A stretch of DNA of 64,000 nucleotides from an uncultured Latescibacterota bacterium (GTDB lineage Bacteria > Latescibacterota > UBA2968): contig OY282377.1 in assembly GCA_958295785.1 (NCBI GenBank), positions 5,396,896 through 5,460,895 of the forward strand, read 5' to 3'. Below the pieces are notes generated by a model. It worked only from the letters and a program-made list of their open reading frames with translations, ran no database searches and was not told where the DNA came from. Within the stretch, counting starts at the first letter, position 1. Every line of letters starts with the position of its first letter. This document shows, in pieces, positions 1-64,000 of this stretch. Made by a program: the position numbers and the translations under genes.

Positions 1-666
1 CGGTTTATGATCGCGCTGAACGAGCATCACAAACACTTCACGCCCAACAGCGTTCACATTGTCCTCGAAGAAATCCTCGCATTATTGGAAGCCGAAGAAG
101 CGTTTCTGAGTATGACATTTCCCATTTTTTTGGTGAGAAAAGCCCCGGTAACGGGCATTGAAGGCATGCTGGACTACAACTGCGAATTTAAGGCGATGTT
201 GACCAGAGATGGCATGCACGACAAGTTGATCGGCGTGCGCGCCAATGTGGCGAGTCTCTGCCCGTGTAGCAAGGAAATCAGTGACTACGGCGCGCACAAT
301 CAGCGTTCTGAAGTGCGGATGAACGTGCGCCCCTATGACGGTGAGTTTATCTGGTTTGAAGATTTGATCGACATTGGCGAATACAATGCGTCTTGTCAAC
401 TCTATCCCATCTTGAAACGCCCGGATGAAAAATACGTCACGGAGCGCGCTTATGATCATCCCAAGTTTGTCGAAGACATGGTGCGCGATGTGGCCGCTGA
501 TTTGCTCGCGATCATGGACGAAGAGCGCATCGCGTGGTTTTACGTATCGAGCAACAACTACGAGAGCATTCACAACCACGACGCGTTTGCCAAAATTGAG
601 CGCGGCGTGCGCGGGCCTCTCTTAACGCACCGCAAAGAAGCCCAAAATGAGTTGGTGATGATTTAG
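1..666 (+). CDS. folE2: GTP cyclohydrolase FolE2 (type IB), 5' end outside window
   Basis: GTP cyclohydrolase IB converts GTP to dihydroneopterin triphosphate, the first step of folate (and often queuosine) synthesis, in the cytosol. The visible 221 codons carry the FolE2 signature SLCPCSKEISDYGAHNQRS, with the metal-binding Cys, and the late NYESIHNHDA segment. The frame is open to base 1 (Arg-Phe before the first visible Met) and family members are about 250-300 residues, so the N-terminus lies upstream of the window; the Met at base 7 is internal. It converges on sufE with a shared hairpin terminator between them. Family assignment is firm; the start cannot be seen. Confidence 0.93.
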   Translation, partial: RFMIALNEHHKHFTPNSVHIVLEEILALLEAEEAFLSMTFPIFLVRKAPVTGIEGMLDYNCEFKAMLTRDGMHDKLIGVRANVASLCPCSKEISDYGAHNQRSEVRMNVRPYDGEFIWFEDLIDIGEYNASCQLYPILKRPDEKYVTERAYDHPKFVEDMVRDVAADLLAIMDEERIAWFYVSSNNYESIHNHDAFAKIERGVRGPLLTHRKEAQNELVMI

Positions 667-825
667 CAAGCACAGTACACGACAAAACGCAACTCTACGG
701 AACGGGGTACCACTGCGTAGCCGTTCATCTAAGCGCGCAGTAATTGGGGAGGGAGCGGGAACTGACCACCAGCCACCAACTACTTGGGAGCGGCGGTTGT
801 TCGTCTATTCTGCTGTTTGGCACAA

Positions 826-860
826 AGAAAGCCCGTGAACATTGCTCGCGGGCTTTTTTA
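826..860. terminator. Bidirectional intrinsic terminator between folE2 and sufE
   Basis: An 8-bp GC-rich stem (AAAGCCCG at 828-835 pairing with CGGGCTTT at 849-856) is followed by a T run. It sits between two convergent genes and overlaps the last codons of sufE, so it can end both transcripts. Confidence 0.7.
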
Positions 861-1277
861 TCCCGCTGTGGCAAACGCGAGTTCGTGAATGCGCTTGACC
901 ATCGCGGCAAAGCCATTGGCGCGGTTGATGCTGAGGTGGTTGGCGAGGTCGAGTTTTACAAAAATGCTGCGGATGTCCGCAGTGAGAATTTCCCGGGCGG
1001 TTTTGCAGGAATACAACGCCAACAAAATAGCGACCAAGCCCTTGACAATTTGTGCGTCGCTGTCTGCGCGAAATTCGATCACGGGCGGGTCGCCATCTCG
1101 AACATCGGTGATGAGCCATACATTGCTCACGCACCCCTGCACGCGATTGGCCTCGTTTTTGTATTCGGCTTCGAGCGGGGGCAATTTGCGACCGAGTTCA
1201 ATGATATACCGATAGCGGTCTTCCCAATCCGCGAGCACATCAAAATTTTGCATAATGCGGTCAATGGTGATGTCCAT
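858..1277 (-). CDS. sufE: SufE family Fe-S cluster assembly sulfur acceptor
   Basis: SufE takes persulfide sulfur from the cysteine desulfurase SufS and passes it to the SufBCD scaffold. The 139-residue protein has normal length for the family and shows the active-site loop VQGCVSNVW with the acceptor Cys at residue 49. No other suf gene is visible in the window, so it may act with a remote SufS or a CsdA-like desulfurase. It is transcribed toward folE2. The region just upstream holds a dispersed repeat (1308-1350), which would separate it from its promoter. Confidence 0.92.
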   Translation of the reverse strand: MDITIDRIMQNFDVLADWEDRYRYIIELGRKLPPLEAEYKNEANRVQGCVSNVWLITDVRDGDPPVIEFRADSDAQIVKGLVAILLALYSCKTAREILTADIRSIFVKLDLANHLSINRANGFAAMVKRIHELAFATAG

Positions 1278-1307
1278 AGAAAACCTCTAAAAAGCAGGGA
1301 GACGCAA

Positions 1308-1372
1308 GAAGCCATCTTAAAATTATCGGGACCTACCCCCCTAACCCCCCTTCCTTCAAGGAAGGGGGGAAT
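1308..1372 (+). repeat. Dispersed repeat D, copy 1 (C-rich tracts)
   Basis: The stretch starting AGCCATCTTAAAATTATCGG and followed by C-rich tracts recurs as its reverse complement at about 18655-18765 with nearly the same bases. Both copies lie between genes. Confidence 0.65.
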
Positions 1373-1485
1373 CAAGATCTCCCTTCATGAAAAGGGGATA
1401 GAACATTTCCCCTCCCCGTTGCAGGGAGGGGCCGGGGGCTGAAAGCGAAAAGCTGATTGCATTTTGCATCTTATGCCTTTTACCC

Positions 1486-1794
1486 ATGCAAATCAAGAAG
1501 AAATACGCCCGGATCTACAAAGATGTTGCCAAAATTCCCGAAGGCACAGTGGCAACTTATGGACAAATAGCCGAGCGGGTGGGGTGCGGGCCGCGCGAAG
1601 TGGGCAGGGCACTGTCGGAATTGCCACCCCATATATCTTGCCCATGGCATCGGGTCATCAATGCGCGGGGGATGGTATCAATCCGCAGTGGGAATCACAT
1701 GGCCCATCACGATCAGGAAGCCCGTCTCGAAGCAGAAGGCGTTGTTTTTGTCAATGGACGGGTCGATCTCGAAATTTACAGATGGGAAGAATAG
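1486..1794 (+). CDS. Alkyltransferase-like protein (ATL), Trp replaces the reactive Cys
   Basis: The 102-residue protein matches the DNA-binding domain of O6-alkylguanine DNA methyltransferases. Helix-turn-helix residues with the arginine finger (GPREVGRAL) are present, but the alkyl-acceptor motif PCHRV reads PWHRV (Trp54). That substitution defines ATL proteins such as E. coli YbaZ/eATL and yeast Atl1, which bind and flag O6-alkylguanine for nucleotide excision repair rather than removing the alkyl group. Length and the conserved C-terminal segment (RLEAEGVVF) fit ATLs. The start ATG was chosen because it places KKKYARIYKDVAKIP at the family's usual N-terminus. It is a single gene with no obvious partner. 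Confidence 0.9.
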   Translation: MQIKKKYARIYKDVAKIPEGTVATYGQIAERVGCGPREVGRALSELPPHISCPWHRVINARGMVSIRSGNHMAHHDQEARLEAEGVVFVNGRVDLEIYRWEE

Positions 1795-1890
1795 ATGCAG
1801 GGCGCATGCCTATTGCGTTGAAGCCTTGATCTTGCGACGGGAAAGCGTGCAGTTGGAATCGCCAAATTTTCGCGTGTTGACCACGGCCAA

Positions 1891-2229
1891 ATGGCAGAAT
1901 TGAAGGGTGAATTGAAAGATCTAATCACCAAAGAGATAGCAAAACTAAGGTTGCAAACCACCGAGGACATGGCAGAGTTAAAGGATCAAACTGCCCAAGA
2001 CATCGCAGAGGTGAAAGAGGAACTGAAGAGGCAAGCGGTCAAGATCGATAACCTGACAAGCGAAAGCACGAGGAGGGATTGGGATGATAAAATCAAATGT
2101 CAAACAAACGGTCAATTTCATCTTGGGCTTTTCGCAACACTTTCTGACACCATGAAGCCAGACGCAGTTTGCGATTCGCCGGAGGGGGATCGCCTGCTTC
2201 CTGAACCGCTGTTCGCAGGGCTTCTATAA
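1891..2229 (+). CDS. Coiled-coil hypothetical protein, probably a remnant
   Basis: The first 60 residues are rich in Glu, Lys and Leu with heptad spacing and are predicted to form a coiled coil (MAELKGELKDLITKEI). The C-terminal part is unlike a folded protein and overlaps an open frame on the other strand (2093-2392) that is equally plausible in its helical portion. No ribosome site precedes the ATG. Because an IS and a dispersed repeat lie immediately downstream, this may be what is left of a larger gene. No function can be assigned. Confidence 0.25.
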   Translation: MAELKGELKDLITKEIAKLRLQTTEDMAELKDQTAQDIAEVKEELKRQAVKIDNLTSESTRRDWDDKIKCQTNGQFHLGLFATLSDTMKPDAVCDSPEGDRLLPEPLFAGLL

Positions 2230-2306
2230 GGACTTCTCTTAATTCCTGTGGCAACTTCTCCAATTCCGACGTCAAGAGCGCGATGCTCTTGGCGTTTTTA
2301 GTTTGG
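2093..2306 (-). CDS. Possible small helical protein (competes with the plus-strand frame)
   Basis: This minus-strand frame encodes a helical, charged segment (LTSELEKLPQELREVLIEAL and onward) ending ...QDEIDRLFDI. Upstream of about 2306 the frame runs into a dispersed repeat, so the true N-terminus is not visible. Composition looks protein-like, but no family is recognised. At most one of this and the plus-strand frame at 1891 is likely to be real over the shared bases. Confidence 0.25.
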
Positions 2307-2384
2307 CGGCCTGTGGCCCTCCGCCGCAAAATACAGAGACGGGAACGACCTGTGGGGACGTATCCCGCTCTGTTCACAATGTAA
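2307..2384 (+). repeat. Dispersed ~80-bp repeat, left copy flanking the IS5-type element
   Basis: The segment beginning CCTGTGGCCCTCCGCCGCAA closely resembles 3494-3573 (CCTGTGGCCCTCCACCGCAG). The two copies are in the same orientation on either side of the IS at 2441-3367. Confidence 0.6.
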
Positions 2385-2440
2385 CCCCCCACAACGAAAA
2401 ATCAAATTGCATTTTTTGTTCTACTCGCTTTCTACTCTTA

Positions 2441-3367
2441 GAAGCCCTAACATAAAGAAATCAAGCGTCTGAAACAGATGAGTGAACAGCCGATGGAGAG
2501 GAACGCCGCATGGATGTCCGCTCTGCGCTCGTCGCGCACCCGCAGGCTACGGAACTGCCGGAGCCAGGCCAGCGTCCGCTCAACGACCCACCGGTACACC
2601 CCCAACCCGCTGCCATGCGCTGTACCCCGCCGGGCGATCACCGGCCAGATGTGGCATGCACGCAGGGCCTTCCGGCATGCCTTCGAGTCATAGGCACGGT
2701 CCGCATACAGCCGTTGGGGTCTGCGGCGCGGACGACCGCGTTTGCCCCTGACCGCAGGCACGGCGTCCACCCATGGCAACCATTGCGTCACATCTGGCCG
2801 GTTCGCCCCGGTCACAATCGCGGTCAGAGGCACCCCGTTGGCATCGGTGATCCCATGATGCTTACGCCCGGGCTTGCGGCGGTCTGTGGGATTGGGGCCG
2901 GGTTTTTTTTTCGCCCCCCACCGCACGCAGGGAGGCACTGTCCACACAGGCGCGAGACCAGTCCAGGCCATCGGCCGCTCGCAGTTTGGACAACAGCAGA
3001 TGATGAAGCCGCTCCCACACGCCGGCGTCATGCCATGCCTTCAGACGACGCCAGCAGGTCATCCCGGAACCCCACCCCATCTCTTGGGGCAACTGCTCCC
3101 ACGGGATGCCGCTCTTCAGGACGAATAGAATGCCGGTCAACGCCTTGCGGTCATCAATGCGCTTACGTCCGGGAAAGCGGAACCGTCCAGGCTTGGGAAC
3201 CGGCAAAAGGGGGTGGACCTTTTCCCAGAGTGCATCGCTCACGAGGGGTTTGGTCATCTGTTCCTCCTCGCCCGGTTGCAGATGCCGGGCATGGACGTTG
3301 TAAGGGTTGGGCTGAGAAGAAAATCGGCCTCTCACAAATCCATGGCAACGCTTTTTGTTAGGGCTTC
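2441..3367 (-). mobile_element. IS5-family insertion sequence (927 bp)
   Basis: The element is bounded by inverted repeats GAAGCCCTAACATAAAG (left) and GAAGCCCTAACAAAAAG (right, read inward). TTA occurs directly outside both ends (2438-2440 and 3368-3370), consistent with the 3-bp TNA target duplication of the IS5/IS427-IS1031 group. It holds one transposase split over two overlapping frames. Intact ends and target duplication suggest a fairly recent insertion. Confidence 0.88.
2447..3257 (-). CDS. IS5-family DDE transposase in two frames
   Basis: The first frame (start ATG at 3257 after a GAGGAGG ribosome site, ending about 2862) carries the N-terminal domain (MTKPLVSDALWEKVHPLLP) and the first catalytic Asp (CVDSASLR). 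The second frame (to 2447) carries the second Asp (YADRAYDS) and the Glu region (RWVVERTLAWL). The frames meet at a run of nine A in the mRNA (2903-2911 on the plus strand), and going from the first to the second needs a +1 (or -2) change or loss of one A by polymerase slippage. Split transposases with A-rich slip sites are known in IS5 subgroups. A simple inactivating indel is the alternative. Confidence 0.85.
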
Positions 3368-3493
3368 TTAATTCGCATTTTCAACGAGTAAGTCCGTAAA
3401 TCCTGAAAAGACAGAAGTGACGGAAAGAAAAAAAATACCCGCAGATATCGTGGCGTATCTGTGGGGAACGGTGGAGAGCCGCTATTGGTTTAG

Positions 3494-3573
3494 GACACCT
3501 GTGGCCCTCCACCGCAGAATACAGAGACGGAAACGGTTTGCAGGCCGTAATCCACTCTGTCTTTCAATATAAG
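3494..3573 (+). repeat. Dispersed ~80-bp repeat, right copy flanking the IS5-type element
   Basis: Partner of 2307-2384, same orientation. The remaining bases from 3371 to 3700 show no gene; a purine-rich tract with GAAAGGAGGGAGAG at 3618-3632 lies before the next gene. Confidence 0.55.
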
Positions 3574-3718
3574 GTTTCACAGCCACAAGAGTTGTGTTTT
3601 TCTTTTTTTTCCAACGAGAAAGGAGGGAGAGAAAGTTTGAAACCTAGTGTTCCTTTGTTTCAAAATGCTTCATTTCGCAACACTATCTCGTAGTTTTAAC
3701 CATAAGGAGAATGGTCTG

Positions 3719-4570
3719 TTGTTTCGTATCGTTGTTGTTATTTGCCTGATGGCTTTTGTCGTGCCTTCGCAAGTTTCCGCACAGGTTGCCGGTGGAGACG
3801 GGGTTTCAAGCAAGGAAATGGTCGATGTCATTTCCTTGAAAGATGGCCGGATTATTCGCGGCAAAATCCTCGAGAAGACGGACACGTTTCTGATTGTGCG
3901 GGCAGGGGATGGCAGTATATCCACGTTTCAAGTGGCTCAAGTCGTCGGCACGTTCCAAGAGGAAGCACGCATGAGCACCGGCCCCATGGGTCCCGGCGCG
4001 ACGATGGGCACTGGCCAAAAAGGATCGGGCATCGGAAAAATTAAGATCGGTGGCGGGGTTATCTTTTCGCCGGAGACAGGGTTATCTGCTCACCTCGGGT
4101 CCGCTGTGCCTGTGTCCCGTTTGAATGAGATGAACTGGTTTCCGTTGGTAGAGGGCACGTTTGGGCAATACAAATACAAACAAGGGTTCGACTTCACCTT
4201 AGTCAACACCAGTCGCGATTATTACGGCACAGGCTCTTTTTCATCAACCACTACCTCTCGGTTTATAGGCGTCAACGCTCTGATGGCGTATCAGTACTTA
4301 AAATGGTACGCCTTTGGTGGTGCTGGATTCTTACATATATCCAGGAGCATTCGGATATCCGATTCCTCATCAGAGCTCTCTGAGAATGAAGAGAAAGAGA
4401 TCATTGACAGTCTAAAGCGGTTGTATCCTAAAACGCATCAGTCTCAGTCCAATATCGGCATCACCGCAGGTGTGGGAATGAACATCACCAAAATGCTATT
4501 TGCCGAAGTCCGGTGGACAGGAGGCTCGGCCTCGCGTGCAATGGTCACAGCCGGCATCAAAATACCGTGA
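3719..4570 (+). CDS. Secreted hypothetical protein, probable outer-membrane barrel
   Basis: The open frame can start at 3647, but the best ribosome site (AAGGAG, 3704-3709) points to a TTG at 3719 (or CTG at 3716). This gives a clean signal peptide, FRIVVVICLMAFVVPSQVSAQ-like, with cleavage after ...SA-Q. A short beta segment follows (SLKDGRIIRGKILEKTDT), resembling domains that read 'response to a regulated residue' in Bacteroidetes-type secreted proteins. The rest has alternating aromatic strands (YQYLKWYAFGGAGFLHI) and ends in a glycine-rich strand, as in 8-strand barrels. The next gene, 42 bp downstream, is a lipoprotein, so the two may form an envelope pair. Function is unknown. Confidence 0.65.
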   Translation: MFRIVVVICLMAFVVPSQVSAQVAGGDGVSSKEMVDVISLKDGRIIRGKILEKTDTFLIVRAGDGSISTFQVAQVVGTFQEEARMSTGPMGPGATMGTGQKGSGIGKIKIGGGVIFSPETGLSAHLGSAVPVSRLNEMNWFPLVEGTFGQYKYKQGFDFTLVNTSRDYYGTGSFSSTTTSRFIGVNALMAYQYLKWYAFGGAGFLHISRSIRISDSSSELSENEEKEIIDSLKRLYPKTHQSQSNIGITAGVGMNITKMLFAEVRWTGGSASRAMVTAGIKIP

Positions 4571-4612
4571 ACAACTGTTGCCACATCCATCATCCTCAAA
4601 AAGAGATAAACC

Positions 4613-5092
4613 ATGAAACGAAAGTTTGCAGTGAGCATTATCCTTTTCAGCAACCTTGCTCCAATGATCTTCATTGCGATTTTGATGTTGGGCTGTGGGA
4701 AAGATAGTCCGGTGAATAACGAATCCAACATTCCCTCGGAGTATCGAGGAAGACTTGTTGAGGATCAGGGAACCATCACGGTGCAATCGCGTGAAGTCAC
4801 GTTTCGCGTTTGGGACCATGGACGAGTAGTGGACGGTGATATAATCACATTGATCGTCAACGACCAGGTCTTGTTGGACACGTTTGAATTGAAAGGGCCT
4901 GATGCGAAGCAACAGGTTGCCGTTACGCTGGAATTTACAGGCTACAACTACCTCCTGCTGTTCGCACACAACGTAGGCTCTATCCCGCCGAATACTGTTG
5001 GGTTGTCCATTCATGACGGGATGACAGAGCAAAGTTTCGAGTTAGAGGCGAACCTCAGCACCAACGGTGCTTACAACATCGTCGTCGAATAG
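4613..5092 (+). CDS. Putative lipoprotein of unknown function
   Basis: A 159-residue protein with a lipoprotein signal: KRK, a long hydrophobic core and the lipobox LMLGC with Cys28 as the lipidation site. The mature part is all-beta in character. Its FRVWDHGRVVDGDIITLIV and IPPNTVGLSI segments recall a small beta domain found in many Bacteroidetes-type secreted proteins, but I cannot name the family. It follows the barrel-like gene by 42 bp in the same direction and is ended by a strong hairpin at 5189-5229, which supports a two-gene unit acting in the envelope. Confidence 0.65.
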   Translation: MKRKFAVSIILFSNLAPMIFIAILMLGCGKDSPVNNESNIPSEYRGRLVEDQGTITVQSREVTFRVWDHGRVVDGDIITLIVNDQVLLDTFELKGPDAKQQVAVTLEFTGYNYLLLFAHNVGSIPPNTVGLSIHDGMTEQSFELEANLSTNGAYNIVVE

Positions 5093-5188
5093 TTGCGATT
5101 GGCTTGCCTCCTCAATGGCAAAAAGGTTTACCGGACACTGCTACAACCTGAAATTCGAGAAGATTAGGTAGCAAGGGAGTTCTCCACA

Positions 5189-5229
5189 AAACAAGCCCGG
5201 GTTCGCAAGGAACTCGGGCTTTTGTTTTT
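5189..5229 (+). terminator. Intrinsic terminator, first copy of a duplicated block
   Basis: A stem formed by AAGCCCGGGTT and AACTCGGGCTT around GCGAAGG-type loop bases is followed by TTTTGTTTTT. The same sequence recurs at 8030-8070 because the block was duplicated. Confidence 0.8.
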
Positions 5230-5367
5230 CGTTGTCAGCGGTTGGCGGTCAGCAAAACAAGCAATCCGCGGTGGAGAGGTGGGGCTGAAAGCTGAAAGCC
5301 CAAAGCTGATTTCAGTGAACATTTGACGTTACGCAATGCTCCGCTTGTCATTCAGCGGGAAATCGCG

Positions 5368-6309
5368 TCATGCCTCCGCATCCAACACGCGCTGAAATGC
5401 CGCCAGATTATTGACTTGCACCGCTGCACGATGCAACTGCTTGAGCCGTTGCAAATCGTCGATGACCGCAATGCGATCAGCGAACTGGCCGGCCACACCC
5501 GCATCAAAGCGAACCGCCAACGCTTCTCGGATGCTCTCTTGGATGCCTCGCTCAATGCCCTGCTCAATGCCCTGCTCGATGCCCTGCTCGATGCCCTGCT
5601 CAATGCCTTGTTTAACGCCCAGTTCCTTGAGGTATTGGGCAAACGATGATTCACGCATAATCGCGTCCATAAGACCCTCCTGAGAAATGATACTCGTGAT
5701 AGTGTTTGGATCATACGCCAACCCACTTAATACTGCCAAGCCGCCCAAAAAGTTAGCCTTTTCTGCCTGCGCCAACGACACGGCATCACTCCTGCGAATG
5801 CACTGACGCAACCATTCCTCAGAAGTCATCCCCGCAGGACGCTTCATCAATGGCGCGAATGGAAGCAAACCCGGATGACCGCCCTCAACAATGTCTTGCC
5901 CGTCTATCTCGTTCAGCCGAATCACCTTATAGCGCACCACCACTGGGTAATCGGGATGCTTTTGGAGGTAAAGCCCTTCATCGCGTCGCCCGGCATCGGG
6001 CCGTAGGTAGATCACATGGGAATAGACCGGCAGGCCATAGTATTCAATGAGCCGGATGATATAGCTGGCCATGCGGATCGGCATGGGCGTATCCCTGCTG
6101 TCGGTGGTTTGAAATTCCGTGTGTACCAAGACCTCCTCGCCATCAATCCACACGCGAATCAGGCTATCGGTTAAGCGCGTTTCAACCCTAGGGATCTCGG
6201 GGTCGAGGATTGCGCGGATTTCGACATCGGCTCGTCCGAGGGTGAAGCGGACGAAATCGGCAGGGTAGGTTTGAATCAAATGTTTGGAAATCGTATCGTA
6301 TTCTGCCAT
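5368..6309 (-). CDS. Rpn-type PD-(D/E)XK nuclease/transposase-family protein, copy 1
   Basis: A 313-residue protein of the Rpn/'PD-(D/E)XK nuclease family transposase' group, whose E. coli members promote RecA-independent recombination through DNA cleavage. The N-terminal nuclease core shows Asp48 (TRLTDSLIR) and the Glu65-x-Gln67 motif (LVHTEFQ) typical of Rpn proteins. The C-terminal part contains tandem GIEQ tetrapeptides ([10 protein letters not shown]..., five repeats counting GIER), encoded by a 12-bp repeat, before an amphipathic tail. An almost identical gene lies at 8724-9677 and a truncated one at 8209-8698; they differ mainly in GIEQ number. A TnpB fragment lies just upstream. Confidence 0.88.
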   Translation of the reverse strand: MAEYDTISKHLIQTYPADFVRFTLGRADVEIRAILDPEIPRVETRLTDSLIRVWIDGEEVLVHTEFQTTDSRDTPMPIRMASYIIRLIEYYGLPVYSHVIYLRPDAGRRDEGLYLQKHPDYPVVVRYKVIRLNEIDGQDIVEGGHPGLLPFAPLMKRPAGMTSEEWLRQCIRRSDAVSLAQAEKANFLGGLAVLSGLAYDPNTITSIISQEGLMDAIMRESSFAQYLKELGVKQGIEQGIEQGIEQGIEQGIERGIQESIREALAVRFDAGVAGQFADRIAVIDDLQRLKQLHRAAVQVNNLAAFQRVLDAEA

Positions 6310-6317
6310 GTGGATAC

Positions 6318-6580
6318 CCCTGAGTGACGAACTCCCCTTGCTGAAGCAAAGGGGCTTCTAAGGAGATTGTGCGATCAACAAAGAGTGCGGCAAAAGCAAC
6401 AAGCCATCTGGCATCTTCTCCTGCAAAGGTTGACATCCCAACCCGATGAATGTTTGTGGCCGCGTTCAAATCTCGGTCAGTTTCATAGCCACAGTCGCAA
6501 ACAAAGACCCGTTCACGCTGTGGCAACTTTTACCACGCCACAAGCAGAACACGTCTTACAGCTTGAATTGGACAAACTGC
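6318..6580 (-). pseudogene. TnpB (IS200/IS605 OrfB) C-terminal remnant, copy 1
   Basis: Translation of 6526 downward gives RERVFVCDCGYETDRDLNAA, the second half of the TnpB zinc ribbon and its conserved DRDxNAA motif with the RuvC-like Asp. The first zinc-ribbon Cys pair lies upstream in another frame, so there is a frameshift as well as loss of the N-terminal two thirds. It cannot encode a working TnpB. The same remnant precedes Rpn copy 3 at 9686-9948. Confidence 0.75.
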
Positions 6581-6659
6581 GTAACATCAATAAATAATCT
6601 GCAATATCTCTCGCTCTGTCAAGTGGTTCGTCACCCATTCCCGCCATCAAGCGGTCAGT

Positions 6660-6910
6660 CCCTTGTCTGAATCGCGGATTGTCGCGGATTTAGGGATTGC
6701 GCGGATTAACCCCACCCCCTGCCACTCACTGCGTCCTCCGCACCTGCTACATCCTTTATGCCACCTACACGCTCTGCCCTACCGGCGCCGCCCAATCCGC
6801 GTCATCTGCATCATCTGGTTAATCCGCGATTCAGACAGTGACCCGCGTCGCCTCATCCTGTTCATCCTTTAATCCTGAATAACGGCGTACAACTTCGACA
6901 GAAGTTTATC
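6660..6910. repeat. GCGGATT-rich intergenic repeat with inverted ends
   Basis: The left end (TTGTCTGAATCGCGGATT, about 6662-6680) and a right segment (AATCCGCGATTCAGACAG, about 6822-6840) are inverted copies. Several GCGGATT direct copies lie between or near them. The bases ATTCAGACAAGGGG reappear at 8010 just beyond the next IS, suggesting that IS landed inside or beside such a unit. No gene is seen in this stretch. Confidence 0.5.
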
Positions 6911-6912
6911 CT

Positions 6913-8006
6913 ATAGGACTTACGCATGCTGAGTTAAAAAAGGGTGCAATTCCGTAAAATTTATCACTTTGAGGAGGTGTCAATGCGCCACCCGACGCGT
7001 TTGGATTACTGTCAGTATCTGCTTAGCAGTCCCCTCAACGATACCCTGACCCATTTCGCCGACCATAGCGAAGGGTTCAGTCATGATATGATCAACCGCT
7101 ATCTCGCCGGTGAGCGTATCCCCCCCCGCTTGGTGTGGGAACATGTCAAAGACCACATCGCGCTGACGCCTGAAGGCGATGTGATCTTTGATGACCCGGT
7201 TTTAGACAAGCGACACGCGCGCAAGATCGCGTGAGTGCGTCGTCAATATAGCGGCAACGCCCAAGGCGTCATCAATGGCATCGGGGGGGTCACATGTGTC
7301 TATGTCCATCCGCAACAGGATCGGTTCTGGCTGATTGACTATCGGATTTATGACCCGCAAGGCGATGGCAAAACCAAATTGGATCCTCTCAAGGACATGC
7401 TCTCTGCGTTGGTCTATCAGAAGGGCCTTCCTTTTACCGGGGTCTTGATGGACAGTTGGTATGCGACCAAAACGGTCATGCGACACAGAGAGCAGATGCA
7501 AAAAACCTATTATTGTCCCCTCAAGACGAACCGGCGCGTGGACGATTCGGCAGGCACAACCCCCTACCAGCGCGTAGATAGCTTAACTTGGACTCAAGCG
7601 GAGCGCAAACAAGGCAAGCCCATTAAAATCAGAGGGTTCCCCAAAGACCACAAAGTGAAATTATTCCGGGTGGCGTCTTCTGATAGACGCACGGCGTATG
7701 TCGTAACTAACGACCATGCTCAAAACGATTCTTCAGGGGTACAACAGGTGTGTCACAGGCGATGGAAAATTGAGCCCTTTCACCGCGAAGTCAAACAGGT
7801 GACCGGGCTTGAAAAATGTCAATGTCGGTTGGCACGCATGGTACGAAATCATATTGGGTGTGCGATGTTCGTTTGGATTCGACTCGCGCAGGTGGCCTAT
7901 CAAACAGGACAAACCATTTATCAAGTCAAATACCGAGGGCTAGCTGACTTCTTGAGACAACAACTCAAAGCACCTCATATTCCAATGGAAATTGCGTAAG
8001 TCCTAT
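6913..8006 (+). mobile_element. IS4/IS701-type insertion sequence (about 1.1 kb)
   Basis: Ends are perfect 14-bp inverted repeats, ATAGGACTTACGCA on the left (6913-6926) and its complement on the right (7993-8006). One transposase fills the element. CCT occurs outside both ends, but the target duplication is not certain. It lies between the first and second copies of the duplicated Rpn block. Confidence 0.82.
6983..7999 (+). pseudogene. IS4/IS701-type transposase interrupted by an in-frame TGA
   Basis: Translation starts at ATG 6983 after GAGGAGGTG and gives an N-terminal helical domain (RHPTRLDYCQYLL), the first DDE Asp region (DDPVLDKRHARKIA) and then TGA at 7232-7234. The same frame continues at once with VRRQYSGNAQGVING, the second Asp (LMDSWYATK) and the Glu region (RRWKIEPFHREVKQ), ending at 7999. 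The family has an unbroken sequence across this point, usually with Leu, so TGA is a nonsense change. Downstream bases give no selenocysteine-type hairpin. The element is probably not autonomous. Confidence 0.8.
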
Positions 8007-8029
8007 CCTAATTCAGACAAGGGGCCACA

Positions 8030-8070
8030 AAACGAGCCCGGGTTCGCAAGGAACTCGGGCTTTTGTTTTT
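8030..8070 (+). terminator. Intrinsic terminator, second copy of duplicated block
   Basis: Same hairpin and T run as 5189-5229 (GAGCCCGGG...CTCGGGCTTTTG). It marks the left end of the second block copy; no gene reads into it from the left except the dead IS transposase. Confidence 0.75.
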
Positions 8071-8208
8071 CGTTGTCAGCGGTTGGCGGTCAGCAAAACA
8101 AGCAATCAGCGGTGGAGAGATGGGGGTGAAAGCTGAAAGCCAAAAGCTGATTTCAGTGAACATTTGACGTTACGCAATGCTCCGCTTGTCATTCAGCGGG
8201 AAATCGCG

Positions 8209-8698
8209 TCAGGCCTCCGCATCCAACACACGCTGAAATGCCGCCAGATTATTGACTTGCACCGCCGCATGAAGCAACTGCTTGAGCCGTTGCAAATCGT
8301 CGATGACCGCAATGCGATCAGCGAACTGGCCGGCCACACCCGCATCAAAGCGAACTGCCAACGCTTCTCGGATGCTCTCTTGGATGCCTCGCTCAATGCC
8401 CTGTTCAATGCCCTGTTCAATGCCCTGTTCAATGCCCTGTTCAATGCCCTGTTCAATGCCCTGTTCAATGCCCTGTTCAATGCCTTGTTTAACACCCTGT
8501 TCCTTGAGGTATTGGGCAAACGATGATTCACGCATAATCGCGTCCATAAGACCCTCCTGAGAAATGATACTCGTGATAGTGTTTGGATCATACGCCAACC
8601 CACTTAATACTGCCAAGCCGCCCAAAAAGTTAGCCTTTTCTGCCTGCGCCAACGACACGGCATCACTCCTGCGAATGCACTGACGCAACCATTCCTCG
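8209..8698 (-). pseudogene. Rpn-type gene copy 2, N-terminus deleted
   Basis: The 3' half of the Rpn gene is present from the LRQCIRRSDAV region to the normal C-terminus, but the nuclease core (Asp48, E-x-Q) is missing. At about 8697-8701 the sequence jumps from CGCAACCATTCCTC into the 3' end of copy 3 (TTGTCATTCAGCGGG). This copy has the most GIEQ tetrapeptides (eight, counting the final GIER). It shows how unequal exchange between direct copies truncated one gene. Confidence 0.85.
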
Positions 8699-8723
8699 GA
8701 TTGTCATTCAGCGGGAAATCGCG

Positions 8724-9677
8724 TCATGCCTCCGCATCCAACACGCGCTGAAATGCCGCCAGATTATTGACTTGCACCGCTGCACGATGCAACTGCTTGA
8801 GCCGTTGCAAATCGTCGATGACCGCAATGCGATCAGCGAACTGGCCGGCCACACCCGCATCAAAGCGAACCGCCAACGCTTCTCGGATGCTCTCTTGGAT
8901 GCCTCGCTCAATGCCCTGTTCAATGCCCTGCTCAATGCCCTGCTCAATGCCCTGCTCGATGCCCTGCTCAATGCCTTGTTTAACGCCCAGTTCCTTGAGG
9001 TATTGGGCAAACGATGATTCACGCATAATCGCGTCCATAAGACCCTCCTGAGAAATGATACTCGTGATAGTGTTTGGATCATACGCCAACCCACTTAATA
9101 CTGCCAAGCCGCCCAAAAAGTTAGCCTTTTCTGCCTGCGCCAACGACACGGCATCACTCCTGCGAATGCACTGACGCAACCATTCCTCAGAAGTCATCCC
9201 CGCAGGACGCTTCATCAATGGCGCGAATGGAAGCAAACCCGGATGACCGCCCTCAACAATGTCTTGCCCGTCTATCTCGTTCAGCCGAATCACCTTATAG
9301 CGCACCACCACTGGGTAGTCGGGATGCTTTTGGAGGTAAAGCCCTTCATCGCGTCGCCCGGCATCGGGCCGTAGGTAGATCACATGGGAATAGACCGGCA
9401 GGCCATAGTATTCAATGAGCCGGATGATATAGCTGGCCATGCGGATCGGCATGGGCGTATCCCTGCTGTCGGTGGTTTGAAATTCCGTGTGTACCAAGAC
9501 CTCCTCGCCATCAATCCACACGCGAATCAGGCTATCGGTTAAGCGCGTTTCAACCCTAGGAATCTCGGGGTCGAGGATTGCGCGGATTTCGACATCGGCT
9601 CGTCCGAGGGTGAAGCGGACGAAATCGGCAGGGTAGGTTTGAATCAAATGTTTGGAAATCGTATCGTATTCTGCCAT
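8724..9677 (-). CDS. Rpn-type PD-(D/E)XK nuclease/transposase-family protein, copy 3
   Basis: A 317-residue, apparently intact homologue of the gene at 5368-6309, identical in the nuclease core (Asp48, Glu65-x-Gln67). It differs essentially in having six GIEQ-type tetrapeptides instead of five. The 12-bp coding repeat (CAATGCCCTGCT on the plus strand) explains the change by slippage or unequal exchange without a frameshift. As in copy 1, a TnpB remnant lies directly upstream. Rpn proteins have been linked to horizontal spread and more recently to phage defence; which applies here is unknown. Confidence 0.88.
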   Translation of the reverse strand: MAEYDTISKHLIQTYPADFVRFTLGRADVEIRAILDPEIPRVETRLTDSLIRVWIDGEEVLVHTEFQTTDSRDTPMPIRMASYIIRLIEYYGLPVYSHVIYLRPDAGRRDEGLYLQKHPDYPVVVRYKVIRLNEIDGQDIVEGGHPGLLPFAPLMKRPAGMTSEEWLRQCIRRSDAVSLAQAEKANFLGGLAVLSGLAYDPNTITSIISQEGLMDAIMRESSFAQYLKELGVKQGIEQGIEQGIEQGIEQGIEQGIERGIQESIREALAVRFDAGVAGQFADRIAVIDDLQRLKQLHRAAVQVNNLAAFQRVLDAEA

Positions 9678-9685
9678 GAGGATAC

Positions 9686-9948
9686 CACCAAGTGACGAAC
9701 TCCCCTTGCTGAAGCAAAGGGGCTTCTAAGGAGATTGTGCGATCAACAAAGAGTGCGGCAAAAGCAACAAGCCATCTGACATCTTCGCCTGCAAGGGTTG
9801 ACATCCCAACCTGATGAATGTTTGTGGCCGCGTTCAAATCTCGGTCAGTTTCATAGCCACAGTCGCAAACAAAGACCCGTTCACGCTGTGGCAACTTTTA
9901 CCACGCCACAAGCAGAACACATCTTACAGCTTGGATTGGGCAAACTGC
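9686..9948 (-). pseudogene. TnpB (IS200/IS605 OrfB) C-terminal remnant, copy 2
   Basis: Encodes RERVFVCDCGYETDRDLNAA in one frame and CKMCSACGVVKVATA in the adjacent frame, i.e. both halves of the TnpB zinc ribbon separated by a frameshift. It differs at a few residues from the copy at 6318-6580, so both have drifted since duplication. Confidence 0.75.
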
Positions 9949-10100
9949 GTAACATCAATAAATAATCTGCAATATCTCTCGCTCTGTCAAGTGGTTCGTC
10001 ACCCATTCCCGCCATCAAGCGGTCAGCAAAACAAGCAATCAGCGGTGGAGAGGTGGGGCTGAAAGCTGATAGCCGAAAGCCGAAAGCTGATTTCCAGCAC

Positions 10101-10280
10101 TCAGAGGTATTTCTATATTGCAAACGCTTTCTCGAAGCCGTATTTTGGGAATCGCTGTGCCAAGAATACCCCGATGGGTACAACCCGTGGGGGGCCGCCA
10201 TTGACGCCTTGTGCGATCCATGGCGCGAGTGGGACGGCATGCAGGAGATCGTTGCCGAATACGAGAAAATCAACCCGTGA
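10101..10280 (+). pseudogene. C-terminal fragment of an unidentified gene
   Basis: The last 60 codons of this frame look protein-like (WESLCQEYPDGYNPWGAAI, then EWDGMQEIVAEYEKINP) and end 12 bp before the next gene, whose ribosome site follows at once. Upstream of about 10100 the frame is only repeat sequence from the duplicated block. The likely reading is that the mobile zone removed the front of a gene that once headed this operon. I do not recognise the family. Confidence 0.4.
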
Positions 10281-10292
10281 AAGGAGGATAGA

Positions 10293-11501
10293 ATGGGCGG
10301 GATTTACGCAATAGCGACGATGGATACAAAGGGCGAAGAGATCGGGTATGTCGCGGCGTGCATCCGAGAAGCCGGGGCAGCGGTGACAGTGGTGGATGTG
10401 GGCACGCAGAGCGATGCCCAGGGATCGCCCGATGTGTCGCGGGAAACAGTGGCTATGTGTCACAAAGACGGGGCGAATGCCGCGATAGGGCATGCGGATC
10501 GGGGCGAGGCCGTGACCGCGATGGGCGAAGCCTTGCGCGCCTATTTGTCGCGGGAATACGCCGAGGGCCATGTGGCGGGGGTCATTGGGATCGGCGGTAG
10601 CGGGGGCACCGCGCTCATCACGCCGGCGATGCGGGCATTGCCCATTGGCGTGCCCAAAGTGATGGTCTCCACAGTCGCCAGCGGCAATACCGCGCCTTAT
10701 GTGGGGGGATGCGATATCGCGATGGTGTATTCGGTGGTGGATGTGGCCGGGATCAACCGCGTGTCGCGGCAGGTCTTGGGCAATGCGGCGCATGCAGTTG
10801 CGGGGATGGTCGGGCACACAGTTGCAAAAGCAGCGGACAAACCCACGCTGGGCATGACCATGTTCGGGGTGACAACGCCGTGCGTGACCATGGTGCGGGA
10901 AACACTGGAGCGGGACGGATACGACTGTCTGGTCTTTCACGCGACGGGCACGGGAGGGCAGGCCATGGAAAAGCTGGTGGAAAGCGGGATGATCGACGGG
11001 GTGTTGGACATCACCACCACAGAAGTGGCCGACGAGGTCGTGGGCGGCGTGTTCCCGGCCGGGGCAGATCGGATGGACCGCATCCTCGCCCGGGAAATCC
11101 CCTACGTCATAAGCCTGGGCGCGCTGGACATGGTGAATTTCGGCGCGAAAGAAACCGTGCCCGCGCAATTTGCAGGCCGCAACCTCCACGTACACAACGC
11201 ACAGGTGACGTTGATGCGAACAACAGCAGACGAAAACCGCCTGTTCGCCGAGTGGATTGCGAACAAGCTGAACCGATCCACGCGGCCCATTCGCATTTTA
11301 ATTCCAGAACGCGGCGTGTCCCTCATCGACGCTGAGGGACAGCCCTTTTGCGATCCAGATGCAGACAGGGCCTTGTTTGAAACCCTGGAAGCGCGGATTG
11401 AACAGACAGCAGATCGACAGATCGAGCGGCTGGCGAATAACATCAACGATCCCGAGTTCGCAGCAGCGCTGGTGGCGGGTTTTCAGGAGATACGGGGGTA
11501 A
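10293..11501 (+). CDS. UPF0261 / Tm-1-like ATP-binding domain protein
   Basis: The 402-residue protein has the full length of UPF0261, the family of the N-terminal domain of tomato Tm-1, which binds ATP and inhibits tobamovirus replication. Typical segments are the N-terminal [10 protein letters not shown], the glycine-rich [17 protein letters not shown] and the central [12 protein letters not shown] ribosome site (AAGGAGG) precedes the ATG. The next gene, 2 bp downstream, is the TIM-barrel protein that forms the other half of Tm-1-type proteins, so the pair is a split Tm-1. The bacterial function is not established. Confidence 0.9.
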
Positions 11502-11503
11502 TT

Positions 11504-12334
11504 ATGGCAGCGGAGAGCAGGGCATCTATTTTGGCGCGGTTGCGCGAAAAAATCGCAGCGGGCGTGCCGATTATCGGCGGCGGCGCGGGCACGGGGATTT
11601 CGGCAAAGTGCGAAGAAGCGGGTGGCATCGACCTGATCGTGATTTACAATTCCGGGCGGTATCGCATGGCCGGGCGCGGGTCATTGTCCGGCGTGTTGGC
11701 GTATGGCAATGCCAACGAGATTGTAAAAGAAATGGCGCGTGAAGTCATCACTGCGGTGAAGCACACGCCCGTACTGGCCGGGGTGAATGGGACGGATCCC
11801 TTTATGTTGCGCGATCACTTCTTGCGGGAATTGCGCGATCTGGGTTTTGCGGGCGTCCAAAATTTCCCCACCGTGGGGTTGATCGATGGCCTATTTCGCG
11901 CAAATTTGGAAGAGACGGGCATGGGCTATCACCTCGAGGTGGAAATGATCGCCGCCGCGCACGAGATGGACATGTTGACAACGCCTTATGCGTTCACTGT
12001 CGAGGAAGGACGGTTGATGACGCGGGCCGGGGCCGATATTGTGGTCGCGCACATGGGGTTGACCACCAAGGGCGCGATTGGGGCACAAACCGCAAAAACG
12101 CTCGACGACTGCGTGGAAGAGGTCAGGGCGATATGCACGGCCTGCAAGGCGATGCGGGGCGATGTGATCGCGCTTTGCCACGGCGGGCCGATTGCCGAAC
12201 CGGAAGACGCCGCGTATATTTTGGAACGGGTTGCGGAAGTGGATGGGTTTTACGGCGCGAGTTCAATGGAACGCCTGCCCACAGAAGTGGGCATTACCGC
12301 GCAGATCAAACGCTTTACGGAAATTCGCAGGTGA
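11504..12334 (+). CDS. Phosphoenolpyruvate hydrolase-like TIM-barrel protein (PF09370 type)
   Basis: A 276-residue TIM-barrel protein of the 'PEP hydrolase/TIM-barrel signal transduction' family. It shows the conserved [19 protein letters not shown] start, the [11 protein letters not shown] strand, the [10 protein letters not shown] loop and the C-terminal [12 protein letters not shown] phosphate-binding region. It is translated from an ATG 2 bp after the UPF0261 stop, which implies coupling, and in plants and fungi the two domains occur fused. The annotated enzymatic activity is weakly supported across the family, so treat the product name as a family label. Confidence 0.88.
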
Positions 12335-12343
12335 GTTCAACGC

Positions 12344-13381
12344 ATGGCACCGCTCAGTGAAACGATTCAAAAATATACGGTTCCCTGGCTGCAAGGGGAT
12401 TGGCCCGTGGATTGGCCGCAGGTGTTTGGGCAAGCGGGCGATCTCGTGCTCGAAATCGGGTTTGGCAATGGGCGTTTTTTGGCGGACATGGCGGCGGCGC
12501 GTTCCAAGGTGTGTTTTGTCGGAATCGAACGCGCATGGGGGTCGATCCGGCGGTTGTTGAAGCGGATCGATGCTCGGGAATTGAAAAACGTGCGTGCGCT
12601 AGAGGGCGATGCGGCTTTTTTGTTGCGACATTTGTTCGCGCCGCAATCCCTATCGGAGGTGTGGATCAATTTTTCCGATCCATGGCCCAAAGAACGCCAC
12701 CACAACCGGCGGCTGATTCGAGATGCGTTTGCGGCGGTGCTCGGCGAGCGATTAAAAGTGGGCGGCGAGGTGACAATCGCGACCGATCACGCGGATTACG
12801 CCGCGTGGATCGCCGATGTGCTGGCGCGGCAATCGCTTTTGCAATCCGTTTATGAAACGCCGTTTGTTCACGAATTGCCGGGGCGCGTCCCCACCAAATA
12901 CGAGCAAAGGGCCATAGATGCGGGGTTGCCCATTCACTATTTTGCGTGGCGTCGGGATGTCGCATTGTCGGTGGAAACGCGGATTCAGAAAGTGGGGGAT
13001 ATGCCAAATGTCATTTTAGAAGGCGAATACAAACGCGGAGATATTCAGTCGCTGGTAGCGCGTATGGCAGGTCGGGTGTGGCGCGAGACGCATCGGGATA
13101 TATGGGCGGTGATCAAGGTGCTGGAATCCTATCGCCAACTCGATGACGGGCACGGTCTGATCGCCGTGATGGTGCGCGAAGGGGAACTCGCGCAGTATTT
13201 TGGCATTTCAATTGTGTTTCGCAGGCGCGATCAGCTTTTGATCAAGCTGTCGTCCATTGGGCAACCGCGTCCAACCTGGGGCGTAAAACTGGCGGTGATG
13301 AAGGTGGCGGATGTGATCTTGGAGGCCCAGCCATCGTTGCGGGTCGCGTCGCGCACGGTCGGCAATTGGGGGGATGGATAG
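12344..13381 (+). CDS. trmB: tRNA (guanine-N7-)-methyltransferase TrmB with C-terminal extension
   Basis: TrmB methylates G46 of tRNA using S-adenosylmethionine. Residues 35-43 form the SAM loop (VLEIGFGNG), and residues 111-120 the catalytic and tRNA-binding motif (SDPWPKERHH). The core ends near residue 200 (KYEQRAIDAG). About 130 further residues follow, rich in beta strands, where E. coli TrmB has none; long C-terminal extensions are known in thermophile TrmB proteins. The ATG was chosen because it gives the standard N-terminus. The gene is third in the operon, 9 bp after the TIM-barrel gene. Confidence 0.9.
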   Translation: MAPLSETIQKYTVPWLQGDWPVDWPQVFGQAGDLVLEIGFGNGRFLADMAAARSKVCFVGIERAWGSIRRLLKRIDARELKNVRALEGDAAFLLRHLFAPQSLSEVWINFSDPWPKERHHNRRLIRDAFAAVLGERLKVGGEVTIATDHADYAAWIADVLARQSLLQSVYETPFVHELPGRVPTKYEQRAIDAGLPIHYFAWRRDVALSVETRIQKVGDMPNVILEGEYKRGDIQSLVARMAGRVWRETHRDIWAVIKVLESYRQLDDGHGLIAVMVREGELAQYFGISIVFRRRDQLLIKLSSIGQPRPTWGVKLAVMKVADVILEAQPSLRVASRTVGNWGDG

Positions 13382-13394
13382 ATTATCCCCGCCA

Positions 13395-13835
13395 TCAAAA
13401 CGCGACCTTCAGCCGCAATTTCGCCGCGCCATTTTCATCGACCCCCGCCTCGACCTCTGCCCAATTGACCCGACTGAGATGGGCATCGACATACGCATCT
13501 GCTATGCTGTAAAGCACGATCCCAATCGTAGAAAAAAAGTAGATATTCCGCGCCTGAATGCCTCGATCTTTGATCTGCTTGCGCCGCACCACCCAGGCGA
13601 CAGCCGAAGCCACCTCGACGGTCGCAATCACACTGCCCTTGACGCGCTTGCCATTGTAAAATTGCCCCCAACCCGGTAGCATCACAGACCGCAACACCGC
13701 GCCGCGCACGCGACCCTTGCTCGCCTGCGGCTTGGCGGACAGGGTATCGGGCGGCGATTCCGCGCCTGATGCCGGTTGCAAACTGGGGAAGAACAGCGCA
13801 AAAATGAGGGCCAGAATTTTTGAAATGTTTTTCAT
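13395..13835 (-). CDS. DUF5683-type exported membrane protein
   Basis: From ATG 13835 the protein begins KNISKILALIFALFFPSL, a signal peptide or anchor, followed by a Pro/Ser linker and then a hydrophobic hairpin with the motif MLPGWGQFYNGKRVKG. Such small proteins with a PGxGQxYNG motif (DUF5683/TM2-like) sit in the inner membrane and have no known activity. The frame can be read from 13898, but ATG 13835 gives the signal sequence. The gene follows the ROK kinase by 1 bp, so it is the last gene of that unit, and it converges on trmB. Confidence 0.75.
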   Translation of the reverse strand: MKNISKILALIFALFFPSLQPASGAESPPDTLSAKPQASKGRVRGAVLRSVMLPGWGQFYNGKRVKGSVIATVEVASAVAWVVRRKQIKDRGIQARNIYFFSTIGIVLYSIADAYVDAHLSRVNWAEVEAGVDENGAAKLRLKVAF

Positions 13836-13836
13836 C

Positions 13837-14793
13837 TTAGAAGCTATCGGCGGCCATCTCAAAGCTATATCTGGCCGCGCCCAAAATGCCCGCGTCATCG
13901 CCCAGTTCAGCGGGGACGATCTCTACGTGTTCCTTGACGCCTATGGTGCCGCGCGTCCAAAAGGTTCGCTTTGCCGGTTCAAAAATCCAATCTCCCGCCT
14001 GCGCCAATCCCCCTGTGAGGGCAATGCGATTCACATTTAGCACATTCACCAGACTCACCAATCCCACGCCCAAGAAAACCCCGGTCTCCTCAAACATCTG
14101 CATCGCAAACGCATCTCCGGCTTCTGCGGCTTCGCAAATCATCTGCGTGGTCAACCGCTCGGCATGCAAGCGCGTTTTCGGCTTGTCGCGTTTGAGTCTT
14201 TCCAGCGTGCGGCGCACCATCGCCGTGGCCGAGGCGTACATTTCCAAACATCCAAAATTGCCACACGGACAGCGCGGCCCCTCGTGATCCACGGCAATAT
14301 GCCCCACCTCGGCGGCATTGCCATTAAACCCGTGCATCACCCGCCCCTCGCTGATCCACCCTCCGCCAACGCCCGTGCCCAAAGTCACGCACAAAAAGTG
14401 ATCCACGCCGCGGCCCGCGCCCAGCCACTGCTCGCCATAAGCCGCCAAATTTGCATCATTATCGACCGCCACGCCCAAGCCGAGCAATGCCTCCAAGCGA
14501 TCTTTTAATCGCACCCCGTGCATGCACTGCAAATTTTCGGGCGATATGAGCACGCCTTCAAACGGATCCAATGGCCCGGGCGCGCCAACGCCGATGCCCC
14601 GCACGTCTGCAAGTGAAACGCCACCTTGTCGAGCGACCACACGCACGCATTCCGCAATGCCATCGATCACGCCCTCGGCGCCCAGGTGCAGGCGCGTTGG
14701 GCGTCGCGCTTTGCACAAAATCTCGCCCGATGCGGTTATGAGCCCGCCCCGCGTATTGGTGCCCCCCAAATCCACGCCTATCGTCAAGCTCAT
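13837..14793 (-). CDS. ROK family sugar kinase (glucokinase-like)
   Basis: ROK kinases phosphorylate glucose or related sugars with ATP. The N-terminal phosphate-binding loop is IGVDLGGTNTRGG, the catalytic Asp lies in VAVDNDANLAAYGE, and the zinc-binding ROK signature CPCGNFGCLE is intact, with the preceding GHIAV His. ATG 14793 overlaps the stop of the KDPG aldolase gene by 4 bases (ATGA), which fixes the start and shows translational coupling. Together with the aldolase it points to sugar or sugar-acid breakdown. The exact sugar cannot be read from the sequence. Confidence 0.9.
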   Translation of the reverse strand: MSLTIGVDLGGTNTRGGLITASGEILCKARRPTRLHLGAEGVIDGIAECVRVVARQGGVSLADVRGIGVGAPGPLDPFEGVLISPENLQCMHGVRLKDRLEALLGLGVAVDNDANLAAYGEQWLGAGRGVDHFLCVTLGTGVGGGWISEGRVMHGFNGNAAEVGHIAVDHEGPRCPCGNFGCLEMYASATAMVRRTLERLKRDKPKTRLHAERLTTQMICEAAEAGDAFAMQMFEETGVFLGVGLVSLVNVLNVNRIALTGGLAQAGDWIFEPAKRTFWTRGTIGVKEHVEIVPAELGDDAGILGAARYSFEMAADSF

Positions 14794-15431
14794 GGTTCTG
14801 CCCGCGCCCGCGCCACGGCATCGACAAACGACTTTGCCGTTGCGGTCAGCGATGCCCAATTTTTCTCTGCCACGGCGGTCTTATCCACCATCGCGCTGCC
14901 CGCGCCCACGGCCACGGCGCCATTTTTGATAAATTCGGGCGTCGTTTTGGCATCCACCCCGCCCGTGGGCATGAGTTTTACTTGTGGCAAAGGCCCTAGA
15001 ATATCCTTGAAATACGACGGGCCACCCACGCCTGCGGGAAAGACTTTGACCACATCGGCCCCGGCCTGCCACGCGGTCAAAATTTCCGTGGGCGTGAACC
15101 CGGCGGGCATCACGGCCTTGCCGTACCGCTTGCTCATCTCGATCACCGCCGGATTGAGAATGGGGCTGACCACGTATTCTGCGCCGGCCAAAATCGCTGC
15201 CCGCGCTGTTTCGGGATCGAGCACGGACCCCACGCCGATAATCGTGTCTTCCATTTTCGCCGATGCTTCTTCAATGACCTTCAGCGCGCCCGGCACGGTC
15301 ATGGTCACTTCAATTGCCACCACCCCACCTTCGCGCAAGGCTTTTGATACATCCATCAATTGCGATGGATTATCCGCCCGCAACACGGCGACCACGCCGC
15401 AATCGATAATGCGATCTACAATGCTTGCCAT
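14790..15431 (-). CDS. eda: KDPG/KHG-type aldolase
   Basis: A class I aldolase that splits 2-keto-3-deoxy-6-phosphogluconate (or a related keto-deoxy sugar acid) to pyruvate and an aldehyde phosphate. The Schiff-base lysine is Lys129 in VVKVFPA; Glu41 (AIEVTM) and Arg18 (VLRAD) are the usual partners, and MPTGG forms the phosphate loop. Length (213 residues from ATG 15431) is normal. The ATG follows a GGGAGGAA ribosome site. A terminator-like hairpin lies within 45 bp upstream. It is coupled to the ROK kinase gene. Confidence 0.92.
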   Translation of the reverse strand: MASIVDRIIDCGVVAVLRADNPSQLMDVSKALREGGVVAIEVTMTVPGALKVIEEASAKMEDTIIGVGSVLDPETARAAILAGAEYVVSPILNPAVIEMSKRYGKAVMPAGFTPTEILTAWQAGADVVKVFPAGVGGPSYFKDILGPLPQVKLMPTGGVDAKTTPEFIKNGAVAVGAGSAMVDKTAVAEKNWASLTATAKSFVDAVARARAEP

Positions 15432-15442
15432 TGTTCCTCCCT

Positions 15443-15475
15443 CAAAAAACAAACCTCTCCCCAAACGGAGAGAGG
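15443..15475 (-). terminator. Terminator or attenuator hairpin just upstream of eda
   Basis: Read on the minus strand, a stem of CCTCTC with GAGAGG is followed by TTTGTTTTTTG and then, within a few bases, by the eda ribosome site. It may end transcripts from the hydrolase/sulfatase unit upstream, or attenuate entry into eda. The rest of 15476-15658 shows no gene. Confidence 0.5.
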
Positions 15476-15658
15476 CATGGGTTATTGGGCTACAATTTGC
15501 CCATTATGAGCGCGTTGACTTGTCGGATTTGTCATCTTTTTTCTCCATTTCTGATAGCCTGTACACTGGTTGTGTTGACATTTTGTTTCAACGAGAATGC
15601 GTTCATAAACAAAAACGCCTAGGTCTTAAAGACTCGAGCATTTGGCGTTAAAAATGAA

Positions 15659-16933
15659 TTATGCACATCCCTCATTTATTTTTTTAACGGTCTTTTCAAT
15701 GACCTTCCCATCGCCTCGGTGGATAACGGCTTTCCACTCGCGGTCATCGTCTTGAACCGCGATGCTGCCTTGGCGCCAGTTGGTTGCAAAATGCACGGCA
15801 AAGGGTTCGTCATAAGCCGTATAGTACAACTTGCCGTTCCGATAAAAATCGACATAACTGATCGTTTCGGGATATAAGCTCGCCAATCGCAGCCAGCGCT
15901 GGCCCCGATAGGTCCAATTGGGTTCTAAGCCCTGCAAATAGTATTGGTCGCCCGGTGCAATCTCATTGACGCCGATCCCGATTCCCTTTGCCATCCGATG
16001 GGCGAAAAAGGTATCCTCTCCGCGCGTGATCCCCCAATCGGCGGGGGGTTCTTGCTTGGTCATATTGTTGTAATACCCCCACGAGGTCTGCGTTTTGTAC
16101 GCCACTTCGAGTTGCCCAATGGCCTGCGAATCCTCATTGCACACAATAGGGCGGTTCAAGTTCCAACTTTTCACCTCTCGAATCAGATTGTAATACCGCT
16201 GCCGCGTGCAGCCATTGCCGTGAATGAGAATCACATCACTGGCTTCTGCGACCTCCCGATTGCGATAGCCACCGCCGCCACTGCACCCACAGGGCAAGCC
16301 GCCCGACTCTTCTCGCGCCAAATCCAATAACAGGGCCATCCCCTCTGGCTCTCGAATAATGGGGTGTTTTTCAAACGCGCCGATGTTCATTTCATTTGCC
16401 ACTTCAATAATCACATTTTCGCGCCCTTTCAAAAAGCGCGAAGCGGTTGTCACGGCATTGCGTATGGCTTTTCCATCTTTTAACCAGCGCGTCTGCGACC
16501 CGTAAAAAAAGCTGACGATCACCACCATCCCCACTGCGTCTGCGCCCTGAATCAACGTGTCCATTCGCTCGGCATAATCGGCATCCAACGCCAGCCCATC
16601 CTCGCCAAAGGGATTGTTTTGGATGGTGTCATTCGGCGTTGTAAAACACGGCCCTCCGCCCTGAAATCCCGTTGTGAAGGCGCGCAGTCCATAGCCATAC
16701 CACGCGGGCAATGCCGCAATGAGACGCTCGGTATTTTGCATGGCATCCCATTCGCTATGCCCCCACCGCGCAAAGCGTTGGGGATTCATCGCGTCGTCAA
16801 AAACGCCTTGGATAAACCGCGCGTTCATCAGCAAGCCGTGCGCGTCGAGCCGCGTCCCATCGATGTCTGAATACGTCAATTTCCCATTCACCAGAAATTT
16901 CTCACCCGCAATTGCCACATGTGTTCGCGCCAT
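15659..16933 (-). CDS. Clan GH-A glycoside hydrolase-like protein (putative cellulase fold)
   Basis: A 424-residue soluble protein with a (beta/alpha)8 pattern. The acid/base motif appears as IIEVANEMN (Asn180-Glu181) and a candidate nucleophile as PIVCNEDS (Glu267), spaced as in clan GH-A enzymes. The last about 90 residues are beta-rich (YVDFYRNGKLYYTAYDEPF). It has no signal peptide, so it acts inside the cell or is exported by another route. It lies 9 bp after the sulfatase gene on the same strand, so the two are probably co-transcribed and act on the same glycan. The GH family number is not clear. Confidence 0.7.
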   Translation of the reverse strand: MARTHVAIAGEKFLVNGKLTYSDIDGTRLDAHGLLMNARFIQGVFDDAMNPQRFARWGHSEWDAMQNTERLIAALPAWYGYGLRAFTTGFQGGGPCFTTPNDTIQNNPFGEDGLALDADYAERMDTLIQGADAVGMVVIVSFFYGSQTRWLKDGKAIRNAVTTASRFLKGRENVIIEVANEMNIGAFEKHPIIREPEGMALLLDLAREESGGLPCGCSGGGGYRNREVAEASDVILIHGNGCTRQRYYNLIREVKSWNLNRPIVCNEDSQAIGQLEVAYKTQTSWGYYNNMTKQEPPADWGITRGEDTFFAHRMAKGIGIGVNEIAPGDQYYLQGLEPNWTYRGQRWLRLASLYPETISYVDFYRNGKLYYTAYDEPFAVHFATNWRQGSIAVQDDDREWKAVIHRGDGKVIEKTVKKINEGCA

Positions 16934-16942
16934 CTTTCCTCC

Positions 16943-18376
16943 CTAACGCTCGTAGAGATACTCGGTGTAATCCCACTCGTAATCTCGAGAACTGCCCCAC
17001 GCGCTCTCGGCGTAGTACTGTGCTCGAATCTCGTCGTGTTTCTGCGTGAGGCGGTTTAGGTTTTCGGGGTGTCGCAAGGCGTCGTTGGTGTCTGCTTGCC
17101 AACTTGCGAGGCGAGTTTTTAACGCCTGCAACGCGGCGGTGTATGCCCGATCATCGGATAGATTTTCAAATTCCCAGGGGTCGTTCTGCAAGTCGTAAAG
17201 CTCGAACTCAGGCGGGCGTTCATAAAGATCATAAGCCGCCCGAACGCGCTTATTCGCGCCCGCAATCTCCTCTCGCGTCGCGCCAGATGCCCACTTTTGC
17301 GTCGGTTCCGAATAGCCCAGCGCGCTCGGGCTTGGGCGGTCTTGGAGCAGATTGGCGATGAGCTTGTATCGCCCATCGCGCACACAACGCTGTGGAAAAT
17401 ACGTGACCACGCCACCGCTTCCCCACTCGGCATACAGATGGGTTCGCCACGCCGCATCCTCCCCATTCAAAAGGGGCACAAAAGACGCCCCTGCCACGCC
17501 AGCGGGACATGCAATCCCCGCGATGTCTGTCACGGTCGGCAAAATATCGACCTGCGAGATCAATTCATCGCGCACGCGCCCTTCATTCATACCGGGGCAA
17601 CGCACAATCAGCGGAATGCGTAGCCCGCCCTCATAGCTCGATGTCTTCCCGCGCGAAAACTGCGCGCCGTGATCGGTTGTAAAAATCACGAGCGTATTTT
17701 CCGCCTTGCCCATCGCTTCCAACTGTTCCAACACCAATCCCACGCCCGTATCCAACCTGGACATGCAGTTGTAATAGTCCGCTGTCTCATCTCTGAGGCG
17801 CGGCGTATCAATGCCGACAAATGGGAGCGGCGCGACATCTTTGCCATCCAGCGGCCGTGCTGGTATGCCGAATTGTTGGCGGTGAAACGGCAGATGCGCG
17901 TCTGGAAAACTCATCTGCAAGAAAAACGGCTCATCTGACGAGTTCATAAACGCGCCCGCAACCTCGGCCATTTTGCGGACATCGCGGTTGGCAAAACTGA
18001 TCCACGCCTTGGGATTTTGCCACAAATCATAAGGAAAAGCGTCTTCCGGGTTGATATGCAGCTTTCCGATCAGCCCGGTGCGATACCCGGCGTTTTTCAA
18101 CAGATCGGGCAGATTGGGAAACCGATCGTACAGCGCGTATTTGTGGGTTGCCAACCCAAACTGACCATTCTGATGCGGATACAACCCAGTCAAAATACTC
18201 GCCCGTCCGGGACTGCACACGGCTTGCGTGGCATACATATTTTCAAAGCGCACGCCTTCGGAGGCCAGCTTATCCAGATGCGGCGTTTGTGCATGGGGAT
18301 CGCCATAACAACCCAGATGCTGTCCATTGTCTTCAGAAATCATGAGGAGAATATTATACCGCGTATGGGACGACAT
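16943..18376 (-). CDS. Sulfatase (N-sulfoglucosamine sulfohydrolase-like), CSPGR type
   Basis: A formylglycine-dependent sulfatase of 477 residues. Cys54 in CSPGRAS is the residue converted to formylglycine; the metal-binding Asp pair is in ISEDNGQHLGCYG (start) and TTDHGAQFS (middle), and GKLHI supplies the conserved Lys/His. The ISEDNGQH opening resembles heparan-N-sulfatase-like members. No signal peptide is evident. It leads a unit with the GH-A hydrolase. The maturation enzyme (FGE or anSME) is not in the window. Confidence 0.92.
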   Translation of the reverse strand: MSSHTRYNILLMISEDNGQHLGCYGDPHAQTPHLDKLASEGVRFENMYATQAVCSPGRASILTGLYPHQNGQFGLATHKYALYDRFPNLPDLLKNAGYRTGLIGKLHINPEDAFPYDLWQNPKAWISFANRDVRKMAEVAGAFMNSSDEPFFLQMSFPDAHLPFHRQQFGIPARPLDGKDVAPLPFVGIDTPRLRDETADYYNCMSRLDTGVGLVLEQLEAMGKAENTLVIFTTDHGAQFSRGKTSSYEGGLRIPLIVRCPGMNEGRVRDELISQVDILPTVTDIAGIACPAGVAGASFVPLLNGEDAAWRTHLYAEWGSGGVVTYFPQRCVRDGRYKLIANLLQDRPSPSALGYSEPTQKWASGATREEIAGANKRVRAAYDLYERPPEFELYDLQNDPWEFENLSDDRAYTAALQALKTRLASWQADTNDALRHPENLNRLTQKHDEIRAQYYAESAWGSSRDYEWDYTEYLYER

Positions 18377-18448
18377 CGCAAACTCCTAAGAGACTGTTTT
18401 AAGATTGTGACCCGCTATTCCAAACCCATCCCTATCCCAACAACCAAA

Positions 18449-18477
18449 TTGACATAACAATGGTGATACCCTATACT
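18449..18477 (+). promoter_or_regulatory. Sigma70-type promoter upstream of the K+ channel gene
   Basis: TTGACA at 18449-18454 and TATACT at 18472-18477 are separated by 17 bp. It points toward the gene at 18829, leaving a leader of about 345 bases that contains the hairpin repeats. Confidence 0.6.
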
Positions 18478-18549
18478 TTTGACCAGAATACAAGACAAAA
18501 AGTGCGAAGCTTAGAAACTGTCTTAAAACGAAATATGTCTTGTATCTTT

Positions 18550-18577
18550 GGGCGAGCACGGGGGCATCGCCCCTACG
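18550..18577 (+). repeat. Hairpin repeat family A, copy A1
   Basis: GGGCGAGCACGGGGGCATCG followed by CCCCTACG; stem GGGCGA/TCGCCC. Preceded, as in other copies, by CTTGTATCTTT. Confidence 0.75.
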
Positions 18578-18610
18578 TTTTTATTTTTCCATCTTGTATC
18601 TTGCCTTTTC

Positions 18611-18637
18611 GGGCGAGCACGGGGGCATCGCCCCTAC
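18611..18637 (+). repeat. Hairpin repeat family A, copy A2
   Basis: Same 27-base core as A1, 61 bp downstream in the same orientation, again with CTTGTATCTT before it. Confidence 0.75.
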
Positions 18638-18654
18638 ATTCTCTTTCCTCTAGG

Positions 18655-18765
18655 GAGGTCTTGATTCCCCCCTTCCTCGCAGGCACAGGCGAAGCCTACA
18701 ATGAGCGGAGCGAATAACGGGGGTTAGGGGGGTAGGTCCCGATAATTTGTAAGATGGCTTCTAAG
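18655..18765 (-). repeat. Dispersed repeat D, copy 2
   Basis: Reverse complement of the sequence at 1308-1372 (AGCCATCTTACAAATTATCG on the minus strand, then C-rich tracts), here with an insertion between the C-rich blocks. Confidence 0.65.
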
Positions 18766-18828
18766 AATCGCCCTGTCCGTTGACTCGTTTGTTTTGTCGT
18801 TATATCCACTTTTCGAGGACTTATAGAT

Positions 18829-20508
18829 ATGCCCAAAGGTGTTGCCACACAGCTTTCTCAGTTGATGCACAAGCGCGCCAATCGGCGGAATCTCGGCACT
18901 TTGTTCAAGTTGTTGTTGACCTTGGCGATCATCGTCGCGCTCTTCAGCGTCGTTTTCCGCATTCTCATACTCCGCGAAGGCCAAGAGGCGAGTTGGATTA
19001 CCGGGCTGTATTGGACGCTGACGACCATGTCCACCCTGGGATTTGGCGACATTACCTTTCAGGGCGATTTGGGGCGTTTGTTCTCTGTGCTGGTGTTGAT
19101 CACCGGCCTGGTCTTTTTGCTCATTGTGTTGCCATTTACTTTTATTCAGTTTTTTTACGCGCCGTGGATCCAAGCCCAATCCGAAGCCCGAGCCCCGCGT
19201 CAGTTGCCCCCCAGCACCCGTGGGCATGTCCTGTTGACCCACTACGACCCCATTGTACAAGCCCTCATCAATAAGCTGGATCGCTACCACTACACTTACT
19301 ATCTCCTCATGCCAGACGTGGCGGATGCCCTGCAACTCCACGACCAAGGCATCAACGTCGTAGTGGGGGATTTCGACAATCCGGAAACCTACGAGAAATT
19401 GCAGATCAAACAAGCCGCGCTCGTCGCCACAACAGATACGGACCCGATTAACACCCACGTCGCCTTCACCGTGCACGAACTCAATCCCACCGTGCCGATC
19501 ATCGCCCGTGCAGACGACCCGCGTTCCGTGGATATTCTCAAATTGGCGGGTTGCACGCATGTGCTTCAACTCGAAAAAATGCTCGGCGCATCGCTCGCTC
19601 GGCGCACGCAAAGCGGGGACGCCGCCGCGCATGTGATCGGTCAATACGAAGAACTGATCATCGCCGAAACCACGGCTGCCCATACGCCCCTTGTGGACAA
19701 AACGCTCGAGGAAATCGGCCTGCGAAAAAACCTGGGCCTCACGGCCATCGGGGTTTGGGAACGCGGCATTTTTCAATCCGCGCTGCCGGACACGCACATC
19801 GGCCCGCACACTGTCCTCGTGCTCACAGGCTCACAGCGTCAATTGGATCGGTTTAACGAATTGTTCTGCATCTACAAAGCGTCGAATGTGCCAGTCGTTA
19901 TCATCGGCGGCGGCGGGGTTGGCAGAGAAGCCGCACGCACCCTTGTCGAACTGGGTCTCGACTACCGCATTGTGGAAAAAGACCCGGACCAAGCACAAGG
20001 GTTGGACAACTGCATCGTGGGCAATGCCGCGGATTTTGAGGTGTTAAAAAGAGCAGATATTATGAACGCGCTGACGGTCATCATCACCACGCATGATGAT
20101 GATATCAATGTTTATCTCACGGTGTATTGCCGCCGACTCAATCCGGAAATTCAGATCATCAGCCGCGTCTCACAGGAAAAAAACATCGCAACCCTGCATC
20201 GCGCGGGCGCGGATTTCGTTATGTCTTATGCGTCAATGGGCGCAGACGCGATTTTCAACCTCTTAGAACGCAGCGACACCCTGACCTTGCCCGAGGGCCT
20301 CAGCGTGTTCAGAATGAAAATTCCCCGGTCCCTCGTTGGAAAAACCATTGCCAATTCATCCATTCGCAAAAACACGGGTTGCACGGTCATCGCTGTCAAC
20401 GGCACGCCTCCCGACCCCAATAAATCGCTGCCAAGAGCGGCGGAAATCATCCTGATCGGCAGCACAGAAGGGGAAAAGCGATTTTTGGATATGTATGCCG
20501 ATGTGTGA
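18829..20508 (+). CDS. Two-TM potassium channel with two RCK (TrkA-type) modules
   Basis: Residues 24-45 and about 80-105 are membrane helices flanking a pore loop with the selectivity filter TLGFGD (Thr69-Asp74), as in MthK/Kch-type K+ channels. After the pore come two tandem cytosolic RCK units, the first from about residue 132 (HVLLTHYDPIVQ) and the second from about 347 (VPVVIIGGGGVGREAA), each with a TrkA_N nucleotide fold and TrkA_C tail. The second has the canonical GGGGVG dinucleotide loop; the first is degenerate at this site. Gating by NAD(H), ATP or Ca2+ is possible but not readable. Single gene with its own promoter. Confidence 0.92.
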   Translation: MPKGVATQLSQLMHKRANRRNLGTLFKLLLTLAIIVALFSVVFRILILREGQEASWITGLYWTLTTMSTLGFGDITFQGDLGRLFSVLVLITGLVFLLIVLPFTFIQFFYAPWIQAQSEARAPRQLPPSTRGHVLLTHYDPIVQALINKLDRYHYTYYLLMPDVADALQLHDQGINVVVGDFDNPETYEKLQIKQAALVATTDTDPINTHVAFTVHELNPTVPIIARADDPRSVDILKLAGCTHVLQLEKMLGASLARRTQSGDAAAHVIGQYEELIIAETTAAHTPLVDKTLEEIGLRKNLGLTAIGVWERGIFQSALPDTHIGPHTVLVLTGSQRQLDRFNELFCIYKASNVPVVIIGGGGVGREAARTLVELGLDYRIVEKDPDQAQGLDNCIVGNAADFEVLKRADIMNALTVIITTHDDDINVYLTVYCRRLNPEIQIISRVSQEKNIATLHRAGADFVMSYASMGADAIFNLLERSDTLTLPEGLSVFRMKIPRSLVGKTIANSSIRKNTGCTVIAVNGTPPDPNKSLPRAAEIILIGSTEGEKRFLDMYADV

Positions 20509-20668
20509 GTTGAAAACAGCTATCAGCCCCCGCGCATCCACCCCTAAAGGCGACTTGTTTTGCCGACCACTGAGAGATTGGGGATTGGGTGGCCTTCTCT
20601 CCTTTCGCTTCTCACCTTCGGACCAGGTGAAAGGGTGGACCGGCCACCGAAACGCTGACCGCTTGTTT

Positions 20669-21100
20669 TATGCCAATTTGCTTTCAAGTTGTCCGTATCC
20701 TGCCTCCCATCAGGGATGAATGAGAAATGAGGAATGAGGAACAGACTTACGTAAAGCGTTTGGTTCTGCCTCCTGGTGGGTTGCCTTTGATGCCTTCGGC
20801 GACCTACTTTTTTTCAACAGCAAAAAAAAGTAGGCAAAAAATGCCGCTCTCATGCGCCGAGAGGCTGGCACAGCGCAAAGCGCTTCGTTGCACACACGAC
20901 AGGTGTTGGCCTGCAAGGTGGGTTGCCAGATGGATGTGGGTTGCGAGACGGCCTTGCGCGCTGTGCGTGATGGCTTTATCGGAGGGTGTTTTGTGATGGC
21001 ATTTTGCCAGGGCTTATTTGACGTACTGCGTAATGGCAAGAGGATCATTTGCAGGGAGCATATCGCATCACATTAGGACAATAGCTATTCAATTTGGTAT
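20669..21100. mobile_element. MITE-like element M, copy 1 (432 bp)
   Basis: Bounded by TATGCCAATTTG and TCAATTTGGTAT, which are imperfect inverted repeats. The interior (A-rich CAGCAAAAAAAAGTAGGC, GCCGAGAGGC, GGTGGGTTGC, GGCCTTGCGCGCTGTGCG) recurs at 27272-27734 and 42654-43117. Open frames of about 110 codons run through it but their conservation only mirrors the DNA. The remaining bases of 20509-21158 show no gene. Confidence 0.75.
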
Positions 21101-21158
21101 TTCGTCTTGCTTGAAGGGCGGTTGAACAGGGGCTGACTGCCGACCACTCTCCACTTCC

Positions 21159-21638
21159 CTACTCCTCGGCAATACTTCGATACTGCCCCCCATAAAACAA
21201 CAACGGCTCGCCTGCGCCCAATTCGCCATCTATAATCTCTCCGACGAACATATCGTGATCCCCAGCCGGCAGGATATTTACGAGTTTGCAATCGAGATAC
21301 CCGAGCGTGCCATCCAAAATCGGCGCGCCCGTTTTGCCATCGCGCCATTTTAGATCGGAAAAATCCTTTGGCCCCGGCGTGGCAAATCGGTTGGACAAAT
21401 GCTCTTGCTCGCGCGTTAGGATATTGATGGCATAACACTGACCGTCCGACAGCGCGCTGTGCATAGTCGCCGATTTATCAACCGATACCACAACGAGCGG
21501 CGGGTCGAGGGACAACGACATCACGGCATTGGCGGTCATGCCCGTTATGTCCCCGTTTTTGTATCGCGTAGTCACAACGGTGACACCCGTTGCAAACCGA
21601 CCCATAATATCGCGCTGTAGCCGTGCGTCAAATGCCAT
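21159..21638 (-). CDS. Flavin reductase-like FMN-binding protein
   Basis: A 159-residue member of the HpaC/RutF flavin reductase domain family, which supplies reduced FMN or FAD to monooxygenases. The family opening MGRFATGVTVVTT, the ITGMTANAVMSLSLDPP flavin-contact region and the GDHDMFVGEI segment are all visible. No oxygenase gene is adjacent, so its partner is unknown; it is the first gene left of a sulfatase pair but 220 bp away, with repeats between them. Confidence 0.88.
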   Translation of the reverse strand: MAFDARLQRDIMGRFATGVTVVTTRYKNGDITGMTANAVMSLSLDPPLVVVSVDKSATMHSALSDGQCYAINILTREQEHLSNRFATPGPKDFSDLKWRDGKTGAPILDGTLGYLDCKLVNILPAGDHDMFVGEIIDGELGAGEPLLFYGGQYRSIAEE

Positions 21639-21696
21639 ATATCCTCCGGAAAGACGGGAAACGTAAGACGCGAAAGGCGTGAAAGGCGATCAGTGT

Positions 21697-21723
21697 GTAG
21701 GGGCGATGCCCCCGTGCTCGCCC
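21697..21723 (-). repeat. Hairpin repeat family A, copy A3
   Basis: Reverse complement of the A core (GTAGGGGCGATGCCCCCGTG, then CTCGCCC) followed by CAAAGATGCAAG, the complement of the usual CTTGTATCTTTG flank. Confidence 0.75.
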
Positions 21724-21735
21724 AAAGATGCAAGA

Positions 21736-21797
21736 TTCAAATTTTGCCACAAAAAGCACGAGCGGGGTCCAACTGGCGATAGCCCGTTCAAAGGCAC
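21736..21797 (+). repeat. Dispersed repeat E, copy 1
   Basis: GCCACAAAAAGCACGAGCGG, then CAACTGGCGATAGCCCGTTC and AAAGGCACAA. Its reverse complement occurs at 58308-58372 with few differences; both lie next to a family A hairpin. Confidence 0.65.
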
Positions 21798-21859
21798 AAG
21801 ACGGGAGACGTAACGAGTGACCCGCTCACATCTCGCATCGGACGGACACAGGGGCCCTC

Positions 21860-23179
21860 CTATCCCTCACTTCTCGCCCGCAACCACGCTGCTGCCGGGG
21901 AATTGACCGATGCATGGTGGGCGGCGAGGTCTGCGGTCATGGTCGCTATCATTTCTCGGTGTTCGGGGGCGTCAAACAGATTGTTCACCTGAAGGGGATC
22001 GTTTTTGCGATCAAAGAGAATGGGGTCGTGGCCCTTCACATAAGCCAGTTCGTAATTGGGGGTGAACACGCCAGCGCGATTCGCGTCGTGGTGAATATAG
22101 CACACATCGTCCCATTCGACTGCGTCGCCGCGCAACAGGCCAGACGCATCGCGCCCGTGCTCGCGGCCACGGGGTTCAAATCCCATCAGGGTCAAAATGG
22201 TCGGCATAAAATCGACCGATCCGACCATGCGATCTATGCGCGTTCCGGGCGCGATTTTTTCGGGCCAGCGAATCAACATGGGCACGCGATACGCGGTTTC
22301 ATACAACTGATTCTTGCCCATCAACCCGTGCTCGCCCAGATATTCGCCGTGATCCGACGTGAAGACCACAATCGTATTGTCCAAAATCCCCTTTTCGCGC
22401 AACGCGGCGAGCATTTGGCCCACGCAATCGTCGATGAGTTTGACCATGCCGAAGTAATTGGCCGTGTGCCGGCGCAAGACATCGTCATTGGGCGCCTGCC
22501 TTGGAGGCACCCAACTAGGCCGATTTTCCTCATGGCGCGTCTCGGGCAACGGCATCTGTGCGGGGTCGTACATGGTGTCGTAGGGCGCACGCACGGTGAA
22601 CGGCGGGTGCGGGTCGGGAATGCTCAACATAAAACAAAACGGACGCTCGTGGTCGCGGGTCAAAAACGTGCGGGTTTTTTCGGTCAACCAATCCGTTGGA
22701 TACGTTTTCTCATCGCCCATGGTTTTGTAATTGAACGCAGTGGGTTGCATATCGCCCATGGTTGCATCTTCGATTTTCTTCCAATGCCCGCGGTTGAACA
22801 TGTACTCCGCATCGTCAAATCCCATCGTGCGCTCGGGGTGGACCCACCCGGGCCGCGGCGTGCCGTCCAGATGCCATTTGCCCGCATATCCGGTTTCGTA
22901 TCCGCGATCTTTCAACGCCTGTGCAAATGTAATCTCATCGCGGTTGAGCGGGATATTGTTGCGATGCGCGCCGTGAACATGCTCATAGCGTCCGGTGAGA
23001 AACACGCCTCTCGATGGCGTACACACCGCGACATTGACCATAAAATTCGTCAAAATCGCGCCCTCGTCTGCCAGCGAATCGATATGGGGTGTATGAACCA
23101 GCGTGCCGCCATAGGCACTCAAGGTCCAGCAACTTTGTTCGTCGGTGTGAATGACGAGAAGATTTGGAGGGTTTGCCAT
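21860..23179 (-). CDS. Sulfatase, CTPSR type
   Basis: A 439-residue sulfatase with Cys53 in CTPSRG as the formylglycine precursor. Metal-binding residues appear in HTDEQSCWTL and FTSDHGEYLGEHG, and GKWHLDG supplies the Lys/His pair. It starts 10 bp after the neighbouring sulfatase gene, so the two are co-transcribed. Lack of a signal peptide is shared by all three sulfatases here. The substrate is not evident; the EYLGEHGLMGKNQLYE region is typical of the broad choline-sulfatase/iduronate-type branch. Confidence 0.92.
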   Translation of the reverse strand: MANPPNLLVIHTDEQSCWTLSAYGGTLVHTPHIDSLADEGAILTNFMVNVAVCTPSRGVFLTGRYEHVHGAHRNNIPLNRDEITFAQALKDRGYETGYAGKWHLDGTPRPGWVHPERTMGFDDAEYMFNRGHWKKIEDATMGDMQPTAFNYKTMGDEKTYPTDWLTEKTRTFLTRDHERPFCFMLSIPDPHPPFTVRAPYDTMYDPAQMPLPETRHEENRPSWVPPRQAPNDDVLRRHTANYFGMVKLIDDCVGQMLAALREKGILDNTIVVFTSDHGEYLGEHGLMGKNQLYETAYRVPMLIRWPEKIAPGTRIDRMVGSVDFMPTILTLMGFEPRGREHGRDASGLLRGDAVEWDDVCYIHHDANRAGVFTPNYELAYVKGHDPILFDRKNDPLQVNNLFDAPEHREMIATMTADLAAHHASVNSPAAAWLRARSEG

Positions 23180-23189
23180 TGTTCGCTCC

Positions 23190-24563
23190 TTAGTGTTGGT
23201 TTAACCAAGGGTCGGCATTCTTTTTTAACCAACTGTCCATCTCTGCCCTCAGTTCTGCCACAAGGCCGGGATGATCCGCGGCGATATTTTTCAACTGATA
23301 GGGATCTGCCACATTATCGTGCAAAATGATCTCTTCGCGTTCGCGCGTTCGCGTGACCACAAATGTATGGCGATGCGTGCGTACGCCGCGCGAACCGCCC
23401 GAGGGATTGTCGGGGTTCACATTGAGATAGAGCGCGGAGGTCGGTCTTTGCCCTGCGCCACCCAAGAGAATATTGGAATAATCCGCTCCTTGCACGCTAT
23501 CGGGCACCTGCCCCACGCCCATGAGATTGAGCAAGGTGGGCATCAAATCGGGCGTGCCGATCAGCAGATCATCCGTGCCCGCTGAAATTCTTTTCGGCCA
23601 CCGGATGATAAACGGCACGGCAAACGACTCTTCGCAATGCACGGTCTTGCCCATGCAACCGTGACTGCCCATCATTTCCCCGTGGTCGGAGGTAAAGACC
23701 ACTATCGTATTTTCCTCCAGTCCCTCTGTTTTCAAACAGTCCAAAACGCGCCCAAAATTTTCATCCACGCCCGTCACCATCGCAAAATAGTGCTTCACAC
23801 TTGCGCGGGCAGCATCGCCGCGTTCATCTGTGGGCACATTGGGCCGCGTCAACAAATCTTCATAGGTCGCATCGCCGTAGCGCGCAACGTATTCTTCGGG
23901 CACTTGGCGAAACGGCATGTGCGGCGGGTTGTAGGAAATCACCATGGAAAATGGCTTGTCGGGATCGCGGTATTTGCCACCCATATTGCGAATATAATTT
24001 ATGGCGACATCGGTTTCGTGCTTGGTGGACCACTCCTGCGGATCGATGCGCCGTTCAATGGGATCATCCCCGGTCCAATAATGCGGGTTGAAGTGCCAAT
24101 CGCAACAGCCATAGGAATACCAAAAATCGCATCCGTGCCTGCGCGGCCCCGGCGGCGTGTACGAATCCCAAATCACGCCGTTTTTTCTTGGGCCTTCCGT
24201 GTATTCGGACTGCTCATTGGGCGGATCGAGATGAAATTTGCCCAAATACGCTTGGTGATAGCCGGCCTCGTGCAAAACATCTGAAAAGCACTGCGCGGTT
24301 TCCTTTAGGTAATTCCCATAGCGCGCAGTCGTCGAATTGACATTGCCCAGCACCCCATTGGCGTGGGGATATTGCCCGGTAAAAAGCATCGCCCGATACG
24401 GACTGCACACGGGCCTGTTGCTCACGGCATCGGTCAATACCAGACTCTCGGACGCAAACCGGTCGATATTGGGCGTCAAAACCGGGTCTTCATTCATGAA
24501 TCCCATGGCCTGTTTGCGATATTCGTCGGGAAATACAAATACCAGATTGGGATAATCAGCCAT
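23190..24563 (-). CDS. Sulfatase, CSPYR type
   Basis: A 457-residue sulfatase read from ATG 24563, chosen over the GTG two codons earlier because GAGAGG lies at the right distance. Cys53 in CSPYRA is the modification site; VFPDEYR, GKFHLDP and FTSDHGEMMGSHG provide the metal and substrate residues. It heads a two-gene sulfatase operon. The tail (DPYQLKNIA) has the usual sulfatase C-terminal DP-x-E/Q-xxNLA form. The cell thus carries three sulfatases with three different X in C-X-P-X-R within 8 kb. Confidence 0.92.
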   Translation of the reverse strand: MADYPNLVFVFPDEYRKQAMGFMNEDPVLTPNIDRFASESLVLTDAVSNRPVCSPYRAMLFTGQYPHANGVLGNVNSTTARYGNYLKETAQCFSDVLHEAGYHQAYLGKFHLDPPNEQSEYTEGPRKNGVIWDSYTPPGPRRHGCDFWYSYGCCDWHFNPHYWTGDDPIERRIDPQEWSTKHETDVAINYIRNMGGKYRDPDKPFSMVISYNPPHMPFRQVPEEYVARYGDATYEDLLTRPNVPTDERGDAARASVKHYFAMVTGVDENFGRVLDCLKTEGLEENTIVVFTSDHGEMMGSHGCMGKTVHCEESFAVPFIIRWPKRISAGTDDLLIGTPDLMPTLLNLMGVGQVPDSVQGADYSNILLGGAGQRPTSALYLNVNPDNPSGGSRGVRTHRHTFVVTRTREREEIILHDNVADPYQLKNIAADHPGLVAELRAEMDSWLKKNADPWLNQH

Positions 24564-24575
24564 TTTCACCTCTCA

Positions 24576-24640
24576 TACCAATGTGATTTGATGTTGTCCG
24601 TTCAGGGATGGATGAGGAATGGGGAACAGACGTTCCAAGG
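24576..24640. repeat. Fragment of MITE-like element M
   Basis: ATACCAATGTGATTTGATGT and the following AGGGATGGATGAGGAATGGG match the left end of element M; the rest is missing. Confidence 0.5.
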
Positions 24641-24692
24641 ATGGCGCGCTGTTCGCGCTCGACGAGCCACGGATGACGACGGTGGCGACGGT

Positions 24693-25802
24693 TTATTTTT
24701 TCCCCACCTGATCGTAAATGGCCTCTAATTTTTGCGTCTGTTTTTCCAAATTGTGTCGCGTTACAACATGGGCGCGGGCGGCGCGGTTGCGTTTGGGCGC
24801 GTTGAGCGCGGCGTCCAATCCCTCGGCCAAGCCGGCCACATCGCGTTCGGGAAACAGGAGGCCACACGTTTCGTCGATCACAACTTCGGGAATATCGGCG
24901 TGCAAAGACGAGACAACCGGAACGCCCATCGCCATCGCTTCGATCAACGCGACGGGCGCGCCGCCTTCGGTATCGCCATCTGCCGCTGTGACGCTCGGAT
25001 AGAGGAGCACGGTTGCCCGGCTCAATTCTTCAAGCGCGCCCGGATGCGGTAGCAGGCCCAACATGTTGACGCGCGCGCCAATGCGTAGATTTTGAATCTC
25101 GGCCTCCAACTGCGGGCGCAAAGGCCCGTCGCCGATCATCCGCAATTGGACGTCTGGATATTTGTCCGCAATTTTTGCAAATGCCCGAATCGCGTATCGC
25201 AATCCCTTTTTCTCCCGAAACACCGCGTACGTCAGCACCACCGGCGGGCCGTCTGCCGGCGCCGCGTCAAACGGGATTTTCGACACATCCACGCCCAGAT
25301 GTTGCACGACCACCCGATAGGCCGCACAGCCCAGCGCGATGAGCCGCTCGCCCATAAAAGGCCCTTCAACCAGAAACAGTTCGCCTTCGGCAAACAGCCG
25401 CTCGTACCGCCTCCGCCATATCCTCTGCCGGGGCAGTGCCGAGACATCCAGGCCGTAAAACGTCGTCACTATCGGGATGCCCACCCGTTGCTTTGCGGAC
25501 AAACACCGATAGCCTTCCTGCCCAAAATGCGCGTGGATGAGCGCGGCGTTGTGCTCGCGCAGCCAGTGCTCATACCCCATATACACGCCGCGCACCTTGC
25601 GAATAAGACGCAGGGCCATTCTGCGAGCGGGCGAAAAATCTTCTGTTGAAAAAACCGGCGCAATGGGAAACCGATCCAAATTCTGCCGCGCCTGTGTCAT
25701 CACAATGGGGCGATACCGCTTCAATGCGCGCATCTGATCGTATATCCAGCCCGCTGTCAAGGGCAAAAAGGGGTTGGCACTGTGCGCGATCACTGGTTTC
25801 AC
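24693..25802 (-). CDS. Glycosyltransferase family 4-type protein
   Basis: A 369-residue GT-B fold transferase. The C-terminal half contains the nucleotide-sugar signature GDTEGGAPVALIEAMAMGVP with the E-x7-E pattern, and the central REKKGLRYAIRAFA and MIGDGPLRPQLE segments common to GT4 enzymes such as colanic-acid and exopolysaccharide transferases. It starts with GTG. It stands alone between a sulfatase operon and the selenoprotein region, so its glycan product is unknown; surface or extracellular polysaccharide is a reasonable guess. Confidence 0.9.
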   Translation of the reverse strand: MKPVIAHSANPFLPLTAGWIYDQMRALKRYRPIVMTQARQNLDRFPIAPVFSTEDFSPARRMALRLIRKVRGVYMGYEHWLREHNAALIHAHFGQEGYRCLSAKQRVGIPIVTTFYGLDVSALPRQRIWRRRYERLFAEGELFLVEGPFMGERLIALGCAAYRVVVQHLGVDVSKIPFDAAPADGPPVVLTYAVFREKKGLRYAIRAFAKIADKYPDVQLRMIGDGPLRPQLEAEIQNLRIGARVNMLGLLPHPGALEELSRATVLLYPSVTAADGDTEGGAPVALIEAMAMGVPVVSSLHADIPEVVIDETCGLLFPERDVAGLAEGLDAALNAPKRNRAARAHVVTRHNLEKQTQKLEAIYDQVGKK

Positions 25803-25900
25803 GCGCTTTCTCCAAAATCAGTGGTTGGTGGTCAGCAGTCAGTCTCCGCACAACAGCCCCAAAACCCGACGTACTTTGATGTACCCCGTTCCGCTGAATC

Positions 25901-25927
25901 GGACAGGCACGGGGGCCTGTCCCTGCG
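25901..25927 (+). repeat. Hairpin repeat family B, copy B1
   Basis: GGACAGGCACGGGGGCCTGT then CCCTGCG; stem GGACAGGC/GCCTGTCC, loop ACGGGG as in family A. The rest of 25803-26080 shows no gene; a TATAAT hexamer at 25998-26003 could be a -10 box for the next gene. Confidence 0.75.
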
Positions 25928-26080
25928 ATTTCCATGCGTTGCTTCGCCGATTCGCTTTCCGACTTCATTGGCTATCTCCTCGGGTTGACTTTTGTAGTAT
26001 AATACGGTACTTTTGAAATCGCAATCAAAGACTGTTTGCAATACATCTGCGTCGCCCGGTTCTCAATAGGATACCCGCCC

Positions 26081-26863
26081 ATGACAGATCTGTTGCCAGA
26101 ACCGAACGATAAGCCCATCGCTCATGTTCGCGCACTTGTCGATGCGTTTTCAACAGAACCCGCGTGTGTGGGCAACGCGCTTTCTGACGGGCGTTATTTT
26201 TTGGATCGCAAATACGATGCGATGGCGCGGCGGCTCGGCACTCTGTTCTGGCTGCCCGTGCCACATGCATACACCGCGTTTTGTTATGCGTATAGCGCGC
26301 TGTTTGGCATTCCCAATTTTACGCGCGAAGCCCTGATGCGGCAGCCCGATAGGTTTTCGCAAAAGCGTTTGGCACTCACCATTCGCTCCACGAGTGGCTT
26401 CATCCTCGACGGCTTTGGGTACGACCGGCGCACGGATCGGCATCGCAAGGATATTTATTGGCCCGGCCCTGTTATTCGCAGCGTGCATGTGCAAAGTCCC
26501 AAACGCGACAAGGCGCGCATTTCCAATCCGGCAATGGCCTACTTTGGCTATCATCTCATCCGGGCGGCTGAACGGCTTTCAGAACATCGCAACATCGCGG
26601 ACTTCCAGTGCCAACGACAGCAGCACTGCGATTTTTTTGGTGACTTTTTTCGCTCGGCAGGTTATCCTTTTCCCACAGACCGCCGGGAGGCCAGAGATTT
26701 TTCGAGGATAGCCGATGCCCTGCTCGCAGGCGATGACTATGCCGATTTCTGGCACAACATCCGCCATGCGGCAAACGCGCTCGGCGTGGCCCTCGACATC
26801 GCAGACCTCGCGTCTTTTCTGCCCAAACGCACGGGGATGTTTTTTAGAGAACGCATTTTGTAA
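26081..26863 (+). CDS. Conserved-looking hypothetical protein (mainly helical)
   Basis: Read from ATG 26081 (MTDLLPEPND), 260 residues. It contains an aromatic, partly hydrophobic stretch (RLGTLFWLPVPHAYTAFCYA) that might contact membrane or a hydrophobic cofactor, and several Arg/His-rich loops, but no motif I recognise. Base composition and codon use agree with neighbouring genes, so I take it as real. The selenoprotein gene starts 40 bp downstream with its own strong ribosome site, so the two may form an operon. No function is assigned. Confidence 0.6.
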   Translation: MTDLLPEPNDKPIAHVRALVDAFSTEPACVGNALSDGRYFLDRKYDAMARRLGTLFWLPVPHAYTAFCYAYSALFGIPNFTREALMRQPDRFSQKRLALTIRSTSGFILDGFGYDRRTDRHRKDIYWPGPVIRSVHVQSPKRDKARISNPAMAYFGYHLIRAAERLSEHRNIADFQCQRQQHCDFFGDFFRSAGYPFPTDRREARDFSRIADALLAGDDYADFWHNIRHAANALGVALDIADLASFLPKRTGMFFRERIL

Positions 26864-26903
26864 GTGCAAAGTCATTCCATTCACATTTTTTTAGGAGGTA
26901 GAT

Positions 26904-27143
26904 ATGCCCAGGGTCGAAATCGAATATTGCGCTGCTTGAGGCTATGAGGAACAATCCGTCGGGATGACGGATAAAATTGTCAACGCATTCAAGCAGGACA
27001 TCGAAGCCATCACCCTGATCCCATCCAGCGGGGGTCGCTTTGAAATCACGGTCGATGGCGAACTCGTTTTTTCCAAACTCATGGAAAAACGCTTTCCCGA
27101 ATACGAAGAAATCCAACCCCACATTCAAAACCGCGTTTCATAG
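26904..27143 (+). CDS. SelW/Rdx-family selenoprotein (TGA = selenocysteine)
   Basis: An ORF too short for ordinary gene finding because it contains in-frame TGA at 26937. Starting from ATG 26904 after AGGAGGTAG, the product is 79 residues: EIEYCAA-U-GYEEQ with Cys9 and Sec12 as a CxxU redox pair, then ITLIPSSGGRFEITVDGEL and KRFPEYEEIQ, the two hallmark segments of the Rdx/SelW thioredoxin-like family. Homologues have Cys or Sec at this exact place. A bSECIS hairpin follows the TGA. SelW-like proteins are small thiol oxidoreductases; the partner is unknown. Downstream is a strong terminator. The alternative, a pseudogene with a nonsense change, is unlikely given the match of codon position and hairpin. 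Confidence 0.88.
26937..26939 (+). other. Selenocysteine codon of the SelW-like gene
   Basis: In-frame TGA at residue 12, exactly at the second redox position of the CxxC/CxxU motif. Confidence 0.85.
26951..26980 (+). promoter_or_regulatory. bSECIS hairpin of the SelW-like gene
   Basis: ATCCGTC (26954-26960) pairs with GACGGAT (26966-26972) around the loop GGGAT, whose first base is G as in bacterial SECIS elements. The loop begins 21 bases after the TGA, within the usual 16-37 base range. An outer ACAA/TTGT pairing is possible. Confidence 0.75.
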
Positions 27144-27148
27144 CCACT

Positions 27149-27186
27149 AAAAATCGAGCCGGGGCAAAAAAGCTCCGGCTCGATCT
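27149..27186 (+). terminator. Intrinsic terminator after the selenoprotein gene
   Basis: ATCGAGCCGG and CCGGCTCGAT form a 10-bp stem followed by a T-rich tract, 8 bp after the stop codon. Confidence 0.75.
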
Positions 27187-27271
27187 CTTTACTGTTTCAA
27201 TCAAAGGGACAGCAATTCGGGCGATGAAAATGAAAGAATACAACCTTGCTACACGCCAATCCCATCGGGTT

Positions 27272-27734
27272 ATACCAATTTGATTTTTATTTCTCCGTAT
27301 CCTGCCTCCCATCAGGGATGAATGAGGAACAGACGTTCTGTACGGATCAGGGATTGCTCGTCTAAAGCGTTTAGTTTTGCCTCCGCGTGGGTTGCCTTCG
27401 ATGCGTTGGCTACGCCTGTGCCTACGGCGTGCGGCGACTTCCTTTTTTTCAACAGCAAAAAAAAGTAGGCAAAAAATGCCGCTCTCATGCGCCGAGAGGC
27501 TTGCACAGCGCAAATCGCTTTTGTAATAGGACGACATGCGCCGGCCTGCAAGGTGGGTTGCAAGAGGGAGGTGGGTTGCGAGACGGCCTTGCGCGCTGTG
27601 CGTGATGGCTTTATCGGAGGGTCTTTTGGGATGGCATTTTGCAATGGCTTTTCTGAATGACTGCGGAAAGTCAAGGGAATCATTTGCGGGTCGCAGATCG
27701 CATCACATCAGGCCAATAGCAATTCAGTTTGGTG
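27272..27734. mobile_element. MITE-like element M, copy 2 (about 463 bp)
   Basis: Begins ATACCAATTTGATTTTTATT and ends AATTCAGTTTGGTGT, imperfect inverted repeats. The interior matches copies at 20669 and 42654, with an extra GGCTACGCCTGTGCCTACGG segment shared with copy 3 but not copy 1. Confidence 0.78.
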
Positions 27735-27743
27735 TTCCTTCCA

Positions 27744-27779
27744 TACAAAAGCCGACGCAATCTGCGTCGGCTTTTGTGT
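27744..27779 (-). terminator. Intrinsic terminator of the Mrp/Mbh operon
   Basis: AAAAGCCGACGC and GCGTCGGCTTTT form a perfect stem with T runs on both strands; it lies 24 bp beyond the last antiporter gene. Confidence 0.8.
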
Positions 27780-27802
27780 TGGCGTTCTTTTGACCGAGGC
27801 GT

Positions 27803-29488
27803 CTAAAAAAAATAAATCAGATAAATTGCCAGAAAGATGATTGCGATGAGCACGTTGCTTTGCGACAACCATGCCCGCCCAAACAAGCCCTCGGTATTGT
27901 GTTGCTCTCGAATCGCCGCAATCAGCTTTTGAACCAACGCCTTGCCGCCCGCAAAAAACCCATCGACAATCGGCCCGCCCGTGCGGACGACTCCGCGCAC
28001 AGCCGCCGGTAGCGCGCGGCGATACACCCAATCCACATCGAGATTGACGCAGGGCAATTCGGGCGGGTAATTGCCCGTCAGCATCAGCACCACAAATGCC
28101 AGCACCGCGAAGAACACCAGTTGCAATTGGAGCACCACATGCGTGGTGGTATAGGGCACATAGTCAACCGGATGCGGCAACAGATCGTAGAGCAGCGGCG
28201 GATAGGAGCCGATGACGACGCAAAGCACGGCTGAAATCGTCATGGCGACGCGCATATTGAGCGGGGCTTCTCGGCAACGGATTTTTGCATCGTGCGAGAA
28301 AAACGCAAAAAATGGAATTTTGATACCCGCGTGGTGAAGCACCCCCGCCGATGCGAACAACAGCACCAGCCATAAGACCACTGCGCCGCTGTCGGCAGCC
28401 CCTTGTATGACCATCGACTTGCTGATAAACCCACTGAACAGCGGAATGGCGGAAATGGACGAAGCCCCGACAATACAGCAGGCGCATGTCCACGGCATGG
28501 ACTTGTAAAGCCCCCCCAGTTCAGAGGCTTTGATGCTCCCAGTGCGAAACAAGATCGCGCCCATCGACATAAACAGCAGCCCTTTGAAGATCACGTCATT
28601 GAATGCATGCGACACCGCGCCATTGATCCCCAGCGCGCCCCCAAGGCCAATGCCCACGGTCATAAAACCGATCTGGTTGATCATGCTATAACTCAGTACG
28701 CGGCGCATGTCGTTCTCAATGGCCGCGTAAAAAATCGGGAATATCGTCATGACCGCGCCGATGTAGATCAAGACTTCTTCCCCGGCAAATCCGCGTGCGA
28801 GGGCATAAACAGCGGTCTTGGTCGTGAACGCGCTCAAAAATACCGTGCCTGCGGGCGTGGATTCTGGATAGGCGTCGATCAACCAGTTGTGGAGCAGGGG
28901 AAAGGCGCACTTGATCCCAAAGGCGAACAACAGCAGGTAGTGATACGTGGCACCTAATCCGATGTGATCAAATGACAGAGAACCCGTCTTCAAATAGCAA
29001 CACACCGCGCCGATCAGCAACAGCAATCCCGACGCAATTTGCATCGCCAGATACCGCATCCCAGAACGCAACGCCCGCTCGCCCCCGCGTGCCCACACCA
29101 AGAAGACCGACGTTATCGCCAGCAATTCCCAGAAGACAAACAGCGCGATCAAATCGCCGGCAAAGACCGCCCCAACCCCCGAACCCGCGTAGATCAGCCC
29201 CGTGCCGATCTGCAACCGATCTTTGAGATGCAGCGCGTAAATCGCGCCGATAAAAGCCGCCAGATGGAACGAGTACCCGAACAACAGGCTCAACTTATCC
29301 ACGCGCAGCGCGACCATCTCGTAGCCGCCCCAAGTGATCTGCCACATCGCGCCCTCCGGGATTGCCAGCAGGTTCAAAAATCCGAACACCGGCAAGAGCA
29401 CCGACACCACGCGGCGCGGCCCGGTTGGCAGGGCAAATAACAACAGGCCGCCGGCCAGCAAGATCAGCGCGGGATGCACTTCACCCAT
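27803..29488 (-). CDS. Mrp/NuoL-type proton-channel antiporter subunit (third large subunit)
   Basis: A 561-residue polytopic protein of the proton-translocating NADH:quinone oxidoreductase/Mrp family. About 14-15 helices are visible. The channel lysine region (FAFGIKCAFPLLHNWLIDAYPESTP) and the VLSYSMINQIGFM segment are typical, and FVFWELLAITS holds the conserved Glu of helix 5. It ends with a C-terminal amphipathic stretch and a final helix (NVLIAIIFLAIYLIYFF), reminiscent of NuoL's lateral arm but shorter. ATG 29488 lies inside the end of the small upstream gene (8-base overlap). Last gene of the operon. Confidence 0.88.
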   Translation of the reverse strand: MGEVHPALILLAGGLLLFALPTGPRRVVSVLLPVFGFLNLLAIPEGAMWQITWGGYEMVALRVDKLSLLFGYSFHLAAFIGAIYALHLKDRLQIGTGLIYAGSGVGAVFAGDLIALFVFWELLAITSVFLVWARGGERALRSGMRYLAMQIASGLLLLIGAVCCYLKTGSLSFDHIGLGATYHYLLLFAFGIKCAFPLLHNWLIDAYPESTPAGTVFLSAFTTKTAVYALARGFAGEEVLIYIGAVMTIFPIFYAAIENDMRRVLSYSMINQIGFMTVGIGLGGALGINGAVSHAFNDVIFKGLLFMSMGAILFRTGSIKASELGGLYKSMPWTCACCIVGASSISAIPLFSGFISKSMVIQGAADSGAVVLWLVLLFASAGVLHHAGIKIPFFAFFSHDAKIRCREAPLNMRVAMTISAVLCVVIGSYPPLLYDLLPHPVDYVPYTTTHVVLQLQLVFFAVLAFVVLMLTGNYPPELPCVNLDVDWVYRRALPAAVRGVVRTGGPIVDGFFAGGKALVQKLIAAIREQHNTEGLFGRAWLSQSNVLIAIIFLAIYLIYFF

Positions 29489-29735
29489 CGTAATACTCCT
29501 CCGAACGCATGATCAATTTCCGCAGGGGAATAGACCCGATAACGATCAGCGCATAAGGCGAGACAAATCCATACACCGCGTAAAACCCGAACCAGCCCTC
29601 AACGGGCAACAGGCCCTCGGCAAAACTCAAATGCCGATGCACGATCAGGTCGAGCAACAAGAGCGAGACACAGCATGCGACAAAGCCCAAAACCAACCGC
29701 CGCACAGCTTCATTTTTTTTTGGGGAATCGTTCAT
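29481..29735 (-). CDS. Small two-helix membrane protein of the Mrp/Mbh operon
   Basis: From ATG 29735 (ATGA overlap with the previous stop) the product is 84 residues: a basic cytosolic start (NDSPKKNEAVRR), a membrane helix (LVLGFVACCVSLLLLDLIV), a loop, a second helix (AVYGFVSPYALIVIGSIPL) and an acidic tail. It is embedded between two large antiporter genes with overlaps on both sides, so it is almost certainly part of the complex or its assembly. I do not recognise the family from sequence alone. Confidence 0.75.
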   Translation of the reverse strand: MNDSPKKNEAVRRLVLGFVACCVSLLLLDLIVHRHLSFAEGLLPVEGWFGFYAVYGFVSPYALIVIGSIPLRKLIMRSEEYYDG

Positions 29736-31267
29736 GGCATACCCCCTCCGATCAAGCGCAACAGGTTCAAAACCGGGTCCGGATACAAAAACAGCACCAA
29801 ACAACCGGTTGCTGTGAACAACAGCGGAAGCACACATGCGAGCGGGGCTTCGCGCAGGCCCGACCCGTGGTGGTCATTGGGCGCGGAGGCGAAAAAAGCG
29901 TAAATGGGAATCGGCAACAGGTAGAGCACATTCAGCAGCGAACTCAGCAACAAGACCCCTGCCGCCACATATCGATCCGCCTCGATAGATGCCAGCACGA
30001 GATACCACTTGCTCCACGCGCCCGCAAAAGGCGGCACGCCGATAATGCTCAGAGAACCGATCAGAAAGGCGACCATCGTGAACGGCATCTGCCTGCCAAT
30101 GCCCTTCATATCGCTGATTTCCGTTTTGTGCAACCCCACCATAATCGCGCCCGCGCAGAAAAACAGGGTGATCTTTCCAAAGGCGTGCGTCACGATGTGC
30201 ATGCTCCCGCCGAGCACGCCCAGATCATTTGCCAAGGACGCGCCGAGCACGATGTAGGACAACTGGCTGATTGTGGAATACGCCAAGCGCGCTTTCAAAT
30301 TGTCTTTGGTCATCGCCACCAGCGACCCCACCAAAATCGTAAAGCCCGCGATGTACGTCAGCCAATCGCTCAGGCCCGCGCCCGACAACAACTCTGTGCC
30401 AAAGAGATAGACCGCGACTTTCATGATGGTGAACACACCGGCTTTGACCACGGCCACCGCGTGCAACAGCGCGCTGACTGGCGTGGGCGCGACCATTGCC
30501 GCGGGCAACCACCTGTGGAACGGCATCAACGCGGCTTTCCCGGTGCCAAAGGCGTAGAGGCCGAGCAGGACGATTACGACGCCTTCGCTCGCTTTGCCCG
30601 TTAAAATGCCGCCCGGCGCAAATTCCAGCGTGCCGGTCAACTGCCAGGTCCACGCCATGCCCATCAACAAAAACCCCACTGACGTGCCCATCAAAATGCC
30701 CATGTAAATGCGCCCGGCGCGTATGCTTTCCTCTCTGAGGCGGCGCGCCCCTTCGCGGAGATCCGCCACGATCCGCGGCGCGTCAACCCTGCTGATATCC
30801 GAGCCTGCGTGCGTCACCAAGGGATAGGTCGATAGCGTCAACAACTCGTAAAAAATGAACAGGGTGAACATATTGCGGGCAAAAGCCACGCCGAGCGCCG
30901 CCGAGATTGCAAAGGCGAAAAACGCAAAAAACCGCGTCTGATTCGCTTCGTGATGCCCGCGCATATACCCAATGGCATAGACCGTCGTCGCGATCCACAA
31001 CCCCGACGCGATCAGGGCAAAGACCATGCCGAGCGGCTCGACCTGAAATGCCAGTGCCAAGCCCGGCATGATGTCCAGCACATGCATGCTCGGGCGCGCG
31101 CCATCCATCACCGAAGGCAGGAGGGAAACCACCGTGCCAAATGTCAGTACCGCCGTGCTCAAGGCGATGGTCTCGCGCACATTGGGGCGGCGTCCGGCAA
31201 GGGCAATGAGGGGCATGCTCAACAGCGGCAAGGCCATTGAAATGAGGATAGCGGTCGATCCACTCAC
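29732..31267 (-). CDS. MnhD/NuoN-type proton-channel antiporter subunit (second large subunit)
   Basis: A 511-residue polytopic protein. GTG 31267 shares GTGA with the preceding stop, which fixes the start and gives the hydrophobic N-terminus SGSTAILISMALPLL; the longer open frame to 31645 is spurious. Channel landmarks are FIFYELLTLSTYPLV (Glu of helix 5), GTGKAALMPFHRWLPAAMVAPTP as the helix 7 Lys region and the LAYSTISQLSYI segment. It belongs to the Mrp subunit D/NuoM-N group. Translationally coupled on both sides. Confidence 0.9.
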   Translation of the reverse strand: MSGSTAILISMALPLLSMPLIALAGRRPNVRETIALSTAVLTFGTVVSLLPSVMDGARPSMHVLDIMPGLALAFQVEPLGMVFALIASGLWIATTVYAIGYMRGHHEANQTRFFAFFAFAISAALGVAFARNMFTLFIFYELLTLSTYPLVTHAGSDISRVDAPRIVADLREGARRLREESIRAGRIYMGILMGTSVGFLLMGMAWTWQLTGTLEFAPGGILTGKASEGVVIVLLGLYAFGTGKAALMPFHRWLPAAMVAPTPVSALLHAVAVVKAGVFTIMKVAVYLFGTELLSGAGLSDWLTYIAGFTILVGSLVAMTKDNLKARLAYSTISQLSYIVLGASLANDLGVLGGSMHIVTHAFGKITLFFCAGAIMVGLHKTEISDMKGIGRQMPFTMVAFLIGSLSIIGVPPFAGAWSKWYLVLASIEADRYVAAGVLLLSSLLNVLYLLPIPIYAFFASAPNDHHGSGLREAPLACVLPLLFTATGCLVLFLYPDPVLNLLRLIGGGMP

Positions 31268-32742
31268 GGCGTCACCCCCAGCAACCCCATCGCGGCGCGT
31301 TGGGCCACGCGCACGGTCAAATCGGTTTGAAGGCCAAAATACAGGGTTGCCCCGGTCAAAACCCACATCGAGACTTGCATCGGCCACGGCGCTTCTTTTA
31401 CCGGCGCGGGCTCGTCCATCCGCTGAAAATAGGCCACTTCTACGACGCGCCACACATAGACCACGGCCAGCAGGGAAGAGAGTAGGGCGAGCAGCGCGAT
31501 GGGCCACCAGCCCTTTTCCAGCGCGGCCAAAATCAGGTACCACTTGCTGACAAAGCCCACGGTTAAAGGCACGCCGATCAAACTCAACCCCGCGAGCACA
31601 AACGCCGCCATAGTGATGGGCATGCGCCGCCCCATGCCTTTCCAATCGGCCAGTTTGGACGACCCCACGCGCAACACCACGCAGCCCACGGCCAAAAACA
31701 GCGCGGCCTTCATCATCGCGTGATTGAACAGATGAACCATGCCGCCGGTCAACCCGGTAACGGAAACAAAGCCGATGCCCAGCATCATATACCCGATTTG
31801 CGCCACACTCGAATAGGCCAATAACCGCTTCACATCGGTCTGATAAATCGCAGAGAGCGACGCCGCGTAAATCCCAACGAGGGATAGGGGAATCAAAAGC
31901 GCGTCGAAGTTGAGCCGTTCAAACACAAACTCGGCCCCCCAAACGGTAAATGTGAACCTCAAAAACGCATAAATGGACACTTTGGTCGCGGTTGCGGCCA
32001 AAAAAGCCGTGACCACAGACGGCGCGTAACAATAGGCATTGGGCAACCACGCATGCAGCGGGAACATCGCCGCCTTGATCGCCAGGCCCACGCTTAGAAA
32101 CGCGAACGCGACCATGGCCGTGCGCGTTTCAAACATCGCGGGCAAGCGTTCGGACAGATCGGCCATATTGAGCGTGCCCGTCATCATGTACATCAACCCG
32201 ATGCCAATGACGATAAATGTGGCGCCCAAAGTGCCCATGATCAGGTATTGATACGACGCGATCAATGCGCGGCGGTCGCGCCCGAGGGCGATCAGCGCGT
32301 AAGACGACAGGGATGAAATTTCCAAAAAGACAAACACATTAAACGCATCGCCCGTGATCGCAATGCCCATCAAGCCGGCAAAACACAGCAAATAAGCCGC
32401 GTAAAACAAGTAGTGTTGCTCGGCGGCAATTTCATCGGCCGCGCTCGGCAGGGCAAACACCACCAGCGCGGCGGCGATGATCGCAACCAGCAGCAGCACA
32501 AACGCATTGACCACATCCACGCGGTATTCGATACCCCACGGCGCGATCCACCCGCCCAGCGCGTAGGAAATCACCCCGTCTTGGAGCACGCGGACGAGCA
32601 GCAGGGACGCCATGCCCAGCGAGGCCAAACACACGACAAAAGCAAACGCCCAGACGAGCGTCTTTTGCCGCAACAGCACGCACAGCGGGGCGGACACAAG
32701 GGGCGCGACGATCAGCAATATGGGCAGGTGTGCATCAATCAT
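31264..32742 (-). CDS. mnhD: MnhD-type proton-channel antiporter subunit (first large subunit)
   Basis: A 492-residue protein from ATG 32742, which overlaps the end of mnhC by 8 bases. Helix 5 carries FVFLEISSLSSYALI, helix 7 region LAIKAAMFPLHAWLPNAYCY contains the conserved Lys, and RLLAYSSVAQIGYM is the broken-helix region. This is the best match in the operon to MrpD/MnhD itself. MrpD and its kin form the half-channels for H+ exchange against Na+ or K+. Confidence 0.92.
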   Translation of the reverse strand: MIDAHLPILLIVAPLVSAPLCVLLRQKTLVWAFAFVVCLASLGMASLLLVRVLQDGVISYALGGWIAPWGIEYRVDVVNAFVLLLVAIIAAALVVFALPSAADEIAAEQHYLFYAAYLLCFAGLMGIAITGDAFNVFVFLEISSLSSYALIALGRDRRALIASYQYLIMGTLGATFIVIGIGLMYMMTGTLNMADLSERLPAMFETRTAMVAFAFLSVGLAIKAAMFPLHAWLPNAYCYAPSVVTAFLAATATKVSIYAFLRFTFTVWGAEFVFERLNFDALLIPLSLVGIYAASLSAIYQTDVKRLLAYSSVAQIGYMMLGIGFVSVTGLTGGMVHLFNHAMMKAALFLAVGCVVLRVGSSKLADWKGMGRRMPITMAAFVLAGLSLIGVPLTVGFVSKWYLILAALEKGWWPIALLALLSSLLAVVYVWRVVEVAYFQRMDEPAPVKEAPWPMQVSMWVLTGATLYFGLQTDLTVRVAQRAAMGLLGVTP

Positions 32743-33082
32743 GATCCCGTTCCACAATTTCATCTTCCTCTAGGGTCTGATAGGCTTCCCAAATCCGCAC
32801 CACGAGCGCCAAGCCCAGAGAAAGCGTGGCAATGCCCACGACGATTGCCGTTAGGATGAGCACATGGGGCAGGGGATTGGAATACGCCTCGCCGCTTGTG
32901 TGCAAAATGGGCGGCGTGCCCCCGCTGACCTTGCCCATGCTGATATAGAGCAAAAAAACCGCGACCTGAAACATGCCCAAGCCGATCAATTTTTTGATGA
33001 GATTGGGACGCGCTATCGCGGTGTACAACCCGATCAGCATCAAGACCACGCAGGCCCAATAGTTGAACAGTCCCACAGTCAT
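32735..33082 (-). CDS. mnhC: MnhC/NuoK-type antiporter subunit
   Basis: A 115-residue three-helix protein of the NuoK/MrpC family. FNYWACVVLMLIGLYTAIAR opens helix 1, NLIKKLIGLGMFQVAVFLL carries the usual Lys/Gly turn and PHVLILTAIVVGIATLSLGLA is the typical final helix. The stop overlaps the start of mnhD, and the start overlaps the end of mnhB by 4 bases. Confidence 0.92.
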   Translation of the reverse strand: MTVGLFNYWACVVLMLIGLYTAIARPNLIKKLIGLGMFQVAVFLLYISMGKVSGGTPPILHTSGEAYSNPLPHVLILTAIVVGIATLSLGLALVVRIWEAYQTLEEDEIVERDHD

Positions 33083-33504
33083 CGCAATCGCCTCCGACCC
33101 GCAAACGCAAAAAAAATCGCAATCATCACCGCGGCCACGGTAACGCCCACGCCGAGTTCGACCAAAAAGATGCCCAAGTGTTGTCCGTGCGCGGGGTGAT
33201 CGGGGTCCAACGCCGTGTAATCCAAAAAATTGCGCCCGACAAACAGGGAGACCAACCCCGTGCCCGCATAGAGCAAAACCCCGACCGCGAACAGAATTTC
33301 GATGACCCGCGGTCTCACAATCCGTTTCGCGGCATCCAATCCAAAAATCAGCGCGTAGAGCACCACGCCTGCGGCAAAAATCACACCGGCCTGAAACCCG
33401 CCGCCGGGCCCAAAATCGCCGTGAAATTGCACGTAGAGCGCGAACAACAGAATCAGGGGCATAAACAACTTGCCCACCACGCGGGGGATGCTCTGGTGTT
33501 TCAC
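33079..33504 (-). CDS. mnhB: MnhB-type antiporter subunit
   Basis: A 141-residue protein with four helices and the MnhB signature HGDFGPGGGFQAGVIFAAG. It follows the fused MbhD/E-like gene with a 4-base overlap. MrpB interacts with the MrpA C-terminus or its split equivalents in the intact complex. Confidence 0.92.
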   Translation of the reverse strand: MKHQSIPRVVGKLFMPLILLFALYVQFHGDFGPGGGFQAGVIFAAGVVLYALIFGLDAAKRIVRPRVIEILFAVGVLLYAGTGLVSLFVGRNFLDYTALDPDHPAHGQHLGIFLVELGVGVTVAAVMIAIFFAFAGRRRLR

Positions 33505-34046
33505 GATTTTTCTCCTTTTCGCAACGCGCGACCCAAGAGCAAGATCACGCCGATGCCCGCTGTAAAAATCACGGTTGTTTCGCCCAGGGTATCATAGCCT
33601 CGATAGCTCGCCAACACCGACGTGACGATATTGGGAACGCCAATTTCTTCACCCGATTTTTCGATATAGCGGTCGGCGACATGCGTGTGAACGGGCGCGT
33701 TGGCGTCGCCGTAGTGGGGCATATCCAGCGTGCCGTAAATGAGCGCGCCGCCCGTGGCGATCACCGCGAGCAGTGCAAAGGCGTTCTTTTGCTTGGCGAC
33801 CTTTTCTTCGCGCGTGGTCAAGGCCAGCGTGCCCAAGAGCAACACGGTTGAGACGCCCGCGCCGACAGCGGCTTCGGTAAATGCGACATCCACGGCGTCG
33901 AGCAAGGTGAACACCACCGCCGATAAGAAGCTGAAAATCCCCATCATCACGGCAACCATAAACAAATTTTGCATCCGGGAAATCGCAACCGCGAGAATCA
34001 CCATAAAAATCAGCAAGGCGACATCTGTGATTTCAGTCATGCTCAT
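33501..34046 (-). CDS. MbhD/MbhE-like fused antiporter subunit (DUF4040 + MnhB-related)
   Basis: A 181-residue protein made of two parts: a DUF4040-type N-terminal half (ILAVAISRMQNLFMVAVMMG, AVDVAFTEAAVGAGVSTVLL with the conserved Glu) and a C-terminal half with PNIVTSVLASYRGYDTLGET, matching the MbhE/MrpA C-terminal domain. In archaeal Mbh complexes these are separate small proteins, and in Mrp they are part of MrpA. This gene is therefore a third arrangement. ATG 34046 overlaps the end of mnhG. Confidence 0.85.
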   Translation of the reverse strand: MSMTEITDVALLIFMVILAVAISRMQNLFMVAVMMGIFSFLSAVVFTLLDAVDVAFTEAAVGAGVSTVLLLGTLALTTREEKVAKQKNAFALLAVIATGGALIYGTLDMPHYGDANAPVHTHVADRYIEKSGEEIGVPNIVTSVLASYRGYDTLGETTVIFTAGIGVILLLGRALRKGEKS

Positions 34047-34345
34047 TTTCCTTCACAAAAGGCTTGAGACCCGACGCGAACGCGGCTTTGCCCACCGCGT
34101 GGGTCGAAGTCGGACTGGTGATGAGCAGCACCACCAAAATCATCGCCAATTTCACCGTGACCATCGTCAACCCGCCCTGAAACATCAGGGCCCAACAGAA
34201 CGAGCCCTGCGCCCAGCGTGTCGGTCATGCCCCCGCCGTGCAGGCGGCTGTAGAAATCGGGCAAGCGCAACAGGCCCAGGCCCCCGATTAGGCACAACGC
34301 GCAGCCCAAGACGAGGCAAATCCAACTCAACACATCGACAAGCAT
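34033..34345 (-). pseudogene. mnhG: mnhG with an apparent 1-base frameshift
   Basis: ATG 34345 shares its A with the mnhF stop (TGATG) and starts LVDVLSWICLVLGCALCLIG, then RLPDFYSRLHGGGMTDTLG, the classical MnhG/PhaG motif. After GLVLLG the frame goes to PDVSG..., while the next frame gives LMFQGGLTMVTVKLAMILVV and TSPTSTHAVGKAA, the normal MnhG end, stopping at 34033. Removing one C from the GGGCCC run near 34190 restores it. All other genes of the operon are intact, so a sequencing or assembly error is as likely as real loss. Confidence 0.85.
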
Positions 34346-34629
34346 CACCGCGTTCCTTTCTCGTTTTCGGGATCGGCGCCCAAATCGCCATACGTTACAA
34401 ATTTGAGCACCGCCAAGGTACCGATAAAGTTGATCAACACGTAAATCAGCGCCAGATCCAAAAAATCGGGCCGCCCGGTCAAAAATCCGATCACGGCAAT
34501 AAACAACACGGTTTTGGTGCCAAACATATTCACTGCCAAGATGCGATCGTACACCGTGGGGCCCAGAATCGCCCGGCAAAGTGCCAATACCATCGTGGCC
34601 AAAATGCCGATCATCGCCGCAACAAACAT
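34345..34629 (-). CDS. mnhF: MnhF-type antiporter subunit
   Basis: A 94-residue three-helix protein with the MnhF core RAILGPTVYDRILAVNMFGT and the conserved Asp in PDFLDLALIYVLINFIG. It starts 1 bp after the mnhE stop and shares one base with the start of mnhG. Confidence 0.92.
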   Translation of the reverse strand: MFVAAMIGILATMVLALCRAILGPTVYDRILAVNMFGTKTVLFIAVIGFLTGRPDFLDLALIYVLINFIGTLAVLKFVTYGDLGADPENEKGTR

Positions 34630-34630
34630 T

Positions 34631-35107
34631 TCATCGCTCCAGCGCCGTCACGCGGCGGTTCATATCGCCGCTTTGCACATCGTCAGCGGCTTCTCGTGTC
34701 AATGCGTGTACCACAATGTCTTCCCCGTCTAGATCGAGCGAGACCGTGCCGGGGGTCAGGGTTATTGAATTGGCAAAAATGACCCGACACAGATCGGTTT
34801 TTTGCGTGGCTTTGACGCGCACCACCAGCGGGTCAATGGGCATCTGCGGATTCAAAATCCGCTTTGCGATGTCGATATTTGCTTTGACAATGGCCCACAG
34901 CAGCCAAGGAATGTACAGAACGAGGCGCCCCGCCAGATGAATCGGGTGGCCTTCTTCATCCACGATAGCCAGACGATGGGACAGATAAACGACAAACGCA
35001 CAGGACAACACGCCCATCGCCAGAACGAGCATGTGATCGAGCGTATAATGCCCAGACCAGAGCAACCAAATGCCAAATAGTGCAAAACTCATCAAGATGT
35101 AACGCAT
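34631..35107 (-). CDS. mnhE: MnhE-type antiporter subunit, first gene of the operon
   Basis: A 158-residue protein: two N-terminal helices (MRYILMSFALFGIWLLWSG), then the cytosolic MnhE domain with NSITLTPGTVSLDLDGEDIV, the family signature. It heads a ten-gene run (mnhE, F, G, MbhD/E fusion, B, C, three large subunits and one small protein) read on the minus strand with overlaps or very short gaps throughout. The order E-F-G-D/E-B-C-D is that of membrane-bound hydrogenase (Mbh/Mbx) antiporter modules rather than of mrpABCDEFG. Confidence 0.92.
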   Translation of the reverse strand: MRYILMSFALFGIWLLWSGHYTLDHMLVLAMGVLSCAFVVYLSHRLAIVDEEGHPIHLAGRLVLYIPWLLWAIVKANIDIAKRILNPQMPIDPLVVRVKATQKTDLCRVIFANSITLTPGTVSLDLDGEDIVVHALTREAADDVQSGDMNRRVTALER

Positions 35108-35133
35108 GGGAACCTCAGTGGTTAGTGGTCAGT

Positions 35134-35153
35134 GGACAGGCCCCCGTGCTTGT
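35134..35153 (-). repeat. Degenerate hairpin repeat family B, copy B5
   Basis: GGACAGGCCCCCGTGCTTGT is a decayed reverse complement of the B core. It is preceded by AGTGGTTAGTGGTCAGTGG, related to the heptamer arrays. The region 35108-35305 has no gene. Confidence 0.55.
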
Positions 35154-35305
35154 TCTCGCATCAAGTGGCGCGGCGGGGGCTGATCGCCGACCGCAAATTC
35201 CCTTGTTATTTATATTTTTAGATTACAAAAATCAAGCAAAATATCGCGTCTCGTCCTATATTTGATATAGCAATCCCATAGACGATTTGACAGAGAGGGG
35301 CATCC

Positions 35306-35614
35306 GTGGCAACCATCCTCATGGCTTATGTCTTCACGGCACTCATTTTTGGTTTCTTTCTCTATTATTTTGCATGGCGCAATCGCTATGTCACGCAAAT
35401 TCGCTTGGCTGTCAACAAAATTGAAGGGCGGGTTGTGAGCATTGAGCGCGTTGTGAGAGAAACAAAAAAGATCCGCGTGAACCACCAGCCGGATCTTTTG
35501 GCCGTAACACATATCGAATGGAAAGTGATCTACAAAGACCGCAACGGCAATCTTTGCGAAACCCGCTGTCGTCTCAAAGAAGGACAACTCGACTGGGCCC
35601 CCCCGTTGCGTTGA
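35306..35614 (+). CDS. Membrane-anchored hypothetical protein
   Basis: A 102-residue protein: an N-terminal membrane helix (TILMAYVFTALIFGFFLYYF), then a basic/charged cytosolic part with beta character (EWKVIYKDRNGNLCETRCRL). The gene begins ATPase-unrelated and matches nothing I know. Its stop codon abuts the stop of the convergent gene at 35615 without a gap. Confidence 0.55.
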   Translation: MATILMAYVFTALIFGFFLYYFAWRNRYVTQIRLAVNKIEGRVVSIERVVRETKKIRVNHQPDLLAVTHIEWKVIYKDRNGNLCETRCRLKEGQLDWAPPLR

Positions 35615-35851
35615 CTATCCGATCTGCTCTGCGGCGGATGCTGTCGCGTGGTCTTTCTCGCCCTTTTCCATTTTCTTGCGCCGCGGGCAGGTAAAGCACG
35701 ATGAATCTTCAACCGCGCCCCGTTCATGGATTTCCAGCGCATCGCCGCAACAACTCTGCTGCTTTTTTTTAAATTGTGCAAACGCCAATGCACCTGCCAT
35801 AAACGCAAATGCCACGGCCAAAAAAATCGCGGCTGTCAATATCGTCGCCAT
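35615..35851 (-). CDS. Small membrane protein with paired cysteines
   Basis: A 78-residue protein with one N-terminal helix (TILTAAIFLAVAFAFMAGAL) and a cytosolic tail bearing CCGD and CFTCPRRKK, four cysteines that could bind metal or an Fe-S cluster. The arrangement (helix, short linker, CxxG, then CxxC near basic residues) recalls NqrM, which delivers Fe to Na+-NQR, but the spacing differs, so this is only a resemblance. It lies beside the antiporter operon. Confidence 0.55.
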   Translation of the reverse strand: MATILTAAIFLAVAFAFMAGALAFAQFKKKQQSCCGDALEIHERGAVEDSSCFTCPRRKKMEKGEKDHATASAAEQIG

Positions 35852-36052
35852 TGCATTGTCCTTTGGGGAAAGCGGTAAGACGCGAGACGTAAGAGATTAT
35901 CTCGTCCGAAAACAGATAGAATTTCTACGACACTTTGGATACCCACCTCTTGCAGCCCATCGCCGAGTTCACGCCATGGACGCCATCCCTTTGTTCGTCA
36001 GATCATTCTCTGTCGCCTCAAAGAGCAGCAATTGTTCCCGTTCCTCATTTTG

Positions 36053-38134
36053 CTAGCACGCCTCACTTTTTGCAGGTATCACCTGATAGACATACGCATC
36101 GAGATGTTGCTCCAATCCCCATAGAAACGCCTCTTCTCGTTCGATATTCCCCATTGCATGGGCTTCACACAGAAAGCATCCCATTAGGATGACTTTTGCA
36201 TCGCCGAGAGACACCTCGATACCGGCTGATTTCAAGGTCGATATTTGTTCTCTGGCTCTGTCAATCGCCGGTGGATTGCTCGCCCGGCCATTTGCGGTCC
36301 TCTCTTTGCGACAGACGAGAATGAGATCCAAGTGAATGGGCGATGTCGCCTGTTTCAGGGGCATTGACACCGACATTTCGGCCTTTATTGGATAGGCTTG
36401 CGTGCAGACAAATCCGGCATGTCGGATCGCGCGATGGACAGAGAGCCACCCCTCGTGTCGCGCATGGTGATAGGTAAATACAAACAGCCCTTTGTCGGAG
36501 AGAACGCGGCTACACTCGGTAAAGACCGAAGTGAGTTTTCTCGTGAAAAGTTCGGGACGGGTGTCTTGAACCTCGCCCGCACATCTCGTGGTCATTGTAG
36601 GGGAAAATTCCAGCATCTGATTGAGCCAGTAATAGAAGAAGTCCGCGAGTTGAGAATAGTGAACATTATCAAAAAAAGGCGGATCCGTGATGACAATGTC
36701 GACGTTTTTGTCGGGAATGTCAATACAACTGGAATCTCCAGAACTGAGATAGGTCGTCTTTGGATTAAAAGCGAACTGCTCGAAACTGTCGGCTATTTTT
36801 TTTTTGACGGGACGGTTGATGCCTCTGACCTTGACGCTCTTTGCTGAACTAATCCGCAGTTCAGACGGGTCGGACTTATAGGCGAGTGCCTTCTCAACGC
36901 GCGAATGAAACAGACGTGAAAACGCGCCTGAAGACTTGCTCGTTCCCCAAAGATTCGCTTCGAGGGGCATTACTTCGGGCTTCAGGACGTGATGAGAAAA
37001 CATGTGTCGCACGGCTCCTGTGCCTTCTCCCTTAAAAGACGTGAACAAGTTGTTAAATTCCAATGTTCCAGAAAAAAGACATGCAAATAGGCGTTTCAAG
37101 TCTGGATTTTCGATGCTTTTGATCGCCGCCAGAAGATGTCCGATACAGACGAGTTGTCTATCCGAGAACAACTCATGCCAGTGCCGATAGTTGTGATTGC
37201 GTATCTGGTCTGTGTTGTAGCCCGACTCGATAGCCACAGTTGGGAATGCGTTCGAGACTGTGGCGAACTCTTCCGCGATCTGGCGTTCAAGTGCGCGATC
37301 AAATTCGTTCATCGGTTCATAGAGCTTCTGTCCGTCTTCGGTCAGAAGCATTTTTGCATAGCGACGAAAAGGCAAAGGACCATTGAGGGTTTTCATTCTG
37401 TCAATGAGATGGAAAGCGCGCCCACAACCGTCGCAATGGACTTTCGCCCCTTTGATATTTCCGCGTTGGGGATTGTAAGCGACCGAACAGGCCGAACACC
37501 TGACGCGATCAGCGTTGAAGACGGTTGCATTGACAGTGCCACACGCTGGACAGAGGGCGCGAGCAGAAGGGTCTTTGCGGGGCATGGCGTTCTTGGAGAA
37601 AATTCGCGTTTTGAAAAGGTCGATCTCTTTCTCGCAGTCCGGACAAGAGACCACTTTGACGAGAAAATAGTACAAAACGGTCGCGTCTCGTCCCGCACTT
37701 GTTCGGGTTTGGAAATAGCTGAGGAGTTTTGCGGCGAGGGTTTGCTCTAAATGCCGGTACGCAGCGTGAACTTCTGTGGCCGCGTAGCGGGAAAACGCGG
37801 CGCGGCAGGCGAGGTAGGCGACTGGGTTTATATCGCGGCCTACAGCTTTGCAACCGAGCTTGATTGCTTCGCCAACGGCAACGCCACTTCCCATGAAGGG
37901 GTCGAAGACGACGGTACTATCAAAGCTATTTTTGCTGTAGAAACGGGCCCAAAAATTTTCAGAGTTCTCTAAACACGCGCTTAATACAATGCCGCGAAAG
38001 ACCGAGCCGAGGCGCCGCGCCCACCACTTGTGGAGATAGTAGATGGGACGGTGTACCTCCTTGCGCCACGATTCCCGTTCGGCCACGAGCGAGAGTTCTG
38101 CATAAGGAAAGTCTTTCTCTATCAGTTTTGGCAT
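36053..38134 (-). CDS. DNA methyltransferase with internal zinc ribbons
   Basis: A 693-residue site-specific DNA methylase. The SAM motif DPFMGSG is at residues 78-84, and the catalytic motif TDPPFFDNVHYSQLADFFYY comes about 400 residues later, so motif I precedes motif IV as in beta/DUF1156-like enzymes that modify adenine N6 or cytosine N4. Between them are two or three CxxC pairs (CPDCEK, CPACG, CSAC, CDGCG) forming zinc ribbons. ATG 38134 gives the natural start PKLIEKDFPYAEL. The gene follows a restriction-endonuclease-like frame by 5 bp, so it is the M component of an R-M pair whose R gene is damaged. Confidence 0.85.
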   Translation of the reverse strand: MPKLIEKDFPYAELSLVAERESWRKEVHRPIYYLHKWWARRLGSVFRGIVLSACLENSENFWARFYSKNSFDSTVVFDPFMGSGVAVGEAIKLGCKAVGRDINPVAYLACRAAFSRYAATEVHAAYRHLEQTLAAKLLSYFQTRTSAGRDATVLYYFLVKVVSCPDCEKEIDLFKTRIFSKNAMPRKDPSARALCPACGTVNATVFNADRVRCSACSVAYNPQRGNIKGAKVHCDGCGRAFHLIDRMKTLNGPLPFRRYAKMLLTEDGQKLYEPMNEFDRALERQIAEEFATVSNAFPTVAIESGYNTDQIRNHNYRHWHELFSDRQLVCIGHLLAAIKSIENPDLKRLFACLFSGTLEFNNLFTSFKGEGTGAVRHMFSHHVLKPEVMPLEANLWGTSKSSGAFSRLFHSRVEKALAYKSDPSELRISSAKSVKVRGINRPVKKKIADSFEQFAFNPKTTYLSSGDSSCIDIPDKNVDIVITDPPFFDNVHYSQLADFFYYWLNQMLEFSPTMTTRCAGEVQDTRPELFTRKLTSVFTECSRVLSDKGLFVFTYHHARHEGWLSVHRAIRHAGFVCTQAYPIKAEMSVSMPLKQATSPIHLDLILVCRKERTANGRASNPPAIDRAREQISTLKSAGIEVSLGDAKVILMGCFLCEAHAMGNIEREEAFLWGLEQHLDAYVYQVIPAKSEAC

Positions 38135-38139
38135 GAGGA

Positions 38140-38847
38140 TTATTCTGGTAGTTGAAGCATAGATGCCGCGCGCTCTCTTGGTTGTCGGTTCTTGCACGAC
38201 AAAAAAATGTCCCGTCGAACTGGAAGTTGATCGAAACGAAGGGCATGTCCTACCGAGTTGTCAATCACGACATAGTGGAAAGAATTCTGGTATTTGTCAT
38301 CTCTGATAATGAGATCGGTACAGTTCGTTTCGCGTGTGGCGAGTGCTGTCAAATCATGGTGTTTGATCACGAGAATGTGACGAAGATGAAAGAAGCTCAG
38401 TTTGTAATTCAGTGGATTCGGATAGGTGTACATTCGTCGGTGTCGGACAGAGCCTTCTCCATAAGGGCCATGACCGTACTCGCTTTGATTGGCGTATTTT
38501 GCATCTTTGTGCAGGTCGAAGTCGTAATTGAGAAAATCACCGTCCATCAGAATGGAAGTGACCATAGAGGAACTGTCGTTGCTCAACAAGGCAAAAAGAT
38601 AAAAGCAGGGAATTTCCACGGTATCTCGTCCGACCTTGACAAGTGCCTTACCGCATGGAAGACAGCTATTGTAATCCATCGTCAAGCCCCTTGGGTCTCT
38701 TCCATTGGCCCGTTGAATGAGCTTTTTTACCTCGAGCCCCAGAATTGAGTTGCTCGGCCTATGCCGCAGGACGATGTCGGGTGTTGTCAACTTTCCGGCG
38801 TGAAATACTTCGACATTGGGAAGGGCGCGCTTGATCTCATTGCCAAC
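38140..38847 (-). pseudogene. Restriction endonuclease-like gene, cut by an in-frame stop
   Basis: The frame reads GNEIKRALPNVEVFHAGKLT, then TTPDIVLRHRPSNSILGLEV followed by KK, a PD...ExK nuclease core with Asp and Glu-Val-Lys. More than 200 residues follow (GDFLNYDFDLHKDAKYANQS). No good start codon exists after the TGA at 38848-38850, and the preceding frame (38848-39081) is continuous with it apart from that stop. Position directly before the methylase suggests the cognate restriction enzyme, now probably inactive. Downstream of the TGA there is no hairpin of SECIS type. Confidence 0.6.
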
Positions 38848-39081
38848 TCAAGAATCAAAGGGATCGTCTTGAACTGTGCCGACCAACGCGGAAGGTCGCA
38901 GGGCAGTTGGGATTACCCCTCGCCGTATCTTTGCAGATAATTCTGCGTATATTTGTTCAACGATCTGTACGGGATTCATCTGTTTCGCAGTCTCTATGAT
39001 AAGGATATTGGCGACATTCAGCAGATCATTCTCGGCTTTGAGCATCCACTGTTCGACCAGATGCTTCTGTAAATCGGTCAT
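38848..39081 (-). pseudogene. HEPN-start / restriction-enzyme N-terminus composite
   Basis: ATG 39081 opens with TDLQKHLVEQWMLKAENDLL, the start of a HEPN domain protein of MNT-HEPN pairs. After about 28 residues the sequence changes character (NPVQIVEQIYAELSAKIRRG VIPTALRPSALVG type) and runs in frame toward the endonuclease, interrupted only by TGA at 38848. The simplest reading is that a deletion joined the head of a HEPN gene to the front of the restriction gene. Confidence 0.5.
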
Positions 39082-39400
39082 AGACGACACAGCCTTCGGC
39101 AAAAATTTTGTGTACAAATGAAGATGGGACATCGCGCCAACAGGCCACTTCATCGGGTGTGTAAACAACGATATCCAATGGACAGGGGACCTTGTCGAAC
39201 AAATTGCGAATTGCCAATGCGCGGTCGGGAAATGACAAATCCGTATCCATTTCGACAAACAGGTCTAAATCACTATCCCATTTCATGGCGTGATGGGCAC
39301 AAGAGCCGAATACGAGAATTTTATCGGGTTGCACGGCACGCACAATCGCGTCAACGACGCGTTGAATCATTTCAAAGGTGACAAAATGCGATGTATCCAT
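39026..39400 (-). CDS. MNT-type nucleotidyltransferase (antitoxin-like)
   Basis: From ATG 39400 the product is 124 residues. KILVFGSCAHHAMKWDSDLD contains the minimal nucleotidyltransferase motif GS-x(9)-D-x-D, and a third acidic residue follows in PLDIVVYTPDEV. MNT proteins pair with HEPN toxins and neutralise them by AMPylation or binding. The HEPN partner starts within its 3' end (56-base overlap) but is truncated, so this is an orphan antitoxin. Confidence 0.75.
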   Translation of the reverse strand: MDTSHFVTFEMIQRVVDAIVRAVQPDKILVFGSCAHHAMKWDSDLDLFVEMDTDLSFPDRALAIRNLFDKVPCPLDIVVYTPDEVACWRDVPSSFVHKIFAEGCVVYDRFTEASGRTVDAQSRE

Positions 39401-39441
39401 CTCAGTGCCCAAGGGTAAAAACGCACGCCTAGGACGATTCA

Positions 39442-41271
<1,830 letters not shown>

Positions 41272-41287
41272 CAAAATTGTTCTCAAC

Positions 41288-41316
41288 AACGTAACGCATA
41301 TTGCAAGGAGTGTCAA
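41288..41316 (-). promoter_or_regulatory. Promoter of thiC
   Basis: TTGACA (41316-41311) and TACGTT (41293-41288) with a 17-bp spacer; transcription would start about 10 bases before the riboswitch. Confidence 0.65.
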
Positions 41317-41334
41317 GCGTTATTGCAGAACATC

Positions 41335-41363
41335 TTGACCCGTGTGCGTGAAAATGGTATCTT
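41335..41363 (+). promoter_or_regulatory. Promoter of the thiO operon
   Basis: TTGACC at 41335-41340 and TATCTT at 41358-41363 with a 17-bp spacer. Its -35 box is 18 bp from that of thiC, back to back. Confidence 0.6.
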
Positions 41364-41379
41364 GTGACCGCAAAATGAA

Positions 41380-41455
41380 GACGGGGGTGCTCGCTGTTGC
41401 GAGCTGAGATCATACCCTTTGAACCTGATCCGGATCGCGCCGGCGTAGGGAGTTC
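41380..41455 (+). promoter_or_regulatory. TPP riboswitch of the thiO operon
   Basis: GGGGGTGCTCGC, CTGAGATCATACCCTTTGAA, CCTGATCCGG and GGCGTAGGGAG are the ordered THI-box segments. Confidence 0.93.
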
Positions 41456-41465
41456 ACAAAATGGA

Positions 41466-41504
41466 ACAAACCACTTTTCAACGCTGGGCGAAGGGTGGTT
41501 TTTT
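41466..41504 (+). terminator. Riboswitch-controlled terminator upstream of thiO
   Basis: AAACCACTTTT and AAGGGTGGTTTTTTG form a stem with a T run between the aptamer and the thiO start at 41519. Confidence 0.6.
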
Positions 41505-41518
41505 GATTTGAGGTCGCA

Positions 41519-42655
41519 ATGTCGCACAAGCGTGTGCTGATCATAGGAGGCGGGGCCATTGGCTTGGCAATAGGTTGGCGGCTGGCGCGTGCGGGGTGTT
41601 CCGTGGCCCTGTTTGACCGAGGCCGCGTCGGGTGCTCGGCGAGTTGGGCGTCGGCCGGCATGTTGTCGCCGCTGTCCGAGGCGCAATTTGAAGAGGAAGA
41701 CCTGTTGCATCTCGGGTTGAAGGCGATGGAGGTTTATCCCGATTTCGTCGGCGAATTGGAGGCCGAAACCGGGTGTTGCGTGGGGTATCGGCGCGATGGC
41801 GTGCTGTTGGTCGGCATCACGCAAGACGATCTGGAATACCTAAAATTTCGGTATCGCTATCAGCGCGAGTTGGGCTTGCCCGTCACCTATCTTTCCGGCG
41901 CGGAAGCGCGGTCAAAAGAGCCGCATTTGTCCGCGCAAGTCAGCGCGGCTGTGTGGTGCCCGGGCGATCATCAAGTGGATAACCGGCGCCTGGTAATGGC
42001 GTTGAAACGCGGAGTCGAGGCCGCAGGTGGCGAAATATTTGAAGACGCGGCGGTGGATGAACTCTTGATCGATGGGATGCGCGTGATCGGGGTGCGCGTT
42101 GGCGAGAAAGTCCATAAGGGCGATACCGTGGTGTTGGCATCGGGCTGCTGGTCGCGCCTGATGCCGGGGTTGCCCGATAGCGCCAAGCCGCCGGTGCGCC
42201 CGGTGCGCGGGCAGGTTGCGCGCTTGGGCACGACCCGAGAATTTGCACTCAATACCATCGTCTGGTATTCGCGGGTGGCAACATCAACGGTCGCTTATCT
42301 CGTGCCCAAAGGCGACGGAACGCTCGTCTTGGGCGCGACCTCAGAAGAGATGGGATTTGACGAAGACGTGACAGCGGGGGGGATGTTTGAACTCTTGCGC
42401 GCAGCGTGGGAAGTGGTGCCGGGGATTTACGATTTGCGCGTGGTCGAATCTATGGCGGGGTTGCGCCCGGGCAGCCGAGATGACGCGCCCATTTTGGGCA
42501 AAACGCCGGTGGAGGGCTTGATTATGGCAACAGGCCATTATCGCAAGGGCATTTTGCTGACGCCGCTGACCGCGCTGACCATTGCCGAAGTGATTTTGGA
42601 GGGGCGCACTCCGGAGATTATTCGCCCCTTTGGCATTGACCGATTTGGATTGTAA
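41519..42655 (+). CDS. thiO: Glycine oxidase ThiO
   Basis: ThiO oxidises glycine with O2 to iminoglycine for thiazole synthesis, replacing the radical enzyme ThiH; its presence implies an oxygen-using route. The 378-residue protein begins with the FAD loop IIGGGAIGLAIGWRLA and the second part SASWASAGMLSPL, and ends with the typical GLIMATGHYRKGILLTPLTA. It heads a six-gene thiamin operon. The stop codon now abuts a mobile element; the original 3' end and link to thiS are altered (see direct repeat). Confidence 0.95.
   Translation: MSHKRVLIIGGGAIGLAIGWRLARAGCSVALFDRGRVGCSASWASAGMLSPLSEAQFEEEDLLHLGLKAMEVYPDFVGELEAETGCCVGYRRDGVLLVGITQDDLEYLKFRYRYQRELGLPVTYLSGAEARSKEPHLSAQVSAAVWCPGDHQVDNRRLVMALKRGVEAAGGEIFEDAAVDELLIDGMRVIGVRVGEKVHKGDTVVLASGCWSRLMPGLPDSAKPPVRPVRGQVARLGTTREFALNTIVWYSRVATSTVAYLVPKGDGTLVLGATSEEMGFDEDVTAGGMFELLRAAWEVVPGIYDLRVVESMAGLRPGSRDDAPILGKTPVEGLIMATGHYRKGILLTPLTALTIAEVILEGRTPEIIRPFGIDRFGL
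42632..42653 (+). repeat. Direct repeat left of element M copy 3
   Basis: A 22-base stretch, GGCATTGACCGATTTGGATT plus GT, repeated at 43118-43138 with one T fewer. The pair flanks the element exactly. Confidence 0.8.
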
Positions 42656-43117
42656 TACCAATTTGATTTTAAGTTGTCCGTATCCCGCATCCCATCAGGG
42701 ATAAATGAGGAACAGACTTCTGTACGGATCATGGGTTGCTTGTCTCAAGCATTTGGCCTTACAGCATCGTTTGTTGCCTTTGATGCGTTGGCTACGCCTG
42801 TGCCTACGGCGTGCGGCGACCTACTTTTTTAACAGCAAAAAAAAGGAAGGAAAAAATGCCGCTCTCAAACGCCGAGGGGTGCTCTGCACAGCGCAAATCG
42901 CTTTTGTAACAGAATGACATGTGTTGGCCTGCGAAGGAAGTTGCAAGAGGGAGGTTGGTTGCGAGACGGCCTTGCGCGCTGTGCGTGATGGCTTTATCCG
43001 ATGGTCTTTGGGGATGGCATTTTTGCCAGGGCTTATTTGACGTACTCCACGAAGGACTCGGGACGGTGTACAACTGCGATGTCGCACCAGCAGTTCGCGA
43101 CACGAAGGAAAATTTTT
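42654..43117. mobile_element. MITE-like element M, copy 3, inserted between thiO and thiS
   Basis: Starts ATACCAATTTGATTTTAAGT and shares the interior of copies 1 and 2 up to about 43045; its right end is rearranged and lacks the AATTTGGTAT terminus. It separates thiO from thiS by nearly 500 bp in an otherwise compact operon. Confidence 0.78.
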
Positions 43118-43138
43118 GGCATTGACCGATTGGATTGT
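43118..43138 (+). repeat. Direct repeat right of element M copy 3
   Basis: Second copy of 42632-42653 with a single-base deletion in the TTT run. It lies 5 bp before the thiS start. Confidence 0.8.
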
Positions 43139-43143
43139 CGCCC

Positions 43144-43350
43144 ATGCAACTCGTCGTAAATGGTCAAAATCGCGCTGTGACCGATGCGTCAACGCTGGCC
43201 GATTTGCTGACCGCAATGAATTTTGACCCCGACCAAAAGGGCATTGCCATCGCCGTAAATGCCGAGGTCATCGCACATGCGATGTGGGCAAGCACGCGGT
43301 TGTGCAATGGCGACCGCGTGGATATTATTCATGCGGTTCAGGGGGGGTAG
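43144..43350 (+). CDS. thiS: Sulfur carrier protein ThiS
   Basis: A 68-residue ubiquitin-fold protein ending in the Gly-Gly tail (HAVQGG) that is thiocarboxylated and donates sulfur to the thiazole ring. ATG 43144 gives MQLVVNGQ, the normal beta1 start; the TTG at 43135 lies in the flanking repeat. ThiF, needed to adenylate the tail, is not in the window. Confidence 0.93.
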   Translation: MQLVVNGQNRAVTDASTLADLLTAMNFDPDQKGIAIAVNAEVIAHAMWASTRLCNGDRVDIIHAVQGG

Positions 43351-43417
43351 CGTGCAAATCGCCCCACACAATGCCCATCCAATAGCTATCAGCCATCAGC
43401 CCACCGCTGGGTACGAG

Positions 43418-43445
43418 GATAGGCACGGGGGCCTGTCCCTACGGG
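43418..43445 (+). repeat. Hairpin repeat family B, copy B2
   Basis: GGATAGGCACGGGGGCCTGT then CCCTACGG between thiS and thiG, inside the thi operon. Confidence 0.72.
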
Positions 43446-43465
43446 TGATGGGGCCGGGGGTTGGG

Positions 43466-43521
43466 ACTGACCACTGACCACTGACTACTGACCACTGACT
43501 ACTGACCACTGACTACTGACC
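43466..43521 (+). repeat. Heptamer array ending at the thiG start codon
   Basis: Eight perfect-register 7-base units, ACTGACC or ACTGACT, fill 56 bp and end one base before ATG of thiG. No Shine-Dalgarno sequence is present in or after the array. Confidence 0.9.
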
Positions 43522-44298
43522 ATGACAAACGATTTCACAATTGCAGGTGTGACCTACCGATCCAGACTGTTGATCGGCACGGCGCGGTATCCCAACATGC
43601 AAGTGATGTTGAAGGCCGTTGAAGGCAGCGGGGCAGAGATCGTCACCGTGGGGATTCGGCGGATCGATATGCATGACGAATCCGGCGAGGGCGTTCTCAA
43701 TTTGCTCGACCGATCTCGGTACACCATTTTGCCCAATACGGCCGGGTGTTTTACGGCGCGAGATGCCGTGCTGACCGCAAAATTGGCACGCGAAGCACTC
43801 GAAACCGATTTGATTAAGTTGGAGGTGATCGGCGATGAGCGCACCTTGTTTCCCGATGTGACCGGGTTGCTCCACGCGGCTGAGATGCTGGTGAACGACG
43901 GGTTTACCGTGCTGCCCTATTGCAATGACGATCCCATTACCTGTAAAAAATTGGAAGATTTGGGATGTGCCGCTGTGATGCCTCTGGGCGCGCCCATTGG
44001 GTCGGGCATGGGGATTCGCAATCCCTACAATATCCAAATTATTTTGGATTCGGTCCGCGTGCCGGTGATTGTCGATGCGGGCGTGGGCACTGCGTCCGAT
44101 GCTGCGCTGGCAATGGAATTGGGATGCGATGGCGTGTTGCTGAACACCGCAGTCGCTGGTGCGCGGCATCCGGTAAAAATGGCCCAAGCGATGAAAAAAG
44201 GGGTTGAGGCCGGGCGATGGGCTTTCGAGGCCGGTCGGATTCCCCGAAGGTTGTACGCCACGGCTTCCACGACTATGGAAGGACGGGTGGAAATGTGA
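43522..44298 (+). CDS. thiG: Thiazole synthase ThiG
   Basis: ThiG condenses deoxyxylulose phosphate, iminoglycine and ThiS thiocarboxylate into the thiazole. The 258-residue protein has family length; the Schiff-base Lys is in LIKLEVIGD, and [30 protein letters not shown] and [20 protein letters not shown] are diagnostic. The start codon follows the heptamer array directly, so initiation must rely on coupling or a non-canonical site. It overlaps the next gene by GTGA. Confidence 0.96.
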
Positions 44299-44942
44299 AA
44301 GCGCGTTCATTGCCGCCCCTCTATCTGATTGCGGATCGGGCGACATGCGGTGATCGGTCGATGTTTGAGGTGCTCGCGCGGGCGTTGGACGCGGGGGTGA
44401 GATTGGTGCAGTTGCGCGAAAAAGCCCTGCGCCGAGATGCGTTGGAAGCACTATCCGAACAGGTATTGGCGTTGACCGTGCGTTACGATGCGATGCTGTT
44501 GATCAATTTGGCGGCAGATGTCGCGCTGAAGATCGGCGCGCAGGGCGTGCATTTGCCGAGCGATGTATCGCCGCGGGCGACCCGCGATTGGGTCACATTC
44601 CGCGGCGCGCAGGATTTTTTGATCGGCTATTCCGCGCATACCCCCGCGGAATTGGATCGCGCAGAGGGCGCGGATTTCGTTGCGTATAGCCCCATTTTTG
44701 CACCGGGGTCCAAGCCCGGTTACGATGGCGCGAAAGTGGGCCTTACCGGACTCGCGCAAGCCGTAAATCATTCTCCCTTGCCCGTGTACGCCCTCGGCGG
44801 GATGACGCCCTGTCGCACATCTATGAGTCGTGCGACAGGATGCGCGGGCGTCGCCACGATGTCGGGTATTTTGGCCGCGCCAGATCCGGGCAACGCCGTA
44901 CGCGAATTTTTAATGGCGTGGAAAAAGGCGGGCGAGAGATGA
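44295..44942 (+). CDS. tenI: TenI/ThiE-like protein, probably thiazole tautomerase
   Basis: GTG 44295 shares GTGA with the thiG stop, fixing the start. The 215-residue TIM barrel belongs to the ThiE/TenI family ([35 protein letters not shown]). The NDR motif that binds pyrimidine pyrophosphate in ThiE reads INLAAD here, while a second gene in the operon (45735) keeps it. TenI enzymes are known to isomerise the thiazole product of ThiG, and adjacency to thiG fits. A redundant thiamine-phosphate synthase is the alternative. Confidence 0.75.
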
Positions 44943-45727
44943 AAATGAAACAAGCACTGACTATCGCGGGATCGGATTCCGGGGGGGGCGCGGGCATTCA
45001 GGCGGATTTGAAAACCTTTCACGCGCACGGCGTATTTGGCCTTTCGGCGATAACCTCGGTCACGGCGCAAAATACCCAAGCCGTGTGCGCGGCTTATGAT
45101 TTGCCCGAAAAGATCATCCGCGCTCAGATAGCAGCCGTGTTCGACGATTTTGAGATCGCCGCGGTCAAGACCGGGATGCTGCCCTCCTGCGCGATTGTCG
45201 AGGCCGTGGCCGATGAGTTGGCAACGCGCAACCGGCAACCGCTCGTGGTCGATCCGGTGATGGTTTCCACCAGCGGGTTTTCCCTGCTCAAGGCCGATGC
45301 CATACAAGGCATTGTCTATCGCCTGTTGCCCCTTGCAACTGTGGTGACGCCCAACCGCTGTGAAGCGGAATTGTTGTCCCACCAAAAAATCGACACGCGA
45401 ACAGATGCGGGCATTGCCGCGCGGAAAATTGCCGATTTGGGCGCGCAGGCCGTGCTGGTCAAGGGCGGGCATTTGCAGGGCGCGGCTGTGGATGTGCTGT
45501 GGGATGGCGATAGCGAAACGATTTTTGAATGCGAACGCCTGAACACCGCGAACACGCACGGAACCGGATGCACCTTAGCCTCAGCGATAGCCGCCCATTT
45601 TGCAAAGGGCTACGGGTTGCGCGATGCCATAGCCAAAGCGAAGCATTACGTCACCGAAGCCATCCGACACGGCCTGGATATCGGCAAGGGCAATGGCCCG
45701 ACCGATCACTTTTATTTTTTAATGTGA
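44939..45727 (+). CDS. thiD: HMP/HMP-P kinase ThiD
   Basis: ThiD phosphorylates hydroxymethylpyrimidine and its monophosphate. From ATG 44939 (ATGA overlap) the 262-residue ribokinase-fold protein shows TIAGSDSGGGAGIQADLKTF, VVDPVMVSTSGFSLL, VTPNRCEAELLS and the anion-hole loop THGTGCTLASAIAAH with the catalytic Cys. Confidence 0.95.
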   Translation: MKMKQALTIAGSDSGGGAGIQADLKTFHAHGVFGLSAITSVTAQNTQAVCAAYDLPEKIIRAQIAAVFDDFEIAAVKTGMLPSCAIVEAVADELATRNRQPLVVDPVMVSTSGFSLLKADAIQGIVYRLLPLATVVTPNRCEAELLSHQKIDTRTDAGIAARKIADLGAQAVLVKGGHLQGAAVDVLWDGDSETIFECERLNTANTHGTGCTLASAIAAHFAKGYGLRDAIAKAKHYVTEAIRHGLDIGKGNGPTDHFYFLM

Positions 45728-45734
45728 TGTGGCG

Positions 45735-46349
45735 ATGAAAAAAATTGGCAAACTCCATGTGATAACCGATATCGTTTGTCAGGATCGCTTCTCACACGAG
45801 GCGTTGGCGCGAATGGCCGTTGCCGGAGGGGCGGATGCGATTCAGTTTCGGCAGAAAGCGGGATCGACGCGCGAGTTGATCCAGGCCGCGATTGCCGTGA
45901 AACAGGTGTGTGGCGATGTGCCCTTAATCGCGAATGATCGGGTGGATGTGGCGATGGCCGCAGGCGCGGATGGCGTTCATCTGGGGCAGGAGGATTTCCC
46001 CATTGAAAGGGCGCGCGACCTGCTCGGGGAAAGCGCGATTATTGGCGGCACCGCAAAAACGCTGTCACAGGCGCGTCAGTGCGTGGCGCGTGGCGCGGAT
46101 TACATCGGTTTTGGCCCGATTTACGCCACCGGTTCAAAAGCCAATGCCGGAACAGTGAAAGGGCTGGCGGGTTTGCGCGAGATGGTCGATGGGATCGACA
46201 TTCCGATTGTTGCCATTGGGGGCATTGGCCTAGAAAATGTCGGCGAAGTGATGGAGACAGGGGCGCACGGCATCGCGGTGATTTCAGCGGTGTGCTGTCA
46301 GCCCGACCCCGCGGAGGCGACACGGAGGTTACTGAATCAAATTTTGTAA
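45735..46349 (+). CDS. thiE: Thiamine-phosphate synthase ThiE
   Basis: ThiE joins the pyrimidine and thiazole moieties. The 204-residue TIM barrel has intact LIANDRVDVAMAAGADGVHL, the QFRQKAGS phosphate region and GFGPIYATGSKANAGTVKGL. ATG 45735 is preferred over GTG 45729. It ends the thi operon (thiO-thiS-thiG-tenI-thiD-thiE), all spaced tightly except for the two insertions around thiS. Confidence 0.94.
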   Translation: MKKIGKLHVITDIVCQDRFSHEALARMAVAGGADAIQFRQKAGSTRELIQAAIAVKQVCGDVPLIANDRVDVAMAAGADGVHLGQEDFPIERARDLLGESAIIGGTAKTLSQARQCVARGADYIGFGPIYATGSKANAGTVKGLAGLREMVDGIDIPIVAIGGIGLENVGEVMETGAHGIAVISAVCCQPDPAEATRRLLNQIL

Positions 46350-46503
46350 AAACCTCAACAGTTCTTCGAAGTCGGGTTGGGTCGTTATATAGAAAACTCC
46401 CGGATTGGATTCGCAATTGCCCTACGAGGTCGGGGCGTTCTTCGGAAGTTGAAGCCCGATGTTCTTTTGTTTTTTTCTGTAATTTTCTGACTGTGATTTT
46501 CAT
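46332..46503 (-). pseudogene. Possible small frameshifted gene antisense to the end of thiE
   Basis: One minus-strand frame begins MKITVRKLQKKTKEHRAS and the next frame ends SNPGVFYITTQPDFEELLRF LQNLIQ just inside thiE. Joined by one indel near 46410 they would give a roughly 57-residue basic protein. This may be chance. Otherwise 46350-46592 shows only a promoter-like stretch near its right end. Confidence 0.2.
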
Positions 46504-46553
46504 GGCGCGTTTCTCTATTTTTTGTTTGTGGTGATCAAATATAGATGTGATTT

Positions 46554-46581
46554 TTGATTGTTTGCACAGGATTTCTATAAA
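46554..46581 (+). promoter_or_regulatory. Possible promoter of the formate dehydrogenase genes
   Basis: TTGATT (46554-46559), 16-bp spacer, TATAAA (46576-46581). The implied transcript start leaves only a few bases before GTG 46593, i.e. a nearly leaderless mRNA. Confidence 0.4.
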
Positions 46582-46592
46582 GTGAGGTTTGG

Positions 46593-48179
46593 GTGAATAG
46601 AAAACAGGTCGATGTGCCCGATTTGCTCCAGATTGGCGGCGGGTTGACCGATGGCGTATCCCGGGGCGTGTCGCAACAAACCGGTGTTCCCGAAGCACAT
46701 GTGTATGGCGTGGGCAGTTTTTTTAATTTGCTATCCGATCCCGACAAAAAAGTGCGGGTATGCACGGGTCTGTCGTGCCGCATGGCGGGTGCAGATCAGG
46801 TCATACAGGCGATAGAAGACGCGGGTATGCCCGCGATGGGGTGTTCGTGTTTGGCCGCGTGTGATCGTCCGCCCGCGGTATTGCGAGACCGCGATGTGTT
46901 GCCCGCAGTATCGGTTGAAGATGTGGCGCGTGCCGAAGGCGATTGGACAAAGCTCAGGCCGGAAATTGCGTCCAATGGCAAAAGCTGGCTGGGGCATGTG
47001 GGGACGGGTTCGCAACCCATGGCGATCAATTTGTCGGGCAGGGCCGATTGCTCCGCAAAAGCCTTTAAAAAAGCCGCGCAAATGCCTTCCGAAGAAATTG
47101 TCGAAGAACTCGAAGCATCGGGTCTGCAAGGGCGCGGCGGTGCGGGGTTTTCCGCATCTTTTAAGTGGCGGGCCGTGCGGTCGGAAAAAGAGACCACGCG
47201 CTATGTGATCTTAAATGGCGACGAGAGCGAACCGGGCACGTTCAAAGACCGCGAGATTTTGATGCGCCGTCCCGATTTGGTCATCGAGGGATTGGCTATC
47301 GCGGCGCATGCCGTCGAAGCGCGGGATGTGTATTTGTATTTGCGCGGCGAGTTCGCATTTCCCAAGGTTGCAATGGCAAAAGCCATCGCAGCGTTTGAAT
47401 CGCAAAATTTGTTCCCCGGCATTCGCTTTCACATGCACGAGGGGCAAGGCGCGTACATTTGCGGCGAGGAGACGGCGTTGATCGAGGCGTTGGAAGGCAA
47501 GCGCGGGATGCCGCGCTTGCGCCCGCCCTATCCCACGGAAAGCGGCCTGTGGGGCAAGCCCACGCTCATCCACAATGTGGAAACCATTGCGTGCGTGCCC
47601 GCGATCATCGCCCACGGCGGCGACTGGTTTCGCAACTTGGGACGCACAGAACCCGGCTCAAAAGTGTATTGCATCAGCGGACACGTCAAATGCCCCGGCG
47701 TCTATGAGTTGCCATTGGGCGCGACGCTGGACGAACTCGTCGATGCCGCGGGTGGGTACGTCGGCACGCCCAAGGCATTTAGCCCGGGCGGCGCGAGTTC
47801 GGGCTTTTTGCCGGCCAAATACAGGGACGAGCCGCTCGATTTTCAAACCATGACTGACTTGGGCTCCCTGCTCGGCTCCGCAGGCGTCGTCGTGTTAAAC
47901 GACACAGTGGATATAAAATGGGCGGTCAGCCAACAATTGCGATTTTTTCACGATGAGAGTTGCGGGCAGTGCGCGCCGTGTCGCATTGGCACGCGCTATT
48001 TGAGCGAAGCCATAGAAAACCGCATTCGCCAGCGAGAACGGGATCACAACCCCCACCTGCGCCATGCAACAGACATAGCGTGGCAGATGACCGAAGGGTC
48101 GATCTGCGGCTTGGGGCAAGTCGCGTCTCTCCCGTTGACGAGTGCCCAAACATTTTTTTTCGAGGAATTCGATGAATGA
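46593..48179 (+). CDS. Formate dehydrogenase NADH-binding subunit (NuoE-NuoF fusion)
   Basis: A 528-residue electron-transfer subunit. Residues 1-110 resemble NuoE: CTGLSC and CSCLAAC supply the four Cys of a [2Fe-2S] cluster. The remainder is NuoF-like: the NADH loop GRGGAGFSASFKWRAV, the FMN region GDESEPGTFKDREIL, ICGEETALIEALEGKRGMPR, and a C-terminal CGQCAPCR with a later Cys for [4Fe-4S]. It passes electrons between the catalytic subunit and NAD+. GTG start. It overlaps the catalytic gene by 8 bases, so the two form a minimal NAD-linked complex like FdsGB-A with gamma and beta fused. Confidence 0.9.
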   Translation: MNRKQVDVPDLLQIGGGLTDGVSRGVSQQTGVPEAHVYGVGSFFNLLSDPDKKVRVCTGLSCRMAGADQVIQAIEDAGMPAMGCSCLAACDRPPAVLRDRDVLPAVSVEDVARAEGDWTKLRPEIASNGKSWLGHVGTGSQPMAINLSGRADCSAKAFKKAAQMPSEEIVEELEASGLQGRGGAGFSASFKWRAVRSEKETTRYVILNGDESEPGTFKDREILMRRPDLVIEGLAIAAHAVEARDVYLYLRGEFAFPKVAMAKAIAAFESQNLFPGIRFHMHEGQGAYICGEETALIEALEGKRGMPRLRPPYPTESGLWGKPTLIHNVETIACVPAIIAHGGDWFRNLGRTEPGSKVYCISGHVKCPGVYELPLGATLDELVDAAGGYVGTPKAFSPGGASSGFLPAKYRDEPLDFQTMTDLGSLLGSAGVVVLNDTVDIKWAVSQQLRFFHDESCGQCAPCRIGTRYLSEAIENRIRQRERDHNPHLRHATDIAWQMTEGSICGLGQVASLPLTSAQTFFFEEFDE

Positions 48180-50961
48180 ATTGACCCTAAACGGACAGAC
48201 CGCGCGCTTTGCCGAAGGCGAGACCCTGTTGGATATCGCGTCTCGGCACGGCGTAGAGATTCCGACCTTGTGCCACGATCCGCGCTTGGACCCCGCGGGT
48301 GCGTGTCGCACATGTCTCGTAGAAGTTGAAGGCGAGCGGTTGATGACCCCGGCCTGTGCGCGCACAGCACGAGGAGGTATGGTGATAACGACCGAGAATG
48401 CGCGCATTGACCGCCACCGCCAAACCCTGATGGCGCTCTACATGACCGATCACCCGCACGAGCGCGAATCAGAGGTCGGCTCCCCGGATTTGTTGCTGGA
48501 CATGGCCGCACGATTCAACGCGCCGACAGACTGGGGCTGGATGCACCCGATTCGAGATGTGCGCGAAGATCGCAATCCATACATCGATTTCAATGCCGAG
48601 ACCTGCATTGCGTGTGCGCGGTGCGTGCGCTATTGCGAGGAAGTCGAAGGGGTTTCGGCCATTGCCCTTGTGGGCCGCGGATCGCACACGACCATTTCCA
48701 CGGTGGATGAAAAATCCCTCTTGGACACCACCTGCGAGTTGTGCGGCGGGTGTATTGACGTGTGTCCCACCGGCGCGATGAATGAAAAATTGCCCCTGAT
48801 GCGCGGGCAAAAGCCCGAACGCAAATTGCAAAAAGTGCGCTCGACCTGCAATTTTTGTGGGGTGGGCTGCCAACTCGATCTCAATGTCGATCCCGAAGGG
48901 CGCGATGGCTTGGGTCAAATTGTCAAAATCACCAGCCCACCGCCGGGCGCGACGACCAATGACGGCAATTTGTGCGTGAAAGGCCGGTTTGCCTACGACT
49001 TTGTCCATCACAAAGATCGCCTCACGCACCCCCTGGTGCGCGGCAGCGACGGCGCGTTGCACCCCACCACCTGGGATGACGCGCTCCAACGAGCAGCCGA
49101 TGGCCTGATGGGCGTTGCCGAGCGACGCGGCGCAGATGCGGTGGGATTTGTGAGTTCGTCTCGGTGTACAATGGAGGAAAATTTTCTCGTTCAAAAAATG
49201 GCGCGCGTGCTGTTTCGGGCAAATCACGTCCACCAGTGCGCGGCAACGTGACACGCGCCAACTGTGGCCGGTCTGGTCGAAACATTTGGCGCGGGGGCGA
49301 TGACAAATTCTATCGGGGAAATCCGCGATGCCGATTTTCTCTTTGTCATTGGCAGCAACACGAGCGAAGCACATCCGATCATCGCGATGGAAATGAAGCG
49401 CGCGGTTCGCAAAGGCGCGACCTTGGTCGTTGCGGACCCCCGGGCGATTTGGATGACGTCCATTGCAAAAAAGCATCTGCCACTCAACCCCGGCACGGAT
49501 GTGTGGTTGCTCAATGCGATGGCGCATGTCATTGTCGCAGAGGATTTGATCGACCGCGAATTTATCGCAAAGCAGACGGAAAATTTTGAGCAGGTCAAAG
49601 CAGTGGTCGCGTCATACACCCCCGAAAAAGCAGAAGCGATAACGGGTATTTCCGCAGGCGATATTCGCTGGACCGCGCGGCAATACGCCACGACTGAAAA
49701 AGCGGGAATCTATTATACCCTGGGCATTACAGAGCACGCACACGGCACGGACAACGTGTACGCGCTCGCCAACTTGGTTTTGATGACCGGGCACTTGGGC
49801 AAACCCTCGATGGGGATGAACCCCCTGCGCGGGCAAAACAACGTGCAAGGTGCGAACGACGCAGGTGCCACGCCGATGTTCTATCCGGGGTATCAGCGCG
49901 TTGACGATCCCGAAGTGCGGGCAAAATACGAACAGTCGTGGGGCGTGCCCCTGTCGCCTGTGCCGGGCCTGAATCTCAACGAGATGATGAAGACAGCGGG
50001 CGAACAGATGCGCGGCTTTTTTGTGATGGGCGAAGATATCGCGTTGTCCGAACCCAATGTGCTCCAACTGGAAAAGGGCTTGAATGAGGTTGATTTTATC
50101 GTCATGCAAGATGCGTTTCTCAATGAAACCGCGCGTTTTGCCGACGTGATTCTTCCCGCAGCCGTGTTTGCCGAAAAAGAAGGCACGTTCACCAATTCAG
50201 AACGCCGCGTGCAGCGGGTTCGCAAAGCCGTTGACCCCCCGGGCGAAGCGCGTGCAGACTGGGAGATTTTGGTCATGCTGGCGAACAAAATGGGCGCGAA
50301 CTGGTCGTACAAAAATCCGGGCGAGGTGTACGCGGAAATGGTCAAAGACGCGCCGCAGTTCGCGGGCATCAGCCATGAGAAAATCGACCGCACCGCAGGC
50401 GAGGACCAGATGACGGGCGTCCAATGGCCGTGCCCTACGCCCGAGCATCCGGGGACGACGTTCTTGCACGAAAATGGCATTCTGCGCGGCAAGGGATTAT
50501 TTACCCCGGTGCATTACGTCCCGCCGGCGGAATTGCCCGATGAAAATTACGGCCTCTTTCTATCCACGGGCCGCACCCTGTACCACTACAACGCAGCCAC
50601 GCAGACGCGCCGAGAATCCGGCCTGCACGCCAAACAGTCCGAAGCATATCTGGAACTGCATCCCCGCGATGCCAAAAAACGCGGGATTCGCTCTGGCGAT
50701 CTCGTGGAGGTGACAACGCGCCGCGGTAGCGTGCAGGTGCGGGCAATGGTCTCGCGGCAGGTGCGCCCCGGCTGCATCTGGATGCCCTTGCATTTTGCCG
50801 AAGCGCGCGCCAATGTGCTGACCAATGACGTGGGCGACCCCATCACCGGCACCGCCGAATACAAGGTCTGCGCCGCAGAAGTGCGCTTGCTCAAATCCAT
50901 GTCCGACAGCGAATACTTGTTCCCGGGCAGCTATTACGACGTGCGCGGCCCGGAGTTGTAA
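48172..50961 (+). CDS. fdhA: Formate dehydrogenase catalytic subunit, selenocysteine-containing
   Basis: 929 residues with Sec360 encoded by TGA at 49249. Domain order: [2Fe-2S] plant-type ferredoxin (CHDPRLDPAGACRTCLVEVE, ACAR), two [4Fe-4S] ferredoxin motifs (CIACARCVRYCEE, CELCGGCIDVCPTGA), then the molybdopterin enzyme core with its own [4Fe-4S] (TCNFCGVGCQ), the active site CAAT-U-HAPTVAGLVETFG and a C-terminal pterin dinucleotide domain (IRSGDLVEVTTRRGSVQVRA). Mo/W bis-MGD with Sec as ligand oxidises formate to CO2. The His-Cys3 cluster seen after the ferredoxin domain in NuoG/FdsA is missing (DHPHERESE). ATG 48172 was chosen for coupling to the upstream gene. Split as two genes in a standard call. 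Confidence 0.92.
49249..49251 (+). other. Selenocysteine codon of formate dehydrogenase
   Basis: In-frame TGA at the metal-ligand position occupied by Cys or Sec in all formate dehydrogenases (T-U-H-x-P-T-V). Confidence 0.93.
49263..49284 (+). promoter_or_regulatory. bSECIS hairpin of formate dehydrogenase
   Basis: GGCC (49266-49269) pairs with GGTC (49275-49278) around the loop GGTCT, the same apical loop as E. coli fdhF. The loop starts 18 bases after the TGA, the same distance as in fdhF. Confidence 0.82.
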
Positions 50962-51058
50962 CGCGGAACGCCTGTTTTTATGCCGTGGTTTGAGCGTTTA
51001 GAAGGGGTGTGATGGAAGTGGCTGTAACGTCTAAATTGATAGAGGTGTATAATCCCCA

Positions 51059-51091
51059 AAACAAAAGCCATGACCAGCGGTCATGGCTTTT
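51059..51091. terminator. Bidirectional intrinsic terminator between fdhA and the dioxygenase gene
   Basis: AAAAGCCATGAC and GTCATGGCTTTT form a 12-bp stem with A and T flanks on either side, between convergent genes. Confidence 0.8.
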
Positions 51092-51130
51092 GTTGCTTCT
51101 CTCCTCTTGTATCTTGTATCTTGTATCATT

Positions 51131-51157
51131 GGGCGGGCACGGGGGGATCGCCCCTAC
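51131..51157 (+). repeat. Hairpin repeat family A, copy A4
   Basis: GGGCGGGCACGGGGGGATCG then CCCCTAC, preceded by CTTGTATCATT. The stem is slightly imperfect. Confidence 0.7.
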
Positions 51158-51207
51158 ACACACTGCGCGCCTTCCATCTCTCCTCTGTGTTCATCCGCGG
51201 TTGCTTT

Positions 51208-52230
51208 TCACGCGAGTGCCAGCGCTTCTCTCGCTGCTTTGGCTTGTGGCGAGTTGGGGTCGCGTCTCATGGCGCGATTCATCGCAATCCGCGTGCGTTC
51301 ATCCCCGGTTTTTGCCAGTTCGAGGGCTTCGGCAAATCCCTTTTCCGAATAGTTGAGATCGCGTGGGATGGTGGGATTGTCCAGTTTTTTCCAGTAGTAT
51401 TTGAGATCGTCGTTTTCCCAGTCTCGATACACCGCTTCCCATGTGAGATTGCTGAAGATATTGAGATGGGGTTCGAGCATGTGTTCAGACAAGGTGTCGC
51501 CTAACTTTTGGTACCGGTTGTCCAAAGACACGCGCAGGCGGTCTTCCGTGAGATTGGGCAGGGCCTGATGCACCATAAGCGCGGGGAAGATGAGCGTATC
51601 GCCGATTTCGTAATCCGTGCTGTGCCATTCGCCCGACAACTCGTCTGTGTGGATGCACAGACTGCCCGCGCCCAGGGAAAAGTGGTGGTCCATAACCGCA
51701 TTGACTTTGTGCGAGCCGGGCAACACCGCGAGTCCGCCCAATTCAATGGGACAATCCCCGACAGGTGCCCAGCAGGTGTACGTGTTGAAATTGCCCTGAA
51801 AGTGGACGAAATCCTGATGAATCGGCGTGGTGTGCGCCGTGTGCTTGGGAAACCACAGCCGGGCGACCTTGTGCGGATGCGGGAAAACCGGGCCACCGAT
51901 CACTTTTTCCATGATGTCGATCACCTCGGGTTCGTGGGCAATGCGGTGAAACGCCTCGAGTTTGTACACTTCGTGATACACGTCCGGGTACTCGAGATCG
52001 CCTTCAGTGCATTGCATCGAAATATCCGCAATGCCGTCTATCGGGTCCGTGCCCGCAACGAGCCATGGCCTCATCCTGTTGAGCATCTGCCGCCGCAAAT
52101 CCCACAATTTGTCCGGGTTTTGCAACTTGCGAAAGAAGAGATACCCCTCTTCGTGGACGCGCCGCCGCAGTTCTTCGGCATCGCCCATCGCGTCATTGGA
52201 CACGCGCAATTCCTCGATCTGTTCCGTCAT
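51208..52230 (-). CDS. Phytanoyl-CoA dioxygenase (PhyH) family protein
   Basis: A 340-residue Fe(II)/2-oxoglutarate oxygenase. The facial triad begins with His138-x-Asp140 in PIHQDFVHFQG, and the distal His is in ALMVHQALPN; an Arg for 2-oxoglutarate follows in DRLRVSLDNRYQ. VGDCPIELGGLAVLPGSHK is the characteristic PhyH loop. Bacterial members hydroxylate diverse secondary metabolites, amino acids or lipids, so the substrate is open. It stands alone, convergent with fdhA. Confidence 0.9.
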   Translation of the reverse strand: MTEQIEELRVSNDAMGDAEELRRRVHEEGYLFFRKLQNPDKLWDLRRQMLNRMRPWLVAGTDPIDGIADISMQCTEGDLEYPDVYHEVYKLEAFHRIAHEPEVIDIMEKVIGGPVFPHPHKVARLWFPKHTAHTTPIHQDFVHFQGNFNTYTCWAPVGDCPIELGGLAVLPGSHKVNAVMDHHFSLGAGSLCIHTDELSGEWHSTDYEIGDTLIFPALMVHQALPNLTEDRLRVSLDNRYQKLGDTLSEHMLEPHLNIFSNLTWEAVYRDWENDDLKYYWKKLDNPTIPRDLNYSEKGFAEALELAKTGDERTRIAMNRAMRRDPNSPQAKAAREALALA

Positions 52231-52697
52231 GATATGCCCCCGTTGTTTGTGATGCCGTTGTCTTCAGGTCAGGTGCGAGACAATATCTGATCCGCGATCT
52301 GAAAATGCAACCCAATTTTTTGAAAAGCAACCCCGGGCATGCCCCTGTCACAAGGGAAATGGAGAGGAGGCACTGCCCGTCCCGTGCGGCGGGTTGAGGC
52401 GGGACATAATATCGCTACTCGCCACAAAACACAAGCCCGGGAATGAGACATCGAAAACTCTATTTGCCAAATCGGTTCAAATCTTCGATAATTTAGAGAA
52501 AGCGATCAGCTTTCAGCCTCTGACCAACCGCCGCGCTTGTTTTTCCAACCGCTTGTCGTTCTGCTTCTCGTATCTTCGGGCGGGCACAGGGGCTACGATT
52601 GACTTTCATCTGCGGATTGCCTTTGGGGGTGGCTGGATGGGGATTAACCACTCTCCACTCTCCACTGCCTACTGACCCCTATTTCCAGGATTGATGC
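52231..52697. other. Intergenic region upstream of the RND gene
   Basis: No gene is visible. It contains a decayed family A hairpin repeat at 52578-52597 (GGGCGGGCACAGGGGCTACG after CTCGTATCTTC) and CCACTCTCCACTCTCCACTG at about 52650, which resembles the heptamer arrays before the start of the next gene. Confidence 0.5.
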
Positions 52698-55600
52698 ATG
52701 CATCCCAAATCCTCTCTCCTCCCACGCATCTCCGTATTGCGCCCCGTGTCCATTACCATGTGCCTCATCGCGTTGCTCGTGCTGGGGGCCGTGGCGTATT
52801 GGCGCGTGCCCGTCAAGCTGATGCCCGAAGGGTTGGAACGGCCCATCTTGAGCGTGCGCGTGGGGTTTCGCAATGCCACGCCGCAAGAGACCGAGCAACT
52901 GATCACCCTGCCCTTGGAAGAAACGCTCCGCACGGTCAAGGGCATCGTGAGCCTGCGGAGTTACAGCGAATCGCACGGGGCGCGGGCGATCATCGAATTT
53001 CGCCAATACACCGACATGGTCGCGGCCTACAATCAGGTCTCGGACCGCCTCGAACACCTCAAACCCCACCTGCCCGAAGAAGCGCGAGACGACGTGCGGG
53101 TTCGCAAATACGATGATGATTCGTGGGAAATCATGTGGGTGGCAATGGCGATAGACGCCACCATCGCGGACCAGTTTCGGTTTATCGAAACGTACATCCA
53201 GCGCCCCTTAGAGCGCGTGGATGGCGTTGGTCAGATCAGCTTTTTCGGCGTGCAAAGAAAAGAAGTGATGGTGGAAGTGGATCGAGAGCGCATGCGCGCG
53301 CGCGGCGTGCAACTCAGCGAAATCGTATCGACCTTAAAAAACGACAATTTCGCACTCGCCGGGGGGTACGTGCGCGAGGGCCAAAAGAAATTTTACGTGC
53401 GCTCACTGGCGCGCTACACCGCACTGCGAGAAATCGAAAATATCCAAATCCTGTCCCGAGCGGGCAAGGTGCGCCTGGGCGAAGTGGCGCGGGTCGTGTA
53501 CGACGTGCCCGAAATGTCGTGGATTCAGCGCATCGACGGCAAGCCCGGCATCAGCTTTGGCATCAAACAAGAATCGGGCGCGAACATCGTAGAGATCGCG
53601 GACCGGGTAGAGGCCAAGCTGCGCGAAATCGAGCGAGACCCGCGCCTGGCCGGGCGCGTGTCGTTTCGCGTGATCTTCAATCAGGGATTTTTCATCAAAG
53701 AGTCCATCCGCAATCTGCAAGAAACCGGGCTTTGGGGCGGGTTGTTCGCCGCGCTGGTGCTGTTGTTCTACTTGAGAACCTTCCGCATGACGGGCATCAT
53801 CACCCTGGCCATCCCGCTGTGCGTGATGATCGCCATGACCGCGCTGTATTTCATCGGCTGGTCCCTCAATGTGGTGACGATGATGGGCCTCATGGTCGGC
53901 GTCGGCTTGGTGGTCGATAATGCCATCGTAATTTTGGAAAACATCTACCGCAGGCGCGGCAATGGCGATGCCCCCAAAGACGCCGCGATCTGGGGCGCGA
54001 GCGAAGTGGGTCTGGCGATCACCATGGCCACGTTGACGACTGTGGTGGTGTTTTTGCCGATGATGTTGTTCAGCGGCGATATGTTCATGAATTTTTACAT
54101 GACGCGCATGGGCGTGCCGGTTTGCATCGCGCTGGTAGGCTCACTGTTCGTGGCCCTGTTGTTCATCCCGTTGGCGTCCGTGCAAGTGGGCAAGGGGCAG
54201 GTGCGCCCGGATCCCAAATCCATCGCCAAGGTGCGGGGGGGGTATGCGCGCATGCTGGCATGGACATTAAACCACCGGCGGGACGCGGTCTTGATCGCGC
54301 TCGCACTGACGGCAACAATGTGGATGTACCCCGAATTTCAGCCCAATCCACTGGCGAATCTCAAGCGCGGGGGCCGCGGGGGCGGCAAGGTGAACGATTT
54401 GAGCGTGCGCTTAAAAATGCCGCGCCACTTTACGTTGGAAGAAACCGCGAGCATCGTGGCCGAAGTCGAGCAGTTCTTAGAGGAGAAGCGCGGGGAATAC
54501 GGCTATGAAATCCTGCGCGTGTACTACCGCCCCGGCTTTGGGTATTTGCGGATGTACATGCCTCTCAAAAGCGATGATCCGTGGTGGCTCACCGCGTACA
54601 AAAACACCCGCAAAGCACTCGGCATACCCATTGATGGGCCAATGGAACGGCAAGAGATGGTCGCGGACATCGGCAAGCACACGCCGAAATATGTGGGCGT
54701 GTGGCACTCCTTGGCGCGGTACAGCGATGGCGTCAGCGGCGAGTCGTCCGTATCGGTCTATCTGGAAGGCGAGGACACCGAGGTGCTGATCGGGCTCGTG
54801 GATGAGGTGGCGTGGCGCCTGCGGCAAATCCCGTCGATCGTCAGCATCGACACGGATTTGGAACTGGCCGATGACGAGGTGCGCGTCGCAGTTGATCGAG
54901 AACGGTCGAACCGCATGGGCGTTTCTGCACGGGATATTGGACGCTATATCGCTTACGGCTTGCAAGGCGTCGCGCTGCCCCGGTTCCAATCCGAAGATGG
55001 CGAAGTCAGGGTGCGCCTGTACTTGGAGCGGTCGGATAGGCAAAACCTGAATCAGTTACGCAATTTCTCGTTTTCGACCAACGAAGGCGCGGAAGTGGCC
55101 CTGGGCGAGATCGCCTCCTTTGAGGTCTCGCGTGGCACCGGGCGCATCACCCGATACGATGGCAGGGTCAAGTTGCGGATTCGGACATATACGATGGAGT
55201 CTGGCAAGAGGTTGTACGAGGCGATTGACAAAATGATGGACGGGATCGAGTTGCCGCGCGGGTATTCGTGGCACAAAGGCGAGCGATTCAAGCAACTTCA
55301 ACAGACAGAGACCTCCGGGCAAATCGGCATGGTGATGGCGGTGACGAGCGTGTTTTTGCTGATGGGCATTTTGTTCGAGTCGTTCGTCTTGCCGTTTTCC
55401 GTGCTCTTCTCCATCCCGTTTTCCTTTTTGGGCGTGTACTGGACCTTGTATTTGACGGACACGCCCATGGATACGATGGCGTTTATTGGGGTCATCGTGC
55501 TGATCGGCGTGGTGGTGAACAACGCGATTGTGCTGGTGGATATGATCAACCGCCTGCGCGCCGATGGCATGTCGCGCTTCGACGCGATTTTGGAGGCGGG

Positions 55601-55850
55601 CCGCAATCGCTTTCGCCCCATTTTGATGACGACCTTTACGACCGTGTTTGGCTTGTTGCCCATGGCCGTGGGCAATAGCAATGTGATGGGCGTGCCCTAC
55701 GCACCCTTGGGCCGCACCATGATGGGCGGGCTTCTGGCCTCCACGTTTCTCACCCTGCTCGTCGTGCCCCTGTTCTACACCCTGCTCGACGATCTGCGCT
55801 TGGCCCTCCGCCGTCTAAGCACAGCCGCCTTCGCATCTCGTTCCCGATGA
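52698..55850 (+). CDS. RND efflux permease (AcrB/MexF-like), without adaptor partner
   Basis: A 1050-residue inner-membrane RND transporter. The first helix (ISVLRPVSITMCLIALLVLG) is followed by a long periplasmic loop, six helices with the proton-relay Asp in GLMVGVGLVVDNAIVILENI, a second periplasmic loop and six more helices including GVVVNNAIVLVDMINRLR. Normal length. No membrane-fusion or TolC gene is adjacent, unlike the Cus genes at 60.8 kb, so it may share an outer channel. Ribosome site AGGA before ATG; drug, lipid or metabolite specificity cannot be read. Confidence 0.93.
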   Translation: MHPKSSLLPRISVLRPVSITMCLIALLVLGAVAYWRVPVKLMPEGLERPILSVRVGFRNATPQETEQLITLPLEETLRTVKGIVSLRSYSESHGARAIIEFRQYTDMVAAYNQVSDRLEHLKPHLPEEARDDVRVRKYDDDSWEIMWVAMAIDATIADQFRFIETYIQRPLERVDGVGQISFFGVQRKEVMVEVDRERMRARGVQLSEIVSTLKNDNFALAGGYVREGQKKFYVRSLARYTALREIENIQILSRAGKVRLGEVARVVYDVPEMSWIQRIDGKPGISFGIKQESGANIVEIADRVEAKLREIERDPRLAGRVSFRVIFNQGFFIKESIRNLQETGLWGGLFAALVLLFYLRTFRMTGIITLAIPLCVMIAMTALYFIGWSLNVVTMMGLMVGVGLVVDNAIVILENIYRRRGNGDAPKDAAIWGASEVGLAITMATLTTVVVFLPMMLFSGDMFMNFYMTRMGVPVCIALVGSLFVALLFIPLASVQVGKGQVRPDPKSIAKVRGGYARMLAWTLNHRRDAVLIALALTATMWMYPEFQPNPLANLKRGGRGGGKVNDLSVRLKMPRHFTLEETASIVAEVEQFLEEKRGEYGYEILRVYYRPGFGYLRMYMPLKSDDPWWLTAYKNTRKALGIPIDGPMERQEMVADIGKHTPKYVGVWHSLARYSDGVSGESSVSVYLEGEDTEVLIGLVDEVAWRLRQIPSIVSIDTDLELADDEVRVAVDRERSNRMGVSARDIGRYIAYGLQGVALPRFQSEDGEVRVRLYLERSDRQNLNQLRNFSFSTNEGAEVALGEIASFEVSRGTGRITRYDGRVKLRIRTYTMESGKRLYEAIDKMMDGIELPRGYSWHKGERFKQLQQTETSGQIGMVMAVTSVFLLMGILFESFVLPFSVLFSIPFSFLGVYWTLYLTDTPMDTMAFIGVIVLIGVVVNNAIVLVDMINRLRADGMSRFDAILEAGRNRFRPILMTTFTTVFGLLPMAVGNSNVMGVPYAPLGRTMMGGLLASTFLTLLVVPLFYTLLDDLRLALRRLSTAAFASRSR

Positions 55851-55866
55851 GCGAGAATGGGAGAAA

Positions 55867-56889
55867 ATGATGCTTGGGAAAGATGGGTTAGACAACCGCC
55901 CGCTGATGGGGCTTACGATGGGCGATCCGTGTGGGATAGGGCCCGAGGTGATCTTGAAGGCACTCGGACGCGAAGAGAGCTATCGCGTGTGCAGACCGCT
56001 CGTGATCGGCCACCCCGAAATATTAAAACGCGATATGGCGATGGCCGGCGTGCAGTTGGACGTGCGAATGGTGGAGTGCCCGGAAGATGGCGCGTTTGAA
56101 TGTGGATGCGTGGATGTGTGGTGCGCGGTGGATGTGGATGTCGCTCAAATCACAATGGGCGAGGTGTGCGCCGAGGCCGGAAAAGCCGCAGCCGAGTGGG
56201 TGATTCACGCGGTTGATTTGGCGATGGCGAATCGCATCGATGGCATTGTCACCGCGCCTTTGAACAAGGAAGCGATGAATTTGGCGGGGTACGCGTACGC
56301 GGGGCACACGGAATTGTTGGCCGAGCTATCGGGCGCGGGCCGCGCGTATCTGATGTTGGCATCTGACCGCTTGAGCGTGTCGCACGTCACGGGGCATATT
56401 GCCTTGCACGAGGTGCCCAACAGGCTCACGTCCGATCTGATTTGCGAGGTAATTTGCCTGACCCGAGACGCGCTGATTGCCTTGGGTGCGTCCGCTCCTC
56501 GGCTCGCGGTGTGTGGTCTCAATCCACACGCGGGCGAAAATGGGTTGTTTGGCCGCGAAGATGCCGAGATCATTCGCCCCGCAGTTGAAAAGGCTATGAG
56601 CAAAGGCTGGCGCGTGGATGGCCCGTTGCCTGCGGATACGACTTTTTTCAAGGTCTATCATGGAATCTACGACGGGGTGGTGGCGATGTATCACGACCAA
56701 GGCCATGTGCCCGCAAAGCTGGTGGCATTTGACGAGGCCGTAAATGTGACCCTTGGGCTGCCCATTGTGCGGGCGTCTGTGGATCACGGCACGGCTTATG
56801 ATATTGCGGGCAAGGGAATCGCCAGGGCCGCGAATATGTTGCAGGCGATACGGGTGGGAAGCAAGTTGGCGGTGCAGAGATGGCAGTAG
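55867..56889 (+). CDS. pdxA: 4-hydroxythreonine-4-phosphate dehydrogenase PdxA
   Basis: PdxA oxidises 4-phosphohydroxy-L-threonine in pyridoxal phosphate synthesis; paralogues act in other pathways. The 340-residue protein has TMGDPCGIGPEVILKAL, the metal-binding His residues in SVSHVTGHIALHEVP and MYHDQGHVPAKLVAFDE, and GLNPHAGENGLFGREDAEII. No pdxJ is nearby, so a PdxA2-type role in sugar-acid or aromatic breakdown is possible. It starts 16 bp after the RND gene. Confidence 0.92.
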   Translation: MMLGKDGLDNRPLMGLTMGDPCGIGPEVILKALGREESYRVCRPLVIGHPEILKRDMAMAGVQLDVRMVECPEDGAFECGCVDVWCAVDVDVAQITMGEVCAEAGKAAAEWVIHAVDLAMANRIDGIVTAPLNKEAMNLAGYAYAGHTELLAELSGAGRAYLMLASDRLSVSHVTGHIALHEVPNRLTSDLICEVICLTRDALIALGASAPRLAVCGLNPHAGENGLFGREDAEIIRPAVEKAMSKGWRVDGPLPADTTFFKVYHGIYDGVVAMYHDQGHVPAKLVAFDEAVNVTLGLPIVRASVDHGTAYDIAGKGIARAANMLQAIRVGSKLAVQRWQ

Positions 56890-56925
56890 TCAGTGGAAAG
56901 AGGTCAGTCCGCCCAGCCCATCGGT

Positions 56926-56952
56926 CGTAGGGACAGGCCCCCGTGCCTGTCC
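56926..56952 (-). repeat. Hairpin repeat family B, copy B3
   Basis: CGTAGGGACAGGCCCCCGTG then CCTGTCC, the reverse complement of the B core. AGTCAGTGGAAAGAGGTCAG just before it is heptamer-like. Confidence 0.72.
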
Positions 56953-57033
56953 TCTATGCCTGATCGCATCTGCGTTTATCTGCGTAATCTGCGGATAGCT
57001 TGGGCGTATCTCACTGCGTGCGGACATTTCGTC

Positions 57034-57411
57034 CTATGCCATCCCCGCGATGACGTCGAGGAGCACGAGATACGCGCCCGTATCGCAAAAAATGGGCGTG
57101 CGTGTGGGCGGATTTTCGGGGAAAAATTCCGAATACGCATCGTTGAAATCCGAAAACAGGGCGCGATCTTTGAGAATCGCTGTCACTTTCAAGGTGTTGT
57201 CGAGTGATGTGCCCGCGTCTTCGAGAATGCCCGAGATATTGGCGAGAATGCACCGGGTCTGCGTTTTGACGTCGTCCCCGACAATTTCATCGGTTTCCGG
57301 ATCGACCGGGGGCTGGGCCGAGATGAAGATGAGGTCGCCGTAGATCACGGCTTGCGAATAGGGAAATTTGGGAATGTTGCCGCGTTTGCTGGTGAAGGGT
57401 TGTTTTTTCAT
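57034..57411 (-). CDS. RidA/YjgF family protein
   Basis: From ATG 57411 (a standard start, KKQPFTSKRGNIPKFPYSQA) the 125-residue protein has the RidA fold: YSQAVIYGDLIFISAQ, ILANISGILEDAGTSLDNTL and the C-terminal PTRTPIFCDTGAYLVLLDV. Classical RidA has an Arg in the PxRxxV turn that binds the substrate carboxylate; here the turn reads PPTRTPI, which keeps an Arg. It hydrolyses reactive enamine/imine intermediates in the best studied members. Confidence 0.88.
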   Translation of the reverse strand: MKKQPFTSKRGNIPKFPYSQAVIYGDLIFISAQPPVDPETDEIVGDDVKTQTRCILANISGILEDAGTSLDNTLKVTAILKDRALFSDFNDAYSEFFPENPPTRTPIFCDTGAYLVLLDVIAGMA

Positions 57412-57564
57412 GACAGTCTCCTCAGTGGTTGTCGATGGTGATGGAAAAAATATAATGCTCATCCCGAAAAAATGAAACGGGTTTTGGGCGATGAGGCGCG
57501 GGAACGTTCTGGTGTTTTGCGGGTCTAAAGTACAAGTGCTCATCATTTTTTAGGGAGGCCGTGT

Positions 57565-58248
57565 ATGTTTGTCAATCGCCGTCATTTTCTCGTTCAAGCC
57601 GCTACATGGGGTGCTGCGGCATTTGCAACGCCGGGGGTTTTCGCCGAACAACTCGTGCGTACGCCCCGACAGACCGAAGGGCCGTTCTATCCAGACGAGA
57701 TGCCCCTGGATGTCGATAACGACCTCGTGGTGATCAACGATGCGATTACGCCAGCCGTGGGGGAAATCACGCACTTGACCGGGCGCGTTTTGGATGTGCA
57801 TGGCAATCCCGTCAAAAACGCGCGGGTGGAAATCTGGCAGGTGGATAGCCGTGGTATTTACGTTCACACCGAGGCCCCGCGGCGTGCTCGACGAGACGTG
57901 AACTTTCAGGGCTTTGGGCGTTTTGAAACCGGATCGACAGGTGCATACCGCTTTCGGACCATTAAGCCCGTGCCTTATGGCGGTGCGCGTACCGCACATA
58001 TCCATTTTGCGATTGACAAAAATGGACATCGGCTTTTGACCACGCAACTGTACGTGAAAGATAATCCGAACAATGAGCGGGATTTTATCTTTCGTTCAAG
58101 TCGCGCGGCCCGCGATAGGCTGTCCGCCGCGTTTGAGCCACTGCCCGGTTCTGAAATCGGCGAATTAACGGCCAATTTTGATATCGTGATCGGCGAGACA
58201 CCCGAAGATCGAGAACGGGACTGGGGCCGCCGCGGCTGGTGGCGTTAA
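57565..58248 (+). CDS. Intradiol ring-cleavage dioxygenase-like protein (exported)
   Basis: A 227-residue protein of the protocatechuate 3,4-dioxygenase/catechol dioxygenase family. It opens with NRRHFLVQAATWGAAAFATP, a Tat- or Sec-type signal with RR. The non-heme Fe(III) ligands appear in IYVHTEAP and in PYGGARTAHIHFAID (Tyr, His, His), and TEGPFYPDEMPLDVDNDL is the usual start of such proteins. Exported intradiol enzymes of this short class are known but their substrates are not. It is alone, diverging from ridA. Confidence 0.85.
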   Translation: MFVNRRHFLVQAATWGAAAFATPGVFAEQLVRTPRQTEGPFYPDEMPLDVDNDLVVINDAITPAVGEITHLTGRVLDVHGNPVKNARVEIWQVDSRGIYVHTEAPRRARRDVNFQGFGRFETGSTGAYRFRTIKPVPYGGARTAHIHFAIDKNGHRLLTTQLYVKDNPNNERDFIFRSSRAARDRLSAAFEPLPGSEIGELTANFDIVIGETPEDRERDWGRRGWWR

Positions 58249-58278
58249 AAAATATCACGCGCGCCTCTTGTATCTCCA

Positions 58279-58305
58279 GGCGGGCACGGGGGCCACGCCC
58301 CTACG
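58279..58305 (+). repeat. Hairpin repeat family A, copy A5
   Basis: GGCGGGCACGGGGGCCACGC then CCCTACG, preceded by CTTGTATCTCCA. Its stem bases differ from A1-A3 yet remain paired. Confidence 0.72.
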
Positions 58306-58307
58306 TG

Positions 58308-58372
58308 CTTTGTGCCTTTGAACGGGCTATCGCCAGTTGTACACCGCTCGTGCTTTTTGTGGCTAAATTCGC
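58308..58372 (-). repeat. Dispersed repeat E, copy 2
   Basis: Reverse complement of 21736-21797 with a few substitutions, again directly beside a family A hairpin. Confidence 0.65.
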
Positions 58373-58518
58373 CTCGCCTCTTGCGGATGTGATCGCTTTT
58401 GGGTATTCTTTTGACACATTCAAGGACGGCGTTTCCATTTTGTGATGTTGCTTCAATGGGGTACTGAATGTCTCGTAAACCTGAGATTATCTTTCGTCGC
58501 AACGGAGCGATTTGATAC

Positions 58519-59030
58519 ATGTTGGATTTAGGCGATCTCGGTCACGGCCTTCCGGCCATCACGCCGAACTTCGGCATGGCACTGGCAGAGGCCGGGGGCG
58601 TATGCTTGGAATCACAAGGGCAGTACAAGGCGTTCAACTTCTCGTCAGAGGGTACAGCAACACAAGCTGTCTCTTGGCGTGGTCGCCGGTTACTGATCAA
58701 ACCCGCAGATGTTGGAATGACCCAGAGGTTGCCACTGAACACGGTGCGGTGGGTATTGCGGTTTTGTTGGCGCGGCAGGAAATCGGCTATACAGTAATTG
58801 AGCGTTCTCAAAAAGGTACCGGCTTTGATTACTGGATGGGAGACGAGTCAAGTGTTCCCCTCCAGAAGAAGGCGCGGCTGGAAATATCGGGTATTCGCAG
58901 AGGAAGTGACCGCGTGAAGACGCGAGTCAGGCAAAAACTGAGACAAACCGACCCTTCTGATGGGTCGAAACCAGCTTATGTCATTGTCGTTGAATTTGGA
59001 CATCCTCTTGCTGAGGTTCAAAAAAAATGA
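58519..59030 (+). pseudogene. PD-(D/E)XK-like protein, first gene of an unknown three-gene cassette (frameshifted)
   Basis: Two frames must be joined: from ATG 58519, LDLGDLGHGLPAITPNFGMA and then AGGVCLESQG; from about 58622 in another frame, VQGVQLLVRGYSNTSCLLAW, VTDQTRRCWNDPEVATEHGA, then GYTVIERSQKGTGFDYWMGD and KKARLEISGIRRG, ending 59030. One lost base near 58621-58624 explains it. The FDYW...ARLEISGI part resembles an Asp...Glu-x-(Ser/Lys) nuclease core. The 3' end overlaps the next ATG by ATGA. Could be a sequencing error, since both neighbours are intact. Confidence 0.65.
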
Positions 59031-59605
59031 GTGTTAGAGATTCCCACCATAAGGCCATGGCGTTTGCGGAACACGCCCTTTTGGCACGCATACAAGGCCA
59101 TCGAGAAGACGCGATTGAGTTTTCTAAGAAGGCATTGGAGCATGAACTTGTTGCCATTCGGAAACTGGATGAGCGCGGCGAACGTGCCGAGCCAACGTGG
59201 TCTGTGTTGCACCGCAGTGCCGGGTGGCTGGCGTTTAACAGCAATCAGGTTCATCTATCCGGGAAGTTGGCACGCAAAGCCCTTGCTGGCAACCCACACC
59301 CAGAGATCGCAGATGAACTACGCGAGCTTTTAGTGCAAATATATCGCTCCTTAGAAAAAGACCTCATTTATGTCCGTTGGCAAAATGCGGGATTTGAGTC
59401 TGAGGAAGAAGATCCGATTCTGGATGCTATGGAAGAAGTGTGGTGTGAATTGAGCGAAGAAGAACAACAACTACTCTACGCAGAAGGGACGCAGTCTCTC
59501 ATTCGCAACGCCAACGAGAATTTGCCGCATAGCTGTTGTACCGACGGAAACATTTGGAAAGTCTATTCCAGCACGCCAGTTCGCCCGCTTAGGGAGGTGG
59601 CCTGA
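59027..59605 (+). CDS. Helical repeat protein, second gene of the cassette
   Basis: A 192-residue alpha-helical protein. Its N-terminal 90 residues (AMAFAEHALLARIQGHREDA, EFSKKALEHELVAIRKL) look like a pair of TPR-type hairpins, with an acidic C-terminal part (EEEDPILDAMEEVWCELSEE). It overlaps the preceding gene by four bases and the next by one, so stoichiometric co-translation is implied. No homologue is recognised. Confidence 0.7.
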   Translation: MSVRDSHHKAMAFAEHALLARIQGHREDAIEFSKKALEHELVAIRKLDERGERAEPTWSVLHRSAGWLAFNSNQVHLSGKLARKALAGNPHPEIADELRELLVQIYRSLEKDLIYVRWQNAGFESEEEDPILDAMEEVWCELSEEEQQLLYAEGTQSLIRNANENLPHSCCTDGNIWKVYSSTPVRPLREVA

Positions 59606-60354
59606 TGTATCTCACCGCACATCGGCTTCAACGGATAAAAGGCGAGAAAGTCGACGTTGGTATCAATGCCTTTCTACATCGACACGAAGCACATGATCTG
59701 CCTGAAGATACGCGATTTGACGAGGAAGGTATCATCGAGCAGATTACGCAGCAAAATCTGGGAAAACTCATCGCGGAATCTATCGACTTAGTGCCGGGAG
59801 GCAATAGTGGAATCAGCTTTGTCGATATCGTTGGCGGGGAAAGTCTCGACCGAGAACGCATCCGAGAATTTCTCGACCAAATGGAATCTGATATCGAAGG
59901 GATGTATCACCCTATTACCAAATCTGCGCCAGATATCGCCGTTAAATTTGCAATCCCCTTGGGTTTACCGGGAAATGAGGTTAGAGAATACAAAGCCCTC
60001 ACAGAACGAGCTATGCGTCTGTTCGAATCGCCGGAGCCTCCCAAGTGGCGCACGGAAACGCCATGGATAGAGATTTGTCGCAATATTTCTGATTGTCAGG
60101 AGGTATTCAGTGTAGAACCCGAAACTGTCGAGAAGCTCAAACAGATACACGGCGCGTCTTGGGTTTCCGCGAGGCTTTCACTAGAGCACCACACAAAGTG
60201 GAACATCGAACTCATACACGGCGATTTGATAAATCATATTGCCCCCATATTAACGGATTTAACCCTTGAACAGATTGCGGCACAAGGGGGCTTGATACTT
60301 CGAGATCAGTTGCAAAACAAAAAAATCAAATGGCCTGAGCTCAAGGAAATATAG
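59605..60354 (+). CDS. Unknown protein, third gene of the cassette
   Basis: A 249-residue soluble protein, acidic and mixed alpha/beta (HRLQRIKGEKVDVGINAFLH, VPGGNSGISFVDIVGGESLD, SWVSARLSLEHHTKWNIELI). It shares the A of TGATG with the preceding gene. Codon use is less GC-rich than in surrounding genes, as for the whole cassette, which hints at transfer. No family is recognised. Confidence 0.7.
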   Translation: MYLTAHRLQRIKGEKVDVGINAFLHRHEAHDLPEDTRFDEEGIIEQITQQNLGKLIAESIDLVPGGNSGISFVDIVGGESLDRERIREFLDQMESDIEGMYHPITKSAPDIAVKFAIPLGLPGNEVREYKALTERAMRLFESPEPPKWRTETPWIEICRNISDCQEVFSVEPETVEKLKQIHGASWVSARLSLEHHTKWNIELIHGDLINHIAPILTDLTLEQIAAQGGLILRDQLQNKKIKWPELKEI

Positions 60355-60377
60355 CCCCATAGAATTGGAGATTCGCT

Positions 60378-60719
60378 TTGCGACATTTTGTCCACATTTT
60401 TATCCTCGCGTTGACGCTTATCGGAATGGCTGCGCCGTGTTTGTGTTGGGCGCAGAAGGCACCGAGTTGTCATGGGGTCGCAGAGATGGAAGATTGCTGT
60501 TGTTCCAAAGACGCGACCGTCGATCGCGAAATGCCCGCGCGCGATCTGGCTGTTTTGCCCATTGAATGGCAAAATCCCCCGTTGGACTTGACGGGCGCGA
60601 TGTTGCCCGTTGCCGTGTATTCCCACCACATTTCCCTTCCTCTTTTGGGGCATGATTGCGGAGAGTCTTTGCGATCACCGCCCGACCTGTATCTTCTCCA
60701 CGCCTCATTTCTCTTGTGA
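60378..60719 (+). CDS. Small exported Cys/His-rich protein ahead of the Cus genes
   Basis: A 113-residue protein starting with TTG after GGAG. An N-terminal signal (RHFVHIFILALTLIGMAAPC) is followed by CHGVAEMEDCCCSKD, a cluster of four cysteines plus His that could bind soft metals in the periplasm, and a C-terminal His-containing stretch (YSHHISLPLLGHDCG). It precedes the metal-efflux genes by about 100 bp on the same strand. Small Cys-rich leaders are often found at such loci, but the family is not named. Confidence 0.6.
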   Translation: MRHFVHIFILALTLIGMAAPCLCWAQKAPSCHGVAEMEDCCCSKDATVDREMPARDLAVLPIEWQNPPLDLTGAMLPVAVYSHHISLPLLGHDCGESLRSPPDLYLLHASFLL

Positions 60720-60822
60720 TATTCCCCGGCTGAATGGCGTTGGGAACGGGTGTGTACCCCTGTTCCCGCAGCGAATGCTTTACCCGTCCCTTTACATTCC
60801 TACGATTTTCAGGAGGTGACCG

Positions 60823-62097
60823 GTGCATGCACTTCGGGCCCTGATCGGGCTGTGCGTCATGGGCATATCCGTTTTGCCGTTGCGGGCAAATGAACTCGAT
60901 TTGGACGCGCTGATTCAAGAGGCGTTGAAAAACAATCCCAATTTATCGGTTTTGCGGGCGCGACTCTCGGCCTTTGAAGCAAAAATTCCGCAAGCGGGCG
61001 CGCTGGAAGATCCGTTCTTTCGCTTTGAGGCGAGCAACATTCCCCTGAGCAATTTCGATTTGGACAGCACGCCCATGAGCGGCAATCAATTTGTGTTGAG
61101 CCAAAAATTTCCCCTGCCGGGAAAACATCGGGCACGCGAGCGATCTGCCCAATTTGCGGCGGATGCCGTGGCGTGGCAGTTGCGCGACAGAGAACGCGCC
61201 ATCGCCAATGTGGTCGAGCAACCGTTTTTGTCCTTGACGTATTTGATCCGCGCCATCGCAATCACGAAAAAGAATCGGGTGTTGTTGCGCGATTTGGTGC
61301 GGACAGCCCGCACGAAATACGCGGTTGGCAAGGGGTTGCAACAAGATGTGTTGAAAGCCCAGGTCTCCCTGTCGGAACTGGACACGCAGCTCATCGGCCT
61401 TCGGGCCGAAAAACAATTGGCCGAGGCGCGGTTGAACGCGGTGTTAAACCGGCCTTTGCAAAGCCCTTTGGGCGCGCCGCCAGACACCATTGGCCTGTCG
61501 CGTGTGCCCTTGGACGCCGATGCCCTGCACGCGCTCGCCGATGAGGCGCGGCCCGCTCTGCACGCGATGGCGCGATGGGTTGCGATGTGGCGGGCAAATG
61601 TCGAGGCGGCGCAGAGAAACTACTGGCCGGATGTGACGCTGAGTTTGGGCTATCGGCAGCGCGGGTTCGCGCCCAATGATCCGGTGAAAGGGAGCGACTT
61701 TATCTCTCTTGGCGTGGGCATTCAGGTGCCCATCTTTGGCGGGCGAAAACAGCGGCAGCAGATCGCAGAGGCGCGGGCGAATACGCGCGCGGCCGAGGCG
61801 CGAAAAGCCGCTGAACGCCAGCAAATTCACTATGAAATTCAACGCTTGGTCATCGAGGCCGCACGACATCGGGAAAGTGCCGAGTTGTTTCGTACGGCGA
61901 TGTTGCCGCAAGCCGAGCAATCGCTGGCATCTGCACTGGCCGGATATCGGGTGGATAAGGTGGATTTTTTGACCCTGTTGGACAATCAGATGACGCTGTT
62001 GAATTTTGAGATCGCGCATTATCGGCATGTCATTGCCCACGAAAAACGAATAGCCGATTTAGAGGCGGTGGTCGGCAGGCCGATAAGCGCGGATTAG
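60823..62097 (+). CDS. cusC: TolC-family outer-membrane efflux protein (CusC-like)
   Basis: A 424-residue outer-membrane factor. GTG 60823 follows AGGAGG at ideal distance; a signal sequence (ALIGLCVMGISVLPLRA) precedes ELDLDALIQEALKNNPNLSV, the hallmark of the family. Two long coiled-coil/strand repeats follow, with the second hydrophobic turn GSDFISLGVGIQVPIFGG. No lipobox Cys is seen at the cleavage site, in contrast to enterobacterial CusC. First component of the Cus-type tripartite pump. Confidence 0.9.
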   Translation: MHALRALIGLCVMGISVLPLRANELDLDALIQEALKNNPNLSVLRARLSAFEAKIPQAGALEDPFFRFEASNIPLSNFDLDSTPMSGNQFVLSQKFPLPGKHRARERSAQFAADAVAWQLRDRERAIANVVEQPFLSLTYLIRAIAITKKNRVLLRDLVRTARTKYAVGKGLQQDVLKAQVSLSELDTQLIGLRAEKQLAEARLNAVLNRPLQSPLGAPPDTIGLSRVPLDADALHALADEARPALHAMARWVAMWRANVEAAQRNYWPDVTLSLGYRQRGFAPNDPVKGSDFISLGVGIQVPIFGGRKQRQQIAEARANTRAAEARKAAERQQIHYEIQRLVIEAARHRESAELFRTAMLPQAEQSLASALAGYRVDKVDFLTLLDNQMTLLNFEIAHYRHVIAHEKRIADLEAVVGRPISAD

Positions 62098-62107
62098 GAG
62101 GTGAAAA

Positions 62108-63457
62108 ATGAAATACGTCATTCCAATTGCGACATTGATCGCGGGCTTTGCCGGCGGGGTCTGGATCGCGGGCGATACGCACACAGAGCAGGCGCAGGCA
62201 GAGAAGACGTATATTTGCCCGATGCACCCCACGGTGGTATCCGACAAACCTGGCACCTGCCCCATCTGCAACATGGATTTGGTGGCAAAAGAAATGGACA
62301 GCGGGCACAGTCATGAAGCGCGTCAGGATAGCGAGACATATATTTGTCCGATGCACCCCACGGTGGTGTCGGACAAGCCGGGCACTTGCCCGATCTGCGG
62401 CATGGATTTGGTCAAAAAGGAGGGCGACACATCGCCCTCACAAAACGGGCAGGTGCAGATTGATCCCACTGTGGTTCAAAATATCGGCGTGAAGACCATC
62501 GTTGTGAAACAACAGCCCTTGAAGCACACCGTGCGCGCGTTGGGCCGGGTGGATTACGACGAGACGCGGATCATGGACGTGAACAGCAAGATCGCCGGAT
62601 GGGTTGAACAGTTGTACGTGGATTATACGGGTCAATGGGTGAAAAAGGGGCAGCCCTTGCTCGCGCTTTACAGCCCTGAACTGGTCGCGGCGCAAGAGGA
62701 GTATTTGACGGCGTTGGATTACGCGGCGAGAATGCGCGAGAGCGCGGGGCGAGACGTGGCGCGAAATGCCGCCGATCTGCTTTCCGCTGCGCGGCAAAGG
62801 TTGTTGTACTGGGATATTTCAGCGGATCAGATTGCCGCGTTGGAAAAGACGCGACAGGTGGGGCGAACCATGCCCATTTTGGCGCCTCGGGCCGGCATCG
62901 TGACGCACAAAGACGTGCTGGAAGGCGCGTACATCGGCGCGGGGCAACACCTGTATCGCATCGCGGATTTGTCGGTGGTGTGGATTTACGCAGATGTGTA
63001 CGAATACGAAATGTCGTGGCTTTCCAAAGGGCAACGCGCAGAGGTGACACTCATGTATTTGCCGGGCGAGCGATTCGATGGCAAAGTGGATTACGTTTTT
63101 CCCTTTATGAATCAAAAGACGCGCACGGTTCAAGTGCGGATGGCCTTTGACAATACCGATGGCGCGCTCAAACCCGATATGTATGCCGATGTGGTGATTC
63201 GCCCGGAAGTGGCGGGCAAGGCCATTGTGGTACCCGCTCAGGCGGTGATCCATTCGGGAACGCGCAGAGTCGTCATCATCGCGCATGGCAAGGGCAAATT
63301 TGAACCGCACGAGATTCGCACAGGCGTCGAGACCGAAGATGGCTACGAGGTGCTCACCGGCCTAAACCCGGGCGACCAAATCGTCACCGCCGCACAATTC
63401 TTGATCGATTCCGAAAGCAATTTGAGAGCTGCATTGGCGGGGTTTGAAGGCGGGTGA
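62108..63457 (+). CDS. cusB: RND adaptor CusB-like protein with two metal-binding motifs
   Basis: A 449-residue membrane-fusion protein. An N-terminal anchor/signal is followed by two near-identical metal-binding segments, YICPMHPTVVSDKPGTCPIC at about residues 35 and 78, each of the heavy-metal-binding domain type with CPMH and CPxCxM. The rest is a barrel-sandwich and beta-barrel adaptor (QVQIDPTVVQNIGVKTIVVK, YSPELVAAQEEYLTA, PRAGIVTHKDVLEGAYIGAG). The domain duplication suggests higher metal capacity than in single-domain CusB. 10 bp after cusC with GGAGG. Confidence 0.92.
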   Translation: MKYVIPIATLIAGFAGGVWIAGDTHTEQAQAEKTYICPMHPTVVSDKPGTCPICNMDLVAKEMDSGHSHEARQDSETYICPMHPTVVSDKPGTCPICGMDLVKKEGDTSPSQNGQVQIDPTVVQNIGVKTIVVKQQPLKHTVRALGRVDYDETRIMDVNSKIAGWVEQLYVDYTGQWVKKGQPLLALYSPELVAAQEEYLTALDYAARMRESAGRDVARNAADLLSAARQRLLYWDISADQIAALEKTRQVGRTMPILAPRAGIVTHKDVLEGAYIGAGQHLYRIADLSVVWIYADVYEYEMSWLSKGQRAEVTLMYLPGERFDGKVDYVFPFMNQKTRTVQVRMAFDNTDGALKPDMYADVVIRPEVAGKAIVVPAQAVIHSGTRRVVIIAHGKGKFEPHEIRTGVETEDGYEVLTGLNPGDQIVTAAQFLIDSESNLRAALAGFEGG

Positions 63458-63494
63458 GAGGGGAGACGTAAGAGGGAAGATGCGAGGATAGAAA

Positions 63495-63522
63495 CGTAGG
63501 GGCGATGCCCTTGTGCTCGCCC
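63495..63522 (-). repeat. Hairpin repeat family A, copy A6
   Basis: CGTAGGGGCGATGCCCTTGT then GCTCGCCC, with CAAAGATACAAG after it, the complement of the usual flank. Confidence 0.7.
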
Positions 63523-63590
63523 AAAGATACAAGAGGTAAAAGGCAAAAAACACAAGTCACTGGATTACTTACGTTATGACGAAGATGCAA

Positions 63591-63618
63591 GGACAGGCAC
63601 GGGGGCCTGTCCCTACGG
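63591..63618 (+). repeat. Hairpin repeat family B, copy B4
   Basis: GGACAGGCACGGGGGCCTGT then CCCTACGG, 70 bp from the A6 copy, so both families occur side by side in one gap. Confidence 0.75.
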
Positions 63619-63659
63619 ATGCTCGGGGCCTGGTCGCGGCTCGCTTGTTTCGCTGATCG

Positions 63660-63713
63660 TTGACCGCTGACTGCTGACTGCTAACTGCTAACTGCTAACT
63701 GCTGACTACTGCC
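63660..63713 (+). repeat. Heptamer array ending at the cusA start codon
   Basis: Seven 7-base units of the type CTGACTG, CTAACTG or CTGACTA, plus CTGCC, end directly at ATG 63714. As at thiG, no Shine-Dalgarno sequence precedes the start. Confidence 0.85.
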
Positions 63714-64000
63714 ATGTTAAACCAAATCATTCAAGCGAGTGTGGAGAATCGTTTTTTGGTGGTGATCGCCACGGTGATGGTGATCGGCTGGGGCGTGTAT
63801 GCCATGGTGAACACGCCGCTGGATGCGATTCCCGATTTGTCGGACGTGCAGGTGATCGCGTTCACCGAATACCCGGGGCAGGCGCCGCAGGTGGTGGAAG
63901 ATCAAGTGACCTATCCGCTGACGACTGCGATGCTGTCTGTGCCTTATGCCAAGACCGTGAGGGGGTATTCGTTTTTTGGCCTGTCTTATGTCTATGTGAT
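63714..64000 (+). CDS. cusA: RND heavy-metal permease (CusA-like), 3' end outside window
   Basis: The visible 95 residues give the N-terminal helix ([20 protein letters not shown]) and the typical HME-RND start [26 protein letters not shown] then [18 protein letters not shown]. CusA-type pumps export Cu(I), Ag(I) or related ions with CusB and CusC. The gene continues beyond base 64000. It is 256 bp from cusB, a large gap for this operon, filled by repeats A6 and B4 and the heptamer array. Confidence 0.92.

Follow-up and report, generated by a model that had tools for sequence, protein, structure and literature searches.

Selenoproteins of the SelW type have been recognized in bacteria for many years. 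In 2006, SelW-like proteins with a CxxU motif were tabulated in sequenced bacteria, with ten SelW-like entries (PMC1794560), and in the marine Global Ocean Sampling (GOS) data the SelW-like proteins were, together with SelD, the most widespread selenoproteins, with 427 Sec forms versus 56 Cys forms (PMC2398784). Recent reviews place the SelW-like proteins under PF10262, and one grades them as high-confidence predictions (PMC9312934, PMC13188914). It was also reported earlier that the SelW genes of epsilonproteobacteria had been completely missed by annotation (PMC4607533). Latescibacterota are not named as a host in the SelW literature cited here, and none of the publications found on Latescibacter and selenocysteine is evidently about SelW, judged by title and the beginning of the abstract. 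The SelW-like bacterial selenoproteins are thus a long-known and widespread marine family, and the gene described below adds one member to it.

A SelW-like gene with an in-frame TGA

The gene lies in a stretch of 64,000 nucleotides (hereafter, the window) from a genome of 5.66 Mb assembled as a single contig, the nearest named relatives of which are Candidatus Latescibacterota MAGs, some of them deposited as Gemmatimonadota. The frame extends on the forward strand from an ATG at 26904 to a TAG at 27141-27143, and its product would have 79 residues if the TGA at codon 12 specifies Sec. The original prediction had given these coordinates together with a ribosome site, Cys9 and the TGA at codon 12, all of which are borne out by the sequence. 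The features of the locus are as follows.

26081..26863, + strand: uncharacterised 260-aa protein, probable operon partner, with 40 nt between its end and selW (homologue and neighbourhood comparison)
26893..26899, + strand: Shine-Dalgarno sequence AGGAGGT, 4 nt 5' of the selW ATG (sequence)
26904..27143, + strand: selW-like selenoprotein gene of the Rdx family, 79 aa with TGA predicted as Sec, stop TAG (PF10262, TIGR02174, PDB relatives and TGA-bearing homologues)
26937..26939, + strand: predicted Sec codon UGA, codon 12, in the CxxU motif (CAAU; C9-A-A-U12) (sequence and homologue comparison)
26954..26972, + strand: putative bSECIS apical hairpin ATCCGTC-GGGAT-GACGGAT, stem 26954-26960 with 26966-26972, loop 26961-26965 (sequence and homologue covariation)
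27153..27191, boundaries approximate, + strand: strong terminator-like hairpin directly 3' of the selW stop, ATCGAGCCGGGGC AAAAAA GCTCCGGCTCGAT then CTCTTT (fold)

The CxxU motif lies close to the N-terminus of the product, and the two later SelW/Rdx hallmarks, LIPSSGGRFEI and KRFPEYEEI, are both intact, as had been claimed. Downstream of the gene, the segment 27144-27195 folds at -26.5 kcal/mol into a strong hairpin, to which a T-rich tail is attached. The best start available to a gene caller using translation table 11 is the ATG at 26964, which yields a fragment of 59 aa; thus, the expectation that a standard gene call would miss or split this gene was correct.

The family assignment is supported by matches to profiles and to solved proteins. 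The product matched PF10262 (Rdx) with 80.5 bits (cut-off 22.6) over profile positions 1-73 of 74, in a match that spans the TGA, and TIGR02174, the NCBI SelT/SelW/SelH subfamily, with 68.7 bits (cut-off 34.2). Solved Rdx proteins were also matched, e.g., 2fa8 (E 2e-13), and in the best solved relatives the second Cys of the CxxC motif sits at the position of the TGA. The gene resembles the known bacterial SelW-like (SELENOW-like) selenoproteins of PF10262/TIGR02174 in size, in the CxxU, GG(R)FE and RFP motifs and in a bSECIS placed directly after the UGA, but differs from them in having its own lineage-specific upstream partner gene. It falls outside the epsilonproteobacterial SelW equivalog, as its score against NF041051 (SelTWH_Campy), 79.7 bits, is below the curated cut-off of 88. 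The Cys-type Rdx proteins, which are mainly proteobacterial (2fa8, 2p0g), belong to the same family but carry Cys in place of Sec (CxxC instead of CxxU), have other residues after the motif (often R-F/W) and lack a stem in the register seen here. By analogy with the family, the product may be a small thiol/selenol oxidoreductase.

Conservation of the TGA codon

A selW match was obtained in 44 of 60 related genomes, with TGA in every match among the matches listed. We compared 44 Sec-type homologue loci, mainly from the same class and some from other phyla, and in all of them the frame has TGA at this codon and runs on past it; close homologues ending before this position, which would have spoken for an ordinary stop, are not what is seen. 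A wider scan found TGA at this codon in Poribacteria, Planctomycetota, Thermomicrobium, a Dehalococcoidia bacterium and the myxobacterium Plesiocystis. The codon is TGC or TGT in 15 homologues of the Cys type, which are more distant and come mostly from Proteobacteria and Chloroflexi. A scan of viral contigs for selW relatives found none.

Since TGC is converted to TGA by a single base change, the gene might be thought to be a pseudogene, or the codon a sequencing error, in which a Cys codon (TGC/TGT) was mutated and the downstream homology is a relic. However, independent assemblies from 15 of the 23 genera of relatives, and from other phyla, show this TGA, and the frame 3' of the TGA evolves under protein constraint: sequences of the same genus differ there by 21-28 synonymous versus 6 non-synonymous codon changes, which indicates that the part downstream of the TGA is translated. 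This conservation and the purifying selection downstream refute a relic or an error, the probability of which we regard as negligible.

Some relatives have a TAG inside the match, for which pyrrolysine was considered and rejected, as they occur where the frame reaches its C-terminal end and read as ordinary stops. On one Dehalococcoidia contig (L099), Cys-type and Sec-type Rdx genes were found close together (1195-1410 and 1501-1713).

Selenocysteine machinery of the host genome

All four genes sought in connection with the original prediction, selA, selB, selC and selD, are present in the same genome as the selW-like gene. The selA match scored 573 bits and the selB match, approximately 255 nt downstream of selA, 386 bits; the tRNA-Sec gene (selC) has the anticodon TCA and adjoins selD. 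The selD gene itself has an in-frame UGA in its SCGGU active site. A short stem of its own, CCAGC-GGU-GCUGG, comes after this UGA and places the loop 20 nt from it, a geometry close to that in selW. Across the related genomes, selA exceeded the cut-off in 42 of the 44 with Sec-selW versus 3 of the 16 without it (Fisher P 1e-8), an association that is partly phylogenetic; genomes within a class are not independent. Both G005 and G038 are draft assemblies with Sec-selW; selA was not found above the cut-off in the former and was present only as a fragment in the latter.

An open frame across the TGA would also result if the lineage had reassigned this codon to Trp or Gly, or if leaky readthrough inserted an ordinary amino acid. 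Yet the TGA aligns with Cys in homologues, the genome encodes the full Sec apparatus, selD too has UGA at its known Sec site, and the 31 long frames from which codon usage was taken are open under table 11. Reassignment or readthrough is therefore extremely improbable, and we infer that codon 12 is read as Sec.

Other elements were observed in this genome. A dispersed repeat of approximately 400-470 bp occurs in the window at 27269-27740, 42652-43040 and 20668-21101, with further copies of 82-84% identity in the same genome (L053, L047 and L042); next to selC, in L001, there is also a short fragment of it. The window also contains two divergent TPP riboswitches approximately 100 nt apart, at 41185-41274 (-) and 41373-41468 (+).

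The bSECIS hairpin

According to the published model, a bSECIS element has a small apical loop 16-37 nt after the UGA with a G among the first two bases of the loop (PMC13188914), and the loop GGGAU, 21 nt after the UGA, agrees with it. The hairpin had been described as a 7-bp stem with a G-first loop of 5 bases, starting 21 bases after the TGA; the stem length and the loop were confirmed, whereas the distance of 21 nt applies to the loop, and the stem starts after 14 nt.

A hairpin of this kind could arise merely from what the protein sequence and codon usage dictate, the true bSECIS being elsewhere or unusual. When the region was recoded synonymously with local codon usage (weights from 31 long frames of the window genes), a 7-bp Watson-Crick hairpin resembling a bSECIS arose in 3% of cases (P ~0.03), and in 11.5% when G-U pairs were allowed. 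Folding energy is no more decisive, as the MFE of the SECIS region did not separate Sec from Cys homologues, the z-scores of the latter being equal or lower. The lone hairpin of the window is thus weak evidence for a bSECIS.

The homologues are more informative. In an alignment of 30 distinct Sec sequences, which leaves out L030 (containing an N) and L099 (the Sec-type copy of which has its hairpin placed differently), all 150 cells of the 5-bp core stem are paired. Compensatory changes were observed in two pairs: three sequences have AU for GC at one, and six have CG for UA at the other, where UG intermediates also occur. None of 500 shuffles reached the covariation score of the stem. Sliding the register destroys the pairing, and the slid registers receive no support. 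In addition, loop position 2 is G in all 30 sequences. Although the stem columns are under protein constraint as well, the change from GC to AU alters amino acids on both sides, so that pairing is kept while the protein changes. Conserved and covarying pairing supports a bSECIS much better than a single hairpin does, and with the register fully conserved, a G always at loop position 2 and a distance within the published range, a by-product of coding is very unlikely.

An orphan gene upstream of selW

Directly upstream of selW is the gene for the 260-aa protein, for which we chose the ATG start, a TTG start at 26036 being possible. Its product had no significant match in Pfam, NCBIfam, PDB sequences or PDB folds (Foldseek), and none on plasmids; its structural model is fairly confident and mainly helical (mean pLDDT 82, pTM 0.84). 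Of the 64 genomes of the phylum that were searched, 16 have the gene, with 17 copies in all, and each of the 17 sits directly upstream of a Sec-selW, in the same orientation and 35-100 nt from it; in these 64 genomes the orphan was never found elsewhere. One copy, in the genome G020, is interrupted by a TAG and is possibly defective. A draft assembly with 7% contamination (G010) contains two orphan-selW pairs (L011 and L060), possibly from two strains. In families further out, selW is kept with other neighbours, showing that the orphan partner is not universal.

The natural reading of this strict pairing is that the two genes form an operon and are co-transcribed, and it suggests that the orphan protein and SelW are functional partners. 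A more specific proposal, that the orphan is dedicated to the selenoprotein, as its redox partner or its substrate, and that the two constitute a new two-component selenoprotein module, is tentative, and we consider it somewhat less probable than its negation.

Conclusions

The original prediction of a SelW-like selenoprotein with its own bSECIS is supported by the Sec machinery, the conserved TGA and the covarying pairing of the hairpin. The best explanation, to which we assign a probability of about 0.97, is that this is a genuine SelW/Rdx selenoprotein gene, in which UGA codon 12 is read as Sec via SelB and the bSECIS. SelB would bring Sec-tRNA-Sec to the hairpin just 3' of the UGA, so that codon 12 would be translated as selenocysteine and the product would be a thioredoxin-fold protein of 79 residues carrying the CxxU redox motif. 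The gene is probably co-transcribed with that of the 260-aa protein, and the two products probably work together.

These results extend the well-supported users of Sec-type SelW by a Latescibacterota lineage and provide a clean annotation correction for a gene missed or truncated by standard callers. Through its strict pairing with selW, the orphan gives a concrete entry point to the function of bacterial SelW proteins and, if the two do form a module, could bring to light the target of a bacterial SelW.
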